From Amycolatopsis acidiphila (GTDB lineage: Bacteria; Actinomycetota; Actinomycetes; Mycobacteriales; Pseudonocardiaceae), in NCBI RefSeq assembly GCF_021391495.1, contig NZ_CP090063.1, forward strand, positions 6,820,001 through 6,884,000: DNA of 64,000 bases. The letters are read 5' to 3'. The position numbers were made by a program, and so were the translations under genes. Within the stretch, counting starts at the first letter, position 1; each line of letters opens with the position of its first letter. Below the pieces are notes generated by a model. The model ran no database searches. It was not told the origin of the DNA and saw only the letters and a program-made list of their open reading frames with translations. Shown here piece after piece: positions 1 to 64,000 of this stretch.

Positions 1-1294
1 TCGGCGCGTCCCCGGACCCGACGACCAGGACCGACCGGCCCGTGCGCGCGAGCTCGTCCTGCTGGGCCGACGCCAGCTGGCCGCCGCCGCCCGCGTGCAG
101 CGGGCCGCTCCGGCCGGCGAGCACCGCGCCCGTGCCCAGGGCGAGGACCACGAGCACCGCGACGACCGCCGCGAGCTTCGGCAGGACCCCCGTCGAGGTG
201 CCGCGGGCACACGCGTTGAGGACGATCCACAGCAACCCCGCACTGATGACCAGCAGCGGCACGCCCGTGAACCCGACGGACCCCGGGCCGCCCTGCAACG
301 GGCTCACCGGCACGAGCAGCACCACCGCGAGCCCGCACGCGCCGAGCACGAGCACGCCCAGCCCGGCGCTCAGCAGGGCGCGTGGCCGGACGGCGACGGC
401 GAAGATGGCCGCCACGAGCACCCCGACGCCGATCGGCCAGGCCCCGGCCCCGTCCGGGTCGAGACCCACGAGGTCCGCGGCGGCGGGCGCGGCCGCCGGG
501 CCGCTCAGGCCGTGCAGGAACAGGGCGGGCTGGTTCACGAGCACCGTCGGCCACGGCAGGAGCAGCGCCAGCGGCAGCAACACGACGATCGCGACCGACG
601 CGATCCGCTTCAGCAGGCTGTCCCCCGGCGGCAGCACGACGAACCCCGCGACCAGTCCCAGCAGCGCGAGCCCGTGTGCCAGCGGCGAAAACGCCCCGAG
701 GACGGCGACGCCCACCGCGCAGGCCGACGACGCGTGGAGCCAGCCGGTACCCGTGCGGGCGAGCAGCCCGGCGGTGCCGGAGATCACCAGCGGCAACACG
801 ATGTGCACCGCGACGACGTCGAGCCGCCCCTGGGCGACCGATGCCGTCGCCGCCGGCAGCAACGCATACGCGGCGGCGATCGCGGCGCGCGTCCAGCGCG
901 ACACGGGAAGGCGGCGCGTGGCGGCGTAGGCGGAAAGCCCGGCGAGCGGTGCGTCACCGATCAGCAGCACGGCGACGAGCGCCGGCGGCCCGCCGAGCGG
1001 GGCGAAGATCGCACCGAGGGCGCCGAGAACCGCGAGCGAGGTGGGTGCGGCACTCGCCGTGCCGCCGCCGACCTGGTGCCAGCCCGCGAGATAGGTCGAC
1101 CACAGCTCGCCGAGGGAACCGACGGGCAACAGCCGCCCGCCGGCGAGATCGAGACCGAGCCGGGAGCCGTCGACCACCAGCCCGAGTGCGGTGAGGACCG
1201 CGAAAAGGCTTACCGGAGGCGCGAATCGCCGTACGGCGGACTCCCTCGGCGCGGGGTCCTCGATCGAGCCGTCCGCCTCTGCCACCTGATGCAC
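1..1294 (-). CDS. Polytopic membrane protein, C-terminus beyond window
   Basis: About 431 codons are visible and the frame is still open at the window edge. The GTG at 1294 is the first usable start, because an in-frame TAG lies four codons upstream of it. After a hydrophilic N-terminus of roughly 27 residues the protein is almost entirely hydrophobic, with about ten predicted membrane segments. Stretches such as APLAGLSAYAATRRLP and AYALLPAATASVAQGRLD resemble the membrane half of large actinobacterial proteins that often carry a family 2 glycosyltransferase domain in front. No such catalytic domain is seen here. It lies downstream of whiB2 on the same strand, separated by a short hairpin. 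The function is not assigned; an envelope role is inferred from topology only. Confidence 0.75.
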   Translation of the reverse strand, partial: MHQVAEADGSIEDPAPRESAVRRFAPPVSLFAVLTALGLVVDGSRLGLDLAGGRLLPVGSLGELWSTYLAGWHQVGGGTASAAPTSLAVLGALGAIFAPLGGPPALVAVLLIGDAPLAGLSAYAATRRLPVSRWTRAAIAAAYALLPAATASVAQGRLDVVAVHIVLPLVISGTAGLLARTGTGWLHASSACAVGVAVLGAFSPLAHGLALLGLVAGFVVLPPGDSLLKRIASVAIVVLLPLALLLPWPTVLVNQPALFLHGLSGPAAAPAAADLVGLDPDGAGAWPIGVGVLVAAIFAVAVRPRALLSAGLGVLVLGACGLAVVLLVPVSPLQGGPGSVGFTGVPLLVISAGLLWIVLNACARGTSTGVLPKLAAVVAVLVVLALGTGAVLAGRSGPLHAGGGGQLASAQQDELARTGRSVLVVGSGDAP

Positions 1295-1330
1295 CGCACC
1301 AAACTACGCAACGCGACCACCCGTGACGGT

Positions 1331-1349
1331 CCAGGGGGCTTCCCCCTGG
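1331..1349 (-). terminator. Short perfect stem-loop after whiB2
   Basis: CCAGGGGG, loop CTT, then CCCCCTGG form an 8-bp GC-only stem about 80 nt past the whiB2 stop and about 40 nt before the next start. There is no U-tract on the minus strand. It may be a weak terminator or a processing hairpin that separates whiB2 from the membrane-protein gene. Confidence 0.4.
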
Positions 1350-1428
1350 CGGGAGGTTCCGAAGGACACTGAGCAACGAGCACCGGCGAGCGTTTGCCGT
1401 GAGCAGACCTCGCCCGGCTCGTTCCCCC

Positions 1429-1752
1429 TCAGACCGCGCGTTTCTTGAGCTTGCGACGCTCCCGTTCGGACAGTCCGCCCCAGATGCCGAAGCGCTCGTC
1501 GTGGGCCAGGGCGTACTCGAGGCACTCGCCCTTCACTTCGCAGCCCTGACAGATCCGCTTGGCCTCGCGGGTCGATCCACCCTTTTCCGGGAAGAACGCC
1601 TCCGGGTCGGTCTGCGCGCACAGCGCGCGGTCCTGCCACTCCGGCGGCTCGGCGGGATCGAAGATGTCGGCGAGCTCACCCAGTTCTGCGTCCGGGCCCG
1701 CTCCCCAATCCACGACCTGCCCCCATTCCCTTCCATCTGCTTCCAACCGCAC
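1429..1752 (-). CDS. whiB2: WhiB2-type iron-sulfur transcriptional regulator
   Basis: WhiB-like proteins bind a 4Fe-4S cluster and act with the primary sigma factor; WhiB2/WhmD controls septation and sporulation. The four cluster cysteines are visible (ALCAQTDP, then CQGCEVKGEC), followed by the GIWGG turn and a basic tail ERERRKLKKRAV. The core is very close to what I recall of mycobacterial WhiB2. The chosen GTG at 1752 has an AGGAGG at 1758-1763, five bases away, and gives 107 residues. A GTG seven codons earlier (1773) is possible but its GGAG is only three bases away. A 7-2-7 palindrome lies upstream. Confidence 0.93.
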   Translation of the reverse strand: MRLEADGREWGQVVDWGAGPDAELGELADIFDPAEPPEWQDRALCAQTDPEAFFPEKGGSTREAKRICQGCEVKGECLEYALAHDERFGIWGGLSERERRKLKKRAV

Positions 1753-1844
1753 TTCCGCCTCCTCTGCTTCCACGCACTCCCCAGGCTGGCGGTGTTGAAG
1801 CCGGCACCCGACGTCCCCTTGCCGCGTCGAATGACAGCAATGTG

Positions 1845-1860
1845 ATTACACCCGTGTAAT
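1845..1860. promoter_or_regulatory. Perfect palindrome upstream of whiB2
   Basis: ATTACAC-CC-GTGTAAT is a perfect 7-bp inverted repeat with a two-base spacer. It is AT-rich in very GC-rich surroundings, about 90 bp upstream of the whiB2 start and about 40 bp before the divergent protease gene. Its symmetry fits a dimeric regulator's operator. The regulator cannot be named from the sequence. Confidence 0.5.
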
Positions 1861-1900
1861 GCGGCCAGGTCAAGCGGAGTAGCGAGTTTGGGGGACCCTG

Positions 1901-2743
1901 ATGCCTGATCGCGCAAGGGGACACGCCGACGGCGAGCCAGGCGGATACGACAGACTGGGGGACGTGCAGCGATCAGCGGTCAGACCAAGCCCTGTCTTCC
2001 TCGGCATTCTCGCGCTCACCGTAGTGGGTGGTGTACTCGCCGCATTCGGAGACGCGAACTCGCTCGGTTCCTCGGACGAAGATCCGATGTTGATCGGTGG
2101 CATCTTCGTGCTCGTGGTCGCCGGGTGGGCCGCTTCCCTCACCCTGCACGAGTTCGGCCACGCGTTCGTGGCCTTCAAGGGTGGCGACCACTCGGTGGTG
2201 GGCAAGGGCTACCTGAACCTGGACGTGCGCCGCTACACCGATCCGGTCCTTTCCCTTGTGCTGCCGTTGATCTTGCTGGCGATCGGCGGCATCCCGCTGC
2301 CGGGTGGCGCGGTGTGGATCAACCGGTGGGCGCTGCGCTCACGTGCGATCTCGAGCTGGGTCTCACTGGCGGGACCGCTGAGCAACCTCGTGGTCGGCGT
2401 GCTGCTGAGCCTGTCCGTGGCCTACATCCCGATGGCCGAGGGGCTCGCCCTGGGCCTGTCCTACCTGGCGCTGCTGCAGATCCTGGCCTTCGTGCTCAAC
2501 ATCCTGCCCGTGCCCGGGCTCGACGGCTTCGGCGCGATCGAGCCGTATCTCTCGCCGCAGACGCGGGAGTTCGCCGCGAAGGTGCGCCCGTGGGCGCCGC
2601 TGGCACTGTTCGCGCTGCTGTTCGCCGTTCCGACGGTCGCGAACGTCTTCTGGGACCTGTCGGGCTTCGTGTTCCGCGCCGTGGGCGGGGACTCCGTCTA
2701 CGCCAACAACGGCGGCTACGCGTTCATGTTCTGGCGCCACTGA
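1901..2743 (+). CDS. Site-2 protease family (M50) membrane metalloprotease
   Basis: M50 proteases cleave substrates inside the membrane. The zinc motif HEFGH is at residues 83-87, and the second conserved motif NILPVPGLDGF begins near residue 200 and supplies the zinc-binding Asp. About six hydrophobic segments surround these, with no PDZ domain. The substrate is unknown; anti-sigma factors are typical substrates but none is encoded nearby. The first start is at 1901; a GTG at 1964, preceded by a G-rich stretch, would remove a hydrophilic 21-residue head and may be the true start. The 3' end overlaps the convergent neighbour by 20 nt. Confidence 0.9.
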   Translation: MPDRARGHADGEPGGYDRLGDVQRSAVRPSPVFLGILALTVVGGVLAAFGDANSLGSSDEDPMLIGGIFVLVVAGWAASLTLHEFGHAFVAFKGGDHSVVGKGYLNLDVRRYTDPVLSLVLPLILLAIGGIPLPGGAVWINRWALRSRAISSWVSLAGPLSNLVVGVLLSLSVAYIPMAEGLALGLSYLALLQILAFVLNILPVPGLDGFGAIEPYLSPQTREFAAKVRPWAPLALFALLFAVPTVANVFWDLSGFVFRAVGGDSVYANNGGYAFMFWRH

Positions 2744-3419
2744 GCCAGACGTCGGCCCGCTTCGCCACGCGCTTGAGACCGGAGCGCTCCGCGAGGTAGT
2801 CACCCGCCATACCGACCACCGGCAGCATCCCGATCGCACGCTGGTAGAAGCGGCCCCGCGGCCGCTTCTCCAGCTCGCCGGAAACGGCCAGCAGCGAACG
2901 GCCCATCCGCCACAGCGTGGTCGCGACGCCCTTCGGGGTGATCCTGCGTTCGTGCTGCTCGCCGAACTCCCCGGCGAGCTCCGCGGTCTCCGCGTCCTCG
3001 GTCTCGCCGTGCTTGCCCGCGGCCAGCGCGGGGTCGATGTCGCGCTGGAACAGCACCCATGCGACGAGCCGCACGCGCTCGCCGACGTCGTCGATGCCGT
3101 GCTCGCCCGCGATCGCGCACAGCAGCAGGCCCTGCGCGCTGGCGCCGAGCGCGTCCTGCACGGGCAGCCGGTCGGCGAGCACGCCGCCGATGCCGGGGAT
3201 CGCGGTCACCAGCGAGGTGAGCCTGCCGACGCGGCTGATCCACCAGTCCACGTGCTGCTGCGCGCTCATCGCGTCCCACGCCGCCGTTCCGGGCAGCTTC
3301 ACGGTGGCCAGGCCCTCGATCCGGCCGGGCCGGCACATGGCGTGGAGCACCGGGCGCGCCGCGCGCACGAACGGGCGCAGCACCTTCACGAGCTGCCGGT
3401 CGGAGATGGCTTCGGCCAC
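2724..3419 (-). CDS. Conserved protein of unknown function, weakly EcsC-like
   Basis: This 231-residue protein has no clear signal peptide. A central moderately hydrophobic stretch (AIPGIGGVLADRLPVQDALG, then CAIAGEHGIDDVGERVRLVA) has the Gly-rich plus 'EHGIDD..ERVRL' pattern of EcsC-like proteins, but the match is too weak for a firm call. It is the last gene of a tight run, starting one base after the small membrane gene that follows mshB, so it is probably co-transcribed with mshB. Its 3' end overlaps the convergent M50 gene by 20 nt. Confidence 0.75.
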   Translation of the reverse strand: MAEAISDRQLVKVLRPFVRAARPVLHAMCRPGRIEGLATVKLPGTAAWDAMSAQQHVDWWISRVGRLTSLVTAIPGIGGVLADRLPVQDALGASAQGLLLCAIAGEHGIDDVGERVRLVAWVLFQRDIDPALAAGKHGETEDAETAELAGEFGEQHERRITPKGVATTLWRMGRSLLAVSGELEKRPRGRFYQRAIGMLPVVGMAGDYLAERSGLKRVAKRADVWLSGART

Positions 3420-3420
3420 G

Positions 3421-3786
3421 TCATTTCCTTCCCGGAACGGCCAGCGAGCCGCCGAGCGCGAGTGCCGCGGGCAACGCCCCGCCCGCGATCAGCAGCAAAG
3501 CCCGCCAGTCCTGGATCAGCACGAGGTCACCGCCCGGACCCGTCAGGCCGAGCACCACCACCGTCAGTACCCACAACGCGAGCGGGGCAAACGCCGCTTT
3601 CGGGTGGACCAGCCTGCCTGCCTGCAGGACCAGCAGCGGCGTGGTGAAGATCGCGACGAGGACGGTGAACGGGACCGGCACCGTGCCGTCCACCCGCAGC
3701 GGGAGGAAGAACAGTTCGAGCGTGGCCAGCAGGACGGTGTCCACGAGCAACAGCACGAGCAGGCCGCGCCGCAGGACGGGGTTCAT
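3421..3786 (-). CDS. Small four-helix membrane protein downstream of mshB
   Basis: The protein has 121 residues and about four hydrophobic helices (residues 7-28, 37-55, 66-82, 96-116). Its ATG shares the four bases ATGA with the mshB stop, so translation is coupled to mshB. In M. tuberculosis a similar-sized unknown gene, Rv1171, also follows mshB, which suggests a conserved partner. No catalytic motif is visible, and any role connected to mycothiol is inference from position only. Confidence 0.8.
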   Translation of the reverse strand: MNPVLRRGLLVLLLVDTVLLATLELFFLPLRVDGTVPVPFTVLVAIFTTPLLVLQAGRLVHPKAAFAPLALWVLTVVVLGLTGPGGDLVLIQDWRALLLIAGGALPAALALGGSLAVPGRK

Positions 3787-4532
3787 GCCAGGCCTCCGAA
3801 CAGGTCGGTCTCGGCGCCCTCGCGGGGGCCACGCACCAGTGTGAAGTACTCGGCCTCGCCGATCGGCTGGGCCACCCCGTTGGACAACGCGAACTCGGGC
3901 GGGTGCACCGCAACCTGCGTCGCGTGGGCGCGCAGCGCGGCGATCTTCGCGTCGAGGCGGGGGCGGATGTCGATGGTCGTGGTGATCTCGTTGACGGGCG
4001 CGTCGGGCGGCAGCACGGCACCGCCCCCGGCGGCGATGTGGAACACCCGGGTCGCCGAGTCCGCGACCGCCATCGTGATCTCGTGCGCGCGGACGTGGTC
4101 GGGGTGGCCGTAGCCGCCGAAGGAGTTGTACGTGACGAGGACGTCGGGCCGAACTTCGTCGACGAGCACCTGCAGCTGCAGCACCTGGTCCTCGAACGCG
4201 CCACCCGCGAAGGCACGCGGATGCTCGGCCGCGGGCGTGCCCGCCATTCCCGAATCGCGCCAACCGCCGATACCGCCCAGATACCGGTGTTCGGTGACAC
4301 CCAGTTCCCGTAAGGCCGCGGAGAGTTCACCTGAGCGATAGCCGCCCAGCTGGTCCGCCGCCCACGAGCCGAGGCCGGCCAGCTCCGGCGGGATGATCTC
4401 GCCTTCCTCGCCCAGCGTGCAGGTCACCAGCACCACCTCGGCGCCCTCGGCGACGTAGCGGGCCATGGTCCCGCCGGTGGTGATGGTCTCGTCGTCGGGA
4501 TGGGCGTGGACCAGCATTAGTCGGCGGCTCAT
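3783..4532 (-). CDS. mshB: Mycothiol deacetylase MshB (PIG-L family)
   Basis: MshB removes the acetyl group from GlcNAc-Ins in mycothiol synthesis. The PIG-L zinc motif AHPDDE is at residues 10-15 and the second ligand motif GYGHPDH at about 141-147. The stretches TCTLGEEGE, ADQLGGYR and GGWRDSGMAG are characteristic of the MshB branch. At 249 residues it is shorter than the mycobacterial enzyme (about 300), lacking a segment in the second half. The ATG at 4532 lies directly before the conserved N-terminal strand. It heads a three-gene run and is divergent from the ABC ATPase gene. Confidence 0.95.
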   Translation of the reverse strand: MSRRLMLVHAHPDDETITTGGTMARYVAEGAEVVLVTCTLGEEGEIIPPELAGLGSWAADQLGGYRSGELSAALRELGVTEHRYLGGIGGWRDSGMAGTPAAEHPRAFAGGAFEDQVLQLQVLVDEVRPDVLVTYNSFGGYGHPDHVRAHEITMAVADSATRVFHIAAGGGAVLPPDAPVNEITTTIDIRPRLDAKIAALRAHATQVAVHPPEFALSNGVAQPIGEAEYFTLVRGPREGAETDLFGGLA

Positions 4533-4697
4533 CGATTGAAGATAAAGTGGCGACGTGAAGCGTTTCGGTTGAGGGTGGCGGTGGGGATACGGGAGGGAAT
4601 TCACCGTGCCCCCACCATCGTCGGGGGATCCTCGGATATCCTCGCGCGAAGTTGCGCTGAACAGCGTCGAACGTTCTCCCCCACGAAGGGCCACTTG

Positions 4698-6476
4698 GTG
4701 AGCACTGAAGCGACGACGGCGAGGCTGTCCGCCTCGGGTTCCGTCCTGTCCATCGCGGACCTCAAGATCACTTTCCCGACCGAGGACGGCATCGTCGAGG
4801 CGGTCAAGGGCATCGGCTTCGACGTCAGCCCCGGTGAGATCGTCGCGGTCGTGGGTGAGTCCGGTTCCGGCAAGTCCGTGACCTCGATGTCGGTGCTCGG
4901 CCTGCTGCCCAAGACCACCAAGATCGAGGGCGACCTGCGGCTGGAGGACCACGAGCTGGCGGGCCTCAAGGACAAGGACATGCGGAAGGTCCGCGGCAAC
5001 GACATCGCGATGATCTTCCAGGAGCCGATGAGCGCGCTGAACCCCGTGTTCACGGTGGGCTGGCAGATCCGGGAGGCGCTGCGCGCGCACCAGGACATCT
5101 CCAAGGAGGCCGCCGACAAGCGGGCGATGGAGCTGCTCGACATGGTCGGCATCCCGAACCCCGGCCAGCGGTTCAAGCAGTACCCGCACCAGCTCTCCGG
5201 TGGTCTGCGGCAGCGCGTGGTGATCGCGATGGCGATCGCCTGCGATCCGAAGGTGATCATCGCCGACGAGCCGACGACCGCGCTCGACGTGACCGTGCAG
5301 GCGGAGATCCTCGGCCTGCTGCGCAAGCTGCGTGACACCCTGAACACCGCGATCGTGCTCATCACGCACGACATGGGCGTGGTCGCCGACCTTGCCGACC
5401 GGGTCGTGGTGATGTACCAGGGCGAGATCGTCGAGCAGGCCCCGGTGCACGAGCTGTTCGCCTCCCCGCGCGAGGAGTACACGCGCCGGCTGCTGGCCGC
5501 CGTGCCGGTGCTCGGGCAGCGCCCGGCGGGCCGCCGCCTGCTCGACGACGCGCCGCTGGAGATGGACGCCGAGGCGGCGGCGAAGGTCGCGGAGGAGATC
5601 CGCATCGCCGACGCCGAGCTGGAGTCCCAGATCAAGACCGACGCGCCGGCGCTGGAGATCAAGGACCTGGTGCTGGAGTACCCGGGCAGGCGCGGCCAGA
5701 CGAAGAACCGCGCCGTGGACGGGGTTTCGCTGCACATCAACAAGGGCGAGATCCTCGGCCTGGTGGGCGAGTCGGGTTCCGGCAAGTCCACTGTGGGCCG
5801 CTGCGCGATCCGGTTGCTGAAGCCCACCGAGGGCGCCGTTTCGGTCGCGGGGCGTGACATCACGAACCTGTCCACGAAGGAGCTGCGGCCGCTGCGCCGG
5901 TACTTCTCCATCGTGTTCCAGGACCCGGCGTCCACCCTGGACCCGAAGATGACGATCGGCGAGTCGATCGCCGAGCCGATGGTGCTGCACAAGATGTTCG
6001 CGGGCAAGGAGCTCGGCGACCGCGTGGTGTCCCTTTTGGACAAGGTCGAGCTCTCGGGCCACTACCGCAACCGGTACCCGCACGAGCTGTCCGGCGGTCA
6101 GCGCCAGCGCGTGTCGATCGCTCGCGCGCTGTCGCTGGACCCGCAGCTGCTGATCGCGGACGAGCCGACCTCGGCGCTGGACGTCTCGGTGCAGGCGCGG
6201 GTGCTGGACCTGTTCCTCGGGCTGCAGCAGACCCTCGGGTTCGCATGCCTGTTCATCAGCCACGACCTCGCCGTGGTCGACCTGCTGGCCGACCGCGTCG
6301 CGGTGATGCAGCACGGCAAGCTCGTCGAGGTCGGTGAGCGGGACCAGGTGCTGCACAACCCGCAGCAGGACTACACGAGGCGCCTCCTGTCGGCGGCGCC
6401 GGTGGCGGACCCGGTGCTGCAGGCGGAGCGCCGCGCGGCCTGGGAAGCCGGGAAGCTCGCGCCCGTCGCGGACTGA
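4698..6476 (+). CDS. Fused dipeptide/oligopeptide ABC transporter ATPase (DppD-DppF type)
   Basis: This protein powers peptide uptake by the permeases and binding lipoprotein encoded on the opposite strand at 7-11 kb. It contains two complete nucleotide-binding domains: Walker A GESGSGKS at about residues 53-60 and again near 356, signatures LSGGLRQR near 166 and LSGGQRQR near 464, and Walker [12 protein letters not shown] and [11 protein letters not shown]. Each half carries the C-terminal extension typical of oligopeptide ATPases. The GTG at 4698 (592 residues) is preceded by GAAGGG; longer readings would add a poorly conserved head. Unusually it is convergent with, not part of, its transporter operon. 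Confidence 0.93.
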
Positions 6477-6488
6477 TCAAGGGCCGGA

Positions 6489-6527
6489 AATGGGGCTCCT
6501 CCGTCAGGAGGGGCTCCATTTTCTTTT
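6489..6527 (+). terminator. Intrinsic terminator of the ABC ATPase gene
   Basis: A 14-position stem (arms 6489-6502 and 6507-6520, with G-U pairs, loop GTCA) is followed by TTTTCTTTT. It lies 12 nt after the stop codon on the plus strand. Confidence 0.75.
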
Positions 6528-6540
6528 GGGACCCCAGGGT

Positions 6541-6684
6541 TGGGTGGTCATCCCGTCGCCTGAACTCGCGGCATCACTTTGAGGTGGAGCCGCAACCCTT
6601 TGCCTGCCGCCGCCCGACGACGCAACCTTGCGGGTCCGGCTCAAAGTGATATGCACAAATCGCAGGCGACGGGATGGCCACCCA
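6541..6684. repeat. MITE-like palindromic element with 22-bp terminal inverted repeats
   Basis: The left end 6541-6562 and the right end 6663-6684 are inverted copies that differ at one base (TGGGTGGTCATCCCGTCGCC on the left). A second inner pair, ATCACTTTGAG at 6573-6583 and its exact complement at 6640-6650, extends the symmetry, and a small hairpin CGCAACCTTGCG sits near the centre. There is no coding content and no obvious target-site duplication. Size and structure fit a non-autonomous miniature element or a long RNA hairpin. Confidence 0.65.
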
Positions 6685-6772
6685 GCTCGACCACCTGCAT
6701 GAGGTGAGATGAGGGGCTTTTCCTGGCTCATCTTTGAGCCTGCCCGTCCGGCGAGGACTCTCTTGATCTTGT

Positions 6773-6905
6773 CCCGCGCGCAGCGCGGGGAGCACCTCGC
6801 GCGGAGCGCGAGGTGGGCCGCCCCACCCCCGATCGCGGATTGTTCAACGGTCGCCACACCGCGTCGACCGCTGAAGGCGCTGGGGATCGGGGTAAGGGGG
6901 CGGCC
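6773..6905. repeat. Cluster of stem-loops, including a 90-bp palindrome
   Basis: Three structures stand side by side: CCCGCGC-GCA-GCGCGGG (6773-6789), CCTCGCGC-GGA-GCGCGAGG (6795-6813) and a large imperfect palindrome from 6816 to 6905. Its outer arms are GGCCGCCCC/GGGGCGGCC, followed by CCCCGATC/GATCGGGG and TTCAACGGTCG/CGACCGCTGAA. All lie between the convergent ATPase and permease genes. Confidence 0.65.
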
Positions 6906-6944
6906 GGGCGCGGCCATTCCTGGCTGCCGTTGCCGGGTTCGCCT
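6787..6944 (+). repeat. Dispersed repeat, copy A (interrupted)
   Basis: Bases 6787-6813 and 6897-6944 match, almost base for base, one continuous sequence at 61987-62060. In this copy 83 extra bases (6814-6896), which form most of the 90-bp palindrome, separate the two parts. Both copies lie between convergent genes in the same orientation. Confidence 0.75.
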
Positions 6945-6984
6945 TCGCGGGGTGGCGGGGCCCTGTCGGGTGCCCCGAAAGACC

Positions 6985-7020
6985 GAAGCGCCCTCCCACC
7001 GGTGGGTGGAAGGGCGCTTC
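6985..7020 (-). terminator. Terminator hairpin of the peptide-transporter operon
   Basis: GAAGCGCCCT at 6985 pairs with AGGGCGCTTC ending at 7020, extended by CCCACC/GGTGGG with one bulge. It lies about 18 nt after the dppC-like stop, and the minus strand continues with a T-rich TCTTTC. Confidence 0.6.
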
Positions 7021-7037
7021 GCTGGTTCCTCCTGCTT

Positions 7038-7967
7038 TCAGGCCTTCATCCGGCGCTGCCGGGGGTCGAAGGCGTCCCGCAGGCCGTCGCCGATGAAGTT
7101 GATCGACAGCGAGATCAGCACCAGCACGACGAACGGCCCGAAGAACAACCACGGCCGGGTCTGCACCTGGGCGTAGTTCTCCAGGATGATCCGGCCCAGC
7201 GAGGTGTCCGGCGGCTGCACACCGAGGCCGATGAAGCTCAGCGCCGCCTCGACGAGCACCGCCTGCGCCACGGCCAGCGTCGCGTTCACCGTGATGCTGC
7301 CGACCATGTTGGGCACGAGGTGCCGGAAGATGATCCGGCCCGTCCCGGCGCCCGCGGCCCGCGCCGCCTCGACGAACTCGCGCTGCGAGAGCGCCATCGC
7401 CTCGGCACGCGTGATGCGCGCGATCGGCATCCACGCGAACAGGGCCAGCACGATCGCGACCACGAACCAACTACCGTGCCCGAACACCTTCGCCATGATC
7501 GCGGCGGCCGCGATCTGCGGGACGATCAGGAACAGGTCCGTCAGCCGGGACAGGGCCGAGTCGGTGAACCCGCGCAGGTACCCGGCGAGCGAGCCGAACA
7601 CCACGCCGATCACCGTGCCCAGCACCGACACCACGACCGCGATCAGCAGCGAGAACTGGGTGCCGCGCAGGACCTGCGACACCATGTCCTTGCCGACCTG
7701 GGTGGTGCCGAGCGGGAAGTCGCCGCTGGGCTTGGCGAACGACGGGAAGCTCGCGTCCTCGTAGGCGTGCGGCCAGAAGATCGGCATGATCACCGCGACC
7801 AGCACGACCAGCAGCAGCACCACCGTGGACACCATGGCGAGCTTGTGCCGCAGGAACTTCCGCAGGACCAGCTTGCCCTGGCTCGCCGCCTGGGGAAGCG
7901 CCTCAGGGGGCAGGGTGCCTTCGCGTTCGGCGGCCGAGGCCGCCTCGCCGGCAACCAAAGAGTTCAT
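7038..7967 (-). CDS. Peptide ABC transporter permease (DppC type)
   Basis: Inner-membrane permease of 309 residues. An N-terminal cytoplasmic part of about 40 residues is followed by the OppC N-terminal helix (LAMVSTVVLLLVVLVAVIMP) and a five-helix BPD domain. The EAA loop is visible as EFVEAARAAGAGTGRIIFRH. The ATG at 7967 starts one base after the stop of the upstream permease; a TTG three codons earlier is less likely. With the DppB-type partner, the fused ATPase and the binding lipoprotein it would form a complete importer. It is last in its operon and followed by a hairpin. Confidence 0.93.
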   Translation of the reverse strand: MNSLVAGEAASAAEREGTLPPEALPQAASQGKLVLRKFLRHKLAMVSTVVLLLVVLVAVIMPIFWPHAYEDASFPSFAKPSGDFPLGTTQVGKDMVSQVLRGTQFSLLIAVVVSVLGTVIGVVFGSLAGYLRGFTDSALSRLTDLFLIVPQIAAAAIMAKVFGHGSWFVVAIVLALFAWMPIARITRAEAMALSQREFVEAARAAGAGTGRIIFRHLVPNMVGSITVNATLAVAQAVLVEAALSFIGLGVQPPDTSLGRIILENYAQVQTRPWLFFGPFVVLVLISLSINFIGDGLRDAFDPRQRRMKA

Positions 7968-7968
7968 G

Positions 7969-8985
7969 TCAGCCAACGCGAATCCTCGGGTCCATGATGC
8001 CGTACAGCAGGTCGGCGATGAGGTTGGCGAGCACCACCATGACGGCGACGACGACGAGCCAGCCCATCAGCACGCTGGGGTCGTTGTGGTTGACGGCGTC
8101 GACGAGCAGGGTGCCCATCCCGTGCCAGTTGAACACGGTCTCGGTGATGATCGCGCCGGTGAGGACCTGGCCGAAGTTCACCGAGAACAGAGTGGCGACC
8201 GGGATCAACGCGTTGCGGAACGCGTGCCGGAAGATGACGCGGGAGCCGGAGATGCCCTTGGCCCGCGCCGTGCGCACGTAGTCCTGGTTCAGCGTCTCCA
8301 GCATCGAAGCGCGCTGGAACCGGCTGTACGCGGCGAAGCTGATCGCCATGATGGACAGCGTGGGCAGCAGGTAGGCACCCGAGTACCTCGCGAGGAAGTC
8401 ACCGAACCCCGTGGAGGTCAGGTTCTCCGGGCTCGTCGTTCTGAGCCACGGGTTGCCGAGCCAGTCGCTCAGCCCGATGTCGCGGATCCAGACGTTGAGC
8501 TGGATCGCGTAGGTCTTCAGCACCACCGCGACGCAGAAGATCGGCATGGAGAAGAGGAAGAACGCCAGCGTGGTGGCGACGTAGTCGACGATCGAGTACT
8601 GCTTGACCGCGGCCAGCACGCCGACCGCGATGCCGATGATCAGCGCGAGGACCTCGGCACCGACGACCAGCTTGATCGTGACGTCGAAGGCGCTCATCAC
8701 CTTCGGGAACACCGGTTGCATGGCGTTGCCCTGTGCGACCGAGACGCCCCAGTCACCGGTCAGGAAGTGGCCCAGCCAGTGGAAGTAGCGCGGGATCAGC
8801 GGCATGTCGAGGCCGAGCTGCCGGGCGGTCTCGGCGATCGCCTCGGGGTTGACGTTCGGCCGGCCCCTGAGCTCGGCGAGCGGATCCCCGGTCGCGGCGA
8901 CCATGACGAACACCAGGAAGGTCCCGACGAACAGGACGGGGATCGAAATCGCCAGCCGGCGAAGAATGTAGATAACCAGGTTCAA
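7969..8985 (-). CDS. Peptide ABC transporter permease (DppB type)
   Basis: A 338-residue permease with a first helix at about residues 9-31 and the remaining helices after residue 95. The EAA-loop motif DYVRTARAKGISGSRVIFRH is typical of DppB/OppB. The long periplasmic loop between the first helices (GDPLAELRGRP...LTGDWGVSVAQG) is also characteristic. It is translated just before the DppC-type gene. A strong stem-loop of 9083-9128 separates it from the upstream binding-protein gene. Confidence 0.93.
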   Translation of the reverse strand: MNLVIYILRRLAISIPVLFVGTFLVFVMVAATGDPLAELRGRPNVNPEAIAETARQLGLDMPLIPRYFHWLGHFLTGDWGVSVAQGNAMQPVFPKVMSAFDVTIKLVVGAEVLALIIGIAVGVLAAVKQYSIVDYVATTLAFFLFSMPIFCVAVVLKTYAIQLNVWIRDIGLSDWLGNPWLRTTSPENLTSTGFGDFLARYSGAYLLPTLSIMAISFAAYSRFQRASMLETLNQDYVRTARAKGISGSRVIFRHAFRNALIPVATLFSVNFGQVLTGAIITETVFNWHGMGTLLVDAVNHNDPSVLMGWLVVVAVMVVLANLIADLLYGIMDPRIRVG

Positions 8986-9082
8986 CGAGAATGCTCCTCA
9001 TCCGGGCCTGGCCGGAAGTATGCAGCCGCGCCCGGTGTCCACCGTACTGGGGGTCGCCCAATGGTCGGGAGCTACTTCCGGA

Positions 9083-9128
9083 GGAAATCCGGGGGCCGGG
9101 GTTCGTGGCCCCGAGCCCCCGGATTTCC
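9083..9128 (-). promoter_or_regulatory. Long intercistronic stem-loop between binding protein and permease genes
   Basis: GGAAATCC-GGGGGC (9083-9096) pairs exactly with GCCCCC-GGATTTCC (9115-9128), extended by CGGGG/CCCCG around a 7-nt loop. There is no U-run after it on the minus strand. A hairpin here would be expected to stabilise the upstream mRNA or limit read-through, so that more lipoprotein than permease is made. Confidence 0.6.
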
Positions 9129-9155
9129 GCCAGGGTGATCAGTCAGTTCCGCAGG

Positions 9156-10949
9156 TCACTGCTTCTGCGCCCACTCACCGACGTTCCACAGCGCACCGTT
9201 GTACGACTGCATGTAGACCTTGTCGATGCCCTGGAAGGCCCACATCGACGGGGTCGCGAACAGCGGCAGCGAGGCGTAGTCGTTGGCGATCAACGAGTCG
9301 GCCTCCTTGTAGTGCTGGTTCGCCGTCGCCTCGTCCGTGGCGGCGACCGCCGCATTGAACGCGGCGTCGACCTTCGGGTCGCTGTACGCCTGGTAGTTCT
9401 GCGCACCGCCGGTCGTGTAGATCGGCTGCGACTGCGACTTGAACGGTGCCTGCGACCAGCCGAACAGGGCGATGTCCCAGTTCCCGGTGCTGACCCGGCC
9501 ACCACTGAGGAACGTGGGGTCGTTGTCGTTCTTGATCTCGATGCCCGCGGCCTTGGCCTGGGACTGGATGATCTCGACCGTCTGGTCACGACGGGCGTTG
9601 TTGTTGTGCGAGATCGTCACCGAGAAGCGCTGGCCGTTCTTCTGGTAGATGCCGTCCTGGCCCAGGGTCCAGCCGTCGGCCTCCAGCGTCTTCTTCGCCT
9701 CCGCGGCACCGGTGCCGGCCGTCTTGCCGTAGCCGGCGTCCTGGTAGCTGGACTCACCCGGCGTCCAGATCAGGCTGTTGTCCGGGGTGACGTCGGCCTG
9801 AACCTCCTTGAGGAGCTTGTCGGTGATCTCGGTGCGGTTCACCGCCTCGAAGAGCGCCTTGCGTGCGGCCTCGTCCTTGAGCACCGGGTTCTTGTAGTTC
9901 ATGTCCAGGTGCTCGTAGGTCAGCTGCGGTGCCGAGCCGTAGGTCACGCCCTGCGCGGAGAGGCCCTTGAGGGTGTCGGCCGCGGTGGCGTCCGGCTGCG
10001 TCGAGGCGACGACCTGGATCTCACCGTTCTGCAACGCCGTGGCCATGGCCTTCGTGTCGGAGAACTTCTTCACGACGACCTGGTCCGGACCGCCCTTGGC
10101 GCCGATCCAGTTCGGGTTCTTCTTCAGCGTGACCGCGTCCTGGTTCTGGTCGTAGGCGGTGATCATGTACGGGCCCGAGGCCGGCATGATCGAGGCGTCG
10201 AAGCCCTTCCAGCTGTTGGTCCAGAAGTCACCGGCCTTCTTCAGCTGAGCCGGGTCACTGGTCGGGGTCAGCTTCGTGATGTCCGGAATGCCGGTCTTCT
10301 GCTCGAGGATGTGCGCCGGCAACAGGGAGGGGCTGTCGAACAGGCCCTTGTAGTCGACATACGGCTGCGAGTACGTGGTGACGAAGGTCTGGTCGTCGAC
10401 GCACTTCGCGTCGTTGATCAGCTCGTAGCCCGTGGTCGAGACGGCGTTGAAGTCCTTGACCTTACCGCTCTCCGCCAGCCACGCGAGGTAGTAGTCCTTG
10501 CAGTTCCACGGTGCGCCGTCGGACCACTTGACACCCGGCTTGATCTTGTAGGTGACCGTGTACGGGCTGGTGGAGGTCACGTCCCAGGAGTCGAGCACGT
10601 CATTGTTGAGCAGCACCTTGTTGTTGCCGTCGAGCACGTTCGACCCGGCGAGAACACTGGTGATGATGTAGTTGTTGTACGACGTGTTGGTGTCCGGCGT
10701 CTGGTTGTTGTACGCCGAATAGCCGTCGTCGATGCCCACCGTCACCGGTCCGGGCCAGCTCGGGGCGTCGCCCAGCTTGTAGGTGCCGGCATTGACGTTT
10801 TCCGCCTTACCGACCGCCATGCTCTTGATGTCAGAGCTCGAACCGTTCTGATCCGTGCTCCCGCTATCGCTGCCGCCACCGCAGGCGCTCAGCACGAGCG
10901 CGGCAGCCGCGGCCACGGTAACGGCCGAAGCTGCTTTCCATCTCCTCAT
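9156..10949 (-). CDS. Peptide-binding lipoprotein of the ABC transporter (SBP family 5)
   Basis: Extracytoplasmic solute-binding lipoprotein of 597 residues. The signal peptide ends in the lipobox LSAC (Cys near 23), followed by a Gly/Ser linker. The mature part has the family-5 pattern (VTYKIKPGVKWSDGAPWNCKD; SGPYMITAYDQNQDAVTLKKN; ALFEAVNRTEI). It carries peptides or related compounds to the two permeases encoded downstream. The ATG at 10949 has AGGAGGG about nine bases upstream. It is homologous in fold to its other neighbour lpqW. Confidence 0.93.
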   Translation of the reverse strand: MRRWKAASAVTVAAAAALVLSACGGGSDSGSTDQNGSSSDIKSMAVGKAENVNAGTYKLGDAPSWPGPVTVGIDDGYSAYNNQTPDTNTSYNNYIITSVLAGSNVLDGNNKVLLNNDVLDSWDVTSTSPYTVTYKIKPGVKWSDGAPWNCKDYYLAWLAESGKVKDFNAVSTTGYELINDAKCVDDQTFVTTYSQPYVDYKGLFDSPSLLPAHILEQKTGIPDITKLTPTSDPAQLKKAGDFWTNSWKGFDASIMPASGPYMITAYDQNQDAVTLKKNPNWIGAKGGPDQVVVKKFSDTKAMATALQNGEIQVVASTQPDATAADTLKGLSAQGVTYGSAPQLTYEHLDMNYKNPVLKDEAARKALFEAVNRTEITDKLLKEVQADVTPDNSLIWTPGESSYQDAGYGKTAGTGAAEAKKTLEADGWTLGQDGIYQKNGQRFSVTISHNNNARRDQTVEIIQSQAKAAGIEIKNDNDPTFLSGGRVSTGNWDIALFGWSQAPFKSQSQPIYTTGGAQNYQAYSDPKVDAAFNAAVAATDEATANQHYKEADSLIANDYASLPLFATPSMWAFQGIDKVYMQSYNGALWNVGEWAQKQ

Positions 10950-11140
10950 TTATGTGTGCCCTCCTAGCACTGGGCTAACGCCCACACCGCTCCTGCGCGT
11001 TGGCGGGAGCTTATGTCACACCGAATGCACGCGTCGGCGCACTGCCGGAGAACGCTAGAAACTTGTGCACAAGGAGTCACCACCCCGGGAACGATTGTGA
11101 CCAAAGGGTGACTTCCAGCTAACGTGAGGACATACGTTGG

Positions 11141-12865
11141 TTACTTGCCGCCACGTGTCCAGTTCACGGCTGACCCGAACGGCCCAACCATCGCCGGCCC
11201 CGGCGTCACGCCCGAAATGCCCGTGCCCAGCGCCATGGTGTCCGCCAGCTGAAACAGCGGGATCACGGTGTGCTGCGCCCACAGCTTCGGCTCGAGCTCG
11301 GCGAGCGCGTCCGCGAGGGGCTTCTTGCCGCTGAGCGCGTCGCCGATGGTGGGCTGCAGGTCGGCGTCGCAGATCGCGGCCGGGTTGGCGGGGACGACGG
11401 GCGCGGTCGAGGTGGCGCCGGTCTGCCCGGGACGGCAGCCGAACGTCGAGGCGAGCACGGTGGCCGGGTCGCCCGCGACGGGCATCGGCGCCACGGCGAT
11501 GTCCACCCCGACGCTGCCCGAGCCGTCCGGGACGGTCTGCCCGGCCTTGCTCACCGGCATGGCGAGCAGGTTCGAGAACAGGTCCCGCGGCTCCGGGTTG
11601 ATGGTGGTGACCTGGACCCCGGCCGCGGTGAGCTGGCGCGCGAGCTCCTTCGCGATGTCCGCGTACGGCTCCAGCTGCCCCGGCGAGGCGATGACCAGCG
11701 ACAGCGGCTTGCCGTCCTTGCGCCAGGTGCCGGCTTCCCTGGTGTAACCGGCGCTCTGCAACAACGAGTCGGCGGTCGCCGGATCGGGTGCTGACACGTT
11801 CGCGGGAATCGTCGGGGCGTACCCCTGGACGGAGGGCGCGAGCACGGCGGCGTCCGCCCGCAGCCCGGCCGACGGGCCGCCGGCGGCGCCCTCGTCGATG
11901 AGCTTGTTGCGGTCGACGAGCGCGGCGACCGCAGCGCGGACGTTGTCGTTGACCAGCGCGCCGTTCGCCGGGCGGAGCAGCACGTCGGCCACCCGCGGGC
12001 TCGGCACGGTGTGCAGCTGCACGCTGCTGCCGATGCCCTGCAGCAGCTGCAGGCCGGTGGCGTCGGTCCGCGACATCACGAACTGCTCGTTCCCGCTGCG
12101 CAACGCGCCCGCGAGCCCGGCTTCGTCGGAGCGGCGCAGCACGATCTGGTCCACCGCGGCCGGCTTGTCCCAGTAACGCTCGTTGCGCTCGAGGATGATC
12201 TCCCCCCGTGCCGTGTCGAGCTGCTTGATGGAGAACGGCCCGCCGTAGGCCGGGAAACTGCCCTGCAATGCCCCCTGCCAGCCTCCTGGAGCGTCTTTCA
12301 GCAGGTGCTGGGGCAGGAGGTCGGAGAACAGGGTGCGCCAGCCTGGATAGGGCTGGGAGAAGGTGACCTGGACGCCCTTGCCGCCCTCGCTCGGCTGGAT
12401 GTTGGAGATGAGCCGGTAACCGGCGGGCTCGACGACGCCGGGCTGGTTGCGCATGGCGTCGGCGAGGTAGACGAAGTCCTCAACCGCGATCGGGGCGCCG
12501 TCGGACCACGAGGCGTCCTGGCGGATCTCGTAGGTCACCGTGAAGGGCTCTTGCGAGGTCACCGTCGCCGACCGCATGAGCGTGGTGTCGAGCTCGTACT
12601 GCCCGTCGTCGGCCTGGCGGAACACCGAGGGCAGCAGCAGCTGCGAGAGCGCGGTGGTGATCGTCGACTGGTCGGCGAGGTTGTGCGGGTTGTACCCGCC
12701 CACGATGTCGTCCACGCCGACCACGATCTGTGAGGGGCCGGGTACCGCGGAAGGGGTGGTCTGTGCGGCCGGCGAGGTGACCAGCGGCGGCGGCGGGTTC
12801 GCCGTGCACGCGGCCAGCGCGGCAACGAGCACCAGGATCAGTGCCGCCGCTCTGCTTGTCCGCAC
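11141..12865 (-). CDS. lpqW: LpqW-like lipoprotein (SBP family 5 fold)
   Basis: In mycobacteria LpqW (Rv1166) is a lipoprotein that steers the balance between phosphatidylinositol mannosides and lipoarabinomannan. This 574-residue protein has a signal peptide with lipobox LAAC near residue 19, a Pro/Ser/Thr linker and a solute-binding domain (YEIRQDASWSDGAPIAVED; GGPFSIKQLDTARGEIILER). It lies next to typA as in M. tuberculosis. The GTG at 12865 is preceded by GGGGAGG and fits the signal peptide; a GTG nine codons earlier lacks this. It could instead be an ordinary peptide-binding protein, but no permease genes are attached to it. Confidence 0.85.
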   Translation of the reverse strand: MRTSRAAALILVLVAALAACTANPPPPLVTSPAAQTTPSAVPGPSQIVVGVDDIVGGYNPHNLADQSTITTALSQLLLPSVFRQADDGQYELDTTLMRSATVTSQEPFTVTYEIRQDASWSDGAPIAVEDFVYLADAMRNQPGVVEPAGYRLISNIQPSEGGKGVQVTFSQPYPGWRTLFSDLLPQHLLKDAPGGWQGALQGSFPAYGGPFSIKQLDTARGEIILERNERYWDKPAAVDQIVLRRSDEAGLAGALRSGNEQFVMSRTDATGLQLLQGIGSSVQLHTVPSPRVADVLLRPANGALVNDNVRAAVAALVDRNKLIDEGAAGGPSAGLRADAAVLAPSVQGYAPTIPANVSAPDPATADSLLQSAGYTREAGTWRKDGKPLSLVIASPGQLEPYADIAKELARQLTAAGVQVTTINPEPRDLFSNLLAMPVSKAGQTVPDGSGSVGVDIAVAPMPVAGDPATVLASTFGCRPGQTGATSTAPVVPANPAAICDADLQPTIGDALSGKKPLADALAELEPKLWAQHTVIPLFQLADTMALGTGISGVTPGPAMVGPFGSAVNWTRGGK

Positions 12866-13019
12866 GCTGCCTCCCCAGGCGCTGAAGCCCACGATGGTGC
12901 CATAAGGCCTTACCCCGCGGTACCGGGTTTCCGGAAACCCGCGGGCCGTCCGGCACCGTATCGGGTACCGCCATCAGGTGGACGTTCGCCACCCGTCCGG
13001 AGTTCCTCCCCGGGCGCCA

Positions 13020-13056
13020 GAAAAGCCGGCCTCCCGGGACGGGAGACCGGCTTTTC
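13020..13056 (-). terminator. Terminator of typA
   Basis: GAAAAGCCGG pairs with CCGGCTTTTC around an inner CTCCCG/GGGAG stem with one mismatched pair. It begins seven bases past the typA stop on the minus strand. The A/T ends of the stem could work in both directions. Confidence 0.75.
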
Positions 13057-13062
13057 CTTGCG

Positions 13063-14958
13063 TCACTTGAGGTTCTTGGCCCGCGAGCGCTCCTTGGCAC
13101 GCTGGCTGATGTCGAGCGTCACCTTGCGGATCCGGACGACCTCCGGCGCGACCTCGACGCACTCGTCGACGGCGCAGAACTCCAGCGCCTCCTCCAGGCC
13201 CATCTTGCGCGGGCGGGCCAGCGTCTCCATCACGTCGGCGGAGGACTGACGCATGTTGGTCAGCTTCTTCTCCTTGGTGATGTTGATGTCGAGGTCCTCG
13301 GCCCGCGGGTTCTCGCCGACGACCATGCCCTCGTACACGTCCGCGCCCGGCTCGACGAAGAACGTGCCACGGTCGGCGAGCTGGATCATCGCGTACGCGG
13401 TGACCGGGCCGGTGCGGTCCGCGACCAGCGAACCGCTGTGCCGGGTGCGGATCTCGCCCGCCCACGGGAAGTAGCCCTCGAACACGTGGTTGGCGATGCC
13501 CGTGCCGCGGGTCTCGGTGAGGAAGTCGGTGCGGAACCCGATCAGGCCCCGCGCGGGCAGCACGTACTCCAGCCGGATCCGGCCGGTGCCGTTGCCGCCC
13601 ATGTGCTCCATCCTGCCCTTGCGCGCAGCCATCAGCTGCGTGATCGAGCCCAGGTGCTCCTCGGGCGAGTCGATCGTCAGCCGCTCGAACGGCTCGTGCA
13701 GCTTGCCGTCGATGGTGCGGGTGACCACCTGCGGCTTGCCGACCGTCAGCTCGAAGCCCTCACGGCGCATCTGCTCGACGAGGATGGCCAGCGCCAGCTC
13801 GCCACGGCCCTGCACCTCCCAGGTGTCCGGCCGCTCGGTGGGCAGCACCTTGATGCTCACGTTGCCGACCAGCTCCTGGTCCAGCCGGGCCTTGACCAGG
13901 CGCGCGGTGACCTTGTCGCCGCCGTTGCGGCCCGCCAGCGGCGAGGTGTTCACGCCGATGGTCATCGAGATCGCGGGCTCGTCGACCGTGATGCGCGGCA
14001 GCGCCTCGGGGTTCTCCACGTCGGCGAGGGTGTCGCCGATGGTGATCTCCGGGATGCCGGCGATGGCGACGAGTTCGCCGGCCGAGGCCTCCTGCGCGGG
14101 CACGCGCTCGAGCGCCTCGGTGACGAGCAGCTCCGAGATGCGCACGTTCTGCGTCGAGCCGTCCGCGCGCAGCCACGCGACGGTCTGGCCCTTGCGCAGC
14201 TTGCCCGAGTGGATGCGGATGAGCGCGATCCGGCCGAGGAAGTTGGACGCGTCGAGGTTGGTCACCAGTGCGCGCAGCGGGCCGTCGACGTCGGCGGCGG
14301 GCGGCGGCACGTGCCGCAGCAGGGTCTCGAACAGCGGGTCGAGGTTCTCGCTGGCCGGCTGCGCACCGTCGGCGGGACGCTCGGTGCTCGCGCGGCCGGC
14401 GCGGGCCGAGGCGTAGACGACCGGCAGGTCGAGCACCGCGTCGAGGTCGGCGTCCTCGATGTCGCCCGCGAGGTCGAGCAGCAGGTCGTGGGTCTCCTCG
14501 ACGACCTCGGCGATCCGGGCGTCGGGGCGGTCCACCTTGTTGACCACGAGCACGACCGGCAGGCCGGCCTCGAGCGTCTTGCGCAGCACGAAGCGGGTCT
14601 GCGGCAGCGGGCCCTCGCTGGCGTCGACCAGGAGCACGACGCCGTCGACCATCGCCAGGCCCCGCTCGACCTCGCCACCGAAGTCGGCGTGGCCGGGGGT
14701 GTCGATCACGTTGATCGTGACCGGGCCGTCCGGGGTCTGCCGGTGGATGGCCGTGTTCTTGGCGAGGATGGTGATGCCTTTTTCGCGCTCGAGCTCACCG
14801 GAGTCCATCACCCGGTCCACCAGCTCCGCGCGTTCGGTGAACGCCCCCGACTGACGGAGCATGGCGTCGACCAGGGTTGTCTTGCCGTGGTCGACGTGTG
14901 CCACGATGGCGACGTTGCGCAGGTCCGTGCGGACCTTCTCGGCAGTTGCTGCGGGCAC
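13063..14958 (-). CDS. typA: Ribosome-associated GTPase TypA/BipA
   Basis: TypA is a translational GTPase related to EF-G that binds ribosomes under stress and aids ribosome assembly. G1 is AHVDHGKTT near the N-terminus, followed by [28 protein letters not shown] and NKVDRPDAR. The EF-G-like C-terminal domains end with the TypA-specific lysine-rich tail. From the GTG at 14958 it has 631 residues, close to the family length; it has AGGAG upstream. A start 20 codons earlier would add unconserved sequence. It is followed by lpqW, as in mycobacteria. Confidence 0.94.
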
Positions 14959-15079
14959 GCGAAGGCTCCTGAGTACTAAGAGGTCTGAGGGAGAACACCC
15001 GAGCCGGCTCTGGCCCACGGGCAGTCTCCCCCAGGATACCCTTTACCTCTTTGTGACCAGCAACACGTCACCTCAGCAC

Positions 15080-15098
15080 TTAGCTTCGCCTAACCTAA
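15080..15098. promoter_or_regulatory. IdeR/DtxR-type iron box
   Basis: The sequence TTAGCTTCGCCTAACCTAA matches the consensus iron box TTAGGTTAGSCTAACCTAA at 17 of 19 positions. It ends four bases before the ATG of the 49-residue Cys-rich gene. A bound iron-loaded repressor would be expected to block its expression. Confidence 0.7.
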
Positions 15099-15102
15099 CC
15101 CC

Positions 15103-15252
15103 ATGGGCAAGGACAGCTCGGACCCCCGGGCAGTGGTGCGAAAGCTCATGAAGGCCGGCAAGGTGAAGAAGAAGTGCTGCCGGTCCAAGAGCCGCTGCAA
15201 GAAGTGCCCGGTGCTCGCACTGAAGAAGGCGAAGGCCAAGGCAGCCGCCTGA
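15103..15252 (+). CDS. Small basic Cys-rich protein (49 aa) behind an iron box
   Basis: The 49-residue product is strongly basic and carries four cysteines in one cluster, KKKCCRSKSRCKKCP, between Lys/Arg-rich arms. There is no signal peptide or membrane segment. The cluster could bind a metal ion or an Fe-S centre, and the basic arms could bind nucleic acid. The ATG at 15103 has no Shine-Dalgarno sequence, so the mRNA may be leaderless or nearly so. It is divergent from typA, with an IdeR/DtxR-like box directly upstream, so iron limitation would be expected to induce it. I do not recognise a named family. Confidence 0.8.
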   Translation: MGKDSSDPRAVVRKLMKAGKVKKKCCRSKSRCKKCPVLALKKAKAKAAA

Positions 15253-15334
15253 GCGTTTCCCGGCGGTCCGCAAGTCGTCGGTCACCTCAGGTCGTGCACG
15301 GATGACGAGTTGCGCCATGGGTTAAAGTCAGTTC

Positions 15335-15379
15335 ATGCGCACCTTCTCCGGACTGTGGTGGCCGCCCTCGGGCGGCTGA
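15335..15379 (+). CDS. Trp leader peptide of trpS
   Basis: A 14-codon ORF (MRTFSGLWWPPSGG) has two adjacent Trp codons at 15356-15361. These are immediately followed by the first arm of a hairpin. It is the sensing element of the attenuator that follows, and its product has no expected function of its own. Confidence 0.85.
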   Translation: MRTFSGLWWPPSGG

Positions 15380-15434
15380 CCGCTGTGCGCTGACACAGAT
15401 ACCAGGGCCGCCCCGCGTGGGCGGCCTTCCTTGT
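15361..15434 (+). promoter_or_regulatory. Tryptophan attenuator upstream of trpS
   Basis: Four segments alternate. Arm 1 GCCGCCC (15361-15367) pairs with arm 2 GGGCGGC (15370-15376), and arm 3 GGCCGCCC (15406-15413) pairs with arm 4 GGGCGGCC (15419-15426), followed by TTCCTTGT. Arms 2 and 3 are also fully complementary over 7 bp. A ribosome stalled at the tandem Trp codons would mask arm 1, let 2 pair with 3, and so prevent the 3-4 terminator. Confidence 0.85.
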
Positions 15435-15482
15435 GTCCCAAGGTCGTTTCCCGCGGGCGGCACGACGACCAGGGAGACACGG

Positions 15483-16445
15483 ATGAGACTGTCGGGCATC
15501 ACCCCGTCGGGTCACACACAGCTCGGGAACCACCTCGGCGCGGTCGCGCGCTGGGCGGCCGACGGGGGCGCCGAGGACCTGTATTTCATCGCCGACCTGC
15601 ACGCGATGACGACCACGCACAATCCGGCCGGGCTACGTGGCCGGACGAGCGAGATGCTCGCGATCCTGATCGCCGCCGGAATCGCGCCGGAACGGGTTTT
15701 CGTCCAGTCCGATCTCGCGCGGGAACTCGGCGCGCTGACCTGGGTGCTGGAATGCACGTGCAGTTACGGCGAGGCCGCGCGGATGATCCAGTTCAAGGAG
15801 AAGGCGGCCGGGCAGTCCGGCGTGCGGCTGAGCCTGCTGACCTATCCCGTGCTGATGGCCGCGGACATCCTGTTGCAGGGTGCGGCGGAGGTGCCGGTCG
15901 GCGAGGACCAGAGCCAGCACGTCGAGCTGGCCAGGGTGCTCGCACGGCGGTTCAACTCGACCTACGGCGAGGTGTTCACCGTGCCGCGCGCGGTGCTGCC
16001 GCTCACCGGGGCGAGGGTGCGCGACCTGGCGGACCCGACGCGGAAGATGTCGAAGTCCAACCGCGACTCCGCGGGGGTGGTGTTCGTGCTCGACGAGCCC
16101 GACCTGATCCGGCGGAAGATCCGCCGCGCGGTGACCGACGCCCACTCCGCCCCCGCGTACGAGCCCGACGAGCGGCCCGGGGTGTCGAACCTGCTGGAGA
16201 TCCTCGGCGCCTGCACCGGGACCACCCCGCAGGAGGCGGCCGCGGCCCACACGTCCTACGGCGCGCTGAAGGAGGCCGTGGCCAACGCGGTGATCGAGAC
16301 GCTCCGGCCGATCCGCGAGCGCACCCTGGCCCTGCTGGCGGACCCGGCGGAGCTGGAGCGGGTGCGCAAGGCAGGCGGCACCCGCGCCGCCGAGCGTGGC
16401 GAGCACCGGCTCAGCTCGGCGCTGCGGCTGATCGGCGCGGGCTGA
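15483..16445 (+). CDS. trpS: Tryptophanyl-tRNA synthetase
   Basis: This class I synthetase charges tRNA-Trp. The HIGH-like motif appears as TPSGHTQLGNHLGA near residues 7-20 and the KMSKS loop as RKMSKSNRDSAG near 182-193. The Trp-binding region LLTYPVLMAADILLQGA is typical. Its 320 residues are near the usual length. The ATG at 15483 has GGGAGA upstream. A Trp leader peptide and attenuator precede it, so expression should rise when charged tRNA-Trp is scarce. I cannot tell from this window whether the genome has a second trpS. Confidence 0.96.
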   Translation: MRLSGITPSGHTQLGNHLGAVARWAADGGAEDLYFIADLHAMTTTHNPAGLRGRTSEMLAILIAAGIAPERVFVQSDLARELGALTWVLECTCSYGEAARMIQFKEKAAGQSGVRLSLLTYPVLMAADILLQGAAEVPVGEDQSQHVELARVLARRFNSTYGEVFTVPRAVLPLTGARVRDLADPTRKMSKSNRDSAGVVFVLDEPDLIRRKIRRAVTDAHSAPAYEPDERPGVSNLLEILGACTGTTPQEAAAAHTSYGALKEAVANAVIETLRPIRERTLALLADPAELERVRKAGGTRAAERGEHRLSSALRLIGAG

Positions 16446-16446
16446 G

Positions 16447-16842
16447 TCAGCGGCCGAGGAGCTCGTGGAGGGCGGGCAGCAGCTCCAGGTCGGCGGGCAG
16501 CCACCGCAGGTCGTCGAGGGCGCGGCCGGTGATCCAGCGAAGATCCTTGTGTTCCAAGGCCTTCGGGCGGGCGGCGGGGTCGGCGAGCGCCGCGGCGTAG
16601 ACCTTCAGCACGAGGTTCGCGCGCAGCGGCACGTCGGCCCCGACGCGGTCGCCGACGGTGACCTCGACGCCCAGCTCCTCCACGCACTCCCGGCGCAGCG
16701 CCTCGGGTTCGGTCTCGCCGGGTTCGACGCGCCCGCCCGGCAGCTCCCACCGCCCGGCCACCTCGGGCGGGTAGGCCCGCTGCTGGGCGAGCAGGGCGTC
16801 GCCCCGCACTATGGCCGCTCCGACGATCACTCGCGCGCTCAC
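16447..16842 (-). CDS. Nudix hydrolase, MutT-like
   Basis: This 131-residue protein carries a complete Nudix box, GGRVEPGETEPEALRRECVEELGVEV, at about residues 36-61, with the catalytic EE pair in REcvEELG. The preceding AGRWELPGG is typical of MutT/NudG-type enzymes that remove damaged nucleotides such as 8-oxo-dGTP. Substrate assignment is inference. Its GTG overlaps the upstream kinase stop by four bases (GTGA), so it is translationally coupled to the two-component system. It is convergent with trpS, with one base between the stops. Confidence 0.92.
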   Translation of the reverse strand: MSARVIVGAAIVRGDALLAQQRAYPPEVAGRWELPGGRVEPGETEPEALRRECVEELGVEVTVGDRVGADVPLRANLVLKVYAAALADPAARPKALEHKDLRWITGRALDDLRWLPADLELLPALHELLGR

Positions 16843-18155
16843 GAAGCGGAGACGTTACCGGCCCGCCGCCAGGTCACCTGGAAGCGGGCACCGCCCTCCG
16901 GCGACTCGCCCACGGTGACCCGGCCGCCCCGCCGCCGCACCGCCTCCGCGACCATGGCGAGCCCCAGTCCGCTGCCGCCGGACGAGCGCGAGCGGTCGTC
17001 GGCGACCCGGTAGAACCGGTCGAAGACGCGGTCGCGGTGCTCCGGCGGCACCCCGGGCCCGTCGTCGTCGACGACCACCCGCACGGTCGAGTGCCCGGCC
17101 AGCACCGAGACCACGATCTGCGAGCGGGCGTACCGGCACGCGTTGCGCAGCAGGTTGTTCAGCACGAGCTCGACCTCCGCGTACGCCGTGTAGGCCCAGG
17201 CCGTGCCGACGACACCGTTGACTCGTGCGGCCGGCGAACCCGGCGGAAGCCGTTTCACCGCGGCCCGCGCTTCGGTGACGAGCTCGACCGGTTCCGCCGG
17301 TGGCAGCTCGCCCGCGTCCGACCGGGCGAGGGCGAGCAGCTGGTCCAGCAGCGCCGAAAGCCGTTCGGCCTCGGCGAGGATGTCGGCGAGTGTCTCCTGC
17401 GCCAGCTCGGGGTCGGGGTTCGCGACGGCGACCTCCGCCTGTACCCGGATGGACGCGACGGGTGAGCGCAGCTCGTGGGCGGCGTCCCCGGTGAACCGCC
17501 GCAGGCGCCGGCTCACTTCCTCTTGCCGCACAAGCAAAGCGTTGAAATCGGCGGCGAGCGAGCGTAGTTCGTCATGTGCCTCGGGGACGGGCAGCCGCTC
17601 GCCCGGCGGCAGCGCCCGCAGCGACCGGCGCATCCGCCCGACCGGGCGCAAGGCCATCCGCACGATCAGCCAGGTGGCCGCGGCCGCGAGCACCGCGCCG
17701 ATCGACGCGGCCCACAGCAGCCAGTGCGAACCCGTGCGCACCGCGGTGTTCAGCCCGACCAGACCGGTGCCGGCGACGACCAGCCGCAACGAGCCGTCCG
17801 GCGTCGTGACCACGGACCCGCGCCAGTACATCGTTCCCTTGTGGACGGACGTGCCGGCCTTGAGCGCCCGGACCTCGCCCTGCCCGAGGTCCGGGACCGG
17901 CGTCCCGCCGTCCGCCGGGGCGCCCGCCGTGTCCAGCACCCGCAGGATCACCCCGTCCACCGGCGCGGGCGGACGGCCCGCCGCGACCGAGGTGCTCGCG
18001 GTGCCGAGTGCCTCGCCGAGCTCGTGATCGACCGAGCCGACCCACAGCGGGCCCAGCCCCCGGCCGGCGATCACCGCGAGCCCGAGCAGGACGGCCAGCG
18101 TGACGACCGCCGCCGGCACGGTGATCCGGAGCCACATCGGCCAGCGTGCGATCAC
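16839..18155 (-). CDS. Two-component sensor histidine kinase
   Basis: This 438-residue membrane kinase has a first helix at about 8-30, an extracytoplasmic sensor of about 110 residues, a second helix near 143-166, then HAMP. The phosphorylated His is in DAAHELRSPVAS near residue 227, followed by N (NNLLRNACRY), D/F (DDDGPGVPPEHRDRVFDRFY) and G (GGSGLGLAMV) boxes. It overlaps its response regulator upstream by four bases. The LolA-like and ABC exporter genes diverge from it and are plausible targets. The signal is unknown. Confidence 0.94.
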   Translation of the reverse strand: MIARWPMWLRITVPAAVVTLAVLLGLAVIAGRGLGPLWVGSVDHELGEALGTASTSVAAGRPPAPVDGVILRVLDTAGAPADGGTPVPDLGQGEVRALKAGTSVHKGTMYWRGSVVTTPDGSLRLVVAGTGLVGLNTAVRTGSHWLLWAASIGAVLAAAATWLIVRMALRPVGRMRRSLRALPPGERLPVPEAHDELRSLAADFNALLVRQEEVSRRLRRFTGDAAHELRSPVASIRVQAEVAVANPDPELAQETLADILAEAERLSALLDQLLALARSDAGELPPAEPVELVTEARAAVKRLPPGSPAARVNGVVGTAWAYTAYAEVELVLNNLLRNACRYARSQIVVSVLAGHSTVRVVVDDDGPGVPPEHRDRVFDRFYRVADDRSRSSGGSGLGLAMVAEAVRRRGGRVTVGESPEGGARFQVTWRRAGNVSAS

Positions 18156-18856
18156 CCCGGGAGGACCTCGTCCAGCTGGGCGTCGGACGCGAGGTAGCCG
18201 TGCCCGCGCACGGTCCGCAGCAGGGACCCGGCGCCCACCGCGTCGAGCTTGCGCCGGACGTACCCGACGTAGACCTCCACGACGTTACGGGTGGCCGCCT
18301 GCTCGTCACCCCACACCGCGCGCAGCAGCTCGTCCTTCGTCACGACCGTGCCCGCCCGGCCGACGAGGACCTCCAGCAGCCCGAACTCGCGGGGGCTGAG
18401 CGCGACCGGGTCCTCGTGCCAGCGCACCTCGCGGGTCGCCCGGTCCACGAGCAGCCCGCCGATGCGCAGCGGCCCGCGCACGGAGTCGCTCCGCGCCCGC
18501 CGCAGCACCGCCCGCACCTGGGCGACCAGCACCACGAACGAGAACGGCTTCACGAGATACCCGTCGGCGCCGAGGTCCAGCCCGTCGGCCTGGTCCACCT
18601 CGCCGTCCTTGGCCGAGATCATCAGCACCGGCGTCCGGATCCCCTGCGCGCGCAGCTGCTGCAGCACGCGGTAGCCCGACAGGCCGGGCAGCATGATGTC
18701 GAGCAGCAGCACGTCGAAGGACCCGGTCTGCGCCAGCCGCAGGCCGGCGGGCCCGTCGCCGGCGGTGACCACGTCCATGCCCTCCGCGCGCAGGCCGCGG
18801 TGCAGCGCCTTGCGCACACCAGGCTCGTCGTCGACCACCAGCACCCGAGGCTTCAC
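18152..18856 (-). CDS. Two-component response regulator (OmpR family)
   Basis: A 234-residue DNA-binding regulator. The receiver domain has acidic residues in LVVDDE and the phospho-acceptor Asp in FDVLLLDIMLPG near residue 53. The C-terminal winged helix has LSPREFGLLEVLV and VEVYVGYVRRKLD. The GTG at 18856 starts directly before the first receiver strand; a GTG five codons upstream is also open. Direct CTCAG repeats between this gene and the divergent LolA-like gene are a likely binding region for it. Confidence 0.94.
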   Translation of the reverse strand: MKPRVLVVDDEPGVRKALHRGLRAEGMDVVTAGDGPAGLRLAQTGSFDVLLLDIMLPGLSGYRVLQQLRAQGIRTPVLMISAKDGEVDQADGLDLGADGYLVKPFSFVVLVAQVRAVLRRARSDSVRGPLRIGGLLVDRATREVRWHEDPVALSPREFGLLEVLVGRAGTVVTKDELLRAVWGDEQAATRNVVEVYVGYVRRKLDAVGAGSLLRTVRGHGYLASDAQLDEVLPG

Positions 18857-18896
18857 GTGCCTAGAATGCACGGTTTTCGCTGGCCGCGCGCCCGTT

Positions 18897-18931
18897 CTCA
18901 GCGGTCTCTCAGCGTCTCAGGGCGGTCTCAG
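18897..18931. promoter_or_regulatory. Four CTCAG direct repeats in the divergent promoter region
   Basis: CTCAG begins at 18897, 18908, 18916 and 18927, giving spacings of 11, 8 and 11 bp. Pairs of direct repeats 11 bp apart are the usual recognition layout of OmpR-family regulators. The site lies between the regulator gene and the LolA-like/ABC genes. Confidence 0.55.
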
Positions 18932-19003
18932 GCACGAAGCGGGAGCGTTCTCGGCGGGGAACGAGCACACTGGTGGTGCTCGCCAGGAGCAGGGAGAGAT
19001 TCG

Positions 19004-20050
19004 ATGCAACCGAAGACGAAAGCCATCACGGCAGCGGTCACGGGTTCGGCGCTCGGGGTCGCCGGACTGGCCTGGCTGGCGATGCCCGCCAGCGCGGGCG
19101 AGGCGCCGCAACTGCCCTCGATCAGCGCCGAGGAGCTGGTGCAGTCGGTGCTGAGCACCCAGACTCCCGCGCTCGACGGCACCGTTCAGGTGGACAACAA
19201 CCTCGGGCTGCCGGTGTCGACGCTGCCCGGGGGCGTGAACGTGAACGTGGACGCCGCGCACGTCTACAACGACGGCAACGGCAGCAGCAAGCTGTCGATC
19301 GAGCAGGGCGCGAGCGACACGACCGTGGTGCACAACGGCAACACGGTGTGGACATACAACTCCAAGAACAACACGGCGACCAAGTCGACGCTGCCTGCCG
19401 GCGCGCCCGCGCCGCCGCAGCTCCCGAGCGACCCGGCGGCCTCCGCCACGCAGCTGTTGGCGAAGGTCCGCGAAAGCAGCACCGTGAGCGTCGAAGGCAC
19501 CGCCCGCGTCGCGGGCCGCGCGGCCTACGAGCTGGTCCTGACGCCGAAGCCGACCGAGCACACCGTGCTGCGCGAAGTGCGCGTCGCGGTCGACGCCGAG
19601 AAGCGGGTGCCGCTGCGGCTCGCGGTGATGACCTACGGCACGGCGGACGCGGCGCTGCAGGTCGCCTTCAGCGACATCGAGTTCACCCCGCAGCCCGCGA
19701 GCGAGTTCCAGTTCACCCCGCCGCAGGGCGCGAAGGTGACCGAGCAGCAGGCCCAGGTGCCCGAGCGCGCCAAGGCGGCCGATGCGCTCACCGTCGTCGG
19801 CGACGGCTGGGACACCGTGGTCACCGGCACCTTCCCGGCGGACGCGCTGAGCCCGCAGCAGGGCAAAGGCGGCCGGAACGTGGACCCGAAGGCCATGCTG
19901 AGCCAGTTCGGCAAGCAGGTGAGCGGCCCGTTCGGCACCGGCTACGTGATCACCACGAAGGTCGGCAGTGCGCTCATCACCAGCGACGGCCGGTTCGCCG
20001 CCGGCGCGGTCACCGAGCAGGCGCTGGTCGACGCGCTGGGCGCGAAGTGA
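19004..20050 (+). CDS. Secreted LolA-like protein
   Basis: This 348-residue protein has an N-terminal signal (basic head, hydrophobic core, then AMPASAGEA as a likely cleavage site) and no lipobox Cys. The mature part has the alternating beta-strand pattern of LolA/LppX-like proteins (VVHNGNTVWTYNSKNNTATK; VRVAVDAEKRVPLRLAVMTY), a fold that binds lipids. The ATG at 19004 has AGGGAGAG nearby. Its stop overlaps the GTG of the ABC ATPase gene. With that exporter it may form a membrane-lipid or envelope-stress system regulated by the divergent two-component genes; this is inference. Confidence 0.85.
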   Translation: MQPKTKAITAAVTGSALGVAGLAWLAMPASAGEAPQLPSISAEELVQSVLSTQTPALDGTVQVDNNLGLPVSTLPGGVNVNVDAAHVYNDGNGSSKLSIEQGASDTTVVHNGNTVWTYNSKNNTATKSTLPAGAPAPPQLPSDPAASATQLLAKVRESSTVSVEGTARVAGRAAYELVLTPKPTEHTVLREVRVAVDAEKRVPLRLAVMTYGTADAALQVAFSDIEFTPQPASEFQFTPPQGAKVTEQQAQVPERAKAADALTVVGDGWDTVVTGTFPADALSPQQGKGGRNVDPKAMLSQFGKQVSGPFGTGYVITTKVGSALITSDGRFAAGAVTEQALVDALGAK

Positions 20051-21057
20051 CCACCTCGTTCGAGACCGAGCAGGGGGCGGGCGTCACGGCGCCCGCCCCG
20101 GCTCCGGGGCTCGCGGCGCGGACCAGAGGGCTGCGCAAGGTGTACCGGAGCGCGGTCGCGGTGGACCAGGTCGATCTGGACGTGCCGGAAGGCGCGGTGC
20201 TGGGCATGCTGGGCCCGAACGGCTCCGGCAAGACCACCACGATCCGGATGCTGCTCGGCCTGGTCCGCCCGACCGAGGGCGAGGTCGAGCTGCTGGGCAG
20301 GCGGATGCCCGAGGGCGCCCGGCACGCGCTGCCGGACGTCGGCGCGCTGGTCGAAGGGCCGGGCTTCCACCCGTTCCTGTCCGGCCGGGAGAACCTGCGG
20401 CGGCTGGCCGCCGCCGAGCCCCGACTGCCCAGTTCGGACATTCCGCGCGCGGTGGAGGACGCACTGGAGCGCGTCGGCCTCGGCGCGGCCGCGCACCGCC
20501 GGTACAAGGCCTATTCGCTGGGCATGAAGCAGCGGCTGGGCCTCGCCGGGGCACTGCTCGTGCCGCGGCGGATGGTGGTGCTCGACGAGCCGACCAACGG
20601 GCTGGACCCCGCCGGCACCCGGGAGATCCGCCGGATCATCGGTGAGCTGCACGCGGACGGGGTGACCGTGCTGGTGTCCTCGCACCTGCTCGCCGAGGTC
20701 GAGGCGACCTGCACGCACGTGGCCGTGCTGCACGCCGGGACGGTGGTGGCCCAGGGCGAGCTGGACGAGCTGCTGGAGTCCGGCAGCCCCGGCCTGCTGG
20801 TGTCCACACCGGACGGTGACAAGGCGCTGGAAACATTGCGGGACAACCGGATCCCGGGGAAGCTGACGCCGGACGGCGTCCGCGCGGACCTCACCACAGC
20901 GACCGCGCCGCAGGTCGTCGAGACGCTCGTGCGCGGCGGGGTCGCGATACACGAGGTGAAGCGCGAGCGCACCGGGCTCGAGGACCTGTTCGCCCGGCTG
21001 ACCCAGCACGAGACGGAGCACGAAGGCCTGCCCGAGGTCGAGGAGGTGCGGGCATGA
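20047..21057 (+). CDS. ABC exporter ATPase
   Basis: A 336-residue single nucleotide-binding domain. Walker A is GPNGSGKTT, the signature region appears as YSLGMKQRLGLAGALL, and Walker B as MVVLDEPTNGLDPAG, all typical of ABC-2 drug/antibiotic-type exporters (DrrA/CcmA group). The C-terminus has an extra domain of about 100 residues. The start GTG shares bases with the upstream stop, and its own stop overlaps the permease ATG (ATGA). The substrate is unknown. Confidence 0.94.
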   Translation: MTTSFETEQGAGVTAPAPAPGLAARTRGLRKVYRSAVAVDQVDLDVPEGAVLGMLGPNGSGKTTTIRMLLGLVRPTEGEVELLGRRMPEGARHALPDVGALVEGPGFHPFLSGRENLRRLAAAEPRLPSSDIPRAVEDALERVGLGAAAHRRYKAYSLGMKQRLGLAGALLVPRRMVVLDEPTNGLDPAGTREIRRIIGELHADGVTVLVSSHLLAEVEATCTHVAVLHAGTVVAQGELDELLESGSPGLLVSTPDGDKALETLRDNRIPGKLTPDGVRADLTTATAPQVVETLVRGGVAIHEVKRERTGLEDLFARLTQHETEHEGLPEVEEVRA

Positions 21058-21917
21058 CCGCGACCATGACCGCGGACGCGGCACCGGCCCGCCTCAGCGT
21101 CCCGCTGCCGCGCCTCTACCTGGCGGAGCTGCGCTGGATCTTCCGCCGCCCGCGCACGCTGGTCGTGCTCGGGCTGCTCGCGCTGATCCCGATCGTCGTC
21201 GCGATCGGGCTCGCGCTCGGCCGGTCGACCGACAACGGCCCCGGCAACGGCGGTGACGCGCTGTTCACCACCGCGGCGGGCAACGCGCTGGTGCTGCCGA
21301 TCGCCACGCTCGTGGTGACGCTGAACCTGCTGCTGCCGCTGACCACCGCGATGTCCGCCGGGGACGCGCTGGCCGGCGAGCTGTCGCACGGCACGCTGCG
21401 CGGCTGGCTGCTCGCGCCCGTCAGCCGCGGCCGCCTGCTGGCGGTGAAGGCGCTGGGCGTGGCCACGTTCACCCTCGCGGCGGTCGTGCTGATGTCGGTG
21501 GTCGGCGTGCTCGCCGGGCTCGCGATCAACGGCACCGGCTCGCTGTTCACGCTGTCCGGCACGACGCTGTCCTTCGGCGCCGCGCTCGGCAAGATCGCCA
21601 TCGCGGCCGGGTGGGTGACCCTGCAGCTGTGGGCGATCGGCGCGGTCGCGCTGGCGGTCTCGGCGTGCACCGAGCATCCGATGCTGGTCGTGGTGTCGGT
21701 GCTCGCCGGCACGATCGTCTCGGCGGTGCTGCTCCTGCTGTCCGCGGTGGCCTGGCTGCACCCGTTCCTGTTGCCGCAGTCGTGGGACTCGCTCGTCGAC
21801 GTGCTGCGGGATCCCATGCCGGGGGCCGGGCTGGCGGAGGGCGCCGTCCGGGCCGTCTGCTACGTCGTGATCGGGCTGTCGCTGGCCTACGCCCGGATCA
21901 CGACGAAGGACGGTTGA
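21054..21917 (+). CDS. ABC-2 type permease
   Basis: This 287-residue membrane protein has six predicted helices: one after a short cytoplasmic N-terminus (about residues 36-56), then segments near 80-105, 140-165, 180-200, 218-240 and a C-terminal one near 262-282. The loop SAGDALAGELSHGTLRGWLLAPVSR is typical of ABC-2 membrane subunits. It is the last gene of the LolA-like/ATPase/permease run and is followed closely by the convergent thiamine-type operon. Confidence 0.92.
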   Translation: MTATMTADAAPARLSVPLPRLYLAELRWIFRRPRTLVVLGLLALIPIVVAIGLALGRSTDNGPGNGGDALFTTAAGNALVLPIATLVVTLNLLLPLTTAMSAGDALAGELSHGTLRGWLLAPVSRGRLLAVKALGVATFTLAAVVLMSVVGVLAGLAINGTGSLFTLSGTTLSFGAALGKIAIAAGWVTLQLWAIGAVALAVSACTEHPMLVVVSVLAGTIVSAVLLLLSAVAWLHPFLLPQSWDSLVDVLRDPMPGAGLAEGAVRAVCYVVIGLSLAYARITTKDG

Positions 21918-21929
21918 TCTCCTCGCTGA

Positions 21930-22937
21930 TCAGGTTGCCCGGGTGACGACGCCTTGGTCGTCCAGCGCCAGGCGGACTTCGTCACCCGGAGCGAGGTCGG
22001 CGTCGACGGGCGCGACGGCGTCGACGACGCCCTCGGCGGTGCGCACGCGCAGACGGACGTGGTCACGCCGGTGCACCTTGGCGAGGATCTCCCCAGGCAC
22101 GCCCGCGGCGCCGGGGTGCAGCGCGGGTGGCCGCAGGCCGACCCGCACCCGGCCGTCGGGCTCGTCGCGGACCAGCTCGCCGAGCGGGAACCGGACCACG
22201 CCGTCGGTCGCCTCGCCGTCGAAGAAGGTTGTCACACCGAGGAAAGCGGCCGTCTCGTCGTCCGCGGGCCGCCGCCAGACCTCGCGCACGGCGCCGACCT
22301 GGCGGACCTCACCGCCCCGCAGCACGGCGACCCGGTCGGCGAGGGTGAACGCCTCCTCCTGGTCGTGCGTGACGAGCAGCGTGGTGATCTTCGCGCTGCG
22401 CAGGACCTCGGCGAGCTCGACCGCGAGCTGCTCCCGCAGCCCGGCGTCCAAACCGGACAGTGGCTCGTCCAGCAGCAGCAACCGCGGCTCTGGCGCGAGC
22501 GCCCGCGCCAGCGCGACGCGCTGCGCCTCCCCACCCGACAGCTCGGTCACCCGGCGCCGCTCGTAGCCGGTCAGGCCGACCAGGTCGAGCAGTCTCGTCA
22601 CGCGCTGCGCGCGCTCGCTCACGGGCATCTTCCGCATCCGCAGCCCGAAAGCGATGTTGCCCGCCACGTCGCGGTGCGGGAACAGCTGCCCGTCCTGGAA
22701 CACGAGCCCGAACCCGCGCTGGTGCACCGGCACGTCCGCCAGGTCTGCACCGTCCCAGCGCACGGTGCCGGCGGCGAGCGGCTCCAGCCCGGTGATCGCG
22801 CGCAGGAGCGTGGACTTGCCGGAGCCGGACGGGCCGAGCAGCGCGAGGACCTCGCCGTCGGCGATGTCCAGCTCCGCGTCGCGGACGGCGGTGAACGACC
22901 CGTAGCGGACGGTCAGGCCTTGCACGGACAGCGACAT
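21930..22937 (-). CDS. Thiamine-type ABC importer ATPase
   Basis: 335 residues: an N-terminal ATPase domain (GPSGSGKST, Q-loop LVFQDGQLFPH, LSGGEAQRVALARAL, LLLLDEPLSGLD) and a C-terminal TOBE-like domain with RVGLRPPAL. This is the layout of the sulfate/iron/thiamine importer ATPases. Its ATG shares one base with the permease stop (TGATG), and the whole operon is headed by a TPP riboswitch, so thiamine or a precursor is the probable cargo. Confidence 0.92.
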   Translation of the reverse strand: MSLSVQGLTVRYGSFTAVRDAELDIADGEVLALLGPSGSGKSTLLRAITGLEPLAAGTVRWDGADLADVPVHQRGFGLVFQDGQLFPHRDVAGNIAFGLRMRKMPVSERAQRVTRLLDLVGLTGYERRRVTELSGGEAQRVALARALAPEPRLLLLDEPLSGLDAGLREQLAVELAEVLRSAKITTLLVTHDQEEAFTLADRVAVLRGGEVRQVGAVREVWRRPADDETAAFLGVTTFFDGEATDGVVRFPLGELVRDEPDGRVRVGLRPPALHPGAAGVPGEILAKVHRRDHVRLRVRTAEGVVDAVAPVDADLAPGDEVRLALDDQGVVTRAT

Positions 22938-24553
22938 CAGAACTCCCCCACCCGGCCGGAGCCGAACCGGTCGATCACGACCACGGCGGCCGCCGTCACC
23001 AGCATGAGCAGCGCGCAGGCGGCATAGGCCATCTGGTTGTTCAGCTGTCCGGGGCGCCCGATCAGGGACGCGATGGCCACCGGCAGCGTCGGCGTCTGCG
23101 GCCGCGCCAGGAAGCTCGTCGCACCGAACTCGCCGAGCGCCACGACGTAGCCGAAGCCGGCCGCGGCCACGACGGACCGGATCGCGAGCGGCACGTCGAT
23201 CTCCCGCCACACCCGCAGCGGCCCGGAGCCCAGCGTCGCGGCGGCTTGGCGCAGGCGGTCGTCGATGGAACGCAGCACGGGTAGCACCATCCGCACGATG
23301 AGCGGGATGATCACCAGCGCCTGCGCGAGCGGCACCAGCAGCGGGGACGTCCGCAGGTCACCGGGCAGCGCGTCGAGGGTGACCAGGTAGCCGAAGCCGA
23401 CGGTCACCGCGGAGACACCGAGCGGCAGCATCAGCGCGGCATCCATGGTCTCGGCGAGCCCGTGCGGTACGCGGCCGGGTGCGCGGCGGAGCGTGACCAC
23501 GAGAACCGCGGCAGACACCCCGATCACCAGGGCGAGCACGGTGGCGTCGGTCGCCGTGATCAACGAGTTCACCGCCGATCCCCACCCCGAGATCTGGAGG
23601 GTGCCGGCGTTGCCGGTGCTGGACAGCGCGCGATACCCGGCGAGGCTCCAACCGTCCTCAGTGGACACCGAGCGGATCAGCAGCGCGACGATCGGCGTCA
23701 GCAGCAGCCCGACCACCGCGATGGCGGCCGCGACGACCCACCACTCGCCCTTCACCGGTTTCCGCGCGGTCTCCCCGCGGGCGCGGAGTTTGAGCGCGAT
23801 CTCCCGTCGCCGCCGGGCGGCGGCCCCCAGGAGCAACGCGGCGAGCACCGCGGCGATCTGCACCAGCGAGAGCGCCGCCGCGCCGGTCAGGTCCAGCAGG
23901 TTCTCGGTGCGCAGGTAGATCTCGGTCTCCAGGGTGCGCAACCGCGCGCCGCCGAGCACCAGCACGACACCGAAACTGGTGGCGCAGAACAGGAACACGA
24001 CCGCGGCGGCCGAGGTGATCGCCGGCAGCAACGCGGGCAGCGTGACCGAGCGGAACGCCCGCCAGCGCGATGCGCCGAGCGCACGGGCGGCGTCCTCCGC
24101 GCGGGAGTCGAGGTGCGACCACAGTCCCGCGACCGTCCGGGCGACCACGGCGACGTTGAAGAAGGCGTTGGCGAGCACGATCGACAGGACCCCGCCGTCC
24201 GGCCACAACGCGCGGAACGCGAGCCCCACCACGACGGTCGGCAGCACGAACGGCACCAGCACGAGCGTGCGCATCAGGCCGACGCCCGGCAGCCGGACCC
24301 TCGCGAGCACGAAGGCCAGCGGCATCCCGCCGACCACGGCGATGGCCGTCGAGCCGGCGGCCTGCGCGACGGTGAACCACGCCAGCCGCCAGGTCTCGCC
24401 CTGCGCGAGCGCGGTCAGCACCCCGTTGCCGACGAAGCCCCGCTTGAGGATCGCCAGCACCGGCCACGCGAAGAAGACGACCAGGAACCCCAGTGGCACG
24501 AGGGCCAGCAGGCCCAGGCCGGCGCGGCTTACTGGCCGAGCAACGAGCGCCAT
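22937..24553 (-). CDS. Thiamine-type ABC importer permease (ThiP-like, two-domain)
   Basis: 538 residues with about twelve hydrophobic segments: two BPD permease domains in one chain, as in ThiP and FbpB. Each half has an EAA-type loop (EDAARALGASRWRAFRSVTL; RLRQAAATLGSGPLRVWREI). The ATG at 24553 lies inside the 3' end of the binding-protein gene (25-nt overlap); a longer reading adds only four residues. The riboswitch upstream of the operon supports thiamine over iron. Confidence 0.92.
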   Translation of the reverse strand: MALVARPVSRAGLGLLALVPLGFLVVFFAWPVLAILKRGFVGNGVLTALAQGETWRLAWFTVAQAAGSTAIAVVGGMPLAFVLARVRLPGVGLMRTLVLVPFVLPTVVVGLAFRALWPDGGVLSIVLANAFFNVAVVARTVAGLWSHLDSRAEDAARALGASRWRAFRSVTLPALLPAITSAAAVVFLFCATSFGVVLVLGGARLRTLETEIYLRTENLLDLTGAAALSLVQIAAVLAALLLGAAARRRREIALKLRARGETARKPVKGEWWVVAAAIAVVGLLLTPIVALLIRSVSTEDGWSLAGYRALSSTGNAGTLQISGWGSAVNSLITATDATVLALVIGVSAAVLVVTLRRAPGRVPHGLAETMDAALMLPLGVSAVTVGFGYLVTLDALPGDLRTSPLLVPLAQALVIIPLIVRMVLPVLRSIDDRLRQAAATLGSGPLRVWREIDVPLAIRSVVAAAGFGYVVALGEFGATSFLARPQTPTLPVAIASLIGRPGQLNNQMAYAACALLMLVTAAAVVVIDRFGSGRVGEF

Positions 24554-25578
24554 TGGCCGATCCACCGCTCACGCCCGGCCTGCACCTGGTCGCCCGGCAG
24601 GCTCGCCGAGCTCTGCGGGAGCGGCGCGGCCTCGGCCCAGCCCTTCGGCAGGTCGACGCCCTGGCGGGCCGGGTAGACGTACATGTTGTCCGCGACCGTC
24701 GCCTGGAACTGTTGCGACAGCAGGAAGTCGATCACCTTGTGCGCCTTGTCCGGCTGCTTGGTGCCCGCCAGCACCCCGGCGTACTCGACCTGCCGGTAGC
24801 AGGTGTCGAGCAGCGCCTTCGTCCGCGGCTTGCCGTCGGCGCCGATCTCGGCGGCGGGCGAGGACGCGTAGGACACCACGATGGGCCGCGGGCCGTTGCC
24901 CGACGAGCCGGAGAAGTCCTGGCTGTAGGCCTCTTCCCAGCCGCTGTCGGACTTCACGCCGTTGTCCTTGAGCTTCTGCCAGTACCCCTGCCAGCCCTGC
25001 TCGCCGTACTTCGCGATGGTGCCGAGCAGGAACGCGAGACCGGGCGAGGAGGTCGCGGGGTTCTCCACGACGAGCAGGTCCTTGTACTGCGGGTCGGTGA
25101 GATCGTCGTAGCCGGTGGGCGCGGGGATTCCCTTCTGCGCGAACCAGTTCGTGTCGACGTTGAGGCACACGTCGCCGAGGTCGACGGCCGAGAGCCGGTG
25201 CTCGCTGTCGACGGCGTAGCGCTGCGGGCCGCGATCGGCCTCCGGACTCGTGTAGGAGTCGAAGACGCCTTCGCCGAGCGCGCGCGAGGCGAACGTCGAG
25301 TCGACGCCGTAGGCCACGTCGCCGATGGGGTTGGCCTTGGTCAGCACGAGCGAGTTCGTCAGCGCGCCCGCGTCGCCCTTCTTGATCACGTCGATCTTGA
25401 TGCCGGTCTGCTGCTGGAAGGCGTCGAGCACCTGCTGCGGCGCGGCCCAGGAGTCGTGGGTGACCAGGGTGACCGTGGACGCGGCGCTGTCGTCCGAGCC
25501 CCCGCCGACGAGTGTGCAGCCCGTGGTCAGTGCGGCGGTCAGGCCGAGCACGACGGCCGCGCTCCACTTGCCTCTCAT
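24529..25578 (-). CDS. Thiamine-type ABC transporter binding lipoprotein (ThiB-like)
   Basis: 349 residues with a signal peptide ending in LTTGC, so a lipoprotein. The mature domain follows the ThiB pattern: TVTLVTHDSWAAP, KKGDAGALTN, DVAYGVDSTFASRALGEGVF, SPGLAFLLGTIAKYG and VVSYASSPAAE. It delivers thiamine or a derivative to the two-domain permease. The ATG at 25578 is preceded at two bases by AGGAGGGG, a Shine-Dalgarno sequence that lies in a hairpin next to the TPP riboswitch. Confidence 0.93.
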   Translation of the reverse strand: MRGKWSAAVVLGLTAALTTGCTLVGGGSDDSAASTVTLVTHDSWAAPQQVLDAFQQQTGIKIDVIKKGDAGALTNSLVLTKANPIGDVAYGVDSTFASRALGEGVFDSYTSPEADRGPQRYAVDSEHRLSAVDLGDVCLNVDTNWFAQKGIPAPTGYDDLTDPQYKDLLVVENPATSSPGLAFLLGTIAKYGEQGWQGYWQKLKDNGVKSDSGWEEAYSQDFSGSSGNGPRPIVVSYASSPAAEIGADGKPRTKALLDTCYRQVEYAGVLAGTKQPDKAHKVIDFLLSQQFQATVADNMYVYPARQGVDLPKGWAEAAPLPQSSASLPGDQVQAGRERWIGQWRSLLGQ

Positions 25579-25580
25579 GG

Positions 25581-25609
25581 CCCCTCCTTGCGTTCACCGG
25601 CAGGAGGGG
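25581..25609 (-). promoter_or_regulatory. Shine-Dalgarno-sequestering hairpin of the thiamine operon
   Basis: On the minus strand CCCCTCCT (25602-25609) pairs exactly with the Shine-Dalgarno AGGAGGGG (25581-25588), two bases before the ATG. It lies directly after the TPP aptamer, so it is a plausible expression platform that blocks translation when TPP is bound. Confidence 0.7.
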
Positions 25610-25615
25610 ATGTGG

Positions 25616-25706
25616 GCCTCCCTGCGCCGGCATGATCCGGATCAGGTGCGAACGGTCGCGGGGGTGGACCCGCCTCTCAGCCCGGCCTGGTGCCGGACTC
25701 CCGTGG
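25616..25706 (-). promoter_or_regulatory. TPP riboswitch
   Basis: The conserved THI-box elements are all present on the minus strand: the opening CACGGGAGT, the core GGGCTGAGAGGC, the second core ACCTGATCCGGATCATGCC, and the closing GCGCAGGGAGGC. The variable P3 arm is GC-rich. It heads the three-gene importer operon. Confidence 0.94.
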
Positions 25707-25738
25707 CAACCCAGCAGCGTACCCGTCACGATGGAGGG

Positions 25739-26029
25739 ATGGCGAAGCTACTGAGCGAGGACGAGATCATGGAGGCGCTGACGAGGCTGCCGCACTGGAA
25801 GCGCGAAGGGGACGCGCTCGAGCGCACGGCCGAGCTGGGCAGCTTCCCGCAGGCGATCCAGGTGGTGAACCGGGTCGCGGAGGTCGCGGAGGGCGCGGAC
25901 CATCATCCCGACATCGACATCCGCTGGCGGACCCTGGTGTTCCGGCTGAGCACGCACTCGGCCGGCGGGCTGACCGAGAAGGACGTCTCCCTGGCGGGCG
26001 AGATCGACGGGATAGTCGACGACCTGTGA
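25739..26029 (+). CDS. Pterin-4a-carbinolamine dehydratase
   Basis: 96 residues matching the PCD/DCoH family, which dehydrates 4a-hydroxytetrahydrobiopterin and in bacteria sometimes serves other pterin or molybdopterin roles. The active-site His pair is in ADHHPDIDIRW, preceded by FPQAIQVVNRVAEVAE and followed by LSTHSAGGLTEKDVSLA. The ATG at 25739 abuts a GGAGGG. It is divergent from the thiamine operon with only about 32 bp between its ATG and the riboswitch, so the operon's promoter probably overlaps this gene's 5' end. No phenylalanine hydroxylase gene is nearby. Confidence 0.93.
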   Translation: MAKLLSEDEIMEALTRLPHWKREGDALERTAELGSFPQAIQVVNRVAEVAEGADHHPDIDIRWRTLVFRLSTHSAGGLTEKDVSLAGEIDGIVDDL

Positions 26030-26092
26030 TCTCGGCTACCGCGGCAACATCCCGCGGGGTGTCCTGCGTTGCCCTGGTGGAGGGAACGCACG

Positions 26093-26401
26093 ATGTCGAA
26101 GATCTTGTTCTTGTCGAAGGCCGCTGGGGTCGCGGTGGTGTCGGCGGTGCTGTTGTTCGGGCTGTTGCCGAGCGCCGTCGCTGAGGCGGTGGCCTTGCCC
26201 GGCGGCGTCGCTACGGGCGTTGTCGCGGACGCACCCCAGGACACGACGCCCAGGGCAGTCACTCCCCGAGGCGGCGCCGCGGTGCAGCCCACGAGCGAAA
26301 CCCGCGCGATCGTCGTCGGCGGGCTGTCGTTCGTGCTGATGATCGCTGCCGCAGGGGCGGTTCTCTGGCACACGGCACGAAGTCGGCACCCCGGAGAGTG
26401 A
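26093..26401 (+). CDS. Small secreted or membrane protein (102 aa)
   Basis: A short basic N-terminus and hydrophobic segment (residues 9-30, ending PSAVAEAVA) look like a signal peptide or anchor. A Pro/Thr/Gly linker follows, and a second hydrophobic helix (about 73-93) ends in HTARSRHPGE. The ATG at 26093 has GGAGGG eleven bases upstream. I do not recognise a family. The layout of exported N-part, short linker and C-terminal helix is that of a small envelope protein. It precedes an even smaller membrane protein on the same strand. Confidence 0.6.
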   Translation: MSKILFLSKAAGVAVVSAVLLFGLLPSAVAEAVALPGGVATGVVADAPQDTTPRAVTPRGGAAVQPTSETRAIVVGGLSFVLMIAAAGAVLWHTARSRHPGE

Positions 26402-26482
26402 TTTCCGACACAGGGCAGTAACGGGCGCCTTGATCAAGGCGGTTTCACCGGCGGAAAAGCCCGCTGCAACCCAGGGAACGCC

Positions 26483-26590
26483 ATGAACAGCACCGCCCCC
26501 GTCCTGTCCGCGACCCAGCGCGCGTGGATCGCCGTCACCGCCACCACGATCACCCTGCTGGCCGTCATCCTGCTCGGCTTCGCCGCCTGA
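26483..26590 (+). CDS. 35-residue single-helix membrane peptide
   Basis: The ORF encodes a polar head (MNSTAPVLSATQRAW) and one hydrophobic helix ending in LLGFAA. An AGGG lies six bases before the ATG, and a perfect hairpin terminator begins 16 bases after the stop. The flanking signals support it as a real gene although it is very short. No family is recognised. The bases before its ATG (AGGGAACGC) are the same as those before the 102-residue gene upstream. Confidence 0.55.
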   Translation: MNSTAPVLSATQRAWIAVTATTITLLAVILLGFAA

Positions 26591-26605
26591 GCCTCTGAGG
26601 TTCGC

Positions 26606-26628
26606 CGGGAGCCCTTCTCGGGCTCCCG
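26606..26628 (+). terminator. Hairpin after the small membrane-peptide gene
   Basis: CGGGAGCCC, loop TTCT, then the complementary GGGCTCCCG. It lies 16 bases after the stop at 26590. There is no long T-run, so efficiency is uncertain. Confidence 0.6.
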
Positions 26629-27163
26629 ACACCACTTTCCGCATCGGCATCTCGCTCCCCGGCGCGTCACACCTTCGCGGCCACGCCGCGCGCGATCGAC
26701 CGCCGTGCCCCCGCGTCACTCGACGCACCTCGGGGGGTCGGCTGAACCTCGAGCCGACCCGCGTCCGTACTCCGGTTTCGACACCCGCGCCGTCGCCCAC
26801 TTTTCTCTACGCGACCGCGCCGCTTGCCAAGCGCCACCTCCGCAGGCCACCCGCCGCGCCGCCCGTGCCGCACCACCTCCGCCACTGCGTGCCCCGCCAC
26901 GCCACCTCTGCCGCGCCACCGGCCAAGCGGGACGTCCGGCGCCACTGGCCAAGCGCCACCTCCGCGCCACTCCGGCACCGCCTCCGCCACCGCAGCCCAA
27001 GCGCCACCTCCGCCACCAGCGCCTCTCGATGCGCCTGTTGATCTGTGCCGCTTCTCACGGACTAGTGACTTCGTGTTGTCCGATTCGTAATGTGGCGTCG
27101 GTTCAGCCAATAACGAGCTGGTAACAAACCAATTACCAGCAGTATCGGAAATGGTGCTCGACA
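26629..27163. other. Gene-free stretch with degenerate Pro/Ala-codon-like repeats
   Basis: No convincing gene is seen in this interval. Open frames in it have a composition unlike the neighbouring genes and no ribosome site. Its main content is a C-rich, G-poor (plus strand) tract with repeats of CAAGCGCCACCTCCGC from about 26826 to 27013. The last 100 bases are comparatively AT-rich and probably carry the promoter of the secreted protein gene at 27164. Confidence 0.6.
26826..27013. repeat. Spaced direct repeats of an 18-base unit
   Basis: The unit GCCAAGCGCCACCTCCGC occurs at 26826-26843 and 26948-26965, and as CCCAAGCGCCACCTCCGC at 26996-27013; a degenerate copy starts near 26921 (GGCCAAGCGGGACGTCC). 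The sequence between them is similarly rich in GCCAC and CTCCGC. Spacing is irregular. Confidence 0.65.
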
Positions 27164-27814
27164 ATGGTGGGTCGACATAGGTCAAGATCACGGGCGCGCA
27201 TTCTGCCGACCGTGGTCGCACTGGCGGCGGCTTTTCTCCTGGGGTTCACGATCTGGATCGCGGGAGGACCACGGCACGATGACACCCCGAGCCTGGCGGC
27301 CGCCGAGATGAAGGCCCCGGCCCCAGTCTCGACGTCCGCCACGACCACGACGCCGCCCCCGACGACGGTCCCACCACCGTCAACGACCACCCCTCGGCCG
27401 TCCACCACAACACCGAAGACCAGCACGAAGCCGACGACGATGGCGGCCGTCGGTCACGCGTGTTCATCCGTCCTGGCCGGTGCCCAGCCCCAGGTCGCGC
27501 AGGCGGGCAACTACCTCAAGGCGATGTTCGGCGTCGACACGGTTCTCGGCCGCGCCGCCCGTGGCGGCGAAAGCGACCATCCCGACGGCCTGGCCCTGGA
27601 TTTCATGGTCGACACCGCGACGGGAAACAAGCTGGCCGATTACGTCCTGTCGAACCAGTCGCGCCTCGGTGTGAAATACGTGATCTGGCGCCAGCGCTAT
27701 AACGACGGAAACGGCTGGTCGGCAATGGAAGATCGCGGCAGCACCACCGCCAACCATTACGACCATGTGCACGTGTCGTTCAAGTCCAGCGCCAAAGCTT
27801 CGGTCACCTGCTGA
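27164..27814 (+). CDS. Secreted protein with a peptidase-like C-terminal domain
   Basis: 216 residues: a basic N-terminus and a signal/anchor helix (about 13-33), a Thr/Pro-rich wall-spanning linker (about 56-92), then a compact domain. That domain has SDHPDGLALDFMV and NHYDHVHVSF, the His/Asp pattern of zinc-dependent peptidoglycan peptidase folds (M15-related, as in the ARB-07466-type C-terminal domain of actinobacterial wall proteins). Two cysteines could form a disulfide. A wall-hydrolase role is likely, but the precise bond cut is not known. Confidence 0.85.
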   Translation: MVGRHRSRSRARILPTVVALAAAFLLGFTIWIAGGPRHDDTPSLAAAEMKAPAPVSTSATTTTPPPTTVPPPSTTTPRPSTTTPKTSTKPTTMAAVGHACSSVLAGAQPQVAQAGNYLKAMFGVDTVLGRAARGGESDHPDGLALDFMVDTATGNKLADYVLSNQSRLGVKYVIWRQRYNDGNGWSAMEDRGSTTANHYDHVHVSFKSSAKASVTC

Positions 27815-27956
27815 CCGCCCCGTCGACAGTCGGGCACGACCAGAGCAAATTCGAGCCCGCCGCAGGAATCAGAGGTTGAAGCGGAGTAGATCGCGACCTG
27901 CGGAAGCGCTGACGATCAACGAAACGGTGTCGATCTCGGCTTGGCTCGGGCGTTAC

Positions 27957-28418
27957 TCAACTCCCCCTGCCAAGCACGATCTTGTCGCCCTGAATGAACG
28001 GAGCTTGGACCACGAAGTGCAGGTAGTCGTCCGAGCTGTCGATGAACGTGTGGCTCTCGCCTGGTTCGACCACCAGCATGTCCCCGGCCCGCAGGCGCAC
28101 CTCCCGCCCATCGACGACGGCGACGCTGTCGCCCCGGGCGACGAGATATGCCTCGTTCATGTGGTCGTGCCGGTGAGGGTCGTTCACGCCCTGGTCGGCC
28201 CAGCCGATCACGACCGGAACCAGCGAGTTCCACGGGCCCACGAACCAGCCTTTACCGCCTGCCGACTTGCTCGCGTGATTCAGGATCGTCGGCCTATGGT
28301 GCCCTGCCCCCGCTGCGGTCGGCAGCGTCCGTTCCGGCAGGTCGATCGTGGCATTGACGGGCTGGTGGAGTTCGGGAATCAGCCCAAGATCGAAGGCGAC
28401 TCCAGCGACCGTGGACAC
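27957..28418 (-). CDS. Cupin-domain protein
   Basis: 153 residues with a single cupin_2 barrel. Motif 1 metal ligands are in PHRHDHMNEAYLVARG and motif 2 is PGESHTF. The N-terminal half (WFVGPWNSLVPV) is extra to the barrel. A GTG at 28418 is the first start; ribosome-site support is weak. It is convergent with the secreted protein and lies downstream of ychF on the same strand. Substrate and reaction are not evident. Confidence 0.8.
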   Translation of the reverse strand: MSTVAGVAFDLGLIPELHQPVNATIDLPERTLPTAAGAGHHRPTILNHASKSAGGKGWFVGPWNSLVPVVIGWADQGVNDPHRHDHMNEAYLVARGDSVAVVDGREVRLRAGDMLVVEPGESHTFIDSSDDYLHFVVQAPFIQGDKIVLGRGS

Positions 28419-28501
28419 GACGCTCTTGGTCGGTCACTCTGCCGAACAACTGACGAATCCAGAAGCCGCCTAGGACTCTGACCAGGGCAAACGGCCCCGA
28501 C

Positions 28502-29584
<1,083 letters not shown>

Positions 29585-29709
29585 GGACGAACAGTCTAGT
29601 TGCGCCACGCGGGCACCCCGGCCGCCGGTGCGCCCGCCGCTTTCCGCTGGTCATCGCTCTGTCGGATTTCCGCCAGTCAAGCGCCTGACCTGCTGGCAGT
29701 ATCGGACAC

Positions 29710-31182
29710 ATGACAGCCGTAGCCATCCCCGCCGGACAGGCGCTCTGGCGTGACGCCGAGCGTTGCTACCGGGCGGTCGCGTCCCGTGATGCTCGCTTCG
29801 ACGGGCAGTTCATCGTGGCCGTCAAGACCACGGGCATCTACTGCCGGCCGTCCTGCCCCGCACTCACCCCCAAGGCCGCCAACGTGCGGTTCTACCCGAC
29901 CTCCGCCGCCGCGCAGGCGGGCGGCTTCCGCGCCTGCCGGCGCTGCCTCCCCGACGCGGTCCCGGGATCGCCCGAGTGGAACCTCCGAGCCGACCTCGTC
30001 GCCCGCGCCATGCGCCTGATCGCAGACGGTGTCGTCGAGCGCGAAGGCGTGCCTGGCCTGGCGCACCGGCTCGGCTACTCCGAGCGTCAGCTCGGCCGTG
30101 TGCTCACGGCGGAGCTTGGCGCGGGCCCGCTGGCGCTGGCCCGTGCCCACCGCGCCCATTCGGCCCGGCTGCTCATCGAGTTGTCCGAGCTGCCGCTGGC
30201 CGACGTCGCGTTCGCGGCCGGATTCGCCAGCATCCGCCAGTTCAACGACACCATCCGCGAGGTCTTCGCGCGCACTCCGTCGCAGCTGCGCGCGTCGGCC
30301 ACCGCGTCGCGGGGACGTCCGGATCGCGCGCACGCCGACGAGACGACCGGCACCAGGCTGAGCCTGCGCCTGCCGTATCGCCGGCCGTACGACGCCACCG
30401 GCATCTTCGGCTTCCTCTCGGCCCGGGCGGTATCGGGCGTCGAGTGGGCCGAAGACGGCGGCTACGGCCGCACCCTGCGCCTGTCGCACGGGTCGGCGAG
30501 CATCTCGCTCACCCCGCAGGACGGGCACATCCGGTGCGAGCTGCAGCTGGCGGACGTCCGCGACCTGGGCAGCGCCGTCGCGCGCACCCGCCGCCTCCTC
30601 GACCTCGACGCCGACCCCGAGGCCGTGCTGCGCGTGCTCAGCGCGGACCCAGCTCTCGCACCGGCCGTGGCGGCGGCGCCCGGTATGCGGGTGCCCGGCT
30701 CGGTCGACGGCCCGGAACTCCTGCTCCGAGCCATGCTCGGGCAACAGGTGTCCGTCGCCGCCGCGCGAACGGCAGCGGGCCGCCTCGCGGAAGCCCTCGG
30801 CGAGCAGCTTCCCTGGGGCACTCTGTTCCCGGCACCCGAGGCCGTCGCCGAGCGCGGACGCGAGGTCCTGCGCGGACCGAAACGCCGGGTCGAGGCGATC
30901 TGCGCGGCTGCCGAGGCCATGGCGTCGGGCGCCGTCGACGTGCACGTCGGCCGCGACGCCGACGAGCTCCGCGCGGAGCTACTCGCCCTGCCCGGCGTCG
31001 GCCCGTGGACCGCCGACTACGTACTCATGCGCGTGCTCGGCGCCCCGGACCTGCTGCTCGCCGACGACCTGGTGGTCCGCAAGGGCGCGGCCGCACTGGG
31101 CATCACCGACCTCACCCAGCACTCCCAGGGCTGGCGCCCCTGGCGTTCCTACGCCGGCATGTACCTCTGGCGCAGCGCCTGA
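29710..31182 (+). CDS. alkA: Ada-type regulator fused to AlkA DNA glycosylase
   Basis: 490 residues in three parts. The N-terminal Ada zinc domain carries the methyl-acceptor Cys in TTGIYCRPSCP and the second Cys pair in CRRC. An AraC-type helix-turn-helix follows (about 95-200). The C-terminal AlkA 3-methyladenine glycosylase has helix-hairpin-helix LPGVGPWTADY and the catalytic Asp in LLADDLVVRKG. It would sense methyl phosphotriesters, activate the adaptive response and excise alkylated bases in one protein, a fusion found in other actinobacteria. ogt follows after a 32-nt gap. Confidence 0.95.
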   Translation: MTAVAIPAGQALWRDAERCYRAVASRDARFDGQFIVAVKTTGIYCRPSCPALTPKAANVRFYPTSAAAQAGGFRACRRCLPDAVPGSPEWNLRADLVARAMRLIADGVVEREGVPGLAHRLGYSERQLGRVLTAELGAGPLALARAHRAHSARLLIELSELPLADVAFAAGFASIRQFNDTIREVFARTPSQLRASATASRGRPDRAHADETTGTRLSLRLPYRRPYDATGIFGFLSARAVSGVEWAEDGGYGRTLRLSHGSASISLTPQDGHIRCELQLADVRDLGSAVARTRRLLDLDADPEAVLRVLSADPALAPAVAAAPGMRVPGSVDGPELLLRAMLGQQVSVAAARTAAGRLAEALGEQLPWGTLFPAPEAVAERGREVLRGPKRRVEAICAAAEAMASGAVDVHVGRDADELRAELLALPGVGPWTADYVLMRVLGAPDLLLADDLVVRKGAAALGITDLTQHSQGWRPWRSYAGMYLWRSA

Positions 31183-31214
31183 ACCAGTCCGAGACTCACC
31201 TGAAGGAGAAATCC

Positions 31215-31724
31215 ATGAGCATCGCCCACTGGTCCACCACGGACACACCCATCGGTCCCTTCACGGCCGTCGTCGCGTCCGACGGTGCCGTCCTGGCGTC
31301 CGGCTGGACCGCCGACCTCGACAAGCTGACCCCGCAGATCTCCCGTTCGCTCGTTCCGGGCGAGCTACGCGAGAAGCGTGACCTGGGCGCGGTCAGCGCC
31401 GCGGTCCGGCGCTACCACGGGGGCGAGCTGGACGCGATCGACGACATTCCGGTCCGCCAGCGTTCCGGCGAGTTCCTGCAGCACGCTTGGGACGTGCTGC
31501 GGACGGTTCCGGCGGGCAAGCCGGTGACCTACAGCGAGTACGCCGAGCTGGCCGGTCGGCCCGCGGCCATCCGGGCGGCCGCGTCCGCCTGCGCCCGCAA
31601 CTCGGCGGCGCTGTTCGTGCCCTGTCACAGGGTGCTGCGCATCGGTGGCGCGTTGGGCGGCTTCCGCTGGGGTGTCGAGGCCAAGCGCTGGCTGCTCGAC
31701 CACGAGTCACCCGAGCTGCGCTGA
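31215..31724 (+). CDS. ogt: O6-methylguanine-DNA methyltransferase
   Basis: 169 residues. The suicidal acceptor Cys is in VPCHRVL, with the wing GALGGFRWGVEAKRWLLDHE after it and the recognition helix PVTYSEYAELAGRPAAIRAA before it. It directly repairs O6-alkylguanine. The ATG at 31215 has AAGGAGAA. It follows the Ada-AlkA gene in one operon and is convergent with sbcC, with two bases between the stops. Confidence 0.96.
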   Translation: MSIAHWSTTDTPIGPFTAVVASDGAVLASGWTADLDKLTPQISRSLVPGELREKRDLGAVSAAVRRYHGGELDAIDDIPVRQRSGEFLQHAWDVLRTVPAGKPVTYSEYAELAGRPAAIRAAASACARNSAALFVPCHRVLRIGGALGGFRWGVEAKRWLLDHESPELR

Positions 31725-31726
31725 GC

Positions 31727-34687
31727 TCACATCTGCACCTCCAGGGTCGATCCGGTCCGCGCCTTGCGCACCCGCAACCGGGTGGGGATGCGCTGACGCA
31801 GCTCCTCGACGTGCGAGACCAGGCCGACGACCCTGCCTCCCGCGCGAAGCTCGTCGAGGATGTCCATCACGACGTCGAGGGTTTCGGCGTCCAGCGTGCC
31901 GAAACCCTCGTCGACGAACAGGGTGTCCAGCAGGGCTCCCCCGGTCTCGGCGGCGACCACGTCCGCAAGGCCGAGCGCGAGCGCGAGCGAGGCCAGGAAC
32001 GACTCCCCGCCGGACAGTGTCTTGGCGGGCCGGACCGTGCCGGAGTAGTCGTCCAGCACGTCCAGCGCGAGGCCGCCCTTGGTGCCGTGCGCGCCGGCCC
32101 GGTCGGAGTGCATGAACGAGTAGCGCCCCTGGCTCATCGCCTGCAACCGCGCGGTCGCGGCCAGCCCGATCTCCTCGAGCCGGGCCGCGAGGACGTAGGA
32201 ACGCAACGACATCCGACGTGCGTTCTGGCCCTTGCCGTTGATCACCTCGGTCAGCGCGTCGAGCTCGGCGAACTCCTCCTCCAGCGGCCTGATCGCCTCG
32301 GTCGCCGCCGATAGCCGCCCAGCCAGAGTCTCCAGCTCGTCCGCACGGGTGGCGGATGCGCGCAGGCCGGCTACCGCTGCTTCGGCATCATCCCGCGCCG
32401 CTTTCGCAGCCGTGGCCGCCGATTCGACGTCTACCTGGTCGTCTGGAGACACCCCGACGAGCTCGGGCTCCGCGAGGACCGCGCGCGCCGCAGCCTCCTC
32501 AGCCGCCGCCTGTGCGAGCCGTTTGTCCAGCACGGCCACCGTCTCGTCCGGCCGAGCCGCCGCCCGCATCTCCTCGATCGTGGTGAACTCCGCCTTGACC
32601 AGGCAGTCGCGCAGCTCTTCCCGGCGCTGCTCGAGCTGTTGTTCGGCGGTCACCCGCGTCAGGCGCGCTTCGGTGAGCGCGTCGAGAGCGCGCACTACCC
32701 CGTTGAGATACGCCCGGCGTGCCGCGACGTCCGGGTGCTCTCCGCGCGCCTTGTCCAGACGCCGAGCGCGTTCTTCCACCCTGTCCAGCAGTGTCCGCCG
32801 CCGAGTCTCCGCGGCGGTGGCGGCCTGCTCGGCGAACCGCAGCTTGTCGGTCAGCGACCTGGCCTCCGCCTCGGCGGACCGTGCTTCGCCGGCCAACCGC
32901 GCCCGCTGCTGGGCCTGGCTTTCGAGATCTGCCACCTGGCGCCGGAGCTGCCGCAGTTCGGCGTTCAGCTCCTCCTCATTGCGGCCACGCAAACGTTCGC
33001 GCAGCGCGGCAAGCGTGGTCTCGGCGTCGTGCTTCGCCGCCTCCGCCGCAGTACGCGCACGCTCGGCGCGGCTTTCCGCCGCCTCCGCCTCGGCTTCCTG
33101 CGTGCGGTCCACCGAACCCTCCGCAGGACGAGCAGGAGTCGGGTGGTCCGCCGCACCACAGACGGGACACGCCGCGCCGTCGACGAGTCCGGCCGCGAGT
33201 TCGGCCGCCATGCCCTCGAGCCGCAGCTCACGCAGCTTCAGCCGGTGCTCCCGCGCATCCTGGTGCTTGTCCGTCGCGGCACGTACGCGCTCCGCCGCCT
33301 CCTCGATCGCCTCCATCGCACGCGGCAACCCCGCCGCGTCCTGCAGCGCAGCGGCGAGTTCTGCCTGACGAGGACGTAGTCCGTCGAGCTGCACGGCTGC
33401 GGCGTTCGCGGCATCGAGCTGCTGCCGGAGTTCTTCGACGCGTTGCGGGATGCCATCCAGCTTCTCGGTGAGCACCAGGACGCTTGACCGCGCCTCTTCG
33501 GCCTTGTCGACGAGGTCGTCGATCTCCCGCCGGTCGCGTGCCTGCTGCTCGGCCTCGGCGACCAAGCCGGCGAGTGCACCGGCCTCTTCGCGCAGTTTCC
33601 CCGCGTGGCGCCGGAGCTCGACCGCGTCCGCATGGATTTCGGCGTAACCCGTGCCGGCGAGTTCGGACACACGGAGCTGTTCGGTGGTCCGGGCTTTCTC
33701 CAGCTCACTCGCGCATCGGTCCGCCTGCGCCGCCGCACCCACCACCGTCGCCGCGCGCCTGGCGGCTTCGAGCTCTGTCGTCCACCTGTCACGCTCGGGC
33801 TTCTGGTCGTCCAAAAGCGACAGTCGTCGGTGCGCGGAGCGCAACCGGTGTACCCGCTCAGCGGCCGTCCGTCGCTCCAGAAGCTGTTTCTCCGCTGCGT
33901 CCAAGGCAGACCGCGCCTGTTGCTCGGCTGTCCTGGCCGCAAGGACGGCTTGGGCAGCGCTCTCGCGCACTCCTGCGACCCACTCGGCGAGGTTCTCCTC
34001 CGGCGAGTCCTCCCGCGCGACCTGCGCGAAGCGCGCCACCCACTCACGCACGTTCTGCCGGCGCTGATCCAGCTCACGCCGTTTCTCGACACGCAGGTCA
34101 CGGAACCAGGCCTCGATCTCGGCAAACCGCTTGGTGCCGAACAACCTCTCGAGCAGTTTCTCCCGCTCGTCCGTCTCGGCACGCAGGAAACGCGCGAACT
34201 CCCCTTGCGGCAACAGGACGACCTGGAAGAACTGCTCCGAACTCATCCCGAGCAGGCCCTGAACGGTCCGGCTCACCTCGTCGATCCGTGCCAGGCCTTC
34301 GGCAGGATGGCCGTCAGGCACGCCGTCCAGCCAGGTGAGCGAGGCCTTGGCCTGCTGTGTGGTGGTGCCCTCGCCGCGGCGTTTCGGCCGCTGGTACTCC
34401 GGGCTGCGCACGAGCCGCATCCGCTGCCGCTGCACCGTCAGTTCGAGCACGACCTCGGTCGCTTCGTCCGGCTCCGCGAAGTCACACCGCAGCCGCTTCA
34501 CCTGCCCACGAGCACCCGGTACGACACCGAACAACGCGAACGCGACGGCGTCGAGCAGCGTTGTCTTGCCCGCACCGGTGTCCCCGTGCAGGAGGAACAG
34601 CCCGTCGGAACCGAGCGCGTCGAAATCGACGATCTCCCGTTTCCGGTACGGCCCGAACGCCACCACCTCCAGGCGATGCAGCCTCAT
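31727..34687 (-). CDS. sbcC: DNA-repair exonuclease subunit SbcC
   Basis: 986 residues of the SMC/Rad50 type. Walker A is in LLHGDTGAGKTTLLDAVAF near residue 40. Two long coiled-coil arms flank a zinc hook CPVCG near residue 505, and the C-terminal half has the signature LSGGESFLASLALALGLADV and LFVDEGFGTLDAE. With SbcD it opens DNA hairpins and processes blocked ends. Its ATG overlaps the sbcD stop by four bases. Confidence 0.96.
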   Translation of the reverse strand: MRLHRLEVVAFGPYRKREIVDFDALGSDGLFLLHGDTGAGKTTLLDAVAFALFGVVPGARGQVKRLRCDFAEPDEATEVVLELTVQRQRMRLVRSPEYQRPKRRGEGTTTQQAKASLTWLDGVPDGHPAEGLARIDEVSRTVQGLLGMSSEQFFQVVLLPQGEFARFLRAETDEREKLLERLFGTKRFAEIEAWFRDLRVEKRRELDQRRQNVREWVARFAQVAREDSPEENLAEWVAGVRESAAQAVLAARTAEQQARSALDAAEKQLLERRTAAERVHRLRSAHRRLSLLDDQKPERDRWTTELEAARRAATVVGAAAQADRCASELEKARTTEQLRVSELAGTGYAEIHADAVELRRHAGKLREEAGALAGLVAEAEQQARDRREIDDLVDKAEEARSSVLVLTEKLDGIPQRVEELRQQLDAANAAAVQLDGLRPRQAELAAALQDAAGLPRAMEAIEEAAERVRAATDKHQDAREHRLKLRELRLEGMAAELAAGLVDGAACPVCGAADHPTPARPAEGSVDRTQEAEAEAAESRAERARTAAEAAKHDAETTLAALRERLRGRNEEELNAELRQLRRQVADLESQAQQRARLAGEARSAEAEARSLTDKLRFAEQAATAAETRRRTLLDRVEERARRLDKARGEHPDVAARRAYLNGVVRALDALTEARLTRVTAEQQLEQRREELRDCLVKAEFTTIEEMRAAARPDETVAVLDKRLAQAAAEEAAARAVLAEPELVGVSPDDQVDVESAATAAKAARDDAEAAVAGLRASATRADELETLAGRLSAATEAIRPLEEEFAELDALTEVINGKGQNARRMSLRSYVLAARLEEIGLAATARLQAMSQGRYSFMHSDRAGAHGTKGGLALDVLDDYSGTVRPAKTLSGGESFLASLALALGLADVVAAETGGALLDTLFVDEGFGTLDAETLDVVMDILDELRAGGRVVGLVSHVEELRQRIPTRLRVRKARTGSTLEVQM

Positions 34688-35832
34688 GACTCACCCCTGC
34701 CCGCGGTTTCCAAGGCCCTGCGCAACAGTTTCTCCTCGCGCTCGGTGGGCGGCGTGCCCCGGCAGTCGTCGAGGAAGTTCCGCGCGATCTCGGTGTCCGA
34801 CCGGCCGCGCACCGCTTCCGCGTACCGCAGCGCCGCAGTCGTCTTTCCGTTCTCCGGCAGCCATTCCAGATGCACGGCGTACGGGAAACGCTCGCGCAGG
34901 CGGCGCATCGCATCGACCGGCCGCACGGAGTCCGTGAGCGTGACGGACAGATAACAGTCGGTCAGCTCGGCGTGCTCGTCGGCGCTGAGCAGCCAGTCGA
35001 TGCCTCCGGCGAGCTTCGCGAGCTTGCGCGGCACCGGCAATTCGTGCCGGCGCACCTCGGCGAGCCCACCGGCGTCGAAGTCCACCAGCCACACCGACTT
35101 CCGTTGCCGTGCCTCGGAAAACGAGTAGGCCAGCGGGCTTCCCGAGTAGCGTAGGTGCTCGGCCAGGGTCTGCGGCCCGTGCAGGTGCCCGAGTGCGACG
35201 TAGTCCACGCCGTCGAAGACCTCACCGCCGACCTGCTCCACGCCGCCGACCGCGATCGTGCGCTCGGACTCCGTTCCCTGCCCACCCGTGACGAAGGCGT
35301 GGGCGAGCACGACAGACCGGGTGCCGGGCTCTCGACCGGCCAGATCAGTTCGAATCCGGCGCATCGCCTCGGTGAGAACTCCGTTGTGCCCCTTGGCATC
35401 CGGCACGCCGAGCGCATGCCGTGCCGGTTCCGGTTCGAGGTATGGGATGCCGTAGATCGCGACCGGTCCGTGCTCGTCCTCCAGCAGCACGGGATCGGCG
35501 ATGCGGTCGACCGCGGTGCGCAGGTGCAGCCCGCCGGCTGCGGCGAAGTCCCCGAAGGCGCCCAGCCGTGGCGCGGAATCGTGGTTCCCGGACGTGATCA
35601 CCAACTGCGCGCCGGACTCGCGGAGCCTTGCCAGGGCACGGTTCGCGACCTGAACAGCTTCCGCGGACGGCACCGCACGGTCGTAGATGTCCCCGGACAC
35701 CAGCACGACGTCGACCGCCTCGGCGGCGACGAGGTCCGCGAGGTGACCGAGCACGGCGGCCTGCTCGGCGAGCAGATCAGCGCCGTGGAACGTGCGTCCG
35801 ACGTGCCAGTCGGAGGTGTGCAGGAATCTCAC
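34684..35832 (-). CDS. sbcD: DNA-repair exonuclease subunit SbcD
   Basis: 382 residues of the Mre11 calcineurin-like phosphoesterase family. Metal-binding motifs are LHTSDWHVGR, LVSGDIYDRA, TSGNHDS, LAHAFV and ALGHLHGPQ. The GTG at 35832 begins directly with the first phosphoesterase strand (VRFLHTSDWH); a longer reading adds a poorly conserved 54-residue head that would run through the LexA-type box region. It forms an operon with sbcC. Confidence 0.95.
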   Translation of the reverse strand: MRFLHTSDWHVGRTFHGADLLAEQAAVLGHLADLVAAEAVDVVLVSGDIYDRAVPSAEAVQVANRALARLRESGAQLVITSGNHDSAPRLGAFGDFAAAGGLHLRTAVDRIADPVLLEDEHGPVAIYGIPYLEPEPARHALGVPDAKGHNGVLTEAMRRIRTDLAGREPGTRSVVLAHAFVTGGQGTESERTIAVGGVEQVGGEVFDGVDYVALGHLHGPQTLAEHLRYSGSPLAYSFSEARQRKSVWLVDFDAGGLAEVRRHELPVPRKLAKLAGGIDWLLSADEHAELTDCYLSVTLTDSVRPVDAMRRLRERFPYAVHLEWLPENGKTTAALRYAEAVRGRSDTEIARNFLDDCRGTPPTEREEKLLRRALETAGRGES

Positions 35833-35891
35833 GTGGCCCAAGTTAAGGCCGAGCTCCGACAAAACCCCGGAGACATGCCGCAGTGGTTCAC

Positions 35892-35907
35892 TCGAACGTG
35901 TGTTCGC
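35892..35907. promoter_or_regulatory. LexA (SOS) box between sbcD and the rmuC-like gene
   Basis: TCGAACGTGTGTTCGC fits the actinobacterial LexA consensus TCGAAC-N4-GTTCGA except for the last base. It lies 60 bp upstream of sbcD on one side and 80 bp upstream of the rmuC-like gene on the other. Confidence 0.65.
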
Positions 35908-35987
35908 CGGTCCAGGGGCTCCGGTTTTTGTCGGTGGGGTCCGCCATGATGCGGGCAAGCACCGAGATCGGAGAAAGGAGGGCGAAC

Positions 35988-36905
35988 GTGGCATCCACCG
36001 TGATCAGCACGGCGGCCGTCGTCATCGCCTTGGCGTTACTGGTGGCGATCGTCCTGCTGTGGCGGCTCTACACGGACAGCATGCGCCGTGCGGACGCCGC
36101 CGCGCGGCAGGTCGAGGCCGAGCGCTCACGCGTGGATCAGCAGCAGGCGGCCCTGCGCAGGTACGAGGTGGCGTTCGCCTCGATCAGCGGCAGGGGCGAG
36201 CTGGGGGAACAGGTTCTGGTGGAGACGGCGCGGGCGCTCGGTCTGCGGGAAGGGCTGCACTTCACCCTGCAGACCGACCTGGCGGGCGGCGGTGCCGCGA
36301 AGCCGGACATGGTGCTCCGGGTCGGTGGCGATCGCACCGTCCCGGTGGACGCGAAGGCGAGCATGGCGTGCTGGGCCGAGGCGGTCGAGACGGACAACGC
36401 CGACGAACGGCTCGACGCGCTCCGGGTACACGTCCGCAACCTGCGTTCGCGGGCCGCGGAACTGGCGGGCAAGGGTTATCAGCGCTGGGCGGACGGTATC
36501 TACGGCACTGTCATGTTCGTTCCCTCGGACGCGGCGGTCGTCGCCGCGCTCGACACCGACCCCGAGCTGCTGCGGTGGATGCTGGACCGGCGGGTCTTCC
36601 TGTGTGGCCCGACGGGTTTCGCGGTCGTGGCTTCGGCCGCGTTGTTCGCGGCGAGCGACCGGGCGGTCGTCGACGACATCGAACGGGTCCGGGCCGGAGC
36701 CGGAGCCGCGCACCGGGCGGCGGGAAACGCTGTGGAGGCGCTCAATCTGTCCAGCACGCATCTGCAGCGTTTCCTGTCCGCCCGCCGGCGTGAGCTGGAC
36801 GCGCTGGAGGGGTTCCGGGCTTCGGTCACGCCGTTGACCGAAGCATCCGGAAGCCCCACGGAGGTACCAGCTATCCGAAAGGGGGACGAACTGGCCGCGA
36901 GCTGA
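35988..36905 (+). CDS. RmuC-like DNA recombination protein
   Basis: 305 residues with an N-terminal membrane helix (about 7-27), a short coiled coil, then a nuclease-like RmuC core with VPVDAKASMACWAE, LRVHVRNLRSRAAELAGKGY and VMFVPSDAAVVAAL. RmuC proteins limit inversions at repeats. It is shorter than typical RmuC (about 400), mainly in the coiled coil. The GTG at 35988 has a near-ideal AAAGGAGGG. It diverges from sbcDC across a LexA-type box, which supports a repair role. Confidence 0.9.
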   Translation: MASTVISTAAVVIALALLVAIVLLWRLYTDSMRRADAAARQVEAERSRVDQQQAALRRYEVAFASISGRGELGEQVLVETARALGLREGLHFTLQTDLAGGGAAKPDMVLRVGGDRTVPVDAKASMACWAEAVETDNADERLDALRVHVRNLRSRAAELAGKGYQRWADGIYGTVMFVPSDAAVVAALDTDPELLRWMLDRRVFLCGPTGFAVVASAALFAASDRAVVDDIERVRAGAGAAHRAAGNAVEALNLSSTHLQRFLSARRRELDALEGFRASVTPLTEASGSPTEVPAIRKGDELAAS

Positions 36906-36958
36906 GCGCGCACCCTGGGTCCAGACCAATAACCGGAGCGTGTGCGCAACAAGCAGAT

Positions 36959-36975
36959 TGCCAACAAGGTTGGCA
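36959..36975. promoter_or_regulatory. Inverted repeat upstream of the DUF6542 gene
   Basis: TGCCAAC-AAG-GTTGGCA is a perfect 7-bp inverted repeat about 115 bp upstream of the DUF6542 start and 54 bp past the rmuC-like stop. It could be an operator or a weak hairpin; neither is established. Confidence 0.35.
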
Positions 36976-37088
36976 TCGGTAAAACCCCTGGTCAGCGTAG
37001 GTCGAACGGTCCATTGCCAGCGGGTCTGAGGGACAACTCCGCGGAGGGGCGGGCGCTTTGCGTCCAGTACGAGTTACGGTGTTGCCCT

Positions 37089-38135
37089 GTGACCGCAATT
37101 CGCGATCGGCCGAGCGATCCTGACGCCGACGAGGTAGCCGTTCCCTGGGACGAGCGTCCCGTCGTCGGCGAGAGACGCGGTCTGCCCTGGTGGGGGGCCG
37201 TGCTGCTGGCGTTCGGTCTCGCCCTGGTGGGTGCGATCGCCGACATGCAGTTGCAGAACACGCTGGGCTGGGTGTTCCGGATCTGCTACTTCGTGGGTGC
37301 GGTCGCGGCGATCTGCGCGGTCCAAAGGCGCAGCATTTTCGGCCCGATGGTGCAGCCGCCGCTGGTACTGGCGGTCACCGTGCCGCTCGTCGTACTGCTG
37401 GTGTCCGGCCTGCCGGCGAACAGCGACACCCTGGCGAAGGCACTGGCCGTGGGCACGCCGCTGATCAACGGGTTCCCGATGATGGCCATCACGACCGGTT
37501 TCACGCTGGCGATCGGCATCGTCCGGCTCTACCGGGAGCGGAACCCGATCGCGCCCGCGAAGGGCTCGAAGGCGGCTGCGTCGGATCAGAAGCGGACATC
37601 AGGGCCGCGTACCCGCGACGGGGCTGCGCCCCGGACGGGCAAGCCTGCGCGTGAGGGTGCCGGGCGTGAGGCTCGTGAGGGCACGGCTGGACGTGAAGGC
37701 GGGGCTACGCGGGTCCGCCGGCCCGCGGAGGGTCGCTCGTCGCAGCGGCCGGGTGGCGGCGAGCAGCACCCGTCGCTGCCGATGACGCCTCGGCGGCGCC
37801 CGGAGGATCCGCCGCGACGCGGTGAGGCTGGTGCGCGCGGCGGCGAGGCGCGGGGTGACCGCAGGGAACGCGGCGATGAGCCCGGCGCGCGCGGGGGCAA
37901 GACCCCGCCGCCTGTTGCCCGCCGTGGACGCCCACGCGGTGCGACGCCGGACGACGAGCGTCGCCGCGGCAGCGGCGAGGGCCGGGACGTCCCGGAGGAT
38001 CGACCGCGCCGGTTGCCGCCGCGCCCGGGATCACGGGAGCCGCGAGGCGGTTCGGGTGAGCCACCTCGCCGTGCCCCCGGTCGGCGCAATGGGCCGCCTC
38101 CGCGCGGGCCTCGTCCCTGGGACAACGAGGACTGA
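37089..38135 (+). CDS. DUF6542 membrane protein with long basic disordered tail
   Basis: 348 residues. Four hydrophobic segments occupy about residues 33-155 (PWWGAVLLAFGLALVGAIAD, RICYFVGAVAAICAV, then two more), matching the actinobacterial domain next to ispH (Rv1111c-like). The remaining half is disordered and very rich in Arg, Gly, Pro and Glu, with repeated RRG, GGE and RP patterns and a WDNED end. The GTG at 37089 follows a 183-nt leader. Its function is unknown; the tail could bind nucleic acid or anionic surfaces. Confidence 0.85.
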   Translation: MTAIRDRPSDPDADEVAVPWDERPVVGERRGLPWWGAVLLAFGLALVGAIADMQLQNTLGWVFRICYFVGAVAAICAVQRRSIFGPMVQPPLVLAVTVPLVVLLVSGLPANSDTLAKALAVGTPLINGFPMMAITTGFTLAIGIVRLYRERNPIAPAKGSKAAASDQKRTSGPRTRDGAAPRTGKPAREGAGREAREGTAGREGGATRVRRPAEGRSSQRPGGGEQHPSLPMTPRRRPEDPPRRGEAGARGGEARGDRRERGDEPGARGGKTPPPVARRGRPRGATPDDERRRGSGEGRDVPEDRPRRLPPRPGSREPRGGSGEPPRRAPGRRNGPPPRGPRPWDNED

Positions 38136-38436
38136 CGCGCCGCGGTTCGGGCTACTGGCTTGCCGCGCGCCGACGACGGCGTTGGTGCGCGCGAGGCTGA
38201 ACGAGGGCGCCGACGACGGGTGCCAGCAAAGGTCATGCCGCACCACCAAGCGCGGGTGCGACTAGGCCAGCACGGTCACTCCCCGCCATAGCGAGGTCGC
38301 GGGAGCCCAGCAAACCACTCCGTGGCGTAGCTGGGGTGTGCCAGCACCCCGAATGCCGATCAGCCGCGTAGCGAGGCCTGAACCTGTTCGACGACCTTGA
38401 CGAAGCCGCCCTCCGGCGACCCCACGGCGTGTCCCG
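38136..38436. other. Intergenic region between convergent genes
   Basis: No gene or terminator-like hairpin is convincing here. On the minus strand, 12 nt after the ispH stop, a 21-codon frame (38360-38425) reads VGSPEGGFVKVVEQVQASLR and then Gly. It has gene-like residue content but only weak start signals; it may be a small peptide or the remnant of a longer gene. Confidence 0.5.
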
Positions 38437-39405
38437 TTACTTCGCGGCCTGGCGGAGTTCCCGCGGCAGGGCGAAGGCGATCTTCTCGTTCGCCGTGGTG
38501 ACCTCGTCGACCTTGCCCCAGCCGCGCTCAGCGAGCCAGGCGAGCAGGTCCATCACCAACACGTCCGGCACGGACGCACCGCTCGTGACGCCGACCGTCG
38601 TCACACCCTCGAGCCAGGACTCGTCGACCTCGTGGGCGAAGTCGACCAAGTGCGCATCTCGCGCGCCGGCCTGCAGGGCGACCTCGACAAGACGCTTGGA
38701 GTTCGAAGAGTTGCGCGAACCCACCACGAGCACGAGGTCGCACTCACCGGCCATCGCCTTGACCGCGATCTGCCGGTTCGACGTCGCGTAACAGATGTCG
38801 TCGCTGGGCGGGTCGGCCAAGCCGGGGAACCGCTCGCGCAGCTGGTCGACGCGCTCCATGGTCTCGTCGACGCTCAACGTGGTCTGCGACAGCCACACGA
38901 CCTTCGACGGGTCGCGCACCTGCGCGCGGGCCGCATCGTCGGCCGTGTCGATCAGCTGGACGTGATCGGGCGCCTCGCCCGAGGTCCCCTCGACCTCTTC
39001 ATGCCCTTCGTGACCGATGAGCAGGATGTCGTAGTCGTCCTTGGCGAAGCGGTTGACCTCCTTGTGCACCTTCGTCACCAGCGGGCAGGTGGCGTCGATG
39101 GTGCGCAGGTTCCGCTCCGCGGCCTCGGTGTGCACGGCCGGGGAAACCCCGTGCGCGGAGAAGACGACCAGCTCGCCCTCCGGCACCTCGGAGGTCTCGT
39201 CGACGAAAATCACACCGCGCTCGCGCAGCGTCTCCACGACGTGCCGGTTGTGCACGATCTCCTTGCGCACGTAGACCGGCGGACCATAGAGTTCCAGGGC
39301 CTTCTCGACCGCGATCACGGCTCTGTCCACACCGGCGCAGTATCCGCGCGGTTTGGCCAGCAGCACTCGCTTGGCGGGCTCGGTGGCAGGGCTCGCTGCA
39401 CTCAT
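38437..39405 (-). CDS. ispH: 4-hydroxy-3-methylbut-2-enyl diphosphate reductase IspH
   Basis: IspH makes IPP and DMAPP in the last step of the MEP isoprenoid pathway with a [4Fe-4S] centre. The three cluster cysteines are in [23 protein letters not shown] and [10 protein letters not shown], and the substrate loops SAHGVSP and [13 protein letters not shown] are present. The ATG at 39405 gives 322 residues; a start seven codons earlier is unnecessary. Neighbours DUF6542 and the lipid-droplet-type gene match mycobacterial order. Confidence 0.97.
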
Positions 39406-39509
39406 GACTCCCAGGGTACGGCCCACGCTGATGTGCGGCCGATCACGTCGGATGGGCCGTTGGACTTGATCGGTTGGGCAGGATGGCGCGTGTACGGCAC
39501 GCTGTACGC

Positions 39510-40649
39510 ATGAAGCCGCTCCCGCTCCCCCTCCGCATCGCCGCGGGCCTGGCCGTGACGGCCGCCGAGCGCGCCCGCGAGCTGCCGAAGAACCTGGTCG
39601 GCCTGCCGGTCACCGTCGTGTCGCAGGTGCTGCAGTTCTCCATGCGCCTGCAACAGCAGGTCACCGAGCTGGCGATCAAGGGCGATGAGGTGCTGTCAGC
39701 GCTCCATCCCGTCGAGGACACCCCCAGCTGGGCCACCTTCGACGAGGACCTTCCCCCGGTCGACGAGGCCCCCACCGGCAACAACGGCCACCGGTCGACG
39801 GCCGTGTTGCGCGACGTGAGCGACAACGCCCGCGACCCGTGGGAGCAGGAAGAGCGCGCGCTCGCCGAGGACCACACCGAAGGTGAGTTCGACAGCGAGA
39901 GCGGACCCGAAGGCGGCCCGACCGGCGGCAACGGCGGCGGCAACGGCGCGGGCTCGACGACGCGACGAAACGGCCGGCCCGATCTCAGGAGCGTCGGCGG
40001 CACCGACTCCGGTGACGACGCGGAGGCGGTGCCCGGTTCCTACGGCGATATCGAGGCAGCAGCAGCGGGGTCCGGCGGTGACGTCGAGGCAGGTGGCGCT
40101 GAATCCGGCGGAAACGTGGCGGTCGGTGGCACGGAATCGGGTGGAGATGTCGAGGCGGGTGGCGCGGAGTCGGGCCGAGCCGTCGAGACCGGTGGCGACA
40201 CTGCGCCCGGCGCGAGCGTCGGTGACGCGACGAACACCTCCAACGACGCGCCGCCCACCCTCGACGACGCGACGGCAACTACCGAGAGCCCGACACCCAC
40301 CTCCGGCAACGCGACGCCCACTATCGGCGCTGCGGCACCCACCTTCGGCGGTGTGCCGTCCCTCGGCGGTGCGGAGGCCGACGATCTCGGCGCTTCCGGG
40401 CCCGATGCCATTGGCATCGAGCCTGAGGGGATCATCGGCTCAGCGGGGCTCGCCAACTACGACGAGCTCACCCTGCCCCAGCTGCGCGCCCGCCTACGCC
40501 GGTTCACGCTCGAGCAGCTCGAGGAACTTCTCGCCTATGAGCGGACGCATGAGAACCGGCCGTCGTTCGTCGGGATGTTGACGCGGCGGATCGGGAACGT
40601 CCAGCGACTGTCCGAAGGCGACAGCGGCACGGGTACGCCCGGCCGGTGA
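39510..40649 (+). CDS. Lipid-droplet-associated-type protein (Rv1109c-like) with Gly/Glu/Thr repeats
   Basis: 379 residues. A conserved N-terminal helix ([20 protein letters not shown], then [20 protein letters not shown]) is amphipathic to hydrophobic. The middle (about 130-300) is a low-complexity acidic stretch with repeats of the type [11 protein letters not shown] and [13 protein letters not shown]. The C-terminus has a conserved helical end ([23 protein letters not shown] ... [11 protein letters not shown]). Divergent from ispH, as Rv1109c is in M. tuberculosis, where related proteins coat lipid droplets. The repeat region looks expanded. Confidence 0.8.
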
Positions 40650-40807
40650 ACGGACAAGGACAACCACGGCAGGCGAACGAAACCCGCCCCACAGCCGGAC
40701 AAGAGCCACCGCGGCCCACAACCGGACAAGGACAAACCCGCCCCGCCACCGGACAAGAGCCACCCCGGCCCACAACCGGACAAGGACAAGGACAACCAGG
40801 CCGGTGA
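40646..40807 (+). CDS. Putative 53-codon repeat ORF coupled to both neighbours
   Basis: An ORF starts at GTG 40646, sharing GTGA with the preceding stop, and ends at TGA 40807, sharing GTGA with the xseA start. It reads [15 protein letters not shown] and then two near-identical 18-residue units of the type [13 protein letters not shown]. The units correspond to a 54-bp tandem repeat, so the repeat keeps the frame. There is no recognised family and no separate ribosome site beyond coupling. It could be a real disordered peptide, a translational relay to xseA, or a chance open frame. Confidence 0.45.
40682..40789 (+). repeat. 54-bp tandem repeat, two copies
   Basis: Copies 40682-40735 and 40736-40789 differ at only a few bases near ACCCGCCCC-ACAG/GCCA and CCACCGCGG/CCACCCCGG. 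A third partial unit (GGACAAGGACAACC) is at both ends. The period is a multiple of three. Confidence 0.85.
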
Positions 40808-42072
40808 GCACCGAGCAGAACCAGGCGCAGAACCAGGCCAAGGACCAGACCACCGCCGAGAACCCCTGGCCCGTACGCACCGTCGCGCGCAAGATCGGCG
40901 ACTGGATCCACCGCCTCGGCGCCGTCTGGGTCGAGGGCCAGGTCACCCAGATCTCCGCCCGCCCCGGCACGCAGACCGCCTTCCTCACGCTCCGCGACCC
41001 CTCCGCCGACGTCTCCATGACCGTCACCGCCCCGATGCGGCTCGTGCGCGCCATCGAGCCGCCGCTGCGCGAGGGCGCCAGCGTGGTCGTCTTCGCCAAG
41101 CCCACCTTCTTCCTCGGGCGCGGCACGATCAGCCTGCGCGCCAGCGAGATCCGCTCCATCGGCATCGGCGAACTGCTCGCGCGCATCGAACGCCTGCGTC
41201 GCCTCCTCGAGGCCGAAGGCCTCTTCGCGCCCGAGCGCAAGCGCCGCCTTCCCTTCCTGCCCAAGGGAATCGGCCTCATCACCGGCCGCGCCTCGGCCGC
41301 CGAGCACGACGTGCTCGTCAACGCGCACAACCGCTGGCCCGCGGCTCCCATCCAGGTCATCAACACCGCCGTGCAGGGCCCGACCGCGGTGCCGCAGATC
41401 CGCAAGGCACTGTCCATTCTGGACGCCGACCCCGGCGTCGACGTCATCGTCATCGCCCGCGGCGGCGGCAGCGTCGAGGACCTGCTGCCCTTCTCCGACG
41501 AGGCCCTCTGCCGGGCCGTCTCGGCCGCGCGCACCCCCGTGGTCAGCGCGATCGGGCACGAACCGGACACCCCGCTGCTCGACCACGTCGCCGACCTGCG
41601 CTGCTCCACGCCGACCGACGCGGGCAAACGCGTCGTGCCCGACGTCAAGGAGGAGACCGCCCGCGTCCACCAGATGCGCGACCGCGCCCGCCGCGCGCTG
41701 CACGGCTGGGTCGACACCCAGTGCCGCCTGCTCGACCAGCTGCGCAGCCGCCCGGTGCTGGCCGACCCGCTCGGCCCGATCGGCCGCCGCAGGGACGACG
41801 TGGAGCTGCACCGCGAGCGCGGCCGTCGCGCGATGCTCAACACGCTGTCCCACGAACAGGCCGCCGTCGCCTCGGCGCGGGCGCGGCTGACGGCCCTCGG
41901 ACCTGCCGCGACGATGGCCCGCGGCTACACCGTCGTGCAATATCCGGACGCGGCAGGCAACCTTCAGGTACTGCGATCCATCTCTGAAGTGGCGGACGGA
42001 ACTCCGCTGCGCGTGCGGGTCGTCGACGGCGCCGTGCACGCGGTCGCCCAGACCGTCGAGCCGGGAGAGTAG
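40804..42072 (+). CDS. xseA: Exodeoxyribonuclease VII large subunit
   Basis: 422 residues. The N-terminal OB-fold ([20 protein letters not shown]) binds DNA, the catalytic domain has [32 protein letters not shown] and [17 protein letters not shown], and a C-terminal helical region binds XseB. Exonuclease VII degrades single-stranded DNA from both ends. The GTG at 40804 lies on a GTGA overlap with the repeat ORF; the Gln-rich first 15 residues are not conserved. xseB follows after one small gene. Confidence 0.95.
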
Positions 42073-42075
42073 GAA

Positions 42076-42471
42076 GTGCGCCGCCCCACGTTCCTGCCGC
42101 TCACCACCGACGCCGCCGTGCACGCCGGCGCGCACGCGGTGCTCCACCGCGCCACCGAGGCCGACCGCGCCGCCGACGCCTGCTGGGCCACCTTGCTGGC
42201 CGGTTCCGAGGCGAGCCGATGCGGACTCGACGCGCGGTTGCGCAAACTCTCGGAGGCCACCTCGGTCTACGTCGGCACAAAATGGTGGTTCAACGAGGGC
42301 TCGGCGTACCGGCGGCGCGTCGCCCGGGCGCAGATCTGCATCGAGGACGCGATCACCGAGGGTGACGGGAGCGAGTTCGCGCAGGCGTTCATGGGCTACG
42401 ACCACGCGATGGCGAGCGCGCTAGTCTGCACCGATGAGCGAGGCCGCGGAAAACACAGAGCTCGGCTATGA
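42076..42471 (+). CDS. Small conserved protein between xseA and xseB
   Basis: 131 residues of unknown function, mostly helical, with two Cys ([15 protein letters not shown]) and aromatic [18 protein letters not shown]. The GTG at 42076 lies three bases after the xseA stop and is preceded by AGGAA. Its 3' end overlaps the xseB start by 38 nt, an unusually long overlap, so the last dozen residues ([11 protein letters not shown]) may be non-essential. Co-expression with exonuclease VII is inferred from position; no homologous family is recognised. Confidence 0.7.
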
Positions 42472-42664
42472 GCAGGCCCGTGACCAGCTCGTCGAGGTGG
42501 TCCGGGAGCTCGAGGCCGGCGGCTTGTCCCTGGAGCAGTCGCTGGCGCTGTGGGAGAAGGGCGAGCACCTGGCGAAGGTCTGTGAGCGCCATCTCGACGG
42601 GGCGCGGGAGCGCATCGAAGCGGCCCTGAAGTCGGTCGAGGAGGAAACCGGCGACTCGGAGTGA
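42434..42664 (+). CDS. xseB: Exodeoxyribonuclease VII small subunit
   Basis: 76 residues with the XseB helical hairpin: [20 protein letters not shown], then [20 protein letters not shown] and a terminal acidic helix. It forms a complex with XseA that is needed for stable activity. The ATG at 42434 lies inside the preceding small gene. Confidence 0.95.
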
Positions 42665-42748
42665 GCTTCACCATGCCCGTGATGCCCTGCGGTACTGGCG
42701 CAGTCTGAGAGAATCAGTGTCCGCCCTGCACCGAACCGGGAGGCACCA

Positions 42749-43810
42749 ATGTCGAGCGGCACCCCGTCCCCCAGCACCGCCAGGCGAAAAGAAGCGCCTG
42801 ACCGCAACCTGGCCATGGAGCTGGTGCGCGTCACGGAAGCGGCGGCGATGGCAGCGGGCCGGTGGGTCGGCAAGGGCGACAAGAACGGTGGTGACGGCGC
42901 CGCGGTGGACGCGATGCGCCAGCTCATCTCCACGGTCTCCATGCGCGGCGTGGTCGTCATCGGCGAGGGCGAGAAGGACGAGGCCCCCATGCTGTTCAAC
43001 GGCGAGGAGGTCGGCAACGGCGACGGCCCGGCCTGCGACGTCGCGGTCGACCCGATCGACGGCACCACGCTGATGGCCAAGGGCATGCCGAACGCGCTGG
43101 CGGTGCTCGCGGTCGCCGAGCGCGGCGCGATGTTCGACCCCTCGGCGGTGTTCTACATGGAGAAGCTGGCCGTCGGGCCGGAGGCCGCGGGCGTGGTCGA
43201 CATCTCCGCACCGGTCGCGGAGAACATCCGCCGGGTCGCGAAGGCCAAGCACAGCAGCGTCTCGGACGTCACGGTCTGCATCCTCGACCGGCCCCGGCAC
43301 GAGCAGCTGGTCAAGGAGGTCCGCGAGGCAGGCGCCCGGATCCGGTTCATCTCCGACGGGGACGTGGCCGGCGCGATCGCCGCGGCCCGCCCGACCACGG
43401 GTGTCGACCTGCTGCTGGGCATCGGCGGCACGCCGGAGGGCATCATCGCCGCCTGCGCGATGAAGTGCCTCGGCGGCGAGCTGCAGGGCAAGCTGTGGCC
43501 GAAGGACGACGCCGAACGCCAGAAGGCGCTCGACGCGGGCCACGACCTCGACCGGGTGCTGAACACCGATGACCTGGTGCGCGGCGACAACGTGTTCTTC
43601 TGCGCCACCGGGGTCACCGACGGCGACCTGCTGCGCGGCACCCACTACCGGGCAGGCGGCGCGACCACCCAGTCGATCGTCATGCGCTCGAAGTCGGGCA
43701 CGGTCCGCCTCATCGACGGCTACCACCGGCTGACGAAGCTGCGCGCCTACTCGTCGATCGACTTCGACGGGCAGCCCGGTGACGAAGACGTCGTGCCGCC
43801 GCTGCCGTGA
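42749..43810 (+). CDS. glpX: Class II fructose-1,6-bisphosphatase GlpX
   Basis: 353 residues. Gluconeogenic phosphatase of the GlpX family with metal/substrate motifs [43 protein letters not shown] and [20 protein letters not shown]. Actinobacteria usually rely on this enzyme as their only FBPase. The ATG at 42749 has GGGAGG. Its stop overlaps the start of a secreted protease gene (GTGA). Confidence 0.96.
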
Positions 43811-44619
43811 GGCGCGTGCTCATCGCCGCCGCCTGCTCTCTGCTGGCGGTGCTCTTCCTGGTCCAGCCGGGCTCGGCCGCCGAGCCCCGGCTCGTCGGCG
43901 GCACCGCGGCCGATCAGCCGTACCCGTTCGCGGCCTCGCTGCAGACCACCGGCGGCGAGTTCTTCTGCGGCGGCTCGCTGATCCAGGCGTCCTGGGTGGT
44001 CACGGCCGCGCACTGCCTGCAGGGCCGTGACGCGGCGTCGTTCACCGTCCGGGTCGGCAGCAACGACCGGACCCAGGGCGGCGAGGTCGGCAAGCCCGAC
44101 CGGTTCGTCGCCGACCCGGACTACAACCCCGCCGGTGCGGGCGGCGACATCGCCGTGGTGCACCTGTCCGCGCCGGTGGCCGCCGCGCCGATAGCCCTCG
44201 GCACTGCCACCGCGGTGGGCACGACGGTGCGGCTGCTCGGCTGGGGCCAGACCTGTGCGACGCCCGGCTGCGGGGACGGGCCGGCGATGCTGCAGCAGCT
44301 CGACGCGCACCTGGTCGACCCGGCCAAGTGCACCGCGACGATCAACGCGAGCGTCGAGCTGTGCACGGACAACCCCGACGGCAAGTCCGGGGCGTGTTAC
44401 GGCGACTCCGGCGGACCCGAGGTCGCGCAGGTGGACGGGCACTGGGTGCTGCTCGGCGTGACCAGCCGCCCGGGCAACAACTCGGCGACCTGCGCGACAG
44501 CGCCGTCGATCTACACCTCGGCAGTCGCCTACGCGGGCTGGATCGGCCAGCAGCTCGCCCCGCCGCCGCCACCGCCGTCGACCCCGACGCCCGCACCGAG
44601 CCCGACGCCGACGCCGTAA
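43807..44619 (+). CDS. Secreted trypsin-like serine protease (S1)
   Basis: 270 residues with a signal peptide (about 1-24) and then [18 protein letters not shown], which resembles the IVGG activation site after a very short propeptide. The triad is visible: His in VTAAHCLQG, Asp in GGDIAVVHL, Ser in YGDSGGPEV. Six cysteines are available for disulfides. A C-terminal Pro/Thr-rich tail may anchor it in the wall. The GTG overlaps the glpX stop by four bases, so a metabolic gene and an extracellular protease share a transcript. Confidence 0.93.
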
Positions 44620-44623
44620 CCCG

Positions 44624-45601
44624 TCATTCCGCGTTGCTGGAGTGCCCGGGGAACAGGTGGGCGTCCGGGTCGAGCGCGACGGCGATGTTGTTCACGGCCG
44701 TGGCCGCCTCGCCGAAGCCGGTCGCGATCAGCTTCACCTTGCCCGGATACGCCGCCACGTCGCCGGCCGCGTAGACGCGCGAGCGGGCCGTCGCCATCGT
44801 CGAGTCGACGCTGATCGCGCGGTGGTCGATCTCCAGCCCCCAGTTCTCGATGGGGCCGAGGTCGGCGGTGAAGCCGAGCGCCGCCACGACGGCCTGCGCG
44901 GGCAGCACCAGCGGCGAGGCGCCCTTCGCGGTCACGACCACCTCGCACAGCGCGCCGGCCGAGTCGGCGCGCATCTCGGCGACCTCCGCGTCGGTGACGA
45001 TGCGGACCCCCAGCTGTTGTGCCTCACGCACGATCGACTCGGCGGCCCGGAACTTCGCGCGGCGGTGCACGAGCGTCACGCTCGCCGCGACGGGATGCAG
45101 CGCGAGCACCCAGTCGAACGCCGAGTCCCCGCCGCCGACCACGACCACGTCCTGCCCGGCATGCGCGTCCAGCGACGGCACGAAGTGCACCATCCCGCGA
45201 CCGAGCCACCCATCGCCCGCGGGCAGCGGGCGCGGGGTGAACTCGCCGATGCCCGCCGTGATCAGCACGGCGCCGGCGTGCACCACGTCGCCGCCGTCGA
45301 GCAGCACGTCGAGGCCGGACTCCGTCTCGCGCAGCCCTTCCGCCTTGCGCCCCAGCAGGTACTTCGGCTCCCACGGCGCGGCCTGCTCGACCAGTCCCTT
45401 GACCAGGTCGCGGCCGCGCACCGCGGGGAACCCGCCGACGTCGTAGATCATCTTCTCCGGGTACATCGCGGTCACCTGGCCGCCCGCCTCGGGCAGGGAG
45501 TCGACCACCGCCATCGACAGCCCGCGGAACCCGGCGTAGTAGGCGGCGAACAGCCCGGTCGGTCCCGCACCGACGATGAGCAGATCGATCGAGAGCTCCA
45601 C
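44624..45601 (-). CDS. Ferredoxin--NADP reductase (thioredoxin-reductase-like)
   Basis: 325 residues. FAD-binding [19 protein letters not shown] is at the N-terminus, the NADPH-binding [16 protein letters not shown] sits mid-chain, and the FAD end motif is [22 protein letters not shown]. The redox CxxC of thioredoxin reductases is absent, so it belongs to the YumC-type ferredoxin/flavodoxin reductases. The GTG at 45601 has GAAGGGCGG upstream. Divergent from fumC. Confidence 0.93.
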
Positions 45602-45704
45602 CGGGTACCGCCCTTCAGCAGTGATCGCCGCCACCTCGATCGTAGACACATCGCGTGCGGAAGCACACGGAGCGAACGACGCCGCGCTGCGCGAAACTGG
45701 CGTC

Positions 45705-47102
<1,398 letters not shown>

Positions 47103-47198
47103 CCGCATCCTGAACCGCATCGTCCACTTCCGGGCTGAACCGGTCTCGCGCGGGGGCCGTGTGGGTCTGCGACGCCGGCCCGCAGGAAGGACGCCGCA

Positions 47199-47753
47199 GT
47201 GGACGACGACGAGATCACCCGCGCCGCCTTCGCGGCCGCCAAGGGCGACGCAGCGGCCGCGAGGCGGTTCGTCGCGGGCACGCAGCGGCAGCTGCACCGG
47301 CTGCTGAGCTACCTGTCCAGCCCCGGGGTGGCCGACGACCTGACACAGGAGACCTACCTGCGCGCGTTCGCGGCGCTGAGCGGGTTCGAGGGGCGTTCTC
47401 CGGCGCGCATGTGGCTGCTGGCGATCGCGAAACGGGTGGCCGCCGATCACCTGCGCACCATCCGGCGGCGTCCTGTCCCGGCGCAGACGGAGGACTGGGT
47501 GGCCACGGCCGAGCAGAACGGCGCGTACACCCCGGATCCCGGCCGCGTGGTGGCGCTGCGACGGCTGATCACGGAGCTGGACGCCGAGCGGCGGGACGCG
47601 TTCGTGCTGACGCAGGTGATCGGGCTGTCCTATGCCGAGGCGGCCGAGGTGTGCGACTGCGCGCTCGGCACGATCCGGTCGCGGGTGTTCCGGGCACGCG
47701 AGGAGCTGACCGCAGCGGTCCGCGCCTCGGAGCGGCTCGCGCCGAGCGGCTGA
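47199..47753 (+). CDS. sigC: ECF sigma factor, SigC-like
   Basis: 184 residues with region 2 (VADDLTQETYLRAFAALSGF; WLLAIAKRVAADHLR) and region 4 (LTQVIGLSYAEAAEVCDC, LGTIRSRVFRAREEL). The sequence closely resembles mycobacterial SigC, including the absence of an adjacent anti-sigma gene. The GTG at 47199 has AGGAAGG upstream. The control of its activity is unknown from context. Targets are not identifiable here. Confidence 0.93.
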   Translation: MDDDEITRAAFAAAKGDAAAARRFVAGTQRQLHRLLSYLSSPGVADDLTQETYLRAFAALSGFEGRSPARMWLLAIAKRVAADHLRTIRRRPVPAQTEDWVATAEQNGAYTPDPGRVVALRRLITELDAERRDAFVLTQVIGLSYAEAAEVCDCALGTIRSRVFRAREELTAAVRASERLAPSG

Positions 47754-47796
47754 GGTGGCTGCGGGCCACCATCCCGCGGGCAGCGGCCGGCGAGCC

Positions 47797-48360
47797 TCAG
47801 GCCGCGCCCTCCAGGAGTTGTTTCGCCAGCCGCTTCGCGGTCGCCACCGCGCTCGGGGTCACCTGCAGCGACTCCACCACCGTCGCGCCCTCCAGCAGGA
47901 TGAGCAGTGACTCCGCCAGCCGGGCCGGGTTGCGCAGGTCCGCGACCAGCTCCCGGAAGTACCCCAGCAGCCACTCCTTCTGCGCCTGGATCGCCCGCCG
48001 CCCGGGGTGGTCGCTGTCGGGCAGTTCGGCGTGCGCGTTCACGAACCCGCACCCGCGCGAGTTCTCCTTCGCCATCCACTCCTCCAGCGCGTCGAACACC
48101 AGCAACGGCCGCCGGAGCGCACCGGCCCGCGGGCTGCGCGCCACCACCGCTCGCACGTGCGCTCGCCAGCGCTCGTCCCGCTCGGTGAGGTACTCGGCGA
48201 CCAGCGCGTCCTTCGACCCGAACCGGTCGTAGAGCGTCTTCTTGGTCACCCCGGCCGCGGCCGCGATCGTGTCGACCCCGACGGCGTGGATCCCGTTGGC
48301 GTAGAACAGTTCTCCGGCGACGTCGAGCACCCGTCGCGCCGCCGGCGTCAGCGTCTTCAC
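47797..48360 (-). CDS. TetR-family repressor
   Basis: 187 residues. The N-terminal helix-turn-helix reads AGELFYANGIHAVGVDTIAA, then AGVTKKTLYDRFGSKDALV; the C-terminal ligand domain is not assigned. It diverges from the EamA transporter gene. Two similar GTATAC-containing sites in the 71-bp gap are likely operators, so it probably represses both genes and responds to a compound the transporter exports. Confidence 0.93.
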   Translation of the reverse strand: MKTLTPAARRVLDVAGELFYANGIHAVGVDTIAAAAGVTKKTLYDRFGSKDALVAEYLTERDERWRAHVRAVVARSPRAGALRRPLLVFDALEEWMAKENSRGCGFVNAHAELPDSDHPGRRAIQAQKEWLLGYFRELVADLRNPARLAESLLILLEGATVVESLQVTPSAVATAKRLAKQLLEGAA

Positions 48361-48367
48361 GCTTTGA

Positions 48368-48422
48368 CAGTATACCGATCTGTGTAGTTACACTAGCCCA
48401 GGTAAACAGGTCTGTATACCTG
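48368..48422. promoter_or_regulatory. Paired TetR-type operators between the repressor and transporter genes
   Basis: CAGTATACCGATCTGTG (48368-48384) and CAGGTCTGTATACCTG (48407-48422) share GTATAC.GA.CTGT in opposite orientations, and the second is itself an inverted repeat CAGGT...ACCTG. They flank the centre of the divergent promoter region. Confidence 0.6.
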
Positions 48423-48431
48423 GAGGGTCCG

Positions 48432-49367
48432 ATGTGGACGATGTTGCTGGGCACCGGGTTCGTGGTGCTGTGGAGCTCCGGGTTCGTGGGTGCCACGCTG
48501 GGCGCGACCTCAGCCACGGCGATCACGCTGCTCGCGTGGCGGTTCCTCGTCGCGGCCGGGCTCCTGCTCGCCTGGCACCGGCCGAAGCGCGGCAGCCTGG
48601 CGCTGCACGCCGGCTTGGGCCTGCTCTCCCAGGGCGGCTACCTGTTCGGGGTGTACGAGGCGACCGAGCTGGGCGTCGCGGCCGGAACGTCGGCACTGAT
48701 CGCCGCGCTCCAGCCCATCGTGTCCGCGGTGCTGGCAGAGCGCGTCACCCCACGACAGTGGACCGGGCTCGGCGCGGGCCTGGCCGGGGTGGCGGTCGTG
48801 GTCGCCGGGGACCTGTCCGGCCACCCCGGAACCCCGTGGTGGGCCTACCTGCTCCCGTTCGGCGGGATGCTGGCGCTCGTCGCCGCGAGCATGATCGAGC
48901 GCCGGACCCGGCCCGACCTCGCCGACTCCCTCGTCGTCCAGTGCGCCACCAGCGCCGTGCTGTTCACCGGCCTCGCCGCCGTCACCGGCACGCTCACCCC
49001 GCCGGCGAGCGGCACGTTCTGGCTCGCGATCGCCTGCGTCGTGGTGCTCTCGACGTTCGGCGGCTACGGCTGCTACTGGCTGCTCCTGCGGCGCACCTCG
49101 CTGACCACCGTGTCCAGCCTGCTCTACCTCACCCCGCCCACCACGATGCTGCTCGCCTGGCTCCTCTTCGGCCAGGACATCACCGTCCGCGCCCTGCTCG
49201 GCCTGGGAATCTGCGTCGTCGGCGTCGCACTGGTGCTCGTGCCCGGGAAAATGTCGGTACCCCGGGGCATGATGACGACATGTTCCTCGCCGACGTCGTC
49301 ACCGCCTCCGCGCAGCTCGCCGCCACGCGCTCGCGCAAGGCGAAAATCGCGACGCTCGCCGAGCTGA
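48432..49367 (+). CDS. EamA-family (DMT) transporter
   Basis: 311 residues with about ten hydrophobic helices in two EamA repeats (WSSGFVGATLGATSATAITL; TELGVAAGTSALIAALQPIV). The family exports small metabolites; the substrate is unknown. A GTATAC operator precedes it. The helices end near residue 273; the last 35 or so residues are Ser/Pro/Arg-rich and encoded mostly inside the ligase gene (88-nt overlap), which suggests a lost stop codon rather than a functional tail. Confidence 0.9.
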   Translation: MWTMLLGTGFVVLWSSGFVGATLGATSATAITLLAWRFLVAAGLLLAWHRPKRGSLALHAGLGLLSQGGYLFGVYEATELGVAAGTSALIAALQPIVSAVLAERVTPRQWTGLGAGLAGVAVVVAGDLSGHPGTPWWAYLLPFGGMLALVAASMIERRTRPDLADSLVVQCATSAVLFTGLAAVTGTLTPPASGTFWLAIACVVVLSTFGGYGCYWLLLRRTSLTTVSSLLYLTPPTTMLLAWLLFGQDITVRALLGLGICVVGVALVLVPGKMSVPRGMMTTCSSPTSSPPPRSSPPRARARRKSRRSPS

Positions 49368-50797
49368 TCAACCGCGCCGGGGAGGACGAGCTGCCCGCCG
49401 TCGTCGCGTTCCTCACCGGTCAGCCCACCCAGGGCCGCATCGGCACCGGCTGGCGCACGCTGGCCGAGCTCGGCGCGCCCGCGGCCCCGGCACCGACGCT
49501 CACGGTGGCGGCGGTCGATGCCGCGCTGGGCGAGGTCGCGGGCACGTCGGGCAGCGGGTCGGCGAAGCGCCGGGCGGACACGCTGCACGCGCTGTTCGCC
49601 CGCGCGACGGCGGACGAGCAGCAGTTCCTGTTCCGCCTGCTCACCGGCGAACTGCGGCAGGGCGCACTGGAGGGCGTGATGGTCGACGCCATCGCGGCCG
49701 CCGCGCAGGTGCCCGGCGAAGCCGTGCGCCGGGCCTTCATGCTGTCCGGGCAGCTGCCGGTCACCGCGCTGGCGGCGGTCACGGGCGGCGAACAGGCCCT
49801 CGGCGAGTTCCGGTTGCGGCTGGGCCGGCCGCTGCGGCCGATGCTCGCGTCGCCGGCGGAGTCACTCGACGAGGCGTTGCGGGAGCATGCCTCGCCGATC
49901 GTCGAGTACAAAATGGACGGTGCGCGGATCCAGGTGCACCGCGAGGGCGACGAGGTGCACGTCTACACCCGGACGCTGCGGGAGATCACCAAGAACGTCG
50001 ACGAGCTGGTGCGGCTGGTGCGCGCGCTGCCGTGCGAGTCCGTCGTGCTGGACGGCGAAACGCTCGCGCTCACCGACGACGGCAGGCCCCGCCCGTTCCA
50101 GGAGACGATGAGCCGCTTCGGCAGCACCCGCGAGGAGCAGGTGCGCGAACTGCTGCTGCGGCCGTACTTCTTCGACTGCCTGCACCTCGACGGCCGGGAC
50201 CTGCTCGACGCGCCGCTGCGCGAGCGCAACGCCGCCCTGCGGTCGGTGGTCGGCGAGCACCTGATCCCGGGCGAGGCCGACCCCGCGGACCCGGCCGCGA
50301 TCCTCGACGCCGCACTGGACGCGGGGCACGAGGGCGTCATGGTCAAGTCGCCGGACTCGGTGTACGCGGCCGGGCGGCGCGGGCGGGCCTGGCTCAAGGT
50401 CAAGCCGGTGCACACGCTGGACCTGATCGTGCTCGCCGCCGAATGGGGCCACGGGCGGCGCACCGGGTACCTGTCCAACCTGCACCTCGGCGCGCGTGAC
50501 CCGGACGGCGGACCGCCGATCATGGTGGGCAAGACGTTCAAGGGCCTCACCGACGAGCTGCTCGCGTGGCAGACCAAGACCTTCCAGGAGATCGAGACCC
50601 ACCGCGACGACTGGACCGTGCACGTCCGCCCGGAACTGGTCGTCGAGATCGAGCTCGACGGCGCGCAGGTCAGCTCCCGATATCCCGGCGGTGTCGCGCT
50701 GCGCTTCGCCCGGGTGGTCCGGTACCGGCCGGACAAGGAGCCCGCCGACGCCGACACGATCGACGCCGTCCGCGCCACGTTGAAGGGCAGGGCATGA
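49280..50797 (+). CDS. ligB: ATP-dependent DNA ligase (LigB type)
   Basis: 505 residues. An N-terminal DNA-binding domain (FRLLTGELRQGALEGVMVDA) is followed by the adenylation domain with the nucleotidyl Lys in EYKMDGARIQVH, then VLDGETLAL, FFDCLHLDG, EGVMVKSPDSVY and KVKPVHTLDL. The OB-fold ends with YPGGVALRFARVVRYR. It aligns end to end with what I recall of mycobacterial LigB, an accessory ligase. The ATG at 49280 fits that alignment although it lies within the EamA frame. Confidence 0.95.
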   Translation: MFLADVVTASAQLAATRSRKAKIATLAELINRAGEDELPAVVAFLTGQPTQGRIGTGWRTLAELGAPAAPAPTLTVAAVDAALGEVAGTSGSGSAKRRADTLHALFARATADEQQFLFRLLTGELRQGALEGVMVDAIAAAAQVPGEAVRRAFMLSGQLPVTALAAVTGGEQALGEFRLRLGRPLRPMLASPAESLDEALREHASPIVEYKMDGARIQVHREGDEVHVYTRTLREITKNVDELVRLVRALPCESVVLDGETLALTDDGRPRPFQETMSRFGSTREEQVRELLLRPYFFDCLHLDGRDLLDAPLRERNAALRSVVGEHLIPGEADPADPAAILDAALDAGHEGVMVKSPDSVYAAGRRGRAWLKVKPVHTLDLIVLAAEWGHGRRTGYLSNLHLGARDPDGGPPIMVGKTFKGLTDELLAWQTKTFQEIETHRDDWTVHVRPELVVEIELDGAQVSSRYPGGVALRFARVVRYRPDKEPADADTIDAVRATLKGRA

Positions 50798-51111
50798 CGC
50801 CGGAGGAACGGTTCGAAGAGCTGGTGGACCGGCTGGCCGGGCTGCCCGACGTGACGCCGCCGGGCGCCACCCAGGGGTTCGGGCGATCCGCGCTGCGCGT
50901 GCGGGGCCGGATCTTCACGATGTGTGTCCGCGGGCAGCTGGTGCTCAAGCTGCCCAAGGCCCGGGTGGACGAGCTGGTGGCCGCCGGCGAGGGCGTGCGC
51001 TTCGACGCCGACAAGGGAACTCCGATGAAGGAGTGGCTCAGCCTCGCGCCAGGGTCCACAATGGCTTGGCTGCCACTGGCCCGCGAGGCACACGATTTCG
51101 TGCGGAAATGA
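50794..51111 (+). CDS. TfoX/YjbR-like small protein
   Basis: 105 residues. The pattern VTPPGATQGFGRSALRVRGRIFTMCVRGQLVLKLPK, with RVDELVAAGEGVRFDADKG after it, resembles the TfoX N-terminal/YjbR fold of small MoaA-C-terminal-like domains. The role is unknown. The ATG overlaps the ligB stop (ATGA), so it is coupled to the ligase and may be involved in DNA metabolism, by position only. Confidence 0.8.
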   Translation: MTPEERFEELVDRLAGLPDVTPPGATQGFGRSALRVRGRIFTMCVRGQLVLKLPKARVDELVAAGEGVRFDADKGTPMKEWLSLAPGSTMAWLPLAREAHDFVRK

Positions 51112-51158
51112 AGATCAGCTGTCACGGAATCCGCACATTTCACCCGTAGCTTGCGGGC

Positions 51159-52883
51159 ATGGTGATCGCTCCACCCGTCCAGCCCGCGCTCCGTGCCGAC
51201 CCGGGCAAGCCGCTGCGCGGGCCGAGCAGGCTCCCGGCCGTCGCCGCCGTCCTCGCCGGCACGGCGATGATCGGCTGGCGCGCGGCCCAGTACGGGAACT
51301 GGATCGTGGACGACGCCGCGATCACCTTCGCCTACGCCCGCAACCTCGCCGAGGGACTCGGGCCGGTGGCCCAGCCCGGCGTCCCCGCCGTGGAAGGCTT
51401 CTCGAACCCGACCTGGACGGCGCTGCTGGCCATCGGCCGCCTGCTGGGCCTGTTCGACCGGGGCACGTTGTTCGGCATCCCGGACTACGTGCTGTTCCCC
51501 AAGGCGCTCGCGCTGCTGTGCTGTGCCGGCGTCCTCGTCGCGTGCCACGTGGCCGCGAGCCTGGTCACGCGACGGCCCTGGCTCACCACGCTGGCGGCCG
51601 GAGCCGCGCTGACCGCCGTGCCGTCGTTCGTGGTCTGGTGCTTCTCCGGGCTGGAGAACTCGCTGTTCGCGCTGGTCGTGACCTGCCTGGCCGTGGTCGC
51701 GTTCCGCGCCGTGCTGCTGGGCCGGCTGCTGTCGCCGAAGGTCGCGGTCGCCGCCGGGCTGCTCGCCGCGGCGGCCGCGCTGACCCGCCCGGACGGCGCG
51801 ATCTACGCCTTCGCGTACCCGTTGATCGTGCTCGTCACCCTGCGCCGGGCCACGATCACGCGTGGCATCCGGCACCTCCTGCTGTCGTCGGCCGCCTTCG
51901 CCGTGCCGTTCGGCGGTTACGTCCTCTGGCGCTACCTCGAGTTCGGCAGGCTGGTGGCCAACACCGCGGTCGCCAAGGACCAGGGCGTGCCGGAGGTCCA
52001 GCAGCTCACGCGTGCCGGTGAGCTCGTGCAGTACGCCGGGGCGCCGGCGGTGCTGGTGCTGATGGTCACGGTCGGGCTGGCGATGTCCCGGTCCTCGTGG
52101 TGGCGCGACGGGATGATCGCCCTGCTGGTCGTGCTCGGCCTGGCCCTGCTCGCGTACGCGGTGATCAACCCGGACTGGATGGGGCAGTACCGGTTCGCCA
52201 CGCCGGTCTGGGCGCTGGCCGCGGTGACCGGGTCGCTGGCCGCGACCGAGGCGCTGCGCGGGACGGGCGCCCGGGGCCGGGTCGTGCTGTCGATCGCGCT
52301 GGTGGTGGCGCTGCTGCCCTCGGGCGTGGCGTTCGCGGCCGCGGGCGGGAAGTTCCGCGACACCCCGACCCTGCCGATGTGTTTCATCGCCGACCGGTTC
52401 GGACGCGTGTTCAACCAGTACGCGGACATCCTGGGCGTGCGGCAGGGCTCGATCCTCGAACCCGACCTCGGCGGCAGCTCGCTGACGAGCAGGCTGCCGA
52501 TCGTCGACCTGGCCGGGCTGGTGGACGGGAAGATCGCGGACATGTACCACGACCACGACATGGCGGCACTGCGCGAGCACGTCTTCGAGGACGTGCGGCC
52601 GACCTTCATCCACTTCCGGATGTACTGGGGGCCGGCCACGGGCCTGTCCACCGACCCGCGGCTGTTCGCCGACTACGAGCCGATCTACACCTATCCCGCG
52701 CCCGCGGACTTCGGCGGCGACTTCGTGCGCAAGGACGCGGTGCACAGCCCCGAACAGCTGGCGGCACTGCGCGCCTACGCCGCCGAGACCGTGCCGGTCG
52801 TCGAAACCCACATCTACACCTGGCCGCGCCGGACCTGCGGGGACACCCTGGAGCCGGGTCAGACCACCGTCGCGCTGCCCTGA
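51159..52883 (+). CDS. GT-C membrane glycosyltransferase, AftB-like
   Basis: 574 residues with about ten membrane helices and a C-terminal extracytoplasmic domain of roughly 170 residues. The first external loop has VDDAAITFAYARNLAEGLGP and VEGFSNPTWTALLA, the acidic motif and neighbourhood seen in AftB/ZomB-type glycosyltransferases that use polyprenyl-phosphate sugars, such as decaprenyl-phospho-arabinose. A role in wall polysaccharide is likely, but the sugar and acceptor are unknown. Its 3' end overlaps the convergent kinase gene by 25 nt. Confidence 0.85.
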   Translation: MVIAPPVQPALRADPGKPLRGPSRLPAVAAVLAGTAMIGWRAAQYGNWIVDDAAITFAYARNLAEGLGPVAQPGVPAVEGFSNPTWTALLAIGRLLGLFDRGTLFGIPDYVLFPKALALLCCAGVLVACHVAASLVTRRPWLTTLAAGAALTAVPSFVVWCFSGLENSLFALVVTCLAVVAFRAVLLGRLLSPKVAVAAGLLAAAAALTRPDGAIYAFAYPLIVLVTLRRATITRGIRHLLLSSAAFAVPFGGYVLWRYLEFGRLVANTAVAKDQGVPEVQQLTRAGELVQYAGAPAVLVLMVTVGLAMSRSSWWRDGMIALLVVLGLALLAYAVINPDWMGQYRFATPVWALAAVTGSLAATEALRGTGARGRVVLSIALVVALLPSGVAFAAAGGKFRDTPTLPMCFIADRFGRVFNQYADILGVRQGSILEPDLGGSSLTSRLPIVDLAGLVDGKIADMYHDHDMAALREHVFEDVRPTFIHFRMYWGPATGLSTDPRLFADYEPIYTYPAPADFGGDFVRKDAVHSPEQLAALRAYAAETVPVVETHIYTWPRRTCGDTLEPGQTTVALP

Positions 52884-54280
52884 CCGGCGCGCGGCAGGGT
52901 GAGGGTGAAGACCGCCCCGCTCGCGTTGGCCGCGACGAGCAGCCCGCCGTGCAGGCGGGCGTTCTCCTGCGCGATGGCCAGGCCCAGCCCGCTGCCCTGG
53001 GTCGCCGTCCGGGCGCGGTCGCCGCGCACGAACCGGTCGAACACCAGCCGCAGCAGGTCGTCCGGCACGCCCGGCCCGTGATCGGCGACCCGGACGGTGA
53101 CCTCCTCCGGCCGGGACCCGTCGAGGTCCACGGTGACAGGCGGCGCGCCGTGGGTGAGCGCGTTGGTCAGCAGGTTGCGGGCGATCGTGTGCAGCCGCCG
53201 GGGGTCGCCGTTCACCGTCACGTCGCCGGTGGAGCGCAGCCCGATGTCGGCCCCGACCAGTTCGCTCGCGTCGGCCCACAGGTCGGCCAGGTCCACCGGC
53301 TCGGTCTCCAGGTGCACCGCACCCGCGTCGAACCGGGACATCTCCAGCAGGTCCTCGACCAGGCGGGCCAGCCGCCGGGCCTGCGCGCCCAGCAACCGGG
53401 TGGAGCGCTCCCGGGTCGCCGCGTGGTCCAGCCCGTCCACGGCCGCGACCATCGCCGCGACCGGGGTGCGCAGGTCGTGCGCGACGTCGGCGACGAAACG
53501 CCGTTGCTGCCGGTCCTTCGCATGCAGCTCGGCGATGGAGTCACCCACCTGCTGTGCCATGGAGTTGAACGAACGGGCCAGCTCGGCCACCTCGTCCCGC
53601 CCGCGCACCGGTACCCGGGTGTCGAGCCTGCCTTCGCCGAGCTGCCGCGCCGCGTTCCCGACCGCCTGCACCGGGCGCTGGATCCGTTTCGCGGCCACGA
53701 TCGCCCCGGCGACGCCCAGGGCCGCGACCACGAGCGCGATCAGCTCGAGGTTGCGCCGCAGCTTCGTCAGCTCGTCCTGCAACCCCCGCAAGCTGTGGAA
53801 CTCGACCAGCACCACGTACGGCGTGGTCGCCCCGGCGAAGATCGCGTACGGCGCGCCGGGCTCCGTCGTGTTGACCGCCGGACCGCCGGCCGCCAGCGCC
53901 GCGTCGACGAGTGAGGCGGGTACGTCCACCGGCGGCGGGCCGCCGCGGGCGGCCGGTCCGGCGACGAGGTAGTGCGCGCCCGCCTTCATCGGTGGCGGCG
54001 AGCCGGGCAGGAGGTCGAACAGGCACCAGGTCGTGCCGTGCTCACGCGACATGTAGCCCTCGACCAGGTCGGCGGGCGATCCGCCGGACACGTACTGCGC
54101 GACGAAGCGCGCCTGCGCCGTGTCGGACGCGAAGCTCGCGCGGGCGGTGGCGATGAACCTGTCCCTGATGTCGGTCGATTGCAGCTGATACGCCGCGTAC
54201 GCCATCGCGGCCGTCGCGACCACGGTCACCAGCACGACCGCCGCGGCGATCCGCGCCCGCAGACCGAAGTGCGGGGTCAC
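52859..54280 (-). CDS. Two-component sensor histidine kinase
   Basis: 473 residues: a first helix at about 9-30, an extracytoplasmic sensor of about 140 residues, a second helix near 188-208, then HAMP. The phospho-His is in FVADVAHDLRTPVAAMV, followed by RNLLTNALTHG, VADHGPGVPDDLLRLVFDRF and GSGLGLAIAQ. The GTG at 54280 overlaps the response-regulator stop (GTGA). The AftB-like gene ends against it, so it may belong to an envelope-sensing unit; the signal is unknown. Confidence 0.93.
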   Translation of the reverse strand: MTPHFGLRARIAAAVVLVTVVATAAMAYAAYQLQSTDIRDRFIATARASFASDTAQARFVAQYVSGGSPADLVEGYMSREHGTTWCLFDLLPGSPPPMKAGAHYLVAGPAARGGPPPVDVPASLVDAALAAGGPAVNTTEPGAPYAIFAGATTPYVVLVEFHSLRGLQDELTKLRRNLELIALVVAALGVAGAIVAAKRIQRPVQAVGNAARQLGEGRLDTRVPVRGRDEVAELARSFNSMAQQVGDSIAELHAKDRQQRRFVADVAHDLRTPVAAMVAAVDGLDHAATRERSTRLLGAQARRLARLVEDLLEMSRFDAGAVHLETEPVDLADLWADASELVGADIGLRSTGDVTVNGDPRRLHTIARNLLTNALTHGAPPVTVDLDGSRPEEVTVRVADHGPGVPDDLLRLVFDRFVRGDRARTATQGSGLGLAIAQENARLHGGLLVAANASGAVFTLTLPRAGQGSATVV

Positions 54281-54954
54281 GGCTTCGTCAGCCGGTACCC
54301 GAGGCCCCGTACCGTGCGCAGCAGCACCGGGTTCGCCGGATCCCGCTCGACCTTCGCCCGCAACCGCGCGACCGCCGCGTCCACGATCCGCGAGTCCCCG
54401 ACGTAGCCGTAGTCCCACACCCGTTTCAGCAGCGACTGGCGGCTGAGCACCTGACCGGCGTGCTGGGCGAACTCCAGCAGCAGCTTGAGCTCGGTCGCGG
54501 TCAGGTGCAGCTCCTGCCCGCCGGAGGTCACAGTCAGCGCCGCGGTGTCGATGACGAGGTGGCCCGCCTGGATGAGGCGGCTGGACCGCTCGGGCGCGGA
54601 CCGGCGCAGGACCGCCTTCATCCGCGCGTCGACGACCCGCGGCTCGACGGGCTTGACCACGTAGTCGTCGGCACCGCATTCGAGGCCGACGACCACGTCC
54701 ACCGGGTCGGCGCGGGCGGTCAGCAGGATCACCGGTACGAGACTGTCCGCCCGGATCCGCCGGCAGGCCTCGAACCCGTCGATCCCCGGCAGCATCACGT
54801 CCAGCAGGACCACGTCGAACGCGCCGTCCCGCACCGTCTCCAGCGCCTGCTCACCGGAGCCCGCCAGCGTCACGTCGTGGCCGAGGCCGCCGAGCGCGAG
54901 CGAGAACGCCTCGGCGACCCCCTCGTCGTCCTCGACCAGCAGCACGGAAGACAC
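54277..54954 (-). CDS. Two-component response regulator (OmpR family)
   Basis: 225 residues: the receiver starts VSSVLLVEDDEGVAEAFSLA with phospho-Asp in FDVVLLDVMLPGIDG, LLTARAD and VKPVEPR; the winged-helix effector has LTATELKLLLEFAQHAGQVL and VDAAVARLRAKVE. The GTG at 54954 begins the receiver; longer frames have no support. It is divergent from the aldo-keto reductase gene and coupled to the kinase. Confidence 0.94.
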   Translation of the reverse strand: MSSVLLVEDDEGVAEAFSLALGGLGHDVTLAGSGEQALETVRDGAFDVVLLDVMLPGIDGFEACRRIRADSLVPVILLTARADPVDVVVGLECGADDYVVKPVEPRVVDARMKAVLRRSAPERSSRLIQAGHLVIDTAALTVTSGGQELHLTATELKLLLEFAQHAGQVLSRQSLLKRVWDYGYVGDSRIVDAAVARLRAKVERDPANPVLLRTVRGLGYRLTKP

Positions 54955-55047
54955 CGGACCCGAAACCCCCCACAGCACGGCAATCCGGCCACGATACCCC
55001 GCTGTCGGTCGGCTACCGCCCGGCCGGGGACGACTAGTCTCGTCGCC

Positions 55048-56076
55048 GTGACCCCTTACGCTGCCGCCGCAGGCCGCTACGACGAGATGTCCTACCGCCG
55101 CACGGGCCGCAGCGGCCTGAAGCTGCCCGCCATCTCGCTGGGCCTGTGGCACAACTTCGGCGACGATCGTCCGCTCGAGAGCCAGCGCGCGATCCTGCGC
55201 CGGGCGTTCGACCTCGGCGTCACCCATTTCGACCTGGCGAACAACTACGGCCCGCCCTACGGCTCGGCCGAGGCGAACTTCGGCAAGCTGATGGCCCAGG
55301 ACTTCCGGCCGTACCGGGACGAACTGGTCGTCTCCACCAAGGCCGGGTACGACATGTGGCCGGGCCCGTACGGCGAATGGGGCTCCCGCAAGTACCTGCT
55401 CGCGAGCCTCGACCAGTCGCTGACCCGGATGGGCCTGGACTACGTCGACATCTTCTACTCGCACCGCTTCGACCCGGAGACCCCGCTCGAAGAGACGATG
55501 GGCGCGCTCGCTTCCGCCGTGCAGCAAGGAAAAGCGCTGTACGTCGGGATCTCCTCGTACAACGCCCACCGCACCCGTGAGGCCGCGGCGCTGTTGCGCC
55601 AGCACGGCGTGCCGCTGCTGATCCACCAGCCGTCCTACTCGATGCTGAACCGCTGGATCGAGGAGGACGGCCTGCTCGACGTGCTCGCCGAAGAGGGCGT
55701 CGGCTGCATCGGGTTCGCGCCGCTCGCGCAGGGCCTGCTGACCGACCGGTACCTCAACGGCATTCCGGAGGGTTCCCGTGCCACCCAAGGCAAGTCGCTC
55801 GACCCGGACGCGATCGAGCAGAACGTGGACAAGCTGCGCGCGCTGAACGACGTCGCGCAGCGTCGCGGCCAGTCGCTCGCGCAGCTCGCGCTCAGCTGGC
55901 TGCTGCGGGACCCGCGGATCACCTCGGCGCTCATCGGCGCGTCCTCGGTCAAGCAGCTGGAGCAGAACGTGGCCGCGCTGCGCGGACCCGCGCTGACCGA
56001 CCAGGAGCTGGCCGAGATCGACAAGCACGCCACCGACTCGGGCCTCAACCTGTGGGCCCGCTCCAGCGAGTCGTAG
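55048..56076 (+). CDS. Aldo-keto reductase (YghZ/MgrA type)
   Basis: 342 residues. The AKR tetrad is readable: Asp/Tyr in FDLANNYGPPYGSAE, Lys in VVSTKAGYDMW, His in IFYSHRFDPETP. The NADPH-binding end is SALIGASSVKQLEQN. The NYGPPYGSAE signature is that of the YghZ group, which reduces methylglyoxal and L-glyceraldehyde 3-phosphate. The GTG at 55048 has no strong ribosome site. An MBL hydrolase gene follows after 10 bases; together they may detoxify aldehydes. Confidence 0.92.
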   Translation: MTPYAAAAGRYDEMSYRRTGRSGLKLPAISLGLWHNFGDDRPLESQRAILRRAFDLGVTHFDLANNYGPPYGSAEANFGKLMAQDFRPYRDELVVSTKAGYDMWPGPYGEWGSRKYLLASLDQSLTRMGLDYVDIFYSHRFDPETPLEETMGALASAVQQGKALYVGISSYNAHRTREAAALLRQHGVPLLIHQPSYSMLNRWIEEDGLLDVLAEEGVGCIGFAPLAQGLLTDRYLNGIPEGSRATQGKSLDPDAIEQNVDKLRALNDVAQRRGQSLAQLALSWLLRDPRITSALIGASSVKQLEQNVAALRGPALTDQELAEIDKHATDSGLNLWARSSES

Positions 56077-56086
56077 GGTCGGTCGA

Positions 56087-56692
56087 ATGACGGCAAGGGT
56101 CGAAAATGTGGTCACGTCGGGTGTGTTCGAGCTCGACGGCGGCAGCTGGGACGTCGACAACAACGTGTGGCTGATCGGTGATGACAGCGAGGTCTTCGTG
56201 ATCGACGCCGCGCACGACGCGGATGCCATCGCCAAGGCGGTCGGCGAGCGGACCGTGCGGGCGATCATCTGCACGCACGCGCACAACGATCATGTCAACG
56301 CCGCGCCCGCGTTGTCCGAGCGCACCGGTGCGCCGATCCTGCTGCACCCGGAGGACCGCGTGCTGTGGGACCTGACCCACGCGGACGTCGCGCCGGACGC
56401 GGAGCTGGCCGACGGGCAGATCCTGACGATCGCGGGCACGGACCTGTCGGTGCTGCACACGCCAGGCCACGCGCCGGGCGCGGTGTGCCTGTACTCGCAG
56501 GAGCTCGGGGTGGTGTTCACCGGGGACACGCTGTTCTCCGGCGGTCCCGGCGCGACCGGCCGCTCGTACTCCGACCACCCGACGATCGTGCGGTCGATCC
56601 GCACCAAGCTGTTCGCGCTGCCGGAGGACACGGTGGTCAACACCGGTCACGGCGAGTCGACCACGATCGGCGCCGAGAAGGCGAACGTCTAA
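56087..56692 (+). CDS. Metallo-beta-lactamase-fold hydrolase (glyoxalase II-like)
   Basis: 201 residues. The zinc motif HxHxDH is THAHNDHVNA, with other ligands in LHTPGHAPGA, FTGDTLF and NTGHGEST. Its size and simplicity fit thioester hydrolases of the glyoxalase II type; mycothiol or another thiol could be the leaving group here, since mshB shows the cell makes mycothiol. That is inference. It is downstream of the aldo-keto reductase in the same run and followed by a hairpin. Confidence 0.92.
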   Translation: MTARVENVVTSGVFELDGGSWDVDNNVWLIGDDSEVFVIDAAHDADAIAKAVGERTVRAIICTHAHNDHVNAAPALSERTGAPILLHPEDRVLWDLTHADVAPDAELADGQILTIAGTDLSVLHTPGHAPGAVCLYSQELGVVFTGDTLFSGGPGATGRSYSDHPTIVRSIRTKLFALPEDTVVNTGHGESTTIGAEKANV

Positions 56693-56700
56693 GTGTTTCT

Positions 56701-56717
56701 AAGCGGCGGAGCCGCTT
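56701..56717 (+). terminator. Short stem-loop after the MBL hydrolase gene
   Basis: AAGCGGC-GGA-GCCGCTT is a perfect 7-bp stem nine bases past the stop. The GGA loop is the same as in the repeat hairpins at 6.8 kb and 62.0 kb. Confidence 0.5.
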
Positions 56718-56781
56718 GCTGTGGGGCACGCGGCTTGCACCGCTACCCGCACCGCCACGCAGGCCACTTCAAAACCAGTTT

Positions 56782-58694
<1,913 letters not shown>

Positions 58695-58713
58695 GAGGGG
58701 GCGGCGCCGGCCG

Positions 58714-60105
58714 TCAGCCGTGGTCCTCCAGCATCTCGGTGACCAGAGCCGCGATCGGCGAGCGCTCCGAGCGGGTCAGCGTGACGTGCGCGAAGAGAGG
58801 GTGGCCCTTCAGCTTCTCGATCACCGCGGACACGCCGTCGTGCCGCCCGACCCGCAGGTTGTCCCGCTGCGCGACGTCGTGCGTCAGCACCACGCGTGAG
58901 GCCGTGCCCAGGCGGGACAACACGGTGAGCAGCACGTTGCGCTCCAGCGACTGCGCCTCGTCCACGATCACGAACGCGTCGTGCAGCGAGCGGCCGCGGA
59001 TGTGGGTCAGCGGCAGGACCTCCAGCATCCCGCGGTCGAAGACCTCGTCGAGCACCTCCTGGCTGACCAGCGCGCCGAGGGTGTCGAACACCGCCTGCGC
59101 CCACGGCTGCATCTTCTCGCTCTCGGAACCGGGCAGGTAGCCCAGATCCTGGCCACCGACGGCGTAGACCGGGCGGAACACCACGACCTTGCGGTGCTCA
59201 CGCCGTTCCAGCACCGACTCCAGGCCCGCGCACAGCGCCAGCGCCGACTTGCCGGTACCCGCGCGGCCACCGAGGGAGACGATCCCGACCTCGGGGTCGA
59301 GCAGCAGGTCGAGCGCGATGCGCTGCTCGGCGGAGCGGCCGTGCAGGCCGAACGCCTCCCGGTCGCCGCGCACGAGCCGCACCTTCTTCTCGGCGGTGAC
59401 CCGCCCCAGCGCCGCCGAACCGCCGCCGAGCAGCCGCAACCCGGTGTGGCACGGCAGCTCGCCGACCTCGGGCTGGCCGTACTCGGCGAGGTCGACCGCG
59501 CCGTTCGAGAACAGCGCGTCGATCGCCTCGTGCGGCACGTCGACGTCCGCCATCCCGGTCCAGCCCGACGGGGTGACCTCCTGGGCGCGGTACTCGTCGG
59601 CGTCCAGGCCGACCGCACCGGCCTTCACCCGCAGTGGGATGTCCTTCGTCACCAGGGTGACGGTCTTGCGCTCCACGGCGAGGTTCAGCGCGCACGCGAG
59701 GATCCGGTGGTCGTTCGAGTCGGTCCGGAATCCGGGCGGCAGCACAGTGGGGTCGGAGTGGTTCAGCTCGACGTGCAGGGTGCCGCCGGCGTCCCCGATC
59801 GGCACCGGCGCGTCCAGGCGGCCGTAGGTGCGCCGCAGGTCGTCGAGCATGCGCAGGGACTCCCGCGCGAACCAGCCCAGTTCGGGATGATGCCGTTTCG
59901 CCTCCAGTTCGCTGATCACGACCAGCGGCAGCACGACGGCGTGCTCGGCGAACCTGGTGAGCGCCCACGGGTCCGAGAGCAGGACCGACGTGTCGAGCAC
60001 ATAGGTGTGCCGCTGGATTTCTGGGGATAGCGGACCAGCCGCTGAGTCTCCGGTGCCTTCCGCACCGGAGGACGAGGCCTTTCGGGGCAAACGCTGCGCA
60101 GTCAC
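58714..60105 (-). CDS. phoH2: PIN-PhoH protein (PhoH2-like RNase/helicase)
   Basis: 463 residues. The N-terminal PIN nuclease domain ([33 protein letters not shown]) is joined to a PhoH ATPase with Walker [13 protein letters not shown] and Walker [14 protein letters not shown]. Mycobacterial PhoH2 unwinds and cleaves RNA and is paired with a small antitoxin, PhoAT. The GTG at 60105 has GGGAGA upstream. It is preceded by a 349-nt leader with a 39-codon ORF and hairpins. Confidence 0.95.
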
Positions 60106-60454
60106 GACGGCATCTCCCTTAGGCGTGGCACCACGCCCGCACTCGCTGGGCCGGGCACCGCCCTGGCTGGCCGTCCGTCCGCCGTCGCCGTTTCGCGTCA
60201 GCGGGCGTGGCCAAGAGGGCCGGGTGCCGGCCCCCTCGTGTGTTGTGCGAACGACGTCACGGCTGGTACCGCCGTCGTTCCCTCAACTACTGCCACGTCC
60301 AGGGCCTCCCGCGATGGTCCGCAAGGTCACGCACCATCACTTCGGAAGTTACCTGCGATTCCCGGATCTTGCAGGCAGCCAGGCAGGTGATTCGCCAAGT
60401 TGTCATCTCACCGACGGTAGATTTGACGTGGCCTGCTGAACACGTTCGGTGATG
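60106..60454 (-). other. Structured leader between uppS and phoH2
   Basis: On the minus strand this stretch holds a 39-codon ORF (60287-60406), a stem GAACGACG/CGTCGTTC just after it (about 60245-60280), then a strong hairpin whose arms are GGGGCCGG and CCGGCCC (about 60215-60235, loop CAC), and finally GCGTGG-TG-CCACGC next to the phoH2 ribosome site. The density of hairpins suggests control of phoH2 after transcription starts. Confidence 0.5.
60287..60406 (-). CDS. Putative 39-aa leader protein upstream of phoH2
   Basis: The frame starts at ATG 60406, with GGTGAG just before it, and reads MTTWRITCLAACKIRE, then SQVTSEVMVRDLADHRGRP and a WTWQ end. It has two Cys, three Trp and no membrane segment. 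The residue content looks gene-like. In mycobacteria a small antitoxin gene precedes phoH2; whether this product corresponds to PhoAT, is a regulatory leader peptide, or is not translated cannot be settled from sequence. Confidence 0.45.
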   Translation of the reverse strand: MTTWRITCLAACKIRESQVTSEVMVRDLADHRGRPWTWQ

Positions 60455-61231
60455 TCAAGCACCGAATCGGCGATGCCGCCAGGCGTAGTCGCGCACCGCT
60501 CGCAGGAAGTCGACCCTGCGGAAGGCGGGCCAGTAGGCCTCCGTGAACCAGAACTCCGAATGCGCCGACTGCCAGAGCAGGAAGCCGGAAAGCCGCTGTT
60601 CACCGGAGGTCCGGATGATCAGGTCGGGGTCCGGCTGGCCCGAGGTGTAGAGGTGCTCGGAGATGTGGTCGACGTCGAGGATCTTGGCCAGCTCGCGGAT
60701 CGAGGTGCCCTCGTCGGCGTGCTGCAGCAGCAGTTTCTTGACCGCGTCCGCGATCTCCTGGCGGCCGCCGTAGCCGACCGCGATGTTGACCTCCATGCCC
60801 TTGCGGCCCTCGGTGCGCGCGGCGGCGGCCTTGAGGCTGCGGGCCATGTCGGCCGGGAGGAGCTCCAGTGCGCCGACCATGCGCAGCCGCCAGGGCGTCT
60901 CGGGGGCGGCCAGCTCGTCGACCACGTCGACGATGATCTTCAGCAGGGCCTCGACCTCCTCGTGCGCGCGCAGGAGGTTGTCGGTCGAGAGCAGCCACAG
61001 GGTGACCACCTCGACATCCGCCTCGCGGCACCAGGACAGGAAGTCGGCGATCTTCTTCGCCCCGGCGCGGTGCCCGTCCGCGACGTCGGTGAAGCCGGCT
61101 TCGCGCGCCCAGCGACGGTTGCCGTCGAGCATGATCGCGATATGGCGAGGGTGCCGTCCGGCGGCCTGCTGGATCAGTCGCTTGCCGTAGACGGTGTAGG
61201 CGATGCGGGACCCGATAGCGCGAAGACTCAC
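60455..61231 (-). CDS. uppS: Z-prenyl diphosphate synthase (UppS family)
   Basis: 258 residues. Catalytic Asp is in IAIMLDGNRRWAREAG, followed by GHRAGAKKI, LSTDNLLR, and the end RTSGEQRLSGFLLWQSAHSE. It lies divergent from a hemolysin III gene, as mycobacterial Rv1086 does, which makes short-chain Z,E-farnesyl diphosphate; product length here is inferred from that synteny. The GTG at 61231 is preferred over a TTG three codons earlier. No strong ribosome site is seen. Confidence 0.92.
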   Translation of the reverse strand: MSLRAIGSRIAYTVYGKRLIQQAAGRHPRHIAIMLDGNRRWAREAGFTDVADGHRAGAKKIADFLSWCREADVEVVTLWLLSTDNLLRAHEEVEALLKIIVDVVDELAAPETPWRLRMVGALELLPADMARSLKAAAARTEGRKGMEVNIAVGYGGRQEIADAVKKLLLQHADEGTSIRELAKILDVDHISEHLYTSGQPDPDLIIRTSGEQRLSGFLLWQSAHSEFWFTEAYWPAFRRVDFLRAVRDYAWRHRRFGA

Positions 61232-61318
61232 GTCGGCCAAGCGTACGCAGTCGGTGTGAGAGCGTGGTTCCGGCCACGGAGACTGGCATAAAACCTACGG
61301 ACCCGTAACCTGAAACGC

Positions 61319-61987
61319 GTGACCGTCGAGACCGAATCCGACTTCGTGGACACCCGACCGCGCCTTCGTGGTCATCTGCATTTCTGGTCGTTCTTCGGTG
61401 CGCTGATCTGCGCCGTGGTGCTCGTCGCCATGGCCGGCGCGACGGTATCGGCGACGGCTGCCGTCGCGACGTCGGTGTACGGGCTGACCGTGATGGGCGT
61501 CTTCGGCGTGAGCGCGCTGTACCACCGGCGGATCTGGAGCCCGCGCGGGTACAAGTGGATGAAGCGCGCGGACCACTCGATGATCTTCCTGTTCATCGCC
61601 GGGACGTACACGCCGTTCACGGTGCTGTCCATGTCGAAGCCGACCGGCTGGGTGATCCTGGGCGTCGTGTGGGGCGGGGCCCTGGCCGGGGTGGCGTTGA
61701 AGATGCTGTGGCCGGGGGCGCCGCGCTGGCTGGGCGTGCCGATCTACATCGCACTCGGCTGGGTGGCCATCTTCGTGCTGCCGGAGCTGGCCCGCCACGC
61801 CGGCATCGCGGCCCTGGTGCTGCTCCTCGTGGGCGGCTTGTTCTACACCGTCGGCGCGGTGTTCTACGGGACCCGCTGGCCCAACCACTGGCCGAACACC
61901 TTCGGGTACCACGAGTTCTTCCACGCGTGCACCGTGCTGGCGGCGATCTCGCACTACGTGGCGATCTGGCTGGCGGTGTTCGCTTAG
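61319..61987 (+). CDS. Hemolysin III/TrhA-family membrane protein
   Basis: 222 residues with seven helices. The metal-binding pattern of the PAQR-like superfamily is present: SALYHRRIW, ADHSMIFLFIAGTYTP and FGYHEFFHACTV. Such proteins affect membrane lipid homeostasis. The GTG at 61319 directly follows the divergent promoter region shared with uppS. A dispersed repeat starts at its stop codon. Confidence 0.93.
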   Translation: MTVETESDFVDTRPRLRGHLHFWSFFGALICAVVLVAMAGATVSATAAVATSVYGLTVMGVFGVSALYHRRIWSPRGYKWMKRADHSMIFLFIAGTYTPFTVLSMSKPTGWVILGVVWGGALAGVALKMLWPGAPRWLGVPIYIALGWVAIFVLPELARHAGIAALVLLLVGGLFYTVGAVFYGTRWPNHWPNTFGYHEFFHACTVLAAISHYVAIWLAVFA

Positions 61988-62060
61988 GGAGCACCTCGCG
62001 CGGAGCGCGAGGGGGGCGGCCGGGCGCGGCCATTCCTGGCTGCCGTTGCCGGGTTCGCCT
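61987..62060 (+). repeat. Dispersed repeat, copy B (uninterrupted)
   Basis: The sequence GGGAGCACCTCGCGCGGAGC (start) continues without a break into GGGGCGGCCGGGCGCGGCC and ends at GTTCGCCT. It matches 6787-6813 joined to 6897-6944. It contains the hairpin CCTCGCGC-GGA-GCGCGAGG and lies between the convergent hlyIII and acyl-CoA dehydrogenase genes, where it may also work as a terminator. Confidence 0.75.
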
Positions 62061-62139
62061 GGGGTGGGGCTGGGCGCTGTCGGGTTCGGCTTCGGTGGGT
62101 GACGGGGCAGTGTCGAGAACGCCGTGGTGGGGCCCCACG

Positions 62140-64000
62140 TCAACCCTCCAGCATCTCCGCCTTCAGGAACGCCTCCGGGATCGCGAAGGCATCCACCAGC
62201 AGGCGCGCGTGGGGGCGCAACTGGCGGCACAGGTCGTTCACCGCGGCGACGATCGCCTTCGCGCGGGCTGAGGTGATGCGGCCGTGCTCGAGGAACCACG
62301 CGCGATCCTCCTCGATGTTCGACAGCACGTACAAGTCGCACAACTTGCCCAGCAGTTCGGCCGCTTCGGCGTCACCACAGCGCTCGATCGCCGCGACGAA
62401 CGCTTCCAGCACCACCCGGTCGACGTGCACCTGCGCCGCCCGCAGGATGTGGTCCTGCGCGTTGTTGAAGGCGTCGAACGGATCGTCGCGCGCCGCCGCG
62501 CGCAGCCGACGCGCCGCGCCCTCCAGCACGTGCTTCTCGCGGTCCTCGAACAGCGTCAACTGCCACCCGCGGTCGAGCAGCACACCCTCGTCGTCACGGC
62601 CCGGGGCGGCGTCGGCGAGGCGGTCGATGACCTTGCGCGCCGCGGTCCGCTCGATGACCGTCTCCACGACCTGCTCCGCCACGAACCGCGCCGTCGCCAG
62701 CGGGCTCAGGTCCGCGAAGTGGTCACGGTAATTCGTCAGCAGGCCCTTCGCGACCAGCTGCAGCAACACCGTGTTGTCACCCTCGAACGTGGTGAACACG
62801 TCGGTGTCCGCCTTCAGCCCGGCGAGCACGTTCGCGGCCAGGTATCCCGCGCCACCACACGCTTCCCGCGCGGTCTGGATGGACCGCGTCGCGTTCCAGG
62901 TGGCCGTCGCCTTGATGCCGGCCGCCCGCGACTCCAGCTCCCGTTGCGTGTGGTCGTCGACGTCCGTCGCGCCCTGGACGTCGTGCAGCGCGCGGACGAG
63001 CTCCTCCTGCGCGAAGTGCAGCGCGTAGGTCCTCGCCAGCGCGGGCAGCAGCTTCCGCTGGTGCGCGAGGTAGTCCAGCAGCACGACCTCCCCCGAGCCG
63101 TCGGGCCGCTCGAACTGCCGCCGCCGCTCGGCGTACCGGACGGCGAGCGCGAGCGCCCGTTCCGTCGCGCTGATCGCCGCGCCCGCCACGCTGATCCGGC
63201 CCCGGATGAGCGTGCCGAGCATGGTGAAGAACCGCCGGCTGTCGCTTTCGATCGCGCTCGAGTACGTGCCGTCCTCGGCGACGTCGGCGTACCGGTTGAG
63301 CAACGCCTCCCGGGGTACGCGCACGGAACGGAACGTCAGGCGCCCGTTGTCCACGCCGTTGAGACCGGCCTTGCGCCCGCAGTCCGCGATCTCGACGCCC
63401 GGCATCGGCTCGCCCAGCTCGTTGCGGATCGGCACCAGGAACGCGTGCACGCCACGGCTTTCCCCGCCGGTGACCAGCTGTGCGAACACCACCGCCATGC
63501 GCCCGTCGCGGGCCGCGTTGCCGATGTAGTCCTTGCGGGCCTCCCTATCGGGGGTGTCGATGACGAACTGACGCGTCTGCGGGTCGTACGTCGCCGTCGT
63601 GCGCAGGTGCTGGACGTCCGAACCGTGGCCCGTCTCCGTCATCGCGAAGCAGCCCGGCAGGTCCAGGTCCATGATCCGGGCGAGGTAGCGCTTGTGGTGC
63701 AGCTCGGTGCCGAGCAGCTGCACGGCACCGCCGAACAGCCCCCACTGCACACCGGACTTGACCATCAGCGACAGGTCACCGTGCCCGAGCAGCTCGAACG
63801 AGACCACCGAACCGCCGATGTCCCCGCCGCCGCCGTACTCGCGGGCGAAGCCGAGCCGGGGCTGCCCGGTTTTCGCCAGCGCGTGCAGCTGTTCGAGCAC
63901 CCACGAGCGGTAGTCCTCGGTGCCGATGTCATGCGGCTCGTCATAGGCGTTCTCCGCCATCTGCGCCCGGACGTCACGCCGCAGTGCCGCCCAGTGCCCA
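62140..64000 (-). CDS. Acyl-CoA dehydrogenase/oxidase family, N-terminus beyond window
   Basis: About 620 codons, with the frame open at the window edge. FAMTETGHGSDVQHLRTTAT is the FAD/substrate loop, and GYLAANVLAGLKADTDVFTT followed by FEGDNTVLLQ is the acyl-CoA oxidase-type hallmark. A long C-terminal helical extension (about 200 residues) is also typical of oxidase-like members. It acts on fatty acyl-CoA in beta-oxidation; whether electrons go to oxygen or ETF is not decidable here. Upstream neighbours are outside the window. Confidence 0.92.
   Translation of the reverse strand, partial: GHWAALRRDVRAQMAENAYDEPHDIGTEDYRSWVLEQLHALAKTGQPRLGFAREYGGGGDIGGSVVSFELLGHGDLSLMVKSGVQWGLFGGAVQLLGTELHHKRYLARIMDLDLPGCFAMTETGHGSDVQHLRTTATYDPQTRQFVIDTPDREARKDYIGNAARDGRMAVVFAQLVTGGESRGVHAFLVPIRNELGEPMPGVEIADCGRKAGLNGVDNGRLTFRSVRVPREALLNRYADVAEDGTYSSAIESDSRRFFTMLGTLIRGRISVAGAAISATERALALAVRYAERRRQFERPDGSGEVVLLDYLAHQRKLLPALARTYALHFAQEELVRALHDVQGATDVDDHTQRELESRAAGIKATATWNATRSIQTAREACGGAGYLAANVLAGLKADTDVFTTFEGDNTVLLQLVAKGLLTNYRDHFADLSPLATARFVAEQVVETVIERTAARKVIDRLADAAPGRDDEGVLLDRGWQLTLFEDREKHVLEGAARRLRAAARDDPFDAFNNAQDHILRAAQVHVDRVVLEAFVAAIERCGDAEAAELLGKLCDLYVLSNIEEDRAWFLEHGRITSARAKAIVAAVNDLCRQLRPHARLLVDAFAIPEAFLKAEMLEG

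Follow-up and report, generated by a model that had tools for sequence, protein, structure and literature searches.

In Mycobacterium tuberculosis the gene bfd lies divergent to bfrA, is regulated by IdeR and is up-regulated in low iron; its role in iron release is put forward there as speculation (PMC5218490). Deletion of bfd in Pseudomonas aeruginosa leads to the trapping of iron in BfrB (PMC7760384). In Saccharopolyspora erythraea, a member of the Pseudonocardiaceae, 37 putative IdeR sites distributed over 23 clusters have been described, including bacterioferritins and ferredoxins (PMC8464063).

The window analysed here is a stretch of 64,000 nucleotides of the Amycolatopsis acidiphila genome. 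It contains a small gene that is preceded by an iron box, and whose relatives in other actinobacteria often lie beside a gene for ferritin. The features of the locus are listed in Table 1.

Table 1. Position, strand and supporting evidence for the features of the small-gene locus, numbered from the first nucleotide of the window
Feature	Position	Strand	Basis
Small gene, 49 aa, MGKDSSDPRAVVRKLMKAGKVKKKCCRSKSRCKKCPVLALKKAKAKAAA	15103..15252	+	ORF list; 216 relatives
Conserved-core codons CCRSKSRCKKCP (C-C-x5-C-x2-C-P)	15175..15210	+	Alignment of 40 relatives
Iron box (IdeR/DtxR-type operator), TTAGCTTCGCCTAACCTAA	15080..15098		17/19 to TTAGGTWAGSCTWACCTWA; conserved upstream of relatives
Candidate −10 element TAACCT inside the box	15091..15096	+	Sequence; 6 nt before the A of ATG
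Divergent neighbour typA/bipA, alternative GTG start at 15018	13063..14961	-	Pfam GTP_EFTU and BipA_C

The small protein and its family

The small gene had been described from the sequence as encoding a Cys-rich basic protein of 49 amino acids. This is correct; the open reading frame comprises 49 codons, and four cysteine residues are found in KKKCCRSKSRCKKCP. On alignment of 40 relatives C25, C26, R31, C32, C35 and P36 are invariant, and the core of the family can be summarized as KKxCC-x4-RC-x2-CP. Several diverged members retain the four cysteines but not the arginine. There are exactly four cysteines in 93 of 99 distinct cores, the median net charge over the family members is +14, and the median length is 54.5 residues when the count starts ten residues ahead of the core and runs to the C-terminus.

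A protein search using the window protein returned 216 relatives at E ≤ 1, and the A2 profile gave 3309 proteins at E ≤ 0.01 among 8000 candidates scored. Within the order, 82 of the 199 genomes carry a member of the family, and they cover 24 of the 52 genera. It is found in 57 of 393 genomes of the class (using the A4 profile), and in 32 of 396 genomes of the phylum. Judged by these matches the family is widespread in actinobacteria.

Membership of a described family was considered and rejected, as Pfam, NCBIfam and the PDB gave nothing convincing. The window protein has no match in Pfam or NCBIfam at E ≤ 10, nor with PDB chains at the same threshold, and among 43 relatives obtained with the A4 profile the best E values are 0.0091 (Pfam) and 0.013 (NCBIfam). 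The protein had been called undescribed, and for the databases searched this holds: neither it nor its relatives match a Pfam or NCBIfam entry at an E value below 0.009, and the PDB has no match. A search of the open-licence full text in PMC found no account of the small protein. The family is called ‘hypothetical’ in databases, and some sources label relatives as ‘adenine-specific DNA glycosylase’. The present comparison would place a family bearing such names in the iron regulon of Amycolatopsis and many other actinobacteria.

The iron box and a candidate leaderless promoter

Scored against TTAGGTWAGSCTWACCTWA, which we take to be the degenerate IdeR/DtxR consensus, the box TTAGCTTCGCCTAACCTAA matches at 17 of 19 positions, as had been claimed, and the match is located at 15080–15098. 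Counted by eye, it agrees with the strict palindrome TTAGGTTAGGCTAACCTAA at 16 of 19 positions. The box was also said to end four nucleotides before the start codon of a gene that lacks a Shine–Dalgarno sequence. The nucleotides CCCC indeed separate position 15098 from the ATG at 15103, and no Shine–Dalgarno sequence is seen before this ATG.

The hexamer TAACCT would fit as the −10 element of a leaderless promoter, and a leaderless start would account for the missing Shine–Dalgarno sequence. Scans of the locus for the sigma-70 consensus and for terminators found nothing, and an Rfam search for an RNA element at the locus gave a single match that was far below the gathering score.

Box sites across the genome

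Scanning the whole genome (8.18 Mb) gave 14 box sites with no more than three mismatches and five with no more than two, and the box of the window is one of these five. A control scan of the same genome with the pattern written backwards gave one forward match and no reverse match. Eight of the 13 other sites have a neighbour that was checked with Pfam. These neighbours are ferritin (shared by two sites), FTR1, VIT1, a PF01497 binding protein (shared by a further two), an AMP-binding enzyme and a DUF2470 protein. The neighbours of sites 552337, 7257181, 7415971, 5811124 and 7954890 were judged by eye only. The remaining four of the best five include a site at ferritin and another beside an NRPS-like frame (by eye), while 7257181 and 7415971 have no iron-gene-like neighbour (also by eye), and this counts against the proposal made below.

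Outside the window, the ferritin gene of this genome is preceded by two tandem iron-box-like sites (G000:C1:117744–117796). This arrangement would suit activation by iron-loaded IdeR.

Conservation of the box upstream of relatives

The box was scored at 134 family loci, each represented by its highest score within the 160 nt that precede the CC codons. This set excludes L027 and L028 (weak matches inside long ORFs, with no motif), G157 (a 16-residue match) and a second stretch in L256, and the named loci (80 kept of 116) are outside these counts. The strict Cys pattern missed ten of the 134 loci, which were re-added for the box counts; the counts of gene context given below (37/78 and 42/124) and the spacing count of 29/80 are based upon the 124 strict-motif loci.

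A score of at least 14/19 is reached at 74 of the 134 loci. The reversed consensus, applied to the same windows, reaches it at none of the 134, and upstream of other ORFs it is reached in one of 365 cases. With the threshold at 13/19 or above the number rises to 89 of 134, and the two controls to five and two respectively. One or more loci with a box of at least 14 occur in 30 of the 48 genera, and in 13 of the 17 families. In an earlier, overlapping set of loci a box of at least 15 was present in 44 of 94, against none of 4198 windows of the same DNA; a further count for this set is 54 of 94 against two of 4198 windows. Hexamer enrichment was also analysed without any consensus, on 45 loci that each stand for a different genus. 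The four hexamers ranked highest are CCTAAC, ACCTAA, CTAACC and GCCTAA, which are half-sites of the iron box. A box arising by chance was considered, and is rejected on the controls of the genome scan, the conservation at relatives and the hexamer test.

The position of the box relative to the start of the gene was compared for 80 loci with a score of at least 13. Twenty-nine of these have a gap of exactly 4 nt, 19 of them belonging to family f91 (presumably Geodermatophilaceae), and in 46 of the 80 the gap falls between −6 and +5 nt.

Conservation of the box upstream of orthologues, the point on which the original prediction depended, was examined, and the prediction survived. The conservation stands for the 74 loci noted above. 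It does not extend to Mycobacterium (g3), in which there is no box and the best score is 11 (13 loci), nor to genera g6, g7 and g247 (eight loci), from which the box is absent. Overall 60 of the 134 loci score below 14/19, and among 77 named motif-bearing loci, mostly from Mycobacterium, only four reach a score of 13 or more. In Mycobacterium loci such as L007, L009 and L012 the gene is kept beside typA with the box absent, and 12 such genomes also have Bfr.

Regulation of the small gene is well supported by comparison, and its control by IdeR/DtxR is very probable. IdeR itself is the presumed binder of the box, and the gene would be induced on iron starvation.

Neighbouring genes

The divergent neighbour in the window is typA. 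Over the 124 strict-motif loci, typA takes this position in 45 of 46 loci from f1 and f2, families that we take to be Pseudonocardiaceae and Mycobacteriaceae respectively, and in none of the 78 others. In 37 of those 78 the small gene is adjoined by a gene for ferritin, in 15 genera and seven families. Thirty-two of the ferritin genes are divergent, four are downstream on the same strand and one is convergent. Pfam assigned PF00210 to each of the three neighbouring ferritins checked in this way; the adjoining ferritins resemble the genome's own non-Bfr ferritin. Adjacency is complete in f91 (19 of 19 loci), while in f105 (16 loci) and f83 (eight loci) the gene is present with an adjacent ferritin in none. 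Neither typA nor ferritin is a neighbour in 42 of the 124 loci. A box of at least 14 is found in 28 of 37 loci with ferritin, 24 of 45 with typA and 15 of the 42 that adjoin neither.

The genome from which the window comes has its ferritin gene far from the small gene, at ∼0.117 Mb compared with 6.835 Mb. The adjacency to ferritin is a new point that is not visible from the sequence of the window alone, and the link to ferritin is the best clue to function. One f91 genome (G570) has two copies of the small gene (L155 and L165), each with its own box (15/19) and a divergent ferritin.

On the downstream side of the small gene is a gene that by eye reads like a tryptophanyl-tRNA synthetase (15483–16445). 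It is preceded by a predicted short ORF, MRTFSGLWWPPSGG, in which two Trp codons stand side by side (15335–15379), and by a 10-bp hairpin (15404–15428) that follows this ORF. All 21 loci scanned, two of them repeats of others, have a leader ORF with the two Trp codons ahead of the synthetase-like gene, and the fold z-score of 15335–15482 is −2.64. The leader ORF and hairpin look like a tryptophan attenuator.

Co-occurrence with ferritin and exchange with haem bacterioferritin

Ferritins were called with a single query, the genome's own ferritin, at E ≤ 1e-20, so that divergent ferritins may be missed; ‘non-Bfr’ signifies that the genome from which the query was taken has no TIGR00754 match. 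Among the 199 genomes of the order, and uncorrected for relatedness, non-Bfr ferritin is present in 70 of 82 with the small gene and in 16 of 117 without it. Twelve of the 82 therefore have the gene with no ferritin at E ≤ 1e-20, and 16 genomes have ferritin without the gene. Counted by genus, ferritin occurs in 21 of 24 with the small gene, against three of 28 without; 21 genera have both, three the gene only, three ferritin only and 25 neither.

Haem Bfr (TIGR00754) was used as a control, and has the opposite distribution, being present in 14 of the 82 genomes with the small gene and 53 of the 117 without. The small gene does not lie beside haem bacterioferritin; where it has a ferritin neighbour, this resembles the non-Bfr type. 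In f91 all 18 genomes with the small gene have non-Bfr ferritin, and 12 genomes with Bfr all lack both the small gene and non-Bfr ferritin. Genus g268 includes a genome with ferritin and the gene, and one in which Bfr takes their place. In genus g249 the gene is missing from the three genomes that carry Bfr, which do have ferritin, and Bfr is missing from four that carry the gene. The association of gene and ferritin is weak within f2 and f83.

A proposed role, and other explanations

The following sequence of events is proposed. When iron is plentiful, Fe-IdeR/DtxR would occupy the box over the presumed −10 element of the leaderless promoter, and the gene would be off. As iron falls the repression would be lifted, and the leaderless mRNA translated into the basic, four-cysteine protein. 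The CCx5CxxC motif would hold one iron or iron-sulfur centre, and the protein would dock on the shell of the non-Bfr ferritin. There it could help to reduce the stored iron or carry it out of the ferritin. The small protein would be an unrelated counterpart of Bfd, serving the non-Bfr ferritin.

The family, the box and its position, the adjacency to ferritin and the co-occurrence are seen directly on comparison of the genomes, and from this base we infer the metal centre, the contact with ferritin and the release of iron. A function of the small protein that is linked to ferritin is somewhat favoured. The account in full, that of an IdeR-repressed small protein made on starvation and acting on ferritin like Bfd, is evenly balanced, and the specific redox role in the manner of Bfd is more tentative. 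It is equally tentative that many actinobacteria with a non-Bfr ferritin have a hitherto unrecognised class of IdeR-derepressed iron-release proteins, basic, of ∼50–65 aa and with a single CCx5CxxCP metal centre, that would dock on ferritin to mobilise its iron and replace the Bfr–Bfd pair in whole clades.

There are further difficulties. A ferritin that is haem-free offers no obvious electron relay, which counts against the redox model. Where the gene and ferritin may share an operon, repression by iron would also affect ferritin, barring a second promoter; the bfd–bfr gene order in the sampled Bfr loci (see below) poses the same puzzle. Lastly, a net charge of ∼+14 also fits with the binding of nucleic acid, and this counts against the ferritin proposal.

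The main rival is indeed a nucleic-acid binder of the FbpB sort; FbpB of Bacillus subtilis is reportedly proposed to work with the sRNA FsrA. The small basic protein made in starvation would bind RNA or DNA and shut down iron-rich enzymes so as to spare iron, with the Cys motif either sensing iron or holding the fold. The high charge and short length are as expected for such a regulator, and three of the four cysteines in the DNA-contacting cluster loop of this genome's MutY and EndoIII are spaced in the same way as those of the small protein. Two of the 43 members each have weak winged-helix matches (best E 0.041 for TrmB and 0.051 for MarR), but these helix-turn-helix matches are no better than those with unrelated families, for example Spb1_C (0.0091). 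Moreover the adjacency to ferritin in three arrangements and the exchange with Bfr are left unexplained, and iron sparing is an unlikely function.

A thiol metal buffer or zinc-knuckle protein, which would need no specific partner and would hold cytosolic Fe2+ or Zn2+ when the cell is under iron stress, is less probable still. The constancy of four cysteines in the distinct cores would suit this, but only one site fits in each protein and the link to ferritin is again unexplained.

The presence of divergent typA in almost every f1 and f2 locus might suggest that the small gene belongs with typA (BipA), and that iron tunes the function of the ribosome. A neighbour common to two related families may however be plain synteny. 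The partnership is set aside because no locus outside f1 and f2 has typA, while many of those loci keep the box, and it is very improbable. Least probable of all is that typA or ferritin, as the divergent gene, is the true target of the box with the small ORF as a passenger, for although a single box sits between both genes in the divergent-ferritin loci, it lies within ∼5 nt of the start of the small gene in 46 of 80 loci and is still present at ≥14/19 in 15 of the 42 with neither neighbour.

Comparison with known systems

The box at this locus is a 19-bp element of the same kind as those of the S. erythraea IdeR regulon. The part of that text examined names no such protein, and its list of sites may already contain this one (PMC8464063).

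The C-x6-C-x2-C-P spacing of the core is like that of the [4Fe-4S] loop of MutY and EndoIII; the genome's own MutY has CTARSPKCADCPLYEAC and its EndoIII CHARKPACGACPLAKDC, to be compared with CCRSKSRCKKCP here. The complete loop is C-x6-C-x2-C-x5-C, and its fourth cysteine is missing in 99 of 99 distinct cores. The small protein differs further in having vicinal cysteines, and its ORF leaves no room for a glycosylase domain. The loop-like Cys spacing hints at a metal or iron-sulfur site.

FbpA, FbpB and FbpC of B. subtilis are small, basic proteins regulated by Fur. Compared by description only, the present protein is similar in being small, basic and putatively under the repression of an iron regulator. 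We know of no Cys core of the CCx5CxxC sort in these three proteins.

Returning to the proposed counterpart of Bfd, 20 Bfr loci were hand-picked from a total of 71. An ORF with the Bfd motif lies within 900 nt of bfr in 18 of the 20 sampled loci, in 17 of them upstream on the bfr strand. A site of at least 13/19 is found in the 600 nt before bfr in 19 of the 20, a count made with no control windows. The small gene and bfd each encode a small Cys protein, with an iron-box-like site upstream and an adjacent iron-storage gene that is divergent or has the smaller gene upstream on the same strand. The proteins themselves are different. The small protein has CCx5CxxC whereas Bfd has CxC-x∼32-CxxC with [2Fe-2S], and the small protein is strongly basic, unlike Bfd. 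The Fer2_BFD domain gave no match with the window protein, nor is it among the families matched by the 43 A4 members. The partner is also different, as the small gene goes with non-Bfr ferritin and tends to exclude haem Bfr. In f91 genomes without the small gene, certain Bfd-like proteins (L280–L283 and L285) have an extra C-terminal CxxCPV or CxxCPM tail, e.g. VCKHCPVRAGR, that resembles the RCKRCPV end of the core of the small family.

Given the shared neighbourhood and the iron-box-like site, the small gene resembles bfd in gene order and in its switch, with the protein and the ferritin differing. We know of no accepted release partner like Bfd for the haem-free ferritins of bacteria, and a conserved gene with an iron box that lies beside ferritin in several families, and in some clades changes places with Bfr, offers a concrete candidate for such a partner.
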